Assembly: GCA_020832925.1 (NCBI GenBank)
Contig: JAJHRF010000015.1
Location: forward strand, 1 to 35,503
DNA length: 35,503 nucleotides
Reading direction: 5' to 3'
From: Desulfurococcaceae archaeon
GTDB taxonomy: Archaea; Thermoproteota; Thermoprotei_A; Sulfolobales; Ignisphaeraceae
Below are positions 1 to 35,503 of the stretch, piece by piece. A program made the position numbers and the translations under genes. The notes under the pieces were generated by a model that did not search any database, was not told the DNA's origin, and saw nothing but the letters and a program-made list of their open reading frames with translations. Numbering within the stretch: position 1 is the first letter of the stretch; the number at the start of each line of letters is the position of its first letter.

Positions 1-685
1 TATCATACTTCTCCTGAACTCTCTTCCTACGGTAATAGTAGCCTAAGACTATGTCTCTAAAGCCTGTCTCAAAGAGGTATACCTTGTCATCAACTAACAC
101 GGCTACATGGTTCTCATTGACATCAACAGCTACGAAACCGCTAGGTCTATATACTTCAACACTCTTCTTAAAAGTCAGGTAAACGATTAGTTGTCTACTC
201 CTCTTATCGAGCTTCACCTTAGTTTCTGAAGATAACCTCCAGCCACTACCCACATACTTCCAGAACTGTTTATGAGGCTCTAGCTCAACAGCGATCCACC
301 CCCTATGCGTAGCTATCTCAATGTTTGTCAAACTCCTCATCTTCCACAGATGATCATCAAGCCATATAGAGACCTTGTTAACCTCTGGGTAACCCCTCTT
401 TGCTAAACCTCTCTTCTTCAACCTCGAGAAGCTCTTAACTCTAGTAGACACATCTTGGCATGCGGTGTATACGTAGTGTGATGGTAGCTGTGGATACAGA
501 GACCTCAACTCCCTATACTTCAATGCTTTGAGCCTTGTGAAGCTGGTGATCCCGTTCTTCACAGCATATAGAACTAGTTGTTCAACCATATTCCTATACA
601 TACCCTCGAGCTCTACAAAGACTCTGAATAACTTCCTAGGTAGAGGAGTAGACTTAACAACAACTGTTCTAATGAGTTCACTCAC
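1..685 (-). CDS. tnpB: TnpB (OrfB) RNA-guided nuclease of an IS607 element, partial
   Basis: About 228 N-terminal residues are present and the C-terminus runs off the left edge. The likely start is GTG at 685-683, which overlaps the tnpA stop by eight bases, as expected for translational coupling. The frame is open throughout and reads as the N-terminal helical and beta domain of TnpB. Near the left edge it contains V-A-V-D-V-N-E-N, the first RuvC motif with its catalytic Asp. TnpB proteins are RNA-guided DNA nucleases that help keep the element at donor sites (family knowledge). The zinc finger, the later RuvC motifs and the omega-RNA region would lie beyond base 1, so intactness cannot be judged. 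Confidence 0.85.
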   Translation of the reverse strand, partial: MSELIRTVVVKSTPLPRKLFRVFVELEGMYRNMVEQLVLYAVKNGITSFTRLKALKYRELRSLYPQLPSHYVYTACQDVSTRVKSFSRLKKRGLAKRGYPEVNKVSIWLDDHLWKMRSLTNIEIATHRGWIAVELEPHKQFWKYVGSGWRLSSETKVKLDKRSRQLIVYLTFKKSVEVYRPSGFVAVDVNENHVAVLVDDKVYLFETGFRDIVLGYYYRRKRVQEKYD

Positions 686-1340
686 TTTTCTCAACCTCTT
701 CTAGCAACTTTTTGAATCCCTCAACCAACCTCTTCTTCTTGTGGCTCCTCATCCCGTAGAGCTTCTCAGCAAAGGAAGTTATAATCTCTATTAAGTCCTC
801 TACAAGCTCCTGATAGACATCTTTAGGTTCCTCTCTGAATACAACCTCGATTCTAACACCATACTGGTTAAAGAAGTACTCTAGGTACTCAAAGCCGAAT
901 CTCGTCAATCTATCCCTATATGTTATTACAACTATGTCTACCTGCCTATTGACAACGTAGTTGAAGAGCTTCAACAACCCCTTTCTATCAGTCTTCAAAC
1001 CACTAGCTACATCGCTCAAGACATCGACAACTCTATATCCTTTAGAAGAGCAGTACTGTGTCAAGTACTGCACCTGTCTCTCCAAATCGCTCTTCTGATC
1101 AAATGAGCTTACACGTGCATAGATAACTACCCTAACCTCCTTGCTCATTGGTAGTCCTTCAGCAATTCTCCTAACCTCACTCTCAGGAACTCTATATTTA
1201 CCACCAGCAGTTCTAACAACCCTAATCCTGCCCTCTCTAACCCACCTAGATAGAGTAGAATAGCTAATACCAAGCCTCTGGCAAACCTCCCCAGGCCTCA
1301 ACAACCTCTCCGAAGACTCTGGAATAATTGACACCAACAA
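678..1340 (-). CDS. tnpA: IS607-family transposase TnpA (serine recombinase with MerR-like HTH)
   Basis: 220 residues. Residues about 12-58 form a MerR-like DNA-binding helix-turn-helix (LLRPGEVCQRLGIS, then SRWVREG). Residues about 69-200 form the resolvase/invertase catalytic domain, with the nucleophilic Ser in YARVSSFDQ near residue 78 and conserved arginines in the ITYRDRLTRFG segment. It catalyses cutting and strand exchange of the IS607 circle. The TTG at 1340 is the most upstream start; GTG at 1334 is equally plausible, since homology begins only around residue 12. The downstream tnpB overlaps its stop. No frameshift or missing catalytic residue is visible, so it is probably functional. 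Confidence 0.92.
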   Translation of the reverse strand: MLVSIIPESSERLLRPGEVCQRLGISYSTLSRWVREGRIRVVRTAGGKYRVPESEVRRIAEGLPMSKEVRVVIYARVSSFDQKSDLERQVQYLTQYCSSKGYRVVDVLSDVASGLKTDRKGLLKLFNYVVNRQVDIVVITYRDRLTRFGFEYLEYFFNQYGVRIEVVFREEPKDVYQELVEDLIEIITSFAEKLYGMRSHKKKRLVEGFKKLLEEVEKSE

Positions 1341-1394
1341 TAATAGACAGAATCAAAACTTATAAACCTAACCCCTAGTCATCAACCACGAAAC

Positions 1395-1652
1395 AGCCCT
1401 CTCATAGTTGGTCCGGGGACCATGACTCTCCTCATAACATCGTCTAAAGTTTACGGCATTCTAAACACATTGATAGCTTCCTACATAGCTTTTATCGCTA
1501 CATATATCATACTACGTATATCTATGAAAATTGTGAGAATGCTAGGTCTGACGTTTATCCATGGGTTAGGTAGGTTTATGTCTATAATAATAGCAGCGTT
1601 TGCTGTAGATATGTTTATCGCTGGTATAAGAGAGGTTATACAACTACTATAA
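1395..1652 (+). pseudogene. C-terminal fragment of a MarC-family membrane protein, cut by the IS607 element
   Basis: The frame ending at 1652 can be read upstream of the ATG at 1422 to about 1395, giving S-P-L-I-V-G-P-G-T-M. This matches the conserved P-L-x-x-G-P-G motif in the middle of MarC/UPF0056 integral membrane proteins. The rest matches the family C-terminus: two hydrophobic segments (roughly 1455-1530 and 1560-1650) and the RFMSIIIAAFAVDMFIAGI ending. MarC proteins are about 200 residues with six membrane segments; only the C-terminal half is here, and homology stops where the transposon starts. The ATG at 1422 lies inside the GPG motif, so it is a chance start and not the native one. 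Confidence 0.72.
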
Positions 1653-1677
1653 AAAAGCTCTATCCAAGAATGTTACT

Positions 1678-2211
1678 CTATGCGTATAGCTGTTTATTTA
1701 CTACAGGTACCAGAGCTGCTATAACAGAGTAGTATACAAGTTCTTCTCTTACCACAGCTTCTTTCGTTAGAAGACTTATAAAACCTCCTTTCTCGCCTAT
1801 ACCCCTAGTCCCATAGTGGAAATCTACAACCTCCTCAAGCTCTCTAAATTCGCCAGAAAGTATTTTCTCCACAAATTTTCTAGGAACTTCAAAAGCAGGT
1901 GAAAACCCGTAGTACTCATGATTATCCTTATCTACTACACACGCTATATGTACATCGAAATAGCCTAGATCTTTAATCTCTAATAACCCTGCCTCAACCC
2001 CTACATAGAAATCGCAGTTAGGGTTTACCTCCATAACCTTCCTCGCTCTATACCTAGCTGAATTAACTATAGATTCTAAACCTATCGGTTGATTTAGCAA
2101 CCCTGTGATTGGGTATCCTTCGACAACAACTTCTCCTAACAAAACCTTGAACGCTTTTTCAACACCACGAATTTTAGATAGGTTCTTACTACCAACACAA
2201 ACCTTTATCAA
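1678..2211 (-). CDS. Inosine/xanthosine triphosphatase, YjjX/DUF84 family
   Basis: 177 residues, the normal length for the YjjX (DUF84) family, which hydrolyses ITP and XTP to keep deaminated purines out of nucleic acids. The N-terminus has the family signature VCVGSKNLSKIRGVEKAF, followed by QPIGLESIVNSARYRA and the metal-site segment YVGVEAGL. The C-terminus has GTRGIGEKGGFISLLT, also typical. The start is TTG at 2211, preceded by GGTGATC as a ribosome site. It lies 15 bases downstream of the protease gene on the same strand and may be cotranscribed with it, with no obvious functional link. Assignment by family signature; substrate not provable here. Confidence 0.9.
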   Translation of the reverse strand: MIKVCVGSKNLSKIRGVEKAFKVLLGEVVVEGYPITGLLNQPIGLESIVNSARYRARKVMEVNPNCDFYVGVEAGLLEIKDLGYFDVHIACVVDKDNHEYYGFSPAFEVPRKFVEKILSGEFRELEEVVDFHYGTRGIGEKGGFISLLTKEAVVREELVYYSVIAALVPVVNKQLYA

Positions 2212-2226
2212 CGATCACCACCGTAG

Positions 2227-4782
2227 TTAAGATTGCCGCCTATAGATAGACTTGCTGAAAATTAAAACTATGCTTAACACTATTGAGCCTATACTCAATA
2301 TCACCGCTATCCACACTATAGATATTACCCCCGCTACGTGCTGTTCAAGACTTTCCAGGCTTTGTTCAAGAAATTCTATCCTATCTTTAACATCCTTAGA
2401 AAGATGGGATACGTCTCCACTCAATTCTCTTAAATTATTTGTTAAGTTTGTAATGTTGTTCTTCAACATACTAACCTCTTCTCTAAGATCTTTAAGTGCT
2501 TCAACATATCCTTCAACTGTTTCATTTAACCGGTAAATCTTAGCCATAGCCAGTTTACTTGGATCTTCTCTAAGAACTCTTATAGTTACCAAATATGGAA
2601 TGGCGATATCTTTAAACATTATCGTTATATTTAACCTTACGTAAACCTCATCTATACTCAAAGATCCTATACCTATCCACACTCTGTAAAGATTATCCTT
2701 AATTTTGGATATGTTCAGGATATCTATGGCTATGATCTTCAAGGACTCCTTATCTACATCTATTCTACCTATAGACCCGTTATACACATAGATATCGAGG
2801 AAATCTACTGTATTAGCTACGTAGTAATCTTTAGATCTTATGTATAGAGGCAATAGATAGGTGTAAGTGTAGGTATAGGTATAAGTATTGTTCAGAACTG
2901 TAATGAATGTCTGGTTCTTCGTTATAATGTAGGTATTATTAATGATTATAGGTTTGATCATCTGGGTAGGCTGGATATATACTTGTGTTTGTAAAACTAC
3001 GCTTGGTCTTGAGAAATCTATAGCTGTTACCAGGTAATACCCTTCTTCAACTACTGGTATTATAAATGAGGCGTTAAATGAACCTCTAAGATTTGATATA
3101 TAGAGCTTTACAAGGTTAGTCTCGAAGTATATCCCTATAGTATCCCCTATACCTACGCCAGAAACAATAACTCTACATAGCTTCCCCCAGTAACATATCT
3201 TTTCAGAGAATATGCCTGGGATTACCTGAACTAATGATTTACCGTAGATAAGACCATCTCTACTAATAACTACCACAGTATTTCCTCCGCCGTGGCTTAA
3301 AGGTAGAGGTACCACTACATATCTAGATCTTAAAGTTCCACTAAATACTCTTGAACCTGATATATATACATCGATATCTATACCAAGTCTTACTCCAGGT
3401 ATATCTATAGTTAGATTGCTTAAAGGCTTCGAAGTAGAGGGGTATATATTCAAGTCGATAACCCTTACATTCATCTCTTTAGCTTTAGCTATAGCAATGT
3501 AAGCATCTACAAGTCCGTAGCCAGCACCAGGATCTTTCAATGGGGTAGCCGTCGATGTTATTATATCGTAAACTTTCTCAACAAGACTAGACCCTGAGAA
3601 ACCTTTATTTTTAAGCTTAGCGCTTACGATAGCTGCTACACCTGCAACTATAGGTGTGGAAGCGCTTGTACCACTAGCAATAGCGAGAAGCTCTCCTGGG
3701 AAAGCTCCTGGAACATCAACTCCTGGTGCAACAACATCAGGTTTCGTATACCGTGAAGGATACCGACCTTTAAATGGCCATCCACTTGGAGGGTCAGGCC
3801 ATTCAACTTCTTCATAGCTACTGAAAAGCGCTACATTGTTATTGTAATCTACTGCTCCTACTCCTATAACACCCCATATATTCCCAGGATTAGCAGTAAT
3901 ATAAGGACCGCTATTACCTATAGCAGCTACTGCAACAATTCCATTCTCTATGAGTTTCTTTATCGCTGGTAGGAAAACATTAGAGTAGTTACCTATAGCA
4001 CCGAAACTCATAGAGACAACGTTTGGTTTTATGCTGAGCTTCGTATTGGTACATGGATCGTATGGTTGTAGAACCCATTCAAGACCTGCTAAAACTTGTG
4101 CAGCTGTACCTCTTCCATAATGTAGAACTAGCGCCACCATGATTTTAGCTTGTGGCGCAACTCCAAATATGTAATTCCTTCCATCTCCACCTACAGCTAT
4201 ACTTGCTACCCATGTCCCGTGTCCATGTGTATCATGAGGTTTTGAACATAGTGGTCTACCTTTAGCATCGAACTCTATCCACGCTACAAGTTTATTTACT
4301 AGAAGTGGGTGTGTAGGGTCTATACCTGTATCCAGTATAGCTATAACAGCATCAGAACCATCTTCCCCTAGGTAGTTGAAGACTATATCTGCTGAAACTC
4401 TTGATATAGCCCAAGACCATAGCGAAGGAGCCGCTGTTCCTATATTTTGTTGAAGAGTTGAAGGATTGAAAGGTTTTATCTCTTTGAATATAGTGTCAAT
4501 TTTTACGTCGAAATTCTTAACAACGTTTAACCCTGAATACCTTAGATTTTCTATGACGTTAGAAGGGCATAACATCAGTGAGGTATTGAATAACTTGAAA
4601 TCTCTCTCAATAACACATCCATACCTCATTGCAACCTCTAGATCGCTTACCTTATCGTAATGAACTAAAACTTCGTCTACATGATTAATTAACAATGTTT
4701 GAGTTTCGATAAGAGCTTCTGAAGGTAATACTATCACGATTATCATCATGATGACGAAAAGCTTAAGTAGATTGATCTTCAT
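2227..4782 (-). CDS. Secreted, membrane-anchored subtilisin-like serine protease (S8) with coiled-coil stalk
   Basis: 851 residues. Residues 1-23 form a signal peptide. After a propeptide-like region of about 120 residues comes an S8 domain with the full triad: Asp151 in AILDTGID, His188 in THGHGTWVAS and Ser373 in SGTSASTP; Asn290 in AIGNSGP is the oxyanion residue. A beta-rich region of about 350 residues follows, with an unusual alternating Tyr-Thr run near residue 640. Residues about 750-815 form a heptad-like coiled coil rich in N-x-T/S, and residues about 820-843 are a membrane anchor with a basic tail. The protein is therefore probably displayed outside the cell on a stalk, comparable to S-layer-associated proteases of hyperthermophilic crenarchaea. 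ATG at 4782 has GGTGG six bases upstream. Substrate unknown. Confidence 0.9.
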   Translation of the reverse strand: MKINLLKLFVIMMIIVIVLPSEALIETQTLLINHVDEVLVHYDKVSDLEVAMRYGCVIERDFKLFNTSLMLCPSNVIENLRYSGLNVVKNFDVKIDTIFKEIKPFNPSTLQQNIGTAAPSLWSWAISRVSADIVFNYLGEDGSDAVIAILDTGIDPTHPLLVNKLVAWIEFDAKGRPLCSKPHDTHGHGTWVASIAVGGDGRNYIFGVAPQAKIMVALVLHYGRGTAAQVLAGLEWVLQPYDPCTNTKLSIKPNVVSMSFGAIGNYSNVFLPAIKKLIENGIVAVAAIGNSGPYITANPGNIWGVIGVGAVDYNNNVALFSSYEEVEWPDPPSGWPFKGRYPSRYTKPDVVAPGVDVPGAFPGELLAIASGTSASTPIVAGVAAIVSAKLKNKGFSGSSLVEKVYDIITSTATPLKDPGAGYGLVDAYIAIAKAKEMNVRVIDLNIYPSTSKPLSNLTIDIPGVRLGIDIDVYISGSRVFSGTLRSRYVVVPLPLSHGGGNTVVVISRDGLIYGKSLVQVIPGIFSEKICYWGKLCRVIVSGVGIGDTIGIYFETNLVKLYISNLRGSFNASFIIPVVEEGYYLVTAIDFSRPSVVLQTQVYIQPTQMIKPIIINNTYIITKNQTFITVLNNTYTYTYTYTYLLPLYIRSKDYYVANTVDFLDIYVYNGSIGRIDVDKESLKIIAIDILNISKIKDNLYRVWIGIGSLSIDEVYVRLNITIMFKDIAIPYLVTIRVLREDPSKLAMAKIYRLNETVEGYVEALKDLREEVSMLKNNITNLTNNLRELSGDVSHLSKDVKDRIEFLEQSLESLEQHVAGVISIVWIAVILSIGSIVLSIVLIFSKSIYRRQS

Positions 4783-4786
4783 AAAT

Positions 4787-4830
4787 TTCCACCAAAGACT
4801 TAGAGTTGTTTAAGGGATACATAAACTTTC
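4787..4830 (-). promoter_or_regulatory. Promoter and ribosome site of the protease gene
   Basis: Reading the minus strand, an AT-rich GTTTATGTATC / CTTAAAC stretch lies 30-45 bases before the ATG and could be the TATA element. GGTGG then sits six bases before the ATG at 4782. The TATA assignment is by eye only; the ribosome site is clear. Confidence 0.4.
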
Positions 4831-4869
4831 GCTAAGCATAATACATGTGGATACCCATGGTGTTTAGCG

Positions 4870-5514
4870 ATGAAGATAACGAAGTTGTTGCTCGATATAG
4901 ATGGGACAATAGTTTTACTACCTGTGGACTGGTCTAAGGTATTAGCTAGGATAAGATCTGAAGGAATTGAAGTGACTACGTTTCTAGGTTTTGTTGCTAG
5001 ATATCATGGAACAGATGTTTTCTGGCGTATTCATAGATATCTCGAGTTTCTAGAACTTGAAGCTGTTGACAAGCTTACCATTTTAGACAACGCCGATGAT
5101 CTCTTGAAGAGAGTATGTAAAGAAATCGATATAGGTTTTATAACTATGCAAAGTAGGACTGCCGCTGAGAAAATTATTAGCAAGCTAGGTATTGATAAAT
5201 GTGATAACTTCTTAGGTATCCTATCTACGAGAGAAGACTCCTCGACAAGAATCGAACAAGTTGCGAAAGCTGTGAAAGCAATGAATGTTCTTCCTGGTGA
5301 AGTACTTTTTATAGGCGATAAAGTTTTAGACGCTATAGCGGCTATAGTAAACGGTGTAAAAGCTATAGTTGTGTTGAGGAACCTAGTATCTAACCGTATA
5401 AGTGATACAGATTACATAGACGAAGATTTAGAGGTGGTAGGGGTTAGGATTGCTAGAGATCTGATGGAGGCTCTCAGGATAGCCAGAGATCTCTACGGTC
5501 TATACATAGATTGA
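4870..5514 (+). CDS. HAD-superfamily phosphatase
   Basis: 214 residues. The N-terminal LLLDIDGTIV carries the HAD nucleophile and acid-base Asp pair (Asp9 and Asp11). A helical cap follows (residues about 20-90). ITMQSR around residue 95 is a motif II region, and FIGDKVLDAIAA around residue 155 is the C-terminal metal-binding motif. These proteins hydrolyse phosphoesters such as phosphoglycolate or sugar phosphates; the substrate cannot be told from sequence. ATG at 4870 is preceded by GGTG seven bases upstream. The stop overlaps the start of sua5 by four bases, so the two genes probably form an operon. It diverges from the protease gene. Confidence 0.85.
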   Translation: MKITKLLLDIDGTIVLLPVDWSKVLARIRSEGIEVTTFLGFVARYHGTDVFWRIHRYLEFLELEAVDKLTILDNADDLLKRVCKEIDIGFITMQSRTAAEKIISKLGIDKCDNFLGILSTREDSSTRIEQVAKAVKAMNVLPGEVLFIGDKVLDAIAAIVNGVKAIVVLRNLVSNRISDTDYIDEDLEVVGVRIARDLMEALRIARDLYGLYID

Positions 5515-6614
5515 ATCTATCTACGGTGGTGATCACGACTATTACCAAGGTCTACATCGTAGACCCTCTGAATCCACGTGAAGATGTTATAGAGAGTTGT
5601 TGTGAAGATGTGAAGAAGAGAGGAGCTATAGTTGTTTTCCCTACAGAGACTGTCTACGGTTTAGGAGCCTATGTATTCAACGCTAACGCTGTAAGAAAAA
5701 TCTTTATAGCTAAAGGTAGACCCCCGGATAACCCTCTAATAATCCATGTTACAGGTATAGACCAGGTTTACGAAGTAGCCGAGGATATACCTGATATAGT
5801 TTTAAAGATAGCTAGAATTGCGTGGCCAGGGCCTTTAACAGTTATTCTGAAGAAACGTAGAGAAGTTCCGCCAGAAGTTTCTGGAGGGTTACCGACAGTA
5901 GCTGTCAGAGTTCCCGCACACCCTGTAGCATTGAAATTGATAGAATGTGTAGGCCCTATAGCGGCTCCTAGCGCTAATATATCGGGTAGACCTAGCCCTA
6001 CAGAACCTCACCATGTTTATGTAGATATGTTCGGTAGAGCTGATATAATTCTAGATGCTGGAGAAACATTCTTCGGTATCGAATCCACTATCGTGGATCT
6101 AACATCGGATCCTCCAAAGCTATTGAGACCTGGGGCTTTTCCTTACGAGAAGCTGGTGGAGATCGTAGGGAGGAAAATCGTTGTACCAGACGTAGCTAAG
6201 GGTTTGAAGGAATCTTCTATAGCTTTAGCACCCGGTATGAAGTATAAACACTATGCTCCTAGAACACCTCTTCTAGTAGTAGAAGCTGAAGACTATAGCG
6301 ATATCGATGGATACGCTAAGAAAGTTCTTGAAGTAGCTGAGGAGAGGTGTAGAGATAGGAAATGTGTATTGTTAGCTTCTAAAGAAACTGAGTGGATATA
6401 TAGAGAGAAAGGGTTTACAACTCTTATAATAGGTTCTAGATATAACATTTACGAGATAGCGAAAAACCTTTTCTCCGTGTTAAGGGATCTCGATAGATTA
6501 GGTGTAGACCTGGGCATAGTCGAAGGTTTTCCAGAGATAGGTCTAGGACTAGCTGTAATGAATAGGCTTAGGAAAGCCTCTGGCTATAACATTGTTAGAG
6601 TTTCTACATGTTAA
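5511..6614 (+). CDS. sua5: Threonylcarbamoyl-AMP synthase, Sua5 type
   Basis: Sua5 makes threonylcarbamoyl-AMP from threonine, bicarbonate and ATP for the t6A37 modification of tRNAs that read ANN codons. Residues about 20-210 are the YrdC domain, with VVFPTETVYGLGA, AKGRPPDNPLI, AWPGPLT and APSANISGRPSPT. A linker and a C-terminal Sua5 domain (about 230-365) follow. At about 365 residues it is the two-domain Sua5 form, not stand-alone YrdC. The TTG at 5511 overlaps the HAD gene, but GTG at 5526 or 5529 is equally likely because the first residues are not conserved. Its 3' end overlaps by four bases the convergent PEP carboxylase gene. Confidence 0.95.
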   Translation: MNLSTVVITTITKVYIVDPLNPREDVIESCCEDVKKRGAIVVFPTETVYGLGAYVFNANAVRKIFIAKGRPPDNPLIIHVTGIDQVYEVAEDIPDIVLKIARIAWPGPLTVILKKRREVPPEVSGGLPTVAVRVPAHPVALKLIECVGPIAAPSANISGRPSPTEPHHVYVDMFGRADIILDAGETFFGIESTIVDLTSDPPKLLRPGAFPYEKLVEIVGRKIVVPDVAKGLKESSIALAPGMKYKHYAPRTPLLVVEAEDYSDIDGYAKKVLEVAEERCRDRKCVLLASKETEWIYREKGFTTLIIGSRYNIYEIAKNLFSVLRDLDRLGVDLGIVEGFPEIGLGLAVMNRLRKASGYNIVRVSTC

Positions 6615-8014
6615 CCGAGGAACCCTCTTATCCTCCCTAACGCGATTATGTGAGGCTCTACAGAGTTAAGCTCTATAAGAGCTCTGTAGATCTCGGAGGG
6701 CTCAGGTTTTATACCGAATATATCTAGAACTTCATCGATCTTCTTAACCAGGTATTCATCTAACCTCTTCAGAGCTACACTTCTTACGTAGAACTTCGAA
6801 TCGTATAGCCATTCCTTCTCTAGATAGGGTAGTACTTCTAGTAGGTCATCTAGTTTACCATTTTTATATAGATCTACTATGAAATCTGCATCGAGATACG
6901 TTGGGGGAACACCTACGGAATACCATGTAGCGGTATAGACTATCGCTCTAGGAACAGATAGCTTCGCATCTTGAGCTGGTAGAATTCTACCATATTCTCT
7001 CCAAGAAACTCTATCTCTCGTACTTGGCACAACCTCTGCTATTCTCTGGATAACGTTGATATATCTAGAGGCTAGTGCTCTATACTTTTCAGTAGCTTTC
7101 TCAACGATTTCAATAACACCGCTATCAACGCTATTCGGTTTAAGATCTACGTTCTCTAAGATAGTGTCTCTGACCATTATATAGTCTTTGAACGGCATAT
7201 CATATCTAATCGCGGATTGAATCGTAGCTGTACTAAATCCTCGATATCTTTGAGCTTCATATAGAACTAGCTCTGGATTGTTTATAGCTCCTCTGAAAGG
7301 AGGTACACCCATACCTATTATAGGTTTTATCTCCATTCTTAGCTCTCTAGATAATCTGTGAAGCTCGTTCAATGCATATATAATCGAGAGAGATGACGCT
7401 ATATGCCCTGATTTAACAGCTGCATCACTTTTACCTAAGAAAACCCTCAGAACCTCAATCTCTATCCCGAAGTCTTTAAGTACTGAGAGCAATGTCTTTA
7501 CATGGGATCTCACGTATATATGGCCATGAACATCCTCTATCAACGGTATAAGCTGTACAGGTTCTAAGTTTATACCTAGCTCCTCTCTAAATATGTTTAA
7601 CTTCCTCAATATCAACCTCTGAACAAATCTAACAGTATTTAGATCCTCAACCATAGGCAGTATCAACCATCTGACTGCCTGAACTTTGGCTAATCTAGCT
7701 GAGTAGTAGTTAGCTATGAACCCTGCCTCTATGGAAAGGTCAACTCTATCAAAATCTTCTAGCGATGGGTTAGGTATACGTGGCGTTACAAAGACTTTCT
7801 CCCCTATAGGTATTCCAAAGTTTAACGCTTTCACAACTATATCTTTCGGCTGAGCATATGGTGTCAACTTACCTTCATAATCACTCATAACCTCGTCACA
7901 TCCATACATAGTGTACGCCTGAATAGCTTCATCAACTTCTTGCTGAGCTGTTACTCTCTCTGTAGCATCAGGATGTTGTGTACACATAAGCTTCGGTATC
8001 AACATAATTCTCAA
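6611..8014 (-). CDS. ppcA: Phosphoenolpyruvate carboxylase, archaeal type
   Basis: The N-terminus LIPKLMCTQHPDAT is diagnostic of the short archaeal PEP carboxylase family (about 470-510 residues), which is only distantly related to the bacterial/plant enzyme. It adds bicarbonate to PEP to give oxaloacetate. Other family segments are VMSDYEGK, FVTPRIPNPS, VFLGKSDAA and GMGVPPFRG. The ATG at 8005, with GGTTGAG a few bases upstream, is a better start than the TTG at 8014. It is the last gene of a minus-strand run that includes threonine synthase and a (homo)citrate-type module, all using products of oxaloacetate, so it plausibly supplies that carbon. Confidence 0.95.
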   Translation of the reverse strand: MRIMLIPKLMCTQHPDATERVTAQQEVDEAIQAYTMYGCDEVMSDYEGKLTPYAQPKDIVVKALNFGIPIGEKVFVTPRIPNPSLEDFDRVDLSIEAGFIANYYSARLAKVQAVRWLILPMVEDLNTVRFVQRLILRKLNIFREELGINLEPVQLIPLIEDVHGHIYVRSHVKTLLSVLKDFGIEIEVLRVFLGKSDAAVKSGHIASSLSIIYALNELHRLSRELRMEIKPIIGMGVPPFRGAINNPELVLYEAQRYRGFSTATIQSAIRYDMPFKDYIMVRDTILENVDLKPNSVDSGVIEIVEKATEKYRALASRYINVIQRIAEVVPSTRDRVSWREYGRILPAQDAKLSVPRAIVYTATWYSVGVPPTYLDADFIVDLYKNGKLDDLLEVLPYLEKEWLYDSKFYVRSVALKRLDEYLVKKIDEVLDIFGIKPEPSEIYRALIELNSVEPHIIALGRIRGFLG

Positions 8015-8070
8015 CCTGTGTACCCTCTACACGGAATGTATGGAATCTGTTTAAAACTTTTACGAATATT

Positions 8071-9303
8071 TTAAGCAGGTATTGCTCTGAATACCGTATC
8101 TGGATCTTTTAATGCATGACCTGTTGCCACCAGGATCACCAGGTCATCTCTACTTATCTTCCCCTCATTTACACATTTAATCAGTGCTGCTAACGTTGTT
8201 GCACTAGCAGGTTCAACACCTATACCTTCGTATTTCGCTAATATCTTCATAGCGTTCAGTATATCTTCATCACTTACTGTTACGAAGAAACCGTTAGACT
8301 CTTTAACAGCCCTCATCGCTTTGAACCAGTTAATGGGTCTACCTATCCTTATAGCTGAAGCTATTGTTGTAGGTTTATCAATAAATAGTGGTTCAGTTAA
8401 ACCTCTAAACCACGCTGTAGCTATAGGTGCTGCACCCTCAGCCTGCACCCCTACCAACCTAGGTAGATCGTTTATTAAACCAAGTTCGTATAACTCTTTG
8501 AATCCTTTCCATATAGCCGATATATTCCCTGCATTACCCACAGGAACTATAACGAAGTCCGGGGTAGTACCCAGCTCATCTACAATCTCGTAGGAGATCG
8601 TTTTCTGACCTTCTAATCTCCACGGATTGAAAGAGTTCAGCGGATAGTATCCACTAAGTTCTTCGTTTAAAACTTTATCTAGAACTTCTTCTAAAGCACT
8701 ATCAAACGAACCTTCAACTTCTTTTATTTCTGCACCGTGAAGAAGTGCTTGAGCTAGCTTACCTCTAGCTACGCCACCTTGAGGAAGAACAACGAGACAT
8801 CTTAAACCTGCTCTAGCGGCATAAGCTGCTGTAGATGCTGCGGTATTCCCGGTGCTAGCCACTACAACCCCTTCAACCCCTAGATACTTAGCTATTGTGA
8901 CGCCTACAGTCATACCACGATCTTTAAAACTACCAGTAGGATTAGCACCCTCGAACTTTACGTAGACATTCCTTGAATCGACAATCCCTCTCTCGTAAAC
9001 ATTCCTCAACTTGATAAGAGGGGTACCCCCTTCGCCTAGGGTTACAGGTTCAACCTCATCTCTTATAGGTAGAAGTTCTCTATACCTCCAAACCCCAAAC
9101 CGCCTCTCTCTCGCTTTATTCCACCGGAATTCCTCTACATTAATAATAACATCGATCAGCGATCCGCATTTAGGGCATAGGAATAGTCTTGGCTTTGGTG
9201 TATAGATTTGGCCGCATTTCACGCATTTTAAGATAACATTTGGTTTAACTATTTTATACATCGAGTAGAGCTCAACTATGTTTCCACGGAAACCACCGTA
9301 CAA
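8071..9303 (-). CDS. thrC: Threonine synthase
   Basis: PLP enzyme converting O-phosphohomoserine to threonine, the last step of threonine synthesis. It starts with a four-cysteine zinc ribbon (Cys27, Cys30, Cys43, Cys46), then the PLP lysine in NPTGSFKDRG (Lys127), the phosphate-binding ASTGNTAASTAAYAARAG segment and PVGNAGN. The N-terminal Zn ribbon and length of about 400 are normal for archaeal ThrC. The TTG at 9303 and the ATG at 9261 are both possible starts; the ATG leaves the zinc ribbon intact and removes 14 unconserved residues. It lies 75 bases downstream of the dehydrogenase gene and 57 upstream of ppcA on the same strand. Hom, Asd and aspartate kinase of the same pathway are at 29-32 kb. 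Confidence 0.95.
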   Translation of the reverse strand: MYGGFRGNIVELYSMYKIVKPNVILKCVKCGQIYTPKPRLFLCPKCGSLIDVIINVEEFRWNKARERRFGVWRYRELLPIRDEVEPVTLGEGGTPLIKLRNVYERGIVDSRNVYVKFEGANPTGSFKDRGMTVGVTIAKYLGVEGVVVASTGNTAASTAAYAARAGLRCLVVLPQGGVARGKLAQALLHGAEIKEVEGSFDSALEEVLDKVLNEELSGYYPLNSFNPWRLEGQKTISYEIVDELGTTPDFVIVPVGNAGNISAIWKGFKELYELGLINDLPRLVGVQAEGAAPIATAWFRGLTEPLFIDKPTTIASAIRIGRPINWFKAMRAVKESNGFFVTVSDEDILNAMKILAKYEGIGVEPASATTLAALIKCVNEGKISRDDLVILVATGHALKDPDTVFRAIPA

Positions 9304-9377
9304 TCGTTATCCTTCTTTGCAGAGGTTAATAAACTATAAATATACATGAACTATAGAAAACTCTTTATACCTATACC

Positions 9378-10415
9378 CTATGCTTTCCTTAGCAACTCTA
9401 ACTCTTCTGCAACAGCTTTAGCTACATCCATAGTCTTATAGTTACCACCTAGATCTGGTGTCCAGATACGCTTCTCATCTACAACATTTTGTATAGCTTT
9501 TTCGAGCAATTTAGACTCTTTTACTGCCTTACTATCCCCGTACCTCTGCCCAAAGTATTCAAGCATTAGTTTCAGAGATACGAAAGATCCTACAGGGTTC
9601 GCTATACCTTTACCAGCGATATCTAGTGCTACACCGTGTATAGGCTCGAAAACCCCTATACTATCACCAACTAACGCTGATCCACATAAACCTAGGCTAC
9701 CCATAAGACCTCCTACGAGATCCGATAGTATATCTCCATAAAGATTAGGTGTTACTAGTATTTGGAATTTCTCAGGGTTTTTCACGAGAAGGTACGCAGC
9801 TGTATCCACTATAACTTCTTCAGCTACGATGTTGGGAAACTCTTTCGCAACTTTGAAAAACACGTTCCTGAAAAGACCATCGCTTATCTTAAGGATATTA
9901 GCTTTGTGAATAACTACCACCTTGTTGAAACCCATGGTTTTAGCATAGTCAAACGCTAGTCTAGATATCCTTTCAGCACCTTTTACACTTATCAATCTCA
10001 AGGATATCGCTATATCGTTGAACATACCCTCTATACCTACATATTCTCCCTCTGTGTTCTCCCTGAATATAACTAAGTTGAATTGCTTCTGTGATAAACT
10101 TTTAAAACTCTTGAAAGGTCTTATGTTTGCGTATAGATCTAGCTCTTTCCTAATCATTACGTTTACGCTACGGAAGTTCAGATCATGAGGAGGTGTATAT
10201 AGAGGTCCCTTGAGAATGGCATCGAGTTTCCTTACTTCCTCGAAGAATCTATCCTCTATCGCTTTCCCCGTCTTCTTATAGTATTCGTAACCTGCTTGAA
10301 GTTCTACCAACTCTATATCTAGATCTATGTACTGTACTACGTAGAGCGTTGCCTCTATGATCTCAGGCCCTATTCCATCCCCCTTTATCACACCTACTCT
10401 GTACTTCTTACCCAC
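9378..10415 (-). CDS. Isocitrate/homoisocitrate/3-isopropylmalate dehydrogenase family; isocitrate-type substrate signature
   Basis: 345 residues, beta-decarboxylating dehydrogenase family. GVIKGDGIGPEI is at the N-terminus, IFRENTEGEYVGIEG lies in the middle and GDILSDLVGG carries metal-binding aspartates. The substrate-binding segment reads F-R-S-V-N-V-M-I-R-K-E-L-D-L-Y-A-N-I-R-P, giving Ser83, Asn85, Arg89 and Arg99. In this family the Ser-x-Asn pair binds the gamma-carboxylate of isocitrate, whereas isopropylmalate dehydrogenases have hydrophobic residues there. This favours isocitrate (NAD-IDH-like), possibly with homoisocitrate as well. The gene overlaps the aconitase-like small subunit by 22 bases and belongs to the operon starting at 13537. 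Start is at 10415. Exact substrate is inference. Confidence 0.85.
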   Translation of the reverse strand: MGKKYRVGVIKGDGIGPEIIEATLYVVQYIDLDIELVELQAGYEYYKKTGKAIEDRFFEEVRKLDAILKGPLYTPPHDLNFRSVNVMIRKELDLYANIRPFKSFKSLSQKQFNLVIFRENTEGEYVGIEGMFNDIAISLRLISVKGAERISRLAFDYAKTMGFNKVVVIHKANILKISDGLFRNVFFKVAKEFPNIVAEEVIVDTAAYLLVKNPEKFQILVTPNLYGDILSDLVGGLMGSLGLCGSALVGDSIGVFEPIHGVALDIAGKGIANPVGSFVSLKLMLEYFGQRYGDSKAVKESKLLEKAIQNVVDEKRIWTPDLGGNYKTMDVAKAVAEELELLRKA

Positions 10416-10921
10416 GGCGGTACACCGTATTTCTTGATATACTCAACTATTCCTCCAGATTCGAGTATCATCATCAACTCTTTGGGGAATGGTTTGAATT
10501 TCTCTTCAATACCTTTTGTCACATTCCTAACGACTGCGTTCGCCAAGTCTATCTCTATTATGTCTTCTGTCTCGGATACCTCAGGTATTGTCTGAGCTAC
10601 GATTACGGGTAGACCGATGTTTATAGCGTTTCTATAGAATATATGGGCGAAACTCTTAGCAATTACTGCAGAGATCCCTAGTAGTTTTAGAAGTCTTGGA
10701 GCATGCTCTCTACTAGATCCTTTACCGAAATTCTTTCCACCCACTATTACATCGCCTTTAGCTACCTTCTTGTAGAACTCGGGTATAACTTCTTCAAGTA
10801 CATGGGGTAGCATAGCTTCTAGATTATCTATAGCACTGAACTTGTACTTCCCCGATATGATATGGTCTGTACTTATGTTATCACCAAGTTTCCAACATCT
10901 CCCCCTAATCACCTGGACCAC
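10394..10921 (-). CDS. Aconitase-family small (swivel) subunit, LeuD/homoaconitase type
   Basis: 175 residues, the usual size of archaeal LeuD-type small subunits of isopropylmalate isomerase, homoaconitase or related hydro-lyases. GDNISTDHIISGKY opens the swivel domain, and IVGGKNFGKGSSREHAP is the family signature that closes over the active site. The substrate-selecting loop after GKY reads KFSAID (residues about 26-32), unlike the YLRT loop of methanogen homoaconitase or the YLVY-like loop of isopropylmalate isomerase as I recall them, so substrate is open. It is separated by one base from the large-subunit stop and overlaps the dehydrogenase start, consistent with tight coupling into one enzyme module. 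Confidence 0.9.
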   Translation of the reverse strand: MVQVIRGRCWKLGDNISTDHIISGKYKFSAIDNLEAMLPHVLEEVIPEFYKKVAKGDVIVGGKNFGKGSSREHAPRLLKLLGISAVIAKSFAHIFYRNAINIGLPVIVAQTIPEVSETEDIIEIDLANAVVRNVTKGIEEKFKPFPKELMMILESGGIVEYIKKYGVPPWVRSTE

Positions 10922-10922
10922 C

Positions 10923-12176
10923 TCATAAATATCTACGGGGATCAGCTATCCTACCTTCTACAGCCGATGCCGCTGCTACAGCAGGTGATGATAAGTACAC
11001 CTTGCTATTCTTGTGACCCATACGCCCTGGGAAGTTCCTATTAGAAGTCGATACAGCTACCTCACCCTCTGCGAGCAAGCCCATGTGAGCACCAACACAA
11101 GGTCCGCACGTTGGTGGAGCTACTATACACCCAGCTTCTAACAGTATATCTACGTAACCTTTCCTCAGAGCCTCTACATATACCCTTCTCGATGCTGGTG
11201 CAACAATACATCTAACTCTCGGATGCACCTTCCTATTCCTGAGAATCTTTGCCGCTAATTCGATATCTTCTAATCTCCCGTTAGTACACGAACCTATGAA
11301 AACCTGGTCAACCTCAACTTTCTCAACTTCTTCAACACCAACCACGTTATCTACATCAGGAGGTGCCGCTACTACAGGCCCCATTTTATCTACCTCGAAA
11401 ACTATTTCTTCTACGAACTCTGATTTCTTGTAGTCATAGTCTACGTATCTGTAAGGTGTAACACCTTTGCCCTCTAACCACTTCAAGGTTATTTCATCTA
11501 AAGGAATTACAGCGGATTCAGCACCCATCTCTGTACACATATTTGTTAATGTAAGTCTTGAATCAACTGAAAGGTGTTTAAGAGTATCGCCATTGAATTC
11601 TACGGCTTTCCCTAGCATACCGTCTGTACCAAGCTCCCCTATAATGTTCAGTATAATGTCTTTCGATGTAACTCCCCTAGGTGGGATCCCCGATATCACT
11701 ATGTTCACAGTAGGTGGTACTCTTACCCACTGCTTCCCATAGGCTATAGCTATAGCTGCATCAGTACTCCCAACACCTAATGAATACAAAGCTAGAGCTC
11801 CTATCGTAGGTGTATGGCTATCAGCCCCCATAACAACCATACCCGGTCTAACAATCCCCTCTTCAACAACTACTTGATGACAGATCCCATACCCTACATC
11901 GAATAAACGTATTGCATACTTACTAGCGAACCTCCTCATCTCCCTATGGACGTGTGCTGCTGATACATGGGGAGCAGGCGCTGAATGGTCTATAAAGAAA
12001 TATGTTTTATCTGCTGCGTAAAGCTTCTTCACACCCAATTCTTTCTCTAGTACCTCGATAACCAAGGGTGCTGTCCCATCGTGTGCGTATACTGTGTCTA
12101 CATCTATGATAACTATGTCTCCTGGGGAAACCTCTTTCCCGATAACTCTAGATAACAAGGTATCGATTAACCCCAT
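10923..12176 (-). CDS. Aconitase-family large subunit, LeuC/homoaconitase type
   Basis: 417 residues, as expected for the archaeal two-subunit form (bacterial LeuC is about 465). Three [4Fe-4S] ligands are visible: Cys297 in IGSCTNGR, and Cys357 and Cys360 in PPTCGPCVGAH. Other family segments are YAHDGTAP, DHSAPAP, GADSHTPTIGAL and NRNFPGRMG. With the small subunit it would interconvert citrate/isocitrate, homocitrate/homoisocitrate or isopropylmalate isomers. The gene lies between the Re-citrate-synthase-like gene (47 bases upstream) and the small subunit (next base but one). No other aconitase is in the window. The enzyme type is certain; the substrate is not. Confidence 0.92.
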   Translation of the reverse strand: MGLIDTLLSRVIGKEVSPGDIVIIDVDTVYAHDGTAPLVIEVLEKELGVKKLYAADKTYFFIDHSAPAPHVSAAHVHREMRRFASKYAIRLFDVGYGICHQVVVEEGIVRPGMVVMGADSHTPTIGALALYSLGVGSTDAAIAIAYGKQWVRVPPTVNIVISGIPPRGVTSKDIILNIIGELGTDGMLGKAVEFNGDTLKHLSVDSRLTLTNMCTEMGAESAVIPLDEITLKWLEGKGVTPYRYVDYDYKKSEFVEEIVFEVDKMGPVVAAPPDVDNVVGVEEVEKVEVDQVFIGSCTNGRLEDIELAAKILRNRKVHPRVRCIVAPASRRVYVEALRKGYVDILLEAGCIVAPPTCGPCVGAHMGLLAEGEVAVSTSNRNFPGRMGHKNSKVYLSSPAVAAASAVEGRIADPRRYL

Positions 12177-12223
12177 AGCTACTGAACCTCTCTACACTTG
12201 CTACTATTTATCGATTGAATACC

Positions 12224-13537
12224 TTACTTCTTAAAAAGTTCTGGCATATGTTTTTTAACGAAGTTCGCTATCTCTTCATCTGTTAGAGGTTCGACTCTGT
12301 TGGTTTTGTTGAAGTAGTCAACTATATCATTGTAGATCGCTATAACCCTGGGATCGTCTTTACTTATCCCGTTGTATCCTAGGTAATTCCTTACCCATAA
12401 AACAATAGCTGCTCTCCCCGAGTAAGGTGTTATAGCTACAGAATATGGTTTTCCTAGAACTTTCATAGGGTCGAAAGGTAGGTAAACCTCAGGATTCTTC
12501 ATAAGACCGTCAACATGTATACCTGCTTTAGTTCTAAAAGCATTTCTACCTACTATAGGGTAGTGATCTACTGTTCTGTACCCCATCTTCTCGAATAGGT
12601 CTAGTATCCTAGGCAAAGCCTTTAAATTCACATCGTTCGAACTTTTTATACCTGCATAGTGCACAGCCATGACCTCCAATGGGCAGTTCCCAGCCCTCTC
12701 CCCTATGCCTAGCAACGTACAGTTAGCCCCACCAGCTCCATAGAGCCACGCAGCTAGTTGATTCGCTACCGCTAGCCCTAGATCATTATGTGCATGGAAC
12801 TCTATGTTCTCTGGATCTACCCCAGCATCTCTAATAGCCTTAACTATCCTCGGAATACTTCTAGGGAGTGGAACCTCGTAGAATGGTAGACCTACGCCAA
12901 GGGTATCTGGAAGCTTTATCTTTACAGTTACTCCATACTTCTCGCTTAAGTTTAAGAGCTTCTTTACGAAAGGTATAACAACACCTTCTATATCTGCCCT
13001 AGTAATATCTTCAAGCGAAACCCTGGGCGCTATGCCATGGCTAAGAGCTTTCTCTACAACATCTAAGTACTTGTTCAAAACAACATCTCTAGGTGCATTG
13101 AATTTATACTTTATATGGTAGTCAGATATAGATGCTAGAATAACAGCCTCCTCTAGACGAGAATCTATCACTAGCTGTAGATCTGATAATGTTGCCCTGA
13201 TCCAGCCTATAACCTTGGGGTACTCGTATCCGTAGCTTAGCAATCTCTTAACAACTTCTCTATCCTTCTCTGTGTAGACAAAAACCTCTGTACTCCTAAC
13301 AGCTCTCCCGATATCTACAAGAAGTTCGTATATACGTTCACATTCCTCAACAGTAAAAGGTCTCCAACCTTGCTGCCCATCTCTAAGTGTTGTATCTGTA
13401 AGATATATCTTCCTCAGATTCTCTTCAAAAAATCTATCCGGTACTACAGCTACACGAGGAACATCTATAAAGGGGTACACATCTCTATAAAATAAACCTC
13501 CCAAATCGTTGCTCATATGTTGCACCATTATTATCAT
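12224..13537 (-). CDS. DRE-TIM acyltransferase resembling Re-citrate synthase (citrate or homocitrate forming)
   Basis: 437 residues. DTTLRDGQQGW (48-58) carries the metal-binding Asp and catalytic Arg of the DRE-TIM superfamily, and FHAHNDLG (247-254) supplies the two metal His. The body matches, as I recall it, clostridial Re-citrate synthase rather than LeuA/NifV: S-T-E-V-F-V-Y-T-E-K-D-R, YPKVIGWIRA, ISDYHIKYKF, EDITRADIEG and LLGIGERAGNCPLE. Such enzymes condense acetyl-CoA with oxaloacetate; 2-oxoglutarate (homocitrate synthase) or 2-oxoisovalerate remain possible. It is the first gene of the module, followed by aconitase-like subunits and an IDH-like dehydrogenase. The ATG at 13537 is the longest start; internal ATGs at residues 4 and 8 are also possible. 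Confidence 0.85.
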   Translation of the reverse strand: MIIMVQHMSNDLGGLFYRDVYPFIDVPRVAVVPDRFFEENLRKIYLTDTTLRDGQQGWRPFTVEECERIYELLVDIGRAVRSTEVFVYTEKDREVVKRLLSYGYEYPKVIGWIRATLSDLQLVIDSRLEEAVILASISDYHIKYKFNAPRDVVLNKYLDVVEKALSHGIAPRVSLEDITRADIEGVVIPFVKKLLNLSEKYGVTVKIKLPDTLGVGLPFYEVPLPRSIPRIVKAIRDAGVDPENIEFHAHNDLGLAVANQLAAWLYGAGGANCTLLGIGERAGNCPLEVMAVHYAGIKSSNDVNLKALPRILDLFEKMGYRTVDHYPIVGRNAFRTKAGIHVDGLMKNPEVYLPFDPMKVLGKPYSVAITPYSGRAAIVLWVRNYLGYNGISKDDPRVIAIYNDIVDYFNKTNRVEPLTDEEIANFVKKHMPELFKK

Positions 13538-13551
13538 GCAGGATATTGCTT

Positions 13552-13564
13552 TACTTTTAACCTA
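13552..13564 (-). promoter_or_regulatory. Putative TATA box of the citrate/homocitrate-type operon
   Basis: On the minus strand the sequence GGTTAAAAGTAAA lies 15-27 bases upstream of the ATG at 13537, giving a short or absent leader. It is the only AT-rich TATA-like element before the six-gene run. Assigned by eye. Confidence 0.45.
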
Positions 13565-13748
13565 CATCTTAACAGAACTTTATATGCATAGCGATGATAC
13601 CTCAAGACAGAGTTATGGATTGGGTTTGGACGGATTTCGCACGCTAGCAAAAACTTCTGCTATCTATACAGGTAAGATTACCTAGCAAATCGTTATAAAA
13701 TTATTACAGTGTTCACTATCTAAATGCGATAAGTTATGTAGAAGAAAA

Positions 13749-13758
13749 GCTTTTATCC
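13749..13758 (+). promoter_or_regulatory. Putative TATA box for serA
   Basis: GCTTTTATCC lies about 50 bases before the first conserved residues of SerA. A second AT-rich stretch (AAACTTTATT, 13771-13780) follows. GAGGTGG at 13789-13795 is a strong ribosome-binding site, so transcription should start before about 13785. Confidence 0.4.
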
Positions 13759-13799
13759 TGATATCTATGGAAACTTTATTACTATGGTGAGGTGGTTTT

Positions 13800-14735
13800 G
13801 TCGATAAACTGCGTACCCTGATTATAGATCGTGTATCTAGTAAAGTAATAGACAAACTTAAAAATATAGGTATAGATGTTGAATACAGACCTGGTCTTGA
13901 TCGCGAATCCCTTCTCAAGATCGTAGAGAATTACGATATACTAGTATTCAGGAGTAGGTTGAAGATTGATAGAGAGGTTATCGATAGAGGTTCTAGGTTG
14001 AAGGTTTTAGCTAGATACGGTGTTGGGCTAGATAATGTAGATGTAGAGTACGCTATTAAGAAAGGTGTAGCTGTAGTAAATGCTCCGAAAGCTTCTTGCA
14101 TAAGTGTTGCTGAGCTAACTATAGGTCTTATGATAGCTATAGCTAGGAATCTCTATCTCCATATAGATCACGTGAAGAAGGGTTTATGGAGTAAAGGTAT
14201 GTTTCTAGGTGTAGAGCTTTATAAGAAGAAACTCGGTATCATAGGGTTTGGAAGAATAGGTAGTAGAGTAGGTCTCTACGCCAAAGCTATGGGTATGGAT
14301 ATCCTGGTATACGATGTAAACGACGTATCTCTAGCTGTAGACCTCGTAGGGGGGAAGCTTGTAGATCTAGAGATACTGCTAAACACTAGCGATTTCATTT
14401 CACTTCATGTACCGTTAACACCTCAGACATACCGTATGCTTAACGATAAAACTCTAAGCCTAGTTAAAGACGGGGCATACATAGTTAACACAAGTAGAGG
14501 AGAAGTAGTAGACCATAAAGCTCTATTAAACCATATCGATAGACTCGGCGGTGTTGCTCTAGATGTTCTCGAAGAAGAACCTCCTCGCTCACCACATCTA
14601 GTAGAGCTCGTCAAGCATCCTAAAGTCATAGTTACACCTCATATAGGGGCAGAGACAGTTGAAGCTATGGATAGGATAGCAGAGGAACTAGTCAATAACA
14701 TACTCGAGGCGATAAAATGGTGTACAAACTTCTAA
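13800..14735 (+). CDS. serA: D-3-phosphoglycerate dehydrogenase-type 2-hydroxyacid dehydrogenase, no canonical start codon
   Basis: NAD-dependent oxidation of 3-phosphoglycerate, the first step of serine synthesis. Rossmann motif LGIIGFGRIGSRVGLYAKA, ARYGVGLDNVD, NTSRGEVVD with the catalytic Arg, and TPHIGAE with the catalytic His. Only the short form, with no ACT domain. The ATG/GTG/TTG-based frame starts at TTG 13959, but clear SerA homology (KLRTLIIDRVSSKVIDKL and onward) continues in the same frame back to about 13800, giving about 311 residues, the expected length. No ATG, GTG or TTG is in frame between the TGA at 13788 and 13959. A strong ribosome site (GAGGTGG) lies at 13789-13795. TTG at 13798-13800 overlaps the frame by one base. 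Its 3' end overlaps the next gene by 19 bases. Confidence 0.88.
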   Translation, partial: VDKLRTLIIDRVSSKVIDKLKNIGIDVEYRPGLDRESLLKIVENYDILVFRSRLKIDREVIDRGSRLKVLARYGVGLDNVDVEYAIKKGVAVVNAPKASCISVAELTIGLMIAIARNLYLHIDHVKKGLWSKGMFLGVELYKKKLGIIGFGRIGSRVGLYAKAMGMDILVYDVNDVSLAVDLVGGKLVDLEILLNTSDFISLHVPLTPQTYRMLNDKTLSLVKDGAYIVNTSRGEVVDHKALLNHIDRLGGVALDVLEEEPPRSPHLVELVKHPKVIVTPHIGAETVEAMDRIAEELVNNILEAIKWCTNF

Positions 14736-15742
14736 CCCCAGGCCCTGTTCAACTACCCAAAGAAGTTGTCAACGCTATTGCTAGGCAACCACTATTCCAT
14801 AGATCAAAAGAGTTCAGAGAACTTCTAGAGAATGTGTTAGAGAAACTGCGGAAAGTATACAATGCTACCCCTGTTATAGCTCCAGGAACAGGTACTCTCG
14901 CTGTTGATATGGCTATATATAACTTCGTAAACCCTGGAGATATAGTGGTAGCTATTGTTCACGGCGAATTCGGTAACAGAATGGCTCAAACAGCTGAGTC
15001 TAGAGGTGCTAAAGTGTATAAGCTCGAGACCAAGCTCTACCCACCACCACCCGACGTCGTAGAAGACTATGCATTGAGGTTAAGGAACGTTAAGGCAATA
15101 ATAGCTGTACACAACGAAACAAGTACTGGTGTTGTAAATAGGTATCTAGATAAGCTTCAGAAAGTTGCTCAAAATATTGGAGCTGTGCTTATAGTGGATA
15201 GCGTATCAGCTATACCTGTAGAACCTATAAACTGTAAAATCGATGTAATTGCGACAGCTACTCACAAAGCATTTATGGCTCCTCCAGGAGGAGCTATAGT
15301 ATATCTAAACACCGAGCCGAAGCCCAGAACCCCTGTTCCGTTATCAATGGACCTCAAAAGATTTCTAGAACACCTGAGCAGAATTGATACACCTTACACA
15401 CCCCCGATAAACGTGCTCTACGGGTTAAACGCATCTCTCGATATAATACTGAGCATGGGTTTAACTAATTATCAGCAACTCCATAGGGAAAGAGCTGGGT
15501 TCCTCTATAGCTCTATAAAACTTAGATCTGTTGCAGAAGGTGTACATAGAAGTAATACTGTTGCAGCGTTCTACACCGATAAGGCTAGTGAAATTATAGA
15601 AAGGCTGAGAAACCAGGGATACATTATAGCTGGAGGACTAGGAGAGCTAAAGGGTAAGATAATCAGGATAGGGGTTATGGGTGATATAAGTATGGAGGAT
15701 CTCAGAAAAGTTGTAGATACGGTGAACATGTTTGTGGTTTAG
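14717..15742 (+). CDS. Class V aminotransferase (serine/alanine-glyoxylate/phosphoserine type)
   Basis: 341 residues, PLP-dependent. LLTPGPVQLPKEV at the N-terminus, APGTGTLAVDMA (cofactor phosphate region), HNETSTGVVN, VDSVSAI with the pyridine-binding Asp, and ATATHKAFMAPPGG with the Schiff-base Lys are typical of the alanine-glyoxylate/serine-pyruvate group. In archaea without SerC, such enzymes next to serA are thought to act as the phosphoserine or serine-glyoxylate aminotransferase. The start overlaps serA by 19 bases, indicating an operon and a shared serine/glycine role. Exact amino donor and acceptor are not decidable here. Confidence 0.88.
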   Translation: MVYKLLTPGPVQLPKEVVNAIARQPLFHRSKEFRELLENVLEKLRKVYNATPVIAPGTGTLAVDMAIYNFVNPGDIVVAIVHGEFGNRMAQTAESRGAKVYKLETKLYPPPPDVVEDYALRLRNVKAIIAVHNETSTGVVNRYLDKLQKVAQNIGAVLIVDSVSAIPVEPINCKIDVIATATHKAFMAPPGGAIVYLNTEPKPRTPVPLSMDLKRFLEHLSRIDTPYTPPINVLYGLNASLDIILSMGLTNYQQLHRERAGFLYSSIKLRSVAEGVHRSNTVAAFYTDKASEIIERLRNQGYIIAGGLGELKGKIIRIGVMGDISMEDLRKVVDTVNMFVV

Positions 15743-16553
15743 CAATCTTTGCAAGCTATGCTTAATCTACTCCAGGACAAAAGATCTCGTAACCCTAGGG
15801 AGAGATGATAAGCTTCCCGATATGCTTAACATTCTAGCAGATATGATTAGGTGCACAAACTCTAGGTCTAGAGCATTTTCGATAACGTTCAACTATGTAA
15901 AGAGCTTTGTAGGAGATAAAGATCCCTATGCTGAGATGAAAAAGAAGTTGAATAGTATAGGATTAAAGCTTTCTAAAATAGTTGAGAAATATCTTGAGAA
16001 GAGGAGCTGGGATCTTAGAGAAGCTATGAGGATATCCGCTGCCGCAAATATCGTTGATACGAGTGTTCTAGGGTATGAGTGTAGAGGTCTTGAAGAATCG
16101 TTATTCGATAAACCTGCTATTGAGGAGTTCGTTGATATACCTAGGGGTGGCAAGATCTATATAGTGCTGGACAACGCTGGTGAAGCCCTTATAGACGTAG
16201 TCTTAGCGAAAGCGTTTATAATCCACGGTTATAATGTTAGCTTCGTTGTTAGAGAGGAAAGCTACGAAATAGATGTTCTTAAACATGATATCTCTGAAAT
16301 AGTTAACGATATAGAGATCGTTGAAACTCCTGGAAACATCTCCCCTATATACTACATAGATAAAGGTTTCGTCGTATCTAAGGGTATAGCTAATATGGAG
16401 GCGTATGTAGAATTCGGTAAAACACCTTCAATCCACTTACTTAGAGCGAAATGCGATGTCTTAGCAAAAATATTTAACGTACCTAAAAATTCGCCACTCA
16501 TCGTCACAAGCGAAACGCTTAAGAAAATATTCTCGAAGTATAACGTAGATTAG
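15732..16553 (+). CDS. DUF89/ARMT1-like metal-dependent damage-control phosphatase family protein
   Basis: 273 residues. The N-terminal C-K-L-C pair, a helical domain, and IYIVLDNAGEALIDVVLAKAFI (the Asp-Asn metal site characteristic of DUF89) around residue 145 identify the family; KGIANMEAYVE near the C-terminus is also typical. DUF89 members hydrolyse small phosphorylated side products such as sugar phosphates (family knowledge). The TTG start at 15732 overlaps the aminotransferase stop, so it is the third gene of the serA operon. A repair or overflow role for a phosphorylated intermediate of serine metabolism is inference. It converges with trpS, overlapping its stop by four bases. Confidence 0.82.
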   Translation: MWFSNLCKLCLIYSRTKDLVTLGRDDKLPDMLNILADMIRCTNSRSRAFSITFNYVKSFVGDKDPYAEMKKKLNSIGLKLSKIVEKYLEKRSWDLREAMRISAAANIVDTSVLGYECRGLEESLFDKPAIEEFVDIPRGGKIYIVLDNAGEALIDVVLAKAFIIHGYNVSFVVREESYEIDVLKHDISEIVNDIEIVETPGNISPIYYIDKGFVVSKGIANMEAYVEFGKTPSIHLLRAKCDVLAKIFNVPKNSPLIVTSETLKKIFSKYNVD

Positions 16554-17701
16554 CGTCTCTTTCTAATAAGCGGAACATCGAATTTATATCTTATCAAGTA
16601 CTTCTCAACTTGATCCACAGCTTTCATCCTTTTAACCTGGTGCTCCTTGATAAACTTGGCAACTCTCTCCGCCAACTCCCTCTTACATTCACCACATAGA
16701 ATCGTGCCTGATCTACATGCATGGTAACGCTCGGTAAGTTTACTATCGTTATCCTCAAACATCATCTCGTACATCTTAAAAACAGGGCATAAATTAGGGT
16801 TCCCCCCGAGTTTTCTCTGTAGCTCAGCTGTTGGTTGCCCACCTGTGTAAGCTCTCAAGACCTTCCTATAAGCGATTTCCGGATCGTCTGTAGTATACAC
16901 AGCAGACTCTGGTTTCGATGAAGACATTTTACCGCCTACGTCTAGCCCTGGCAAGAGTTTGCAGTGTATTTGAGCAGGCTTCGGATAGCCAAGCGATGGA
17001 GCGATATCCCTGGCTAGTCTCCAGTAGGGATCCTGATCTATCGCTGCAGGTATCAGTACCTCTGTCTGCTCTCCATACAATTCCGTTGGGAGGAAAGCTA
17101 CAGCTATCTGCAAAACTGGGTAGAAAATCATGCCTACGTTTGTAGATTCAGTAAGCCCGAAAGTCGCTTTCTGGGTAGAGAATGTGATCTTCTTAGCTAT
17201 TTTAACAGCTATCGGGTATAGATACCTTATATCCTCGGTATCTATTATAACATGGGTTTTACTGGAGTTAAACCCCAAGGCTATCAAATCGAGCATGTTG
17301 TCATATGCATACCTATTGTAATTCTCGAGATCGCCGCCTTCCGCATGAAGATATTTCTCGTCATCAGTCATCTGGAAGAAGAGGTCTATACCCAGCTTGT
17401 CTTGGAGCCACTTCGTGAAAATCCATGGCAGCAAGTGACCGAGATGCGTTGAACCAGAGGGTCCTCTCCCTGTATAAAGTACGCATCTACGTCCTAAACC
17501 ATAGCTATTCAGAAATACATCTAGATCTCTATGAGCATAAAAAACCCTTCTCCTAAGCATCATATGATCTTCATTTGTATAGCGTTTCAGTAAAGCGATC
17601 TCGCTATCTGTTAACGGTTTTACACCGAAGATCTTTATCAATCTATCATAATCTACAAATGCTTCAGCTTCCCAAGGGGTTATCCTGATCTCGTTCGCCA
17701 C
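16550..17701 (-). CDS. trpS: Tryptophanyl-tRNA synthetase
   Basis: 383 residues, archaeal/eukaryotic-type class I synthetase charging tRNA-Trp. The HIGH motif appears as GPSGSTHLGH (80-89) and KMSKS as KMSSS (258-262). FFQMTDDEKYL and IDQDPYWRLARD are typical of archaeal TrpRS. A Cys pair in ILCGECKREL near residue 335 is usual for the family. The start is GTG at 17701 with AGGTGATC about eight bases upstream. Both neighbours are unrelated in function; it converges with the DUF89 gene. Confidence 0.96.
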   Translation of the reverse strand: MANEIRITPWEAEAFVDYDRLIKIFGVKPLTDSEIALLKRYTNEDHMMLRRRVFYAHRDLDVFLNSYGLGRRCVLYTGRGPSGSTHLGHLLPWIFTKWLQDKLGIDLFFQMTDDEKYLHAEGGDLENYNRYAYDNMLDLIALGFNSSKTHVIIDTEDIRYLYPIAVKIAKKITFSTQKATFGLTESTNVGMIFYPVLQIAVAFLPTELYGEQTEVLIPAAIDQDPYWRLARDIAPSLGYPKPAQIHCKLLPGLDVGGKMSSSKPESAVYTTDDPEIAYRKVLRAYTGGQPTAELQRKLGGNPNLCPVFKMYEMMFEDNDSKLTERYHACRSGTILCGECKRELAERVAKFIKEHQVKRMKAVDQVEKYLIRYKFDVPLIRKRR

Positions 17702-18075
17702 AAAAGTTGATCACCTAAGTAAAGCCGTATTATGTAGGATTAAAAAGTTAAAACATAATCAACTATGTGAATCTCTTAACAGTATCTCAAACTTTGGAGT
17801 TACCAAGGATAAAACCTGTGAAGAACATAAAGATAGAGAAGAAAAGTACGTGATTCTAGCAATGTATTACCGAGGTTCACATGATTATCATTATATCCAC
17901 TTACTTTACGAGGATCAGTGTAGAGTAACCACGATTATCAATGCCCTAGTATTTAGTCTTAGTATTCTGTTCAAGTTTTTGTATCGATTTATTTTGAGAA
18001 AAATATATTTCCTGACAAAGATTTTATCTACTTGGTGAGGAGTACCCCTGGAACTGATACATGATGAGAAGGCAT
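17702..18075. other. 374-base intergenic region, no supported gene
   Basis: It holds the trpS upstream region on the minus strand: a TATA-like CTTTTTAATC at about 17740-17731 and the AGGTGATC ribosome site. The rest is AT-rich. A 62-codon open frame at 17850-18038 (plus) has no recognisable motif, no good ribosome site and skewed composition, so I do not call it. A GATGATGA-like box near 18061 lacks a matching D box for a C/D guide RNA. Confidence 0.5.
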
Positions 18076-18846
18076 TTAGCCGAAGCTTCTCTCTATCTTA
18101 ATTACAACATTCCTCGGCTCCCTAGGTACATCTTTAAGTTCATTAATAAATCCGAAGATTAGAGATTTTAGAAGTCTTTTAACAAAGGGATTCAATTCTA
18201 TATCTTTACCATCAACAACGAGTTTTACATTGCTTTTCACAGGACATTCCTTCGCAAATCCTTTTGCATAAGCTATAGCGAATTCCATACATGAATTATA
18301 GCCGCAGTATTTGCAATTCGTTTGAGGTAGTTGATTATGTATATAGTCTAGAGCTCTTCTCTCGATTAAGTTAGATAGCTTCTCTACATCATCTAGTGTA
18401 AATACGTTTATATTTTCGGGAACAGCCCCCTGCTCTACGCCAAGGTTTTTAACAACATAGGCTAAGGCAACTCTCTTGCTATCCAAAGTTAAAGCTTCTT
18501 GAAGATCCTCTGCTACAACTATTGTATCCCCGAGAAGACTTTCTTTAAACCCTTCAACAACTATTATAGGAGTATCTATGTAGCTAACTATATGTTGTAG
18601 AGAATCGAGCCATCTACTTCTATATATCACACCTAGATCTCTTGAAGAAGCGATAACAATATCTGCTCCACTTGCTATATATACGTGGGAATCTTTCTCC
18701 TCTACATCTACACCGTGAGCACAGTGCTTAACTACCCCTACAACATAGCCTTTCTGCTTAAGTACTCTAACAATACTGCTAGCTAAACGTGTTTTCCCTA
18801 CACCTGATTTCATGGATACGAATTTAACTATATAAGGTTTGACCAT
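18076..18846 (-). CDS. mobB: MobB-like molybdopterin-guanine dinucleotide protein fused to an Fe-S domain
   Basis: 256 residues. Residues about 1-165 are a MobB GTPase domain with P-loop SMKSGVGKTR (11-20), VVKHCAHG at switch I and VVEGFK (96-101) resembling the MobB VEGxK motif. MobB assists MobA in adding GMP to the molybdenum/tungsten pterin cofactor. Residues about 172-205 add a four-cysteine Fe-S motif (Cys178, Cys181, Cys186, Cys201) in LPQTNCKYCGYNSC, like the Fe-S domain of corrinoid/CO dehydrogenase subunits; this is not part of bacterial MobB. It is the last gene after the kinase and a hypothetical gene, with only six bases separating it from the latter. Confidence 0.85.
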   Translation of the reverse strand: MVKPYIVKFVSMKSGVGKTRLASSIVRVLKQKGYVVGVVKHCAHGVDVEEKDSHVYIASGADIVIASSRDLGVIYRSRWLDSLQHIVSYIDTPIIVVEGFKESLLGDTIVVAEDLQEALTLDSKRVALAYVVKNLGVEQGAVPENINVFTLDDVEKLSNLIERRALDYIHNQLPQTNCKYCGYNSCMEFAIAYAKGFAKECPVKSNVKLVVDGKDIELNPFVKRLLKSLIFGFINELKDVPREPRNVVIKIERSFG

Positions 18847-18852
18847 GTCTAC

Positions 18853-19317
18853 CTAATCCTTAAAGTTGTAAGCCATAGATATAAGCACATCTACATCTAT
18901 AACCTTTAATACGCTACGAGGTGATTTAATGTAGTGCTCGTAGTGCTCCCTACCTTCTTCGGGTACCCCATCCCTATAGCTGTTAACAATCCTTAAGAAT
19001 TCGTAGTCTCTAGACGTGAAAACAACGGGTTCAACAGGTATCCTCCATATATTCTTCTTATCGACAGAGAATAGAGCTTCTAATATCTCTCTATCGCTAG
19101 CATCGTCTCTTAACCTAGATAGAGCCGCATAATGTGTATCTATGTAGTGTACAACTAGATAAGCAATATCCTGCCCACCTTTTTTACACACCACGATCTC
19201 GAACTCTGAAGAATCTGTTAAAACAACGTGTGTATACTCTTCAACATCTACACCTACAGACTTCAGATACTCTATAAATCTATTCAAATTCTTAACATTA
19301 ACGAAACTCACAATCAT
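18853..19317 (-). CDS. Hypothetical protein between kinase and mobB
   Basis: 154 residues, soluble, no signal peptide or membrane segment, no motif I recognise. The N-terminal half is beta-alpha-beta in pattern (IVSFVNVKNLNRFIEYL), and the middle is acidic with scattered charged residues. Start at 19317 (probably ATG, MIVSF). It sits 17 bases after the kinase stop and six before mobB, so it is almost certainly translated as part of that operon. No function is claimed. Confidence 0.7.
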   Translation of the reverse strand: MIVSFVNVKNLNRFIEYLKSVGVDVEEYTHVVLTDSSEFEIVVCKKGGQDIAYLVVHYIDTHYAALSRLRDDASDREILEALFSVDKKNIWRIPVEPVVFTSRDYEFLRIVNSYRDGVPEEGREHYEHYIKSPRSVLKVIDVDVLISMAYNFKD

Positions 19318-19334
19318 TTACGGTATCCCAATGC

Positions 19335-20882
19335 TTAGGGCAATGTTTTCTCCATATTTTCTTTGATAAGAGCGTCTCTCAGCTCTATCCACATCTCGAC
19401 ACAGTTCTTATACCTATGCTCTAGATTAAGTGTTAGAGCTTTCTTAAAAACCGTGGCTATAGATTTCGGTATCTCGTTTAACCACGGCATGTAGATAGCG
19501 TCTAGAGACTCTACCTCCTCATTGATTTTCTGAGCAAATTCATGCCAAGATAGGGTCTTGTTTTTCAGCTGTAGTATCAAGTCTAAAGCTTTTTTCGAGA
19601 ATTCTTTTATAGACTTTTCTTCGTTCTTTATCTTCACCATAGGTATGGGGTATCCGTATATATCTTGAAGAAGTAATATGTTTAGCACTAGTCTATGTTT
19701 AGGTATATCCCCTGACAAAATATACGCTAAAACCATAGAGATACTGTAAGCATCGTAATCAAAATCTGCAACACCTTTAGCAAGTGCTACAGGATCTGCA
19801 TATCCAGGTGATAACCTAATGATTTTATATCCTCGAATAGTATTACCTAAAACTCCACTAAAATCTGTCAACTTCGGTGCATAACCATACCTCTCCTGCC
19901 GATCCTCGAAAAGAAGTATATTTCTCGGCTTAATATCGAGATGAGGTACCTCAATTAAATGAGCTAAAGCAGTTGCACCTAGGATCCTCATGATAATGTA
20001 CATAGCTTCTTCGAATCCTCTAATACCGTTCTTCTGGATATACATCTCTAAATCCCCTAGAGTCGCGTATTCCTCAACAACTACAGGAGGATATAGTAGG
20101 TATGTTTTCTCATCTAGTTTCTCTTTCATCACTATCAAAGCTCTGGTTGTCGATAGGTATTTTTTGTATTTGTAAAGCTCTTTTAGAATACCTAGATGGT
20201 AACCTGAGGCTTTGACTATTTCCTCGAATTCTGCTTCACTTAAACTACTAACTACGATGCTATGAATATAACCTCGTATCAAATCCATGAAATCTTTATT
20301 CACCGCAACTTCTTCTTTAAAAACCTTAACAACCTTGGTCTCGCCAACATTATCCAGAGCTTTAAATACGTATGTATAGCCACCTTTATCACTAATCAAC
20401 TTCTCTATCTTAAACCCATACAATCCTTTACTCTGCCATGTTATTATATAGGGTTTCTCAGCTTCTTCAACACATTTCTGTACTAGGTTTGCAATTGATT
20501 GATCTAAAGATTTTAGAGGTATCTCCTCTACCAGGAACTCTACCTTAGTCTCCGAATCAAGAATTTTGGTAAACTCATCTAAAACTTGGCTACCGTAAGA
20601 TACTACCTGCCCTATCTCATCCTCTTTAACACATGATACAGCAATATCTTTAACTACGAAAACTCTGATAACTTTATTCTCTAGGGTTAGCCTGTAGTGT
20701 ACAATACTTGTTTCAGACGAAGTGCTCACTATATCTATTATTATCTTTGGGAGCTCTTTAGCTTGTGAACGTAGGATCTTTACTAACTTCTTATCTTTAT
20801 TCAGAATTATAGAGAGAAGCACGGTAAGTTCAGAAAAACTCTGGCTAATACTATCAAAAGATCTGCAGATACGGAAAAGCAT
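19335..20882 (-). CDS. Divergent Ser/Thr protein kinase-like protein
   Basis: 515 residues. The N-terminal 150 residues are not recognised. The kinase-like domain covers about 160-500: a reduced glycine loop (SDKGGYTYVFKA), the ATP lysine in KVVKVFK (Lys186), catalytic loop HLDIKPRN (Asp316, Asn321) and metal Asp340 in LTDFSG, where DFG has become DFS. LSPGYADP resembles the APE region. All residues needed for phosphotransfer are present, so it may be active. No membrane segment. Next upstream on the same strand are an FHA gene and a vWA gene, both broken; FHA domains bind phosphothreonine, so the kinase has probably lost partners. It has its own AT-rich promoter region. Confidence 0.85.
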   Translation of the reverse strand: MLFRICRSFDSISQSFSELTVLLSIILNKDKKLVKILRSQAKELPKIIIDIVSTSSETSIVHYRLTLENKVIRVFVVKDIAVSCVKEDEIGQVVSYGSQVLDEFTKILDSETKVEFLVEEIPLKSLDQSIANLVQKCVEEAEKPYIITWQSKGLYGFKIEKLISDKGGYTYVFKALDNVGETKVVKVFKEEVAVNKDFMDLIRGYIHSIVVSSLSEAEFEEIVKASGYHLGILKELYKYKKYLSTTRALIVMKEKLDEKTYLLYPPVVVEEYATLGDLEMYIQKNGIRGFEEAMYIIMRILGATALAHLIEVPHLDIKPRNILLFEDRQERYGYAPKLTDFSGVLGNTIRGYKIIRLSPGYADPVALAKGVADFDYDAYSISMVLAYILSGDIPKHRLVLNILLLQDIYGYPIPMVKIKNEEKSIKEFSKKALDLILQLKNKTLSWHEFAQKINEEVESLDAIYMPWLNEIPKSIATVFKKALTLNLEHRYKNCVEMWIELRDALIKENMEKTLP

Positions 20883-20927
20883 ATATGCACCGTTGAACTT
20901 GCCTCACTATATGCATATATATTCCTA

Positions 20928-20943
20928 ATCAATTTAAAAAACT
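20928..20943 (-). promoter_or_regulatory. Putative TATA box of the kinase gene
   Basis: On the minus strand, AGTTTTTTAAATTGAT is about 50 bases upstream of the ATG at 20882. A second AT stretch (AATATATATGC) is closer. Choice between them is uncertain. Confidence 0.3.
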
Positions 20944-21012
20944 TTGCTGAATCTGTTTCCAAATCCTTGAACTATTATCACGGAGAACCCTACAACTATC
21001 TCCATCCCCTCT

Positions 21013-21284
21013 CTAAGCTTTTCTTATATCTTCACCATTTATGTAAGCACTGTTTTACTACCTAGATCTTCTATATACCATTTTCCTCGGCTATAGAATA
21101 TCTTTGCATGAACTCTCGATATGTAAGGACCTACTATAACTATATCGTAACCAAGGTCTCTACCTAAGCTATATTCCCCTGGTTTAAGGTTGAATGTTTG
21201 ATGTAGGAGATGAAAGGCTTTGAATCTGATAACGAGCATAGTACCTTCTGTTTCCTCCTTGTTGCCACTACTCATATCTACCAC
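21013..21284 (-). pseudogene. FHA-domain protein, frameshifted in its last strand
   Basis: The frame from GTG 21284 gives 81 residues that end abruptly at DLGSKTVLT. FHA signature residues are present: YSLGRDLGYDI, SRVHAKIFY and WYIEDLGSK. The family continues with Asn-Gly-Thr-Tyr-x-Asn-Gly. Shifting frame by one base at the four-A run following AGT restores S-A-Y-I-N-G-E-D-I-R-K-A and a stop at 21013-21015, about 90 residues in all. One missing A in the run (five to four) would explain it. FHA domains bind phosphothreonine peptides; the break removes residues of the final strand. A TATA-like CTTTTTATC lies 20-28 bases upstream, so it may be transcribed separately. Confidence 0.75.
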
Positions 21285-21303
21285 TTAGAATCTTAGAATC
21301 TTT

Positions 21304-21312
21304 GATAAAAAG
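21304..21312 (-). promoter_or_regulatory. Putative TATA box of the FHA gene
   Basis: CTTTTTATC on the minus strand, ending 20 bases before the GTG at 21284, which would give a nearly leaderless transcript. Confidence 0.4.
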
Positions 21313-21359
21313 CGATACAAGTTTTTAACAATTTCCTGTGATAAATATTCTTTCTCTAG

Positions 21360-21524
21360 CTAAGCTTTGAGATCTATTGTTCTAGCGTAAAGTTCTCTAC
21401 GATCTATATTAACAACTGTATTAACAAGTTCTTGAATAACCTCGTTGAGTTTGTCTGAAGGCATATCTCCATATAGATCTCGAGCTAGTACAGAAGCCGT
21501 AGCCAGGCTAGCTACGTAACACTT
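21360..21524 (-). pseudogene. Short C-terminal coding remnant, probably the tail of the vWA gene
   Basis: An open frame of 54 codons lacking a start reads K-C-Y-V-A-S-L-A-T-A-S-V-L-A-R-D-L-Y-G-D and ends in D-L-K-A and a stop at 21360. It has the codon use and amphipathic helical look of a real C-terminus. It lies where the vWA protein's end would be if the intervening transposase remnant were removed. The link to the vWA gene is inferred from position only. Confidence 0.4.
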
Positions 21525-21564
21525 TCACCAACCTCTAAAAATTATAACCATACACAACATCTAA

Positions 21565-21789
21565 CACTTCCAAAGTCTCTGTGAATCTACGCTAATGAGG
21601 ATTCGGCAACCACCTAGGTTGCCCCCGAGGCGTAGGCAAGAGACTGAAGCAAATGGGGCTTGGAGGTTAAGTGGAGCCCTGATAACCTGGGCATTGATGC
21701 TATGAAAACCTGAGCAGAGCCCGGGAACCCCGGAGCAAGAAAAATGTATCCACAAATACCTACAGCTATTCACAGTTATCTATAGTTGA
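21565..21789 (+). pseudogene. Remnant of a TnpB/OrfB C-terminal tail, GC-rich
   Basis: This stretch is clearly more GC-rich than its surroundings. On the plus strand one frame runs from 21565 to 21789 with a single internal TGA at 21703. It reads QPPRLPPRRRQETEANGAW before the stop and KPEQSPGTPEQEKC after it, like the Pro/Arg/Gly-rich tails I associate with archaeal IS605/IS607 OrfB proteins. Nothing of the catalytic domain remains. Hairpins (AGGTTA/TAACCT at 21664-21688; CCGGG-AAC-CCCGG near 21721) may be the omega-RNA/right-end structure. It separates two parts of a vWA pseudogene on the other strand. Alternative: a structured non-coding RNA. Confidence 0.45.
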
Positions 21790-21797
21790 TATACGCC

Positions 21798-22560
21798 TGG
21801 CTACGGCTATGTTTATGGGCAACCTCTCGTTACAATCTTTACCTATACCTATGATAAGCGATACTAATACAGATTTTTCGAGGTTTCCGCGAGATTAACA
21901 ATTTTATTCTCGTTCTTGATTCCCGTGGTTGGATTTCTATTTGTAATCAATACCATCTTAATGTTGCCTAAGTTACTACCATCTTTACCCTGTTTACTGC
22001 TCGTTAACATTATGCTATCTCTACACATATACTCCAGCACTTTGTATATATCTGTTCCACCACTAAGCTTTATATCGGTAATTAATCTAGCTAACGTATC
22101 TCTATCCTTTATCTGCAATATCGAGACTATCTTCGATACTTTACGTTAAAGCTATAAACATTGATGTGGTTCTCAGGATTTAGATGCCTCAATATCTGGA
22201 TAACAGCTTCTTTGATATAGAAAATCTTAGCTCCATCCATTGAAAGGCTGATGTCTATTCCTACAAGATAAATCGATTTTTGATTTAACACTACTAGAAC
22301 CTTTGATCCGTAGTACAAAAGGTATTACCTCTTCCCTACCCTCAACAATAAGTAGCTTATAAGACGTTCTTCGATATTCAATGACGTTGGCTACACCTTT
22401 CACTGTTCTTAACCCTATCTATCTCTGCAAACGTTATGGATGTATACACCGGTACACCTTTATAGATGTTCGCAGTGTTTATTAGTAAGGTATTTCTGAT
22501 AGGGGATACATTAACGGGTAGTACTTGGAAAGTATTTGTTATCAGCAACTCTGACTCTCC
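21798..22560 (-). pseudogene. von Willebrand A-domain protein, broken by several frameshifts
   Basis: Pieces in different minus-strand frames join into one protein. A beta-rich N-terminal part: ELLITNTFQVLPVNVSP near 22550, then VIEYRRTSYKLLIVEG. Then the MIDAS segment YLVGIDISLSMDGAK near 22260 (Asp-x-Ser-x-Ser) and NVYSFNVK. After a shift near 22125, SGGTDIYKVLEY (MIDAS Thr) and IKMVLITNRNP. After a shift in an A-run near 21873, SVLVSLIIGIGKDCNERLP. Shifts lie at or near short A-runs. vWA domains bind partners through metal; the FHA gene and kinase downstream recall the crenarchaeal ArnA/ArnB/kinase network. The gene cannot make a full protein as it stands. Confidence 0.7.
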
Positions 22561-22648
22561 TCATCGATCAAGCGAGGGTCCTATTCATCATTTAGTTTCT
22601 ACAATACCTCGATATTTCATGAAGCTGTAGTATTTTAATTGTTGAGAC

Positions 22649-22658
22649 GCTTAAATAC
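22649..22658 (+). promoter_or_regulatory. Putative TATA box of the NADP isocitrate dehydrogenase gene
   Basis: GCTTAAATAC lies 74-83 bases upstream of the preferred ATG (22732); transcription would start near 22682, leaving a leader that contains the GAGGAGG ribosome site at 22719-22725. Confidence 0.4.
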
Positions 22659-22731
22659 TCTTACAATCTTGGTACTGTGTAAAGAGCTGGATATTCATAT
22701 AAAGAGGTGCTTTAAAATGAGGAGGATTCTC

Positions 22732-23949
22732 ATGGACAAACCTATAGTTGAAATCGATGGCGATGAAATGGCTAGAGTTATGTGGCACTGGGTTAAAGAG
22801 AGGCTTATAGAGCCTTTCGTAGATCTCAAGGTAGAGTACTACGATCTACATATAAAGGTGAGGGATGAAACTAACGATCAAATAACGGTTAAAGCTGCTG
22901 AAGCTGTTAAGAGATGGGGTGTAGGAGTTAAATGCGCAACTATAACACCAAATGCTGAGAGAGTTAAAGAGTATAACCTTAAGAAAGAGTGGCGAAGCCC
23001 TAACGCTACTATCAGGGAGATTCTCGATGGTACTATATTTAGAGCTCCCATACTGGTAAAGAATATAGCTCCGGCTGTAAGGTTCTGGAAGAAACCGATA
23101 ATTGTGGCTAGGCATGCTGTTGGAGATATATACTCTGGTACTGGTTTAAGATTTGAAGAACCTGGAGAAGCCGAAATTGTTTACAGATCTATAAGCGGTA
23201 AAGAGGTTAGGGTTAAGATAGGTTCTTTCCAAAGCCCAGGAGTTATCCAGGCATACTACAACATAAACAAATCTATAGAGAATTTCGCTAGAGCAGTCTT
23301 TAGATACGCACTGATGGTTTCTATGGATGTTTGGTTCGCTGCTAAAGACACTATATCCAAGGTATACGATGCTACATATAGAGAGATCATAGCTAAGGTT
23401 TTCGAAAAAGAATTCATTGAAGAGTTTAGATCTAGAAGGTTAAACTATTACTACTACCTCATAGACGATGCCTACGCAAGAGCTGTAAGATCTGAAGGAG
23501 GTTTCATATGGGCAGCAAAGAACTACGATGGCGATGTTCTATCCGATATGATAGCTTCAGCATTCTCTGGAAGCCTAGCGATGATGACATCCGAGCTCAT
23601 GTCTCCCGAAGGTCATTACCTTGCTGAAGCAGCTCACGGTACTGTGCAAAAACATTACTATAGGTATTTAAGAGGTGAGAAAACATCTACAAACCCCACT
23701 GCCATCATATTCGCGTGGGCTAAAGCGTTGAAAAGAAGAGCTGAACTAGATGGTTTGGAAGACCTTGAAAAGTTTGCCCAAGTGCTTATGGATGCAACTG
23801 TGAAAACCATAGAGAATGGCGTTATAACACAAGATCTATCTAAATCTGTTAACCAAGCAAACATTACAGTAGTTGATACCGAAACCTTCATTGAAGCTGT
23901 CAAAAAGAACCTAGTTAAAGAACTTGAGGAAACAGGTCTTATTTGGTAG
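22732..23949 (+). CDS. icd: NADP-dependent isocitrate dehydrogenase, human/Thermotoga type
   Basis: About 405 residues. Oxidative decarboxylation of isocitrate to 2-oxoglutarate. The start PIVEIDGDEMARVMW, KCATITPNAERVKEY, KSWRSP-like EWRSPNATIREILDGT, IARHAVGDIY and AAHGTVQKHYYRY follow the homodimeric IDH subfamily of human IDH1/2 and Thermotoga, not the E. coli-like IDH commoner in Crenarchaeota. The frame is open upstream to 22639, but GAGGAGG at 22719-22725 points to ATG 22732, where family homology begins. It is monocistronic or leads into the flavoprotein gene 92 bases on. The decayed vWA region lies just upstream on the other strand. Confidence 0.95.
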   Translation: MDKPIVEIDGDEMARVMWHWVKERLIEPFVDLKVEYYDLHIKVRDETNDQITVKAAEAVKRWGVGVKCATITPNAERVKEYNLKKEWRSPNATIREILDGTIFRAPILVKNIAPAVRFWKKPIIVARHAVGDIYSGTGLRFEEPGEAEIVYRSISGKEVRVKIGSFQSPGVIQAYYNINKSIENFARAVFRYALMVSMDVWFAAKDTISKVYDATYREIIAKVFEKEFIEEFRSRRLNYYYYLIDDAYARAVRSEGGFIWAAKNYDGDVLSDMIASAFSGSLAMMTSELMSPEGHYLAEAAHGTVQKHYYRYLRGEKTSTNPTAIIFAWAKALKRRAELDGLEDLEKFAQVLMDATVKTIENGVITQDLSKSVNQANITVVDTETFIEAVKKNLVKELEETGLIW

Positions 23950-24041
23950 AACCCTTATAACTTAGGCATGTATAGAGTTGATGTTTGTTACAGTGAGATA
24001 GCTTTTTAGAGTAGATGTTGTTTTTGATATTGGTGATGCTC

Positions 24042-25379
24042 ATGAATATAGTCGTCATAGGTGGGGGTGCAGCTGGAGCTTCGGCAGCCGTTAGAGCTAA
24101 AAGAGTAAATCCAAATGCTAACGTTGTTCTAATCGAGGCAACAGATATGGTTACACACGGTCCATGCGGAATTCCCTACTTTATTGAGGGTATCGTCAAG
24201 GATAAGAATAATCTTGTAACCTATACACCTGAATATCTTGAGAAGAACCGGGGAGTGAAAGTTTTAGTAAATACCAGAGCTGTTGATATAGATGTTGATA
24301 AAAAAGTTATTGTAGTAGAGAAGAAAGGTTCTCAGCTAGAGACAATTAAATTCGATAAACTTGTTATAGCAACAGGTGCTAAACCAATTATTATAGGTGG
24401 TACGGATAGAGAAAATGTAATAGCTTTAAGACATCCAGCGGAAGTCGATAAAGTTAAAATCGTTATAGATCAAGCTAAGAAGGTTGCTGTTATCGGGGGG
24501 AGCTACCTTGGAATAGAGATGGCTGAAGCATTGACAGCTATAGGTAAGAGAGTTATTCTATTTGAAAAAGAACCTCAGCTTATGCCTAAATCTCTGGATC
24601 CCGATATAGCTAAAGTTATTGAGGACGAGATGGTTTCCAAAGGTATCGAACTACATCTCTCAGAACCTGTAGTAGAGCTTGTCGGCAATAAAAAAGTTGA
24701 GAAAATAGTTACAACAAAAAGTGAATACACTGTAGATGCTGTTGTACTAGCTATAGGTGTTAAACCTAATACAGATTTAGCTAGAAAAGCTGGGGTTAAG
24801 CTAGGGGTTGAAGATGCGATCGCTGTTAACGAATACATGGAGACGTCTATCGAAGGTATATACGCAGCAGGGGATGCTGTAGAGAAATTCCATAAATTAT
24901 TGAAGAAGAAGGTCTGGATACCATTAGCAACTTCCGCAAATAAGGAAGGGCAGGTAGCTGGGGCTAACGCTGCTGGTGGCAGGGTGTTGAAGTTCGGGGG
25001 TATTGTTGGGACAGCTGTAACGAAATTCTACGATCTGTATATAGCTAGAACAGGTTTAAGTGAAAGAGAAGCTCGAGAAAACAATGTTAAGTACAGATCT
25101 ACGACGATTAAGGTTAGAACAAAAGCCCACTACTACCCAGGATCAGCAGAAGTTGTTGTCAAGATGATTGTAGACGATAACGATGTTATCGTAGGTTTTC
25201 AAGCTGTAGGGAAAGATATCGCAGTTGCTTGTTACGCAGATATTGCAGCAGTAACCATAGATAGAAGGATGAGTATAGAAGATCTATTCTTCGCAGATCT
25301 AGGCTATATGCCTGCAACAGCTCCTGTATGGCATCCATTAATAGTTGCTGCACGTGTACTATCCCGTGGAAAGTTCTAG
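24042..25379 (+). CDS. FAD/NAD(P)-dependent disulfide reductase: CoA-disulfide reductase or NADH oxidase family
   Basis: About 445 residues. FAD motif VVIGGGAAGASAA at the start, a single redox cysteine at residue 42 in THGPCGIPYF (the CoA-disulfide reductase/NADH oxidase pattern), the second nucleotide motif VAVIGGSYLGIEMAEAL, and IYAAGDAVE for FAD binding. Archaeal homologues reduce CoA disulfide, polysulfide or O2, and may support sulfur respiration. The frame is open to ATG 24015, but GGTGAT at 24032-24037 lies a few bases before ATG 24042, where homology begins. The dimerisation domain is complete at the C-terminus, and length is normal. Confidence 0.9.
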   Translation: MNIVVIGGGAAGASAAVRAKRVNPNANVVLIEATDMVTHGPCGIPYFIEGIVKDKNNLVTYTPEYLEKNRGVKVLVNTRAVDIDVDKKVIVVEKKGSQLETIKFDKLVIATGAKPIIIGGTDRENVIALRHPAEVDKVKIVIDQAKKVAVIGGSYLGIEMAEALTAIGKRVILFEKEPQLMPKSLDPDIAKVIEDEMVSKGIELHLSEPVVELVGNKKVEKIVTTKSEYTVDAVVLAIGVKPNTDLARKAGVKLGVEDAIAVNEYMETSIEGIYAAGDAVEKFHKLLKKKVWIPLATSANKEGQVAGANAAGGRVLKFGGIVGTAVTKFYDLYIARTGLSEREARENNVKYRSTTIKVRTKAHYYPGSAEVVVKMIVDDNDVIVGFQAVGKDIAVACYADIAAVTIDRRMSIEDLFFADLGYMPATAPVWHPLIVAARVLSRGKF

Positions 25380-25438
25380 CAACAGCATAAAGATTTTAGC
25401 CCTAGATAACAGAGATACAGGATTTCTATAGAGGGTCT

Positions 25439-26608
25439 TTGTTGAAAAACATGATGTTGATACCCAAGGTAGCGGAGAGAGAAGGGTGGAGAAAATACTT
25501 TAGAATAGATATTGTAAGAGCTCTAGGCTACAGCCAGAGGATTCTCAGCTTATACAACAGGGTATCCACAGATAGCTCCAACATCTTAGTGAAGAAGATG
25601 GTTATAGGGGTTATAGGGAGAGATACTATCGGACATTGGAAAGATATCCAAGATTTATACCTTAAGATGTTTGGGATTAAATGTATTAAATGTGAAGAAG
25701 CTGTAAAGAGGATAGCTATAGGTATACCTTTCGAAAACGTTGTCGAAGCTGTTACCCTCTCCTTCACAAGTGGTTGGGAATTGCTAGAAGATATAAAAAC
25801 TATATCTACTATACTAAGTAGCGTTATAAGTAACGTCAAGAACATTGACAAAGTAGTTCCGCAAGAAGAAACCATTGATGATATAGATTCGTTAGTTAGA
25901 AAACTATCTAGCAACCCTCTAGAGATTATCAAGCTTATCAAAGGTTTCTATTCAACGCTTATCTCACTCCTTCCACTGTATAACGAGTACACATACTTTC
26001 TATACATAACCAGGGCTATCCCCGACACAACGATAAAGAATTTCTTCCCCAGCCTAAGTCTCGACAAACTTAATGAAATCGGTATAAAATACAACTACGT
26101 AAATGTATGTAGAGATGAAGGATCGCTTATAGTTTATAGCGCCGATAGCGTTGCACACTACATAGCTATGTATGTTGAAACTCTCTACCAATTCATTAAG
26201 AAAAGTTTGAGATTAAGTTTATCGAAATATTTCAAGTTAGTTGATGAAGAGCAGAGGTATTTAATAACCATGGTTAGAGAAGCTAGTAGGATAGGGGAAG
26301 AGATGGCTAACAGGGTCAAGGATACTAGGAGGAGAATTCTCAACATTATACGGTTGAACTCGGTTATACGTAGACATGGACAAGACTACATATGCTCCGA
26401 TACCAACATCATATTCCATAGATCTAGTTGCCAAGTAACTATAGGTTCTGCAAACACTACCTATACAGAGTTTGTTGAAGGTTTAACTCCATACATCTTA
26501 ACAGGTCTAGTTACTCTCAAAGATATCCAGGTAAAAGACCGTGATGTTGTTAAAGCGAGAATGCGTATATACTATTCTTTAAAAGATCTGGAGCAAAAAC
26601 CATCTTAA
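25439..26608 (+). CDS. Hypothetical protein, helix-rich
   Basis: 389 residues, soluble, mainly alpha-helical in pattern, with no motif I recognise. There are scattered cysteines, including a C-I-K-C pair near residue 78 and a C-terminal part (YICSDTNIIFHRSSCQVTIG) with two more. The first two thirds could be a repeat-like helical domain. TTG at 25439 is the longest start; ATG at 25451 or 25454 is equally likely. It follows the flavoprotein gene by 59 bases and abuts the convergent small membrane protein gene (stops at adjacent bases). Ordinary base composition and a long open frame make it a real gene; function unknown. Confidence 0.7.
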   Translation: MLKNMMLIPKVAEREGWRKYFRIDIVRALGYSQRILSLYNRVSTDSSNILVKKMVIGVIGRDTIGHWKDIQDLYLKMFGIKCIKCEEAVKRIAIGIPFENVVEAVTLSFTSGWELLEDIKTISTILSSVISNVKNIDKVVPQEETIDDIDSLVRKLSSNPLEIIKLIKGFYSTLISLLPLYNEYTYFLYITRAIPDTTIKNFFPSLSLDKLNEIGIKYNYVNVCRDEGSLIVYSADSVAHYIAMYVETLYQFIKKSLRLSLSKYFKLVDEEQRYLITMVREASRIGEEMANRVKDTRRRILNIIRLNSVIRRHGQDYICSDTNIIFHRSSCQVTIGSANTTYTEFVEGLTPYILTGLVTLKDIQVKDRDVVKARMRIYYSLKDLEQKPS

Positions 26609-26887
26609 TTACGAAAACATGTATGTCATACCGAAAACTAACGCTAGCAATACCGATAACGATGTAAATAACGCGATAGACATTACAATAATATCTACAT
26701 CTATCTTTTCGTTATACATAGCGTCAAAAATTGTTATAAGTACTACTATATAGAATAGAGAAGAATTAATAAAATCGATGAACATTTCGCTTACCTTAAG
26801 CTCTATTCTAGCTAAGGTGTACCTTACAACGATCGTTGAAAACAATATAGCTAAGCTATTCATACATCTCCAAAGTCTTAGATTCAA
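26609..26887 (-). CDS. Small predicted membrane protein
   Basis: 92 residues with about three hydrophobic stretches (near residues 9-25, 40-56 and 66-90). MNSLAILF at residue 9 may be the true start. No motif. It is convergent with the hypothetical gene and its stop touches that gene's stop. Calling it a gene rests on hydrophobic pattern and position only. Confidence 0.5.
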   Translation of the reverse strand: MNLRLWRCMNSLAILFSTIVVRYTLARIELKVSEMFIDFINSSLFYIVVLITIFDAMYNEKIDVDIIVMSIALFTSLSVLLALVFGMTYMFS

Positions 26888-26963
26888 ATCATCAATAACT
26901 GTAGCGTACTAACTCATACTAGGGCAATGATTATACACTATGTTATATCTGACAAGATTAAAT

Positions 26964-28214
26964 CTACTCCACCTTCTTCAGCTCTTCAACAAACTGTTTG
27001 ATCCTTTCAATACCTCTACTTATCGTGTCCATGTCTACAGCGAAGCTTAGTCTAACAAATTTTTTACCAGCTTTATCTGGAAAACTAGAGCCTGGTATAA
27101 CGACTACATATTTACTGTACAAAAGCTTCTCAGCAAATATCTCATCGTTTATACCTAGTCTATCCAGTATCTTTCCTATGTACGGGAATAAGTAGAAAGT
27201 TCCTTGACTAGGCCAGACCTCTATATCTTTTACTTCCCTAAGCTTTGAAACCATGAGGTCTCTTCTTCTTCTAAAAAGCTCTACTACCTCCTTAACATAA
27301 TCCATTACCTCATTTCTCTTAATAGCCGCTATACCTCCTCTTTGGACAAATGATGTAGGGCATGACCATATGTTTACAGCTACGTTAGTAAGCCTCGATA
27401 CTATATCTTCTCTAGCTACTAGGTACCCCAGTCTCCAGCCAGTCATAGAGAAAGTCTTCGAGAAGCTGTTAACGTATACAACGTTGTCTCTCCAGTTGTC
27501 TAGGCTTAGAATAGACTTAAACACAGTGTTGTCGTATACAAACTCATAGTAAACCTCATCGACAAGAACTACAGCATTGACCCTCCTTACCAACTCTACT
27601 ATCTTCTCGATATATTTGAACGGAATAACGTAGCCTGTAGGGTTATGGGGATTGTTAAGAACTACGAGCTTAGTTCTACTGCTGATAGATTTCTCAAGAA
27701 GATCTATATCGAGTTCGAAACCTTCTTCAGGTCCTTTCCAGCGTAGAGGAATATATAGAGTTTTTGCGTTAAACAGTATAGCTAGCTCTGTGTAAGGTGG
27801 ATACGAAGGCTCTATGATTACAACCTCATCCCCTGGCTCTACATACCCTGTATATGTAAGGAAAATCGCTGGTAAAGCTCCAGGTGTTATCAAGACCTCA
27901 GAGGGCTTAACGTTAGAGTTGAACCTTGTACTTAAGTATTCCGCAACAGCTTCTCTTAATTCAGCTATCCCCGAAGCCTCGGTATACTTAGTGAACCCCT
28001 CATCCAGAGCTTTCTTAGCTTCATCAATAATTGGTTTAGGTGTATCTACATCAGGTTGACCAACGCCAAAGTTTATAACTTCGAAACCTTTTTTAGCTAA
28101 CTGCTTAGCTATCGCTAAGTATGAGAAAGTCCTCCTACCCTTAAGGCTTAAGATAGACTGTTTTAATCTATCGACGGCAGCCATAGCTATAGCCGAAATT
28201 ACTAGAGACTTCAA
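26964..28214 (-). CDS. aspC: Class I aminotransferase, aspartate aminotransferase type
   Basis: 416 residues from the TTG at 28214, about 406 from ATG 28184, which I prefer because a TATA-like element (CTTATATTAT, 28228-28219) lies 35-44 bases before it. PLP fold type I: NFGVGQPDVDTP, NNPHNPTGYV, VDEVYYEFVY and SFSKTFSMTGWRLGY with the Schiff-base Lys (residue 253) and the conserved Arg. It transfers the amino group between glutamate and oxaloacetate; archaeal members may be broader (2-aminoadipate, aromatic amino acids), which would suit the lysine genes nearby. It diverges from the nuclease gene. Confidence 0.9.
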   Translation of the reverse strand: MKSLVISAIAMAAVDRLKQSILSLKGRRTFSYLAIAKQLAKKGFEVINFGVGQPDVDTPKPIIDEAKKALDEGFTKYTEASGIAELREAVAEYLSTRFNSNVKPSEVLITPGALPAIFLTYTGYVEPGDEVVIIEPSYPPYTELAILFNAKTLYIPLRWKGPEEGFELDIDLLEKSISSRTKLVVLNNPHNPTGYVIPFKYIEKIVELVRRVNAVVLVDEVYYEFVYDNTVFKSILSLDNWRDNVVYVNSFSKTFSMTGWRLGYLVAREDIVSRLTNVAVNIWSCPTSFVQRGGIAAIKRNEVMDYVKEVVELFRRRRDLMVSKLREVKDIEVWPSQGTFYLFPYIGKILDRLGINDEIFAEKLLYSKYVVVIPGSSFPDKAGKKFVRLSFAVDMDTISRGIERIKQFVEELKKVE

Positions 28215-28218
28215 GCTG

Positions 28219-28228
28219 ATAATATAAG
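28219..28228 (-). promoter_or_regulatory. Putative TATA box for aspC
   Basis: CTTATATTAT on the minus strand; predicted initiation about 25 bases downstream falls just before ATG 28184 and after the TTG at 28214, supporting the shorter start. Confidence 0.45.
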
Positions 28229-28264
28229 GTCTTCGTTTCTAGCTGACAACTATTCTATATCAAT

Positions 28265-28274
28265 GGTTATAAAC
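28265..28274 (+). promoter_or_regulatory. Putative TATA box for the nuclease-like gene
   Basis: GGTTATAAAC, 32 bases before the ATG at 28306, giving a nearly leaderless transcript; no ribosome site is visible there, in agreement. Confidence 0.5.
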
Positions 28275-28305
28275 TCTAGAAAGAATATACCACCTGGTTA
28301 CATGT

Positions 28306-29145
28306 ATGAGTAGTACACAAACACCTATATCTGCTCGACGAAGATGGTTAAGTAGCGAACGTATCGCTCAAGAAGTTTTAGGGGCTATAGGCTTCAGAGT
28401 CCTAGAGACTAGGAAAAAAGTAGTGCTCAACGGTATCGAGGTAGGGGAAATAGATGCGCTAGCCACCGATGATAAAGGCGATCTGTACGCTGTAGAAGTT
28501 AAAGCAGGTAGAATAGATGTTACAGGTATACGTCAAGCCTACGTCAATGCGCTTCTGCTAAACGCGAAACCTATGGTAGTATGTAAAGGATTTGCTGACG
28601 ATGCTGCTAAAGAACTTGCTGAAAAACTAGGTGTTCAAGTTATCCAGTTATCGGATATATTTTTGGTTGAGAGCGAAGAACTGAACATAATCGTTAGAGA
28701 GGTTATCGAGGAAACATTAACAGAGTACTTAGAGCTTTTCTATAGCTTTAATCCGAATATCAAGCCTGAACATATGGAGATACTGCAAGCTATATATGAA
28801 TCCTCGACTATAGATGAAGCTGCTGAAAAACTAGGTGTAGACGTATCGACATTTATGAAGAAAGTAGAAGACCTTAAGAAAATAGGTATTATATCCAAAT
28901 GGGCTAAGAAATACTCGACAATTAAAAGAATTGCTCAGCTAATAATCCAGAAACAGAACTTGGTAAGCGCTCTCGATGAAAGTAGGAAACTTGTAGAGAC
29001 AGCTAAGACTTTGTATGATCAGTTAAAACAGTTCCAGAACCTATTAACAACACTTAACCAACAACTCCAGAAAATTGTTAACTACATATCTAAACTCGAG
29101 TCTAGACTAGAGAAACAAGAGAATATAGAGATACAGAGTCAATAA
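28306..29145 (+). CDS. RecB-family (PD-(D/E)xK) nuclease-like protein with HTH and coiled coil
   Basis: 279 residues. Residues about 14-115 form a PD-(D/E)xK fold: GEIDALATDDKGDLYAVEVK gives Asp50 followed by Glu64-x-Lys66, with a preceding helix (SERIAQEVLGAIGFRV) and a following GIRQAYVNALLL. Residues about 150-200 look like a winged helix or helix-turn-helix (STIDEAAEKLGVDVSTFMKK), and about 215-275 a Gln-rich coiled coil. The combination suggests a DNA-binding nuclease whose partner or DNA structure is not evident. Crenarchaeal relatives are known to me only as conserved RecB-like proteins. Leaderless promoter; divergent from aspC, tail-to-tail with asd. Confidence 0.8.
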   Translation: MSSTQTPISARRRWLSSERIAQEVLGAIGFRVLETRKKVVLNGIEVGEIDALATDDKGDLYAVEVKAGRIDVTGIRQAYVNALLLNAKPMVVCKGFADDAAKELAEKLGVQVIQLSDIFLVESEELNIIVREVIEETLTEYLELFYSFNPNIKPEHMEILQAIYESSTIDEAAEKLGVDVSTFMKKVEDLKKIGIISKWAKKYSTIKRIAQLIIQKQNLVSALDESRKLVETAKTLYDQLKQFQNLLTTLNQQLQKIVNYISKLESRLEKQENIEIQSQ

Positions 29146-29165
29146 AATATCACAGGTTTAGACAA

Positions 29166-30230
29166 TTAGACAAGGTTTTTCTTAACGATAAGCTCCGCTA
29201 TCAGTACTCCAGTACCTGCAGCTCCTCTAATAGTATTATGTCCTAAAGCAAAGTATTTAACCCCATTCAATACCTTATCTTCTCTCACCCTACCCACAAC
29301 AACACTCATCCCATTACCCTCCATCCTATCAAGCCTCGGTTGAGGTCTATCAGGCTCCCTCCTAACTATGATAGGTTTCTCTGGTGCTGTAGGGAGACCC
29401 ATACCCCTTATCTTATTATCTTTGAACTCCTCTAAAGCCTTGATAACCTCCTCTACATCTACTACTCTCCCTAACTCGACAAAGACCGCCATAGAATGTC
29501 CTTCGAGAACCATTACCCTATGGCAGCTAGCTGTAACCTTGAATTTGTCGTTCATCAAGATCTTATCCTTATCCAGCGTACCGAGGATTTTTCTAGACTC
29601 TGTTTCTACTTTCTCTTCCTCACCCTCTATGAAAGGTATCAAATTATCTAGTATAAACATCGATGGAACACCTGTTAAACCGGCACCAGATAAAGACTGC
29701 ATTGATGCTACAACAACTCTCTTAATATCGAACTCATCGTGTAGAGGTTTTAGTGTAAGAGTTAGAATAGCTGTTGTACAGTTCGGCACTTTCGCTATGA
29801 AGCCATCCCATCCTCTATTCCTTCTCTGGACCTCTACAACATCTATATGATCAGCATTGACCTCGGGGTTTAGTAGAGGGATATCGGGCTCCAACCTCAT
29901 ATTACTTGCATTCGAAACCACTACTAAGCCTTTACGCGCTAACTCTGGTTCAACTGTAGTTGCAACCTCTTTGGGTAGAGCAACAAATACTATATCGATT
30001 TTCTCTTCAACAATTCTATTAACATCTAGAGGTTCTACAGTAAGCTCCTCAACTTTTCTAGGCATAGGTTTCTCTATAACCCATTTAACAGCCTCCGTAT
30101 ACTTCTTACCCACAACCTTCTCAGAAGCTGTAACCATTACTAAGTCAAACCACGGATGATCAGCTAAAAGAGATACGAACCTCTGACCAACAATACCTGT
30201 AGCTCCTAGCACAGCTACACGTCTCTTCAT
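29166..30230 (-). CDS. asd: Aspartate-semialdehyde dehydrogenase
   Basis: 354 residues. NADP-dependent reduction of aspartyl phosphate to the semialdehyde, the common step to threonine, methionine and homoserine. VAVLGATGIVGQRF is the nucleotide motif and Cys151 in KVPNCTTAIL is the catalytic nucleophile; QSLSGAG and SCHRVMVLEGH are family segments of the archaeal/fungal type. ATG at 30230 overlaps the stop of aspartate kinase by four bases. Third gene of hom-lysC-asd on the minus strand. Lysine does not need it if the LysW route operates, so its role here is mainly threonine/homoserine. Confidence 0.96.
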   Translation of the reverse strand: MKRRVAVLGATGIVGQRFVSLLADHPWFDLVMVTASEKVVGKKYTEAVKWVIEKPMPRKVEELTVEPLDVNRIVEEKIDIVFVALPKEVATTVEPELARKGLVVVSNASNMRLEPDIPLLNPEVNADHIDVVEVQRRNRGWDGFIAKVPNCTTAILTLTLKPLHDEFDIKRVVVASMQSLSGAGLTGVPSMFILDNLIPFIEGEEEKVETESRKILGTLDKDKILMNDKFKVTASCHRVMVLEGHSMAVFVELGRVVDVEEVIKALEEFKDNKIRGMGLPTAPEKPIIVRREPDRPQPRLDRMEGNGMSVVVGRVREDKVLNGVKYFALGHNTIRGAAGTGVLIAELIVKKNLV

Positions 30231-31342
30231 GGCTGATCACCTTCAAAAATTACTTTATGCAGTATTTTTAAGATTTCGCGGCCCCTTGATTTATCTACAA
30301 ACAGTACAATGGAAGGTCTGTGGACGTGTGCTTGAATACCTTTGATATCTATACCTAACTTAACCACTGTATCCAGTAGATCTCTCACAAATTTTGCACT
30401 CGAAACCCCTTCACCTACTATAGCTATGTAAGCATAATCTCCTGCATCCTTAAGCATTATAACCTTAGGCCCTATGAAATCTCTCGATATTTCTCTAGAA
30501 ATCATCGTCCCAATGTTTCTCCAAGACCCTATCAAGAGGTTCGAGCTGTAAATCTTAACCAAGGGGTCAAATGCTTTCGGGTTTATCCCTTTTGCACCAT
30601 ACATAGAAGCTTCTAAAGCTTCTACATAGCTCATGTGTTTAACGAGACGGGCTGTTGGAACGAGGTCTGGATCTGTAGTCATAATCCCATCGACATCTGA
30701 TACAAGGTACACCTTATCTATCTTGAGGAGAGATGCTATTGTTGTTGCAGTATAATCGGAACCTCCTCTCCCAATCGTGGTAACCTCTCCTTCAAAAGAC
30801 CTCCCTATAAACCCCTCTATGACTGGTACATAGCTATGATTCTTTATCACGCTGTATACCTTTTCCAAAGCTATAGCCGTTGCAGGATAGTCTATCACCG
30901 CATCACCATGAGTATTATTTGTAACTATTATATCAGTAGCGTTGAGCTCAAAAGCTCGTATATCGTTGAGTTCGAGAGCTTGAACCATGATGATCTTGCT
31001 TATCTTCTCACCATAGGAAAGTATGTAGTCTGTTAAAACCGAATCGGCAATTCCTACACCTTCAGCTACTCTCCTTAGCTTATCTAGCTCCTCTTCAATT
31101 CTTTTCACAAGTTTAAAAGAACCTATCTCCCTCGCTATGCTGGTATACCTGTTCTCTATCTCTTTAAGAACCTCTTTACGCCCTTTAGCAACATCTAGAA
31201 GCAGATCTGTAATACCTTTTGAAGCTGATACAACTACTATAGGCCTCAAATTCTTCTCTACGAACAGCTCCTTTACATTCTTCGCAGCCTCGATGTAGTC
31301 CCTACCACTTTTAAGGATAGAGCCTCCTAGTTTGATAACTAC
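30227..31342 (-). CDS. Aspartate kinase, no canonical start codon
   Basis: Phosphorylates aspartate for homoserine/threonine synthesis. The frame from TTG 31249 lacks the ATP-binding N-terminus; the same frame read upstream gives V-V-I-K-L-G-G-S-I-L-K (31342 onward), the conserved aspartokinase start. So the real protein is about 371 residues. TTIGRGGSDYTATTIA, VSDVDGIMTTDP and an ACT-like C-terminus (YIAIVGEGVSSAKFVRDL) follow. No ATG, GTG or TTG lies in frame between the upstream TGA (about 31368) and 31249. ATG at 31344-31342 overlaps the frame by one base and reads straight into TAG. The hom stop is at 31348, so translation is coupled or begins at a non-standard codon. Confidence 0.85.
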   Translation of the reverse strand, partial: VVIKLGGSILKSGRDYIEAAKNVKELFVEKNLRPIVVVSASKGITDLLLDVAKGRKEVLKEIENRYTSIAREIGSFKLVKRIEEELDKLRRVAEGVGIADSVLTDYILSYGEKISKIIMVQALELNDIRAFELNATDIIVTNNTHGDAVIDYPATAIALEKVYSVIKNHSYVPVIEGFIGRSFEGEVTTIGRGGSDYTATTIASLLKIDKVYLVSDVDGIMTTDPDLVPTARLVKHMSYVEALEASMYGAKGINPKAFDPLVKIYSSNLLIGSWRNIGTMISREISRDFIGPKVIMLKDAGDYAYIAIVGEGVSSAKFVRDLLDTVVKLGIDIKGIQAHVHRPSIVLFVDKSRGREILKILHKVIFEGDQP

Positions 31343-31347
31343 ATCCT

Positions 31348-32385
31348 CTATCTCATACCACCTTCAGAACCTATAGCTATAGCTATAACATCGTCTAGAA
31401 CAGAGTGCGCTGTCTCTAGTCCTCCTCCACCTTTGCCTACGAAAAGTATCTCCCCTACATCCGTCTTAATTCTAACAGCGTTAAGCGAGCCATTTACTTG
31501 CGCAAATACATCTGTTTTCGGGATCTTAACGATTCTTACATATGTTTCTCTCCGTCTTACATCGAAGTATGCTAAGTACTTTATAACGAAACCCTCTTTA
31601 ATCGCTTCAACAACATCTCTAAGCTTTATCTTAGATAAGCTCTCGCGTTTAACTTCGTCTAAAGATATACTACACCCTATTACATGCGATAGTATAACTA
31701 ATTTTGCAGCCGCATCAATACCGTCTATATCTAGGGAAGGATCTGCCTCTGCCAACCCCATTATCTGAGCTTTCTTAAGTGCTTCTTCAAAATCTATCAG
31801 CTTGTCATGCATCTCTGTAAGTATGAAATTTGTAGTGGCATTTAGTATACCTTCTATCTTCTCTATCTCTTCACTTCTCAAACTCATAATTGTATCGATT
31901 AAAGGTGTCCCACCCATAACGGTAGACCTGAAACGTAGTTGCAGTGAACGTTTTTTCGCTATCTCTAAGAGCTCTTTGTACTTCAAAACTATGGGAGCCT
32001 TGTTAGCTGTCACAACATGAGCTCCTCTAGTAAGAGCAAACATTATATTTGTGAGCCCTGGTTCACCTGTAACATAGTTAGCAGGAGTCAGCTCTACATG
32101 GATATCAGGCTGAACCATGTCGTACATATACTTAAGATCAACGTAGTTATAGGCATAAGGGGAGAAAAGGTTTACACCAGATCTTGGAACTTCACATAGC
32201 TTTAACAATTCGTATTCTGAGAAGCCATCGCTTTTCAGAGCCATTCCTTTAGAATCTGCTACCCCTACTACCGATAGCGATACCCCATACCTAGACTCTA
32301 CGAACTTCTTCTTCAAAGCTATAGTTCTAGCAAAAGCTCTTCCAACATTGCCAAACCCTATGATTATTATCTTTGCTATCTTCAT
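31348..32385 (-). CDS. hom: Homoserine dehydrogenase
   Basis: 345 residues. Reduces aspartate semialdehyde to homoserine with NAD(P)H. IIIIGFGNVGRAFART is the nucleotide motif; VTANKAPIV, STVMGGTPLIDT and ATTNFILTEM, then GLAEADPSLDIDG, are the catalytic-domain signatures. Single-domain form without an aspartokinase or ACT domain. ATG at 32385. First gene of the hom / aspartate kinase / asd set, with threonine synthase at 8-9 kb; the kinase frame begins six bases after the hom stop. 131 bases separate it from the lysM-like gene, so it may have its own promoter. Confidence 0.96.
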   Translation of the reverse strand: MKIAKIIIIGFGNVGRAFARTIALKKKFVESRYGVSLSVVGVADSKGMALKSDGFSEYELLKLCEVPRSGVNLFSPYAYNYVDLKYMYDMVQPDIHVELTPANYVTGEPGLTNIMFALTRGAHVVTANKAPIVLKYKELLEIAKKRSLQLRFRSTVMGGTPLIDTIMSLRSEEIEKIEGILNATTNFILTEMHDKLIDFEEALKKAQIMGLAEADPSLDIDGIDAAAKLVILSHVIGCSISLDEVKRESLSKIKLRDVVEAIKEGFVIKYLAYFDVRRRETYVRIVKIPKTDVFAQVNGSLNAVRIKTDVGEILFVGKGGGGLETAHSVLDDVIAIAIGSEGGMR

Positions 32386-32516
32386 CGATCTCCCTCCATC
32401 CTCGTCATGCTGTCTGAGTGTAGATATCTAGGTTTTCTAAAGATATAAGTTTTTCATCTATGCTTATAACTTACATAATATGTTTTACATAGTATATCTT
32501 TCTATCGGTATCACGG

Positions 32517-32936
32517 TTAAACCCATGTTCGGAGCACTATCATTGTATACGTACTCACTACCCCGGGGATAGACCTTATCTCATCGATAAACTTATTGAT
32601 CATGTCGACCCCTGAAGCTCTTGCAACAGCGATTATATCGTATTCTCCTGTAACTTCGTAAACTATATCGATACCTGGGATATTCTTGATATTCTTAGAA
32701 ACCTCTGGTACTGGTGTAGGTGGCTGGGTTTTCACCAAGATTACGGCTTTGATTTCGTTCTCTAGCTCGTACTCTATAGTAATCTTCTTGATTATTCCGT
32801 TCTTTATGAGCTTCGATATCCTCTTCCTGACAGCACTCTCGCTTATCCCTAGCTCTTTAGCTAGTTTTGAGTATGACATTCTAGCATTTTCTTTGAGTAG
32901 CTGGAGAAGTTTTAGATCTAGCTCGTCTATAGGCAT
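32517..32936 (-). CDS. lysM: Lrp/AsnC-family regulator, LysM-like
   Basis: 139 residues. N-terminal helix-turn-helix (ELDLKLLQLLKENARMSYSK then ELGISESAVRKRI), a hinge and a C-terminal RAM domain (GIDIVYEVTGEYDIIAVARA) that usually binds amino acids. Sulfolobus LysM controls lysWXJK in response to lysine. This gene sits nine bases after lysZ in the lysY-lysZ run, so the role is likely the same, with the palindrome near 34940 as a candidate operator. Named LysM from context, as Lrp paralogues are hard to separate by sequence. Confidence 0.85.
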   Translation of the reverse strand: MPIDELDLKLLQLLKENARMSYSKLAKELGISESAVRKRISKLIKNGIIKKITIEYELENEIKAVILVKTQPPTPVPEVSKNIKNIPGIDIVYEVTGEYDIIAVARASGVDMINKFIDEIRSIPGVVSTYTMIVLRTWV

Positions 32937-32945
32937 AGCATACCT

Positions 32946-33755
32946 TTACCTCTCTATCACCGTCCCTGAACCTTGTAGAGAACTCGTTATAGGTTCTTCA
33001 GATAACCCTGAAGCTATAACAATTCTCCCAACACCTTCTTCAACAGCCTTCTTAGCTAAGAGAATCTTTCTATTCATGCCTACACCTATTTTCGGTAGCA
33101 ATACATCAATCTCGTTAACCTTAAGCTTCTTAACTACGTTACCATCCAATATAACCCCTTCAACATCTGTTAACATTATGAGCTGCCCTGCTTTTAGAGC
33201 TGTTGCAACAGCGTATGCTGCTTGATCACCATCAACATTTAGCAATGTTCCTTCTAAATCAATAGCTATAGGGGCTAACACCACGGTATAGCCGCTGGTT
33301 AACAACTTAGTAACAAGCTCTGTCTCTACCTTCACTATCTTGCCTGTATAGCCTCCGTCTATAACTCTCTTCCTCCCTCTCTCATCCACTATAACTATCC
33401 TTTTCTTCCTCTCAGCGATGAGTGTTGGTCCGTCGGCTCCACTTATACCTATAGCTTTCACATTTAAAGCTATTAATTTTGATACTAACATCTTGTTGAT
33501 TTTGCCCGCCATAACCATTACGTAAACCTCCAGCTCCTTTTCGTCAGTATACCTACTCCTTATCCCCTCAGGCGATGTAACGAACTTAGGTTCTATACCT
33601 AACCTCTTACACATCTCTGTAACCTCATCACCTCCACCATGAACAAACACTACCTGATGTTGCTGAACAACTTTTGCTAAATCTCTCACTATTCTATCCA
33701 TATTCTGGGCAAGAGCTCTGCCACCAACCTTGACAACTATAACCACGTTCACCAC
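32946..33755 (-). CDS. lysZ: LysW-aminoadipate/glutamate kinase (LysZ; ArgB family)
   Basis: 269 residues, amino acid kinase fold. VVIVVKVGGRAL at the N-terminus, FVHGGGDEVT, and ISGADGPTL, VNVDGDQAAYAVA-type and LTDVEGVI segments match ArgB/LysZ. It phosphorylates the side-chain carboxylate of the LysW-bound aminoadipate (lysine) or glutamate (arginine); in Crenarchaeota it often does both. It is translated between lysY and lysM with gaps of six and nine bases. Start at 33755 is the MVNVV position. Confidence 0.94.
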   Translation of the reverse strand: MVNVVIVVKVGGRALAQNMDRIVRDLAKVVQQHQVVFVHGGGDEVTEMCKRLGIEPKFVTSPEGIRSRYTDEKELEVYVMVMAGKINKMLVSKLIALNVKAIGISGADGPTLIAERKKRIVIVDERGRKRVIDGGYTGKIVKVETELVTKLLTSGYTVVLAPIAIDLEGTLLNVDGDQAAYAVATALKAGQLIMLTDVEGVILDGNVVKKLKVNEIDVLLPKIGVGMNRKILLAKKAVEEGVGRIVIASGLSEEPITSSLQGSGTVIER

Positions 33756-33761
33756 CTAACC

Positions 33762-34820
33762 TCATACAGGTTTCAGCGGTGGATATCGGAGAGCTGTTGT
33801 TTCATCGAATTTCATCATTATGTTGAAAACTTGTACAGCTTGGCCTGCAGCACCTTTAACAAGGTTATCTATAGCGCAGAACGATGTTATTCTTCTCACT
33901 CTTCTCTCAACAGCAAAACCTACATCAGCATAGTTACTACCAACTACATATTTTGGATCTGGGTACCCTGGAGGAACTTTATACACTATCCGGATAAACG
34001 GCTCATCTTTATAAACATCGACATAAGCCTTCAGTATCTCAACATCATCTAAATCCCTAATCATCCAACCATGTGTTGATGCAAGTGCACCTCGTATAGC
34101 TCCTACAGCGTGCGGCACCATCGATATCTTTACATCTTTCCCAGCCAAAGCACTAATCTCTTGCTCAACCTCTGCTACATGTCTATGACCATCTGCTTCA
34201 TAAGGCCTTATACAGCCTTCACGTTCAGGATGATGATCCGCTATAGATGGTTTAGAACCTGCTTCACTACTACCTACTTTAACATCTATAACTATTCTAT
34301 CTAGATCTATGATACCGTGCTTAACTAGAGGTATAAGGGATAGGATGGACGCTGTAGCGTTACATCCTGGCACCGCTACCAATACGGCGTTCCTTATCTC
34401 ATCTCTATGAAGTTCAGGTAAACCGTAAACAGCTCTCTTCAATAGATCTTGGTATGGATGCTGGAAACCATACCATATCTTATAGAGCTCTGCATTCTTC
34501 AACCTAAAATCTGCACTTAAATCTATAACCTTTAAACCTACCTCTAGAAGTTTAGGAACATACTCAAGAGAAACTCCATGAGGTAGAGCAGAGAAAACTA
34601 CTTCACAACTCGACGATATCTTACCTAAATCTATGGAGCTGAACTTCAGGTTCCGGTATACACCTCGAAGATTGAAATGTACTTGGTGAACAGGTTTACC
34701 TGCATACTCTCTCGACGTGACAACAGCAATCTCTACATAGGGATGGTTAGCTAGAATCCTTAGTAATTCTCCACCTGTATAACCAGAGCCACCAAGTATA
34801 CACACCTTAACCTTGCTCAA
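33762..34820 (-). CDS. lysY: LysW-aminoadipyl/glutamyl-phosphate reductase (LysY; ArgC family)
   Basis: 352 residues. NADPH-dependent reduction of the LysW-linked acyl phosphate to the semialdehyde. ILGGSGYTGGELLR is the nucleotide motif, VAVPGCNATAS holds the catalytic Cys, and VPHAVGAIRG and FCAIDNLVKGAAGQAVQ complete the ArgC/LysY fold. The start is TTG 34820 with AAGGTGA (34833-34827) six bases upstream; an out-of-frame ATG lies just before. First gene of lysY-lysZ-lysM, divergent from lysW-lysX. Confidence 0.94.
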   Translation of the reverse strand: MSKVKVCILGGSGYTGGELLRILANHPYVEIAVVTSREYAGKPVHQVHFNLRGVYRNLKFSSIDLGKISSSCEVVFSALPHGVSLEYVPKLLEVGLKVIDLSADFRLKNAELYKIWYGFQHPYQDLLKRAVYGLPELHRDEIRNAVLVAVPGCNATASILSLIPLVKHGIIDLDRIVIDVKVGSSEAGSKPSIADHHPEREGCIRPYEADGHRHVAEVEQEISALAGKDVKISMVPHAVGAIRGALASTHGWMIRDLDDVEILKAYVDVYKDEPFIRIVYKVPPGYPDPKYVVGSNYADVGFAVERRVRRITSFCAIDNLVKGAAGQAVQVFNIMMKFDETTALRYPPLKPV

Positions 34821-34857
34821 GCATTTTCACCTTATCGCGATACATATAGTTATTAAG

Positions 34858-34869
34858 CTTTTATATAGC
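34858..34869 (-). promoter_or_regulatory. Putative TATA box for lysY
   Basis: CTATATAAAAGC on the minus strand, about 38-49 bases before the TTG at 34820; the leader carries AAGGTGA. Confidence 0.55.
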
Positions 34870-34923
34870 TTTATACAGCTTAATCCGCGACTGTATAGGT
34901 ATACAAAATTTACGTAAAAAACC

Positions 34924-34963
34924 GGTGCAGAACCTTATCAAGATCTTGATATGGGTTCGCACC
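34924..34963. promoter_or_regulatory. Interrupted palindrome between lysY and lysW, candidate LysM operator
   Basis: The core TATCAAGATCTTGATA (34936-34951) is a perfect 16-base palindrome. The flanks GGTGC (34924-34928) and GAACC (34930-34934) are repeated inverted as GGTTC (34954-34958) and GCACC (34959-34963). It lies about 55 bases from the lysY TATA box and 17 from the lysW TATA box. An Lrp-family dimer binds such sites, and lysM is in the neighbouring operon. Assignment to LysM is inference. Confidence 0.55.
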
Positions 34964-34978
34964 AATAATTACTACGAC

Positions 34979-34990
34979 ACCTTTATAACC
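34979..34990 (+). promoter_or_regulatory. TATA box of lysW-lysX
   Basis: ACCTTTATAACC-like element; initiation is expected near 35010, leaving a leader with AGGTGG (35035-35040) five bases before the lysW ATG. Confidence 0.6.
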
Positions 34991-35045
34991 CCCGCATTAG
35001 GTAAGAGATTGAGATGTACATCAAATAGTCTAATAGGTGGAGAAA

Positions 35046-35216
35046 ATGCCTCAAACAAAATGCCCTATCTGCGGAGGAATAGTTGAACTACCAGACGATG
35101 TAATGGCTGGTGAAATAATTGAACATGAATGTGGAGTTTCGCTAGAAGTTGTAATAGATAACAACACTATAAAGCTAAAACCATACGAAGGTGTTGGTGA
35201 AGACTGGGGAGAGTAG
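35046..35216 (+). CDS. lysW: Amino-group carrier protein LysW
   Basis: 56 residues. A small acidic carrier whose C-terminal glutamate is linked to alpha-aminoadipate (or glutamate) so that lysine (or arginine) is made on the protein. Zn ribbon: C-P-I-C near residues 6-9 and H-E-C near 27-29, V-S-L-E-V after it, and the diagnostic tail GVGEDWGE. All conserved features are present. ATG 35046 with AGGTGG five bases upstream, and lysX follows four bases after the stop. It confirms the LysW route of lysine synthesis. Confidence 0.96.
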   Translation: MPQTKCPICGGIVELPDDVMAGEIIEHECGVSLEVVIDNNTIKLKPYEGVGEDWGE

Positions 35217-35219
35217 AAG

Positions 35220-35503
35220 GTGAGGATTATTGCCAGGATTGGTATAGTTTATGAAATTCTTAGATGGGAAGAAAAAGCATTAATAGAAACAGCTTCTCAT
35301 TATGATCTAGAGATTAAACCTCTTCATATACATTCAGTATATATACCTATTGGGTTTGATAAACCTAGTTATCTTGATATTGATATTGTTGTTCAGAGAT
35401 GTATTAGTCATGTTGTTGCTTTGAATTCTACAATAGCTTTAGAATCTCTCGGTATAAAAGTTATCAATAACTCTATAGCAACAGCTATTGCTATGAATAA
35501 GCT
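35220..35503 (+). CDS. lysX: LysW-aminoadipate ligase LysX, N-terminal part
   Basis: 94 codons, cut by the right edge. GTG 35220 start. It reads I-G-I-V-Y-E-I-L-R-W-E-E-K-A-L, matching the start of LysX/ArgX (RimK-like ATP-grasp ligase), and IDIVVQRCISHVVALNSTIA with SLGIKVINNSIATAIAMNK match the N-terminal pre-ATP-grasp domain. It joins aminoadipate (or glutamate) to LysW with ATP. The catalytic ATP-grasp domain lies beyond the window. It directly follows lysW in an operon. Confidence 0.92.
   Translation, partial: MRIIARIGIVYEILRWEEKALIETASHYDLEIKPLHIHSVYIPIGFDKPSYLDIDIVVQRCISHVVALNSTIALESLGIKVINNSIATAIAMNK

Follow-up and report, generated by a model that had tools for sequence, protein, structure and literature searches.

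A predicted LysM-type operator upstream of lysW, and at a second putative lysine operon, in Ignisphaera and related archaea

The closest described counterpart of the site reported here belongs to LysM of Sulfolobus and Saccharolobus, an Lrp-type regulator that acts at lysWXJK just upstream of the lysW promoter, each dimer register following the layout half-site-N7-half-site. In S. acidocaldarius, the LysM iModulon includes lysWXJK, homocitrate synthase and the 3-isopropylmalate dehydratase genes, and lysYZM is absent from it (PMC8578740). More generally, archaeal Lrp dimers are described as binding sites of 13 to 17 bp, neighbouring sites being separated by two or three turns of the helix, and archaeal Lrp activators are placed just upstream of the BRE/TATA elements (PMC2995911). 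BarR and Ss-LrpB, Lrp-family members of the Sulfolobales, have multi-site operators in which 15-bp semi-palindromic sites form a regular array upstream of promoters, the Ss-LrpB consensus being given as TTGC-N7-GCAA in PMC4046817. By sequence, the closest solved chain to the LysM protein discussed below is FL11 of Pyrococcus (PH1519; 2cyy/1ri7), a lysine-binding Lrp protein which, according to PMC2995911, has lysine as effector and lysJKYZ as target, but which represses with lysine as co-repressor; it comes from another order of archaea and is likened to LysM by protein, not by site.

We analysed a window of 35,503 nucleotides, a contig of a 1.88-Mb genome, whose lysW region resembles the Sulfolobus/Saccharolobus system in its LysM equivalog, in lysW as the predicted target, in the proposed register layout and in the position of the site just upstream of the lysW promoter. 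It differs in several respects: the half-site is GTGC/GTAC here, as opposed to GTTC in the family f9 (taken to be Sulfolobaceae); a 40-bp double arrangement takes the place of one compact dyad; the TATA-like box lies 15-18 bp away instead of 8-9 bp; and lysY is divergent from lysW, whereas f9 has lysM leading into lysW in a tandem arrangement. Compared with the BarR and Ss-LrpB operators, the half-site sequence and the targets are different, and the registers are incomplete on their inner sides. In the literature searched, which left most subscription papers outside, we found no account of a LysM operator of Ignisphaera, nor of "Ignisphaera" together with "lysine biosynthesis". The regulator family and the lysW target are known; the half-site differs, the operator is longer and a second target operon is predicted from sequence. 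This would extend a regulator known experimentally in Sulfolobus to Ignisphaera, with a predicted lysine regulon of two operons whose site is spelled out.

The lysW/lysY intergenic region and its dyad

The lysW gene (35,046-35,216, plus strand) matched NF041070 above cut-off. Its listed open reading frame opens at an in-frame GTG at 35,037, and we preferred the ATG at 35,046 since it is preceded by GGTGG. Divergent from lysW, on the minus strand, are lysY/argC of the N-acetyl-gamma-glutamyl-phosphate reductase family (33,762-34,820) and lysZ, encoding a [LysW]-aminoadipate/glutamate kinase (32,946-33,755), both assigned by open reading frame and profile match, followed by lysM (32,517-32,936), whose product is the likely binder. 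An earlier reading of this DNA, made from the sequence only, had placed lysM in the operon adjacent to lysW, and this was borne out by an equivalog match to NF040947 (205 bits, cut-off 180). On the same contig, family profiles align to the aspartate kinase open reading frame (30,227-31,249) only from about position 33-36; either the real start codon is further upstream, or the gene is short at its 5' end.

The candidate operator occupies positions 34,924-34,963 (40 bp) and reads GGTGCAGAACCTTATCAAGATCTTGATATGGGTTCGCACC in the window. Inside its 40-bp inverted arms lies a perfect 16-bp palindrome, TATCAAGATCTTGATA (34,936-34,951), and the whole is located between the two TATA-like boxes, just as the sequence-only reading had described it. 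Within this genome, seven of ten positions pair in the outer arms and nine of ten in the core. That reading had put its weight on the 16-bp palindrome, wrongly as it turned out, given that relatives keep the outer arms and not the core. The core by itself is weak to modest evidence and near chance for the window, because three such palindromes were observed compared to 0.87 expected from shuffles; the probability that one of them would land in the 225-bp lysY/lysW intergenic region is 0.008.

Conservation of the arms and spacing to the lysW promoter

Our genus sample comprised 11 genomes, ten of which have lysW, and a dyad resembling GGTGCRGAT-N22-ATCCGCACM was found at the homologous place in nine of these ten, being 40 bp long in eight and 39 bp in one. 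The tenth genome (G001) has no dyad at lysW, only half-sites of the right type. Averaged over the eight 40-bp operators, the commonest base accounts for 82% in the arms versus 66% in the core, and while 5-8 of ten arm positions pair in all nine operators, core pairing amounts to 9/10 in this genome, 1-6/10 in the seven other 40-bp operators and 4/9 in the 39-bp one. The conserved part of the predicted operator is therefore its arms, 34,924-34,932 and 34,955-34,963, and the expectation that the palindrome would be kept between relatives holds for these and fails for the core. Judged by sequence comparison, a semi-palindromic site upstream of lysW is conserved among the relatives, and the same dyad, 39 bp long, precedes lysW in three genomes of the family f8.

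By-eye weighting of half-sites served for candidate finding only, and the tests that followed relied on profiles derived from operators of the genus. A profile derived from the other eight of these, with this genome excluded, ranked the window's site first among 70,927 placements, with a score of 19.5 as opposed to 10.6 for the runner-up (6,932-6,970); since the training sites were themselves chosen by eye at the homologous place, only the window, second-operon and other-family tests count as out-of-sample. Another perfect 16-bp palindrome (6,977-6,992) lies close to this runner-up.

We then considered the position of the operator relative to the two promoters, using for both sides a TATA scoring table set by hand. 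The lysW TATA-like box (34,982-34,989, plus strand) lies 18 bp downstream of the operator, and the best box on the lysY side (about 34,860-34,867, minus strand) lies 56 bp from it. Across the genus, the gap to the lysW box is 15-18 bp in eight of the nine operators (the ninth, at 13 bp, is an automatic and doubtful call), and it is 17 bp in all three f8 genomes. Towards lysY, three of nine operators (those of G002, G007 and G008) have a box 18 bp away. The operator is placed for lysW, as the gap to the lysW box is nearly constant and that on the lysY side is not; of the earlier proposal that it serves both directions, the lysW half agrees with this spacing, and control of lysY would be conjectural, with a box at matching distance in these three genomes only. 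The absence of lysYZM from the S. acidocaldarius LysM iModulon is in line with this placement.

As to internal architecture, the layout GTNC-N7-GNAC, recognized by eye, delimits a left (34,925-34,939) and a right (34,948-34,962) 15-bp Lrp-type register, both given on the plus strand, with centres 23 bp apart. Their outer halves, GTGC and GCAC respectively, are strong, and the inner halves appear weak: a positive score was obtained for the left inner half in 4 of 16 operators and for the right inner half in 0 of 16 at the canonical spacing. We favour a LysM tetramer or two dimers on the two outer half-sites; as the inner half-sites are mostly absent, one gapped dyad with a tetramer bound to it is a less favoured possibility.

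A second putative lysine operon and the size of the regulon

A pattern search recovered the dyad in G002 on another stretch of DNA, where it precedes an isopropylmalate/homocitrate synthase family member that is followed by a homoaconitase-like gene. The corresponding genes of the window all lie on the minus strand and comprise a homocitrate synthase-like gene (12,224-13,537; closest solved chain 6ktq, a homocitrate synthase), the large (10,923-12,176) and small (10,394-10,921) subunits of a homoaconitase-like enzyme, and a homoisocitrate dehydrogenase-like gene (9,378-10,415; closest solved chain 3asj, a homoisocitrate dehydrogenase). In the profile scan none of them reached the NCBIfam equivalog cut-offs, and so we infer these labels from family profiles. 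A role in lysine synthesis is nevertheless likely from the sequence comparison, because another family member in the genome scores far higher as an isopropylmalate synthase than does the 12,224-13,537 gene. Upstream of this operon lies a second, degenerate copy of the putative operator (13,604-13,643, minus strand), which ranks fifth in the window (p = 0.066 against shuffles) and is situated 17 bp before a TATA-like box. Next after the homoisocitrate dehydrogenase-like gene, and in the same orientation, comes a threonine synthase gene (8,071-9,303), so that the contig holds a cluster of threonine and lysine genes.

Scoring with the lysW-operator profile covered ten upstream regions of homocitrate synthase-like genes in the genus, an eleventh (G006) being too short. 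Six of the ten were significant at p ≤ 0.02, those of G003 and of this genome gave p = 0.060 and 0.066, and both such promoters of G001 had no significant dyad by this profile. The paralogue promoters, scored as a control, gave 0/9 significant and none below p = 0.16. Although the sites had first been placed by hand, an unaided profile scan returned identical positions. The operator-to-TATA-like box gap is 16-17 bp in five of eight, this genome included; in the three others the script chose a box at 5 bp, and a second AT-rich box at 17 bp was seen by eye. The sequence-only reading had called for a search for the same site upstream of other lysine genes, and the homocitrate synthase-like promoters supplied it, with this genome's own copy remaining borderline. 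Beyond the genus, among the homocitrate synthase-like promoters of 19 genomes, compact or extended sites were significant in some members of the families f7 and f8, and not in the rest. G001, the sole lysW-bearing genus member lacking the dyad at lysW, possesses a second, paralogous homocitrate synthase-like copy.

There is no sign of a large regulon, as the extended pattern with at most one mismatch had 81 matches in the 11 genomes compared to 73 for a reversed control. Exact matches occurred at eight places, six of them at lysW and two elsewhere (G003:C54 and G006:C82). Similarly, the 16-mer of the right site had 35 matches with at most two mismatches versus 39 in controls, and all three of its exact matches, as well as four of the five with at most one mismatch, lay at lysine operons.

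LysM as the candidate regulator and competing explanations

Across the 214 genomes of the order, LysM was above cut-off in 83, lysW was matched in 97 and both were present in 75, corresponding to a Fisher odds ratio of 46 (55 without three weak lysW matches); as the genomes are related and hence not independent, the p values of this co-occurrence serve as a guide only. In addition, lysM adjoins a homocitrate synthase-like gene in four f7 genomes (G138, G143, G126 and G141), three f3 genomes (G052, G054 and G055) and one f1 genome (G011; here the match to the homocitrate synthase-like gene contains stop codons). We scored 90 lysW-upstream loci, taking p ≤ 0.02 as significant. Outside the genus and f9, 13 of the 36 LysM-positive loci had a significant site, compared to 1 of the 17 LysM-negative ones; the other 23 LysM-positive loci had none. 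In f9, the top match of the genus profile was a compact site of the GGTTC-N7-GAACC type in 16 of 27 loci, which by eye overlaps the lysM stop codon before lysW and which lies 8-9 bp before the TATA-like box where the box call is clear.

Taking these data together, we consider it probable that LysM, an Lrp-type regulator, has its operator in the 40-bp dyad and thereby controls two lysine operons. The earlier assignment to LysM is in this sense well supported: the dyad is conserved and recurs at the second operon, a LysM equivalog is encoded in the adjacent operon, and LysM co-occurs with lysW; it is the stress on the 16-bp core that has to be given up. In the mechanism that we propose, two LysM dimers or one tetramer would each grip a strong outer half-site (GTGC... 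and ...GCAC), and the operator, which in most cases precedes the lysW TATA box by 15-18 bp, would be where an archaeal activator can aid TBP/TFB binding. The same operator at the homocitrate synthase/homoaconitase/homoisocitrate dehydrogenase operon would place the two halves of the aminoadipate route to lysine under LysM, and lysine or other amino acids may weaken activation, as proposed for Sulfolobus LysM. We infer that LysM is what binds here, that it activates instead of repressing, and what its ligand would be, the lysine response and activation being carried over by analogy from Sulfolobus LysM as described in PMC2995911 and PMC4046817.

An alternative that we regard as unlikely, yet the most serious of those considered, is that the dyad serves another regulator of the lysine or arginine pathway, which could be a further protein of the Lrp type or a factor of some other kind, with LysM a mere neighbour. 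This genome does encode six Lrp-like matches, LysM and five further ones, the LysM-negative G171 carries a strong compact site, and some archaea use LysW in making arginine as well (PMC8578740); on the other hand, LysM both co-occurs with and adjoins lysW and the homocitrate synthase-like genes, and the layout matches that of the f9 site, where Sulfolobus LysM acts. The two remaining explanations are both highly improbable in our view. A 40-nt dyad would fold as a hairpin, and one Rfam match was obtained (19.1 bits, E = 0.31, below the gathering score of 48.5), so that the element might act as RNA, be it a leader hairpin of the attenuator or riboswitch kind or a terminator separating the two divergent operons. 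However, the TATA-like boxes of lysW and of lysY are both downstream of the element, which is hence outside the expected transcripts, and the core, which would form the tip of the stem, loses its pairing in relatives; we set the RNA reading aside on account of this position. A chance palindrome without function would agree with the near-chance count of 16-bp cores in the window, and chance may indeed account for the core, but it is contradicted for the arms, which relatives carry at the corresponding position and which turn up again at the second operon.

Returning to LysM as the regulator, we aligned 31 LysM sequences and found that the residue after SE in the recognition helix is Ser outside f9 (Gly in G009) versus Ala in the six f9 proteins, a difference that represents one split of the tree and is a lead only. 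It is conceivable, though we hold this as a rather doubtful conjecture, that a single order saw a rewiring of both the binding specificity of LysM and the build of its operator, with GTGC half-sites outside f9 (as the 40-bp double site in the genus and some f8) and a compact GTTC dyad in f9 (Sulfolobaceae by inference), the switch following the Ser-to-Ala change and the two-operon lysine regulon kept throughout. The natural series of operator variants and regulator sequences offers a testbed for the archaeal Lrp DNA code and for oligomer spacing.

A loose regular expression for the compact site, applied to 42 lysY loci (many of them Aigarchaeota/Caldarchaeum), returned some matches, of which those in G126 and G143 of f7 alone were convincing by eye. 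Lastly, five f3 genomes (G044, G047, G043, G046 and G041) have lysW and lack a LysM match that reaches the cut-off. Upstream of lysW they carry words resembling GTGTTACA/TGTAACAC in place of the dyad, suggesting that a different regulator acts on this operon.
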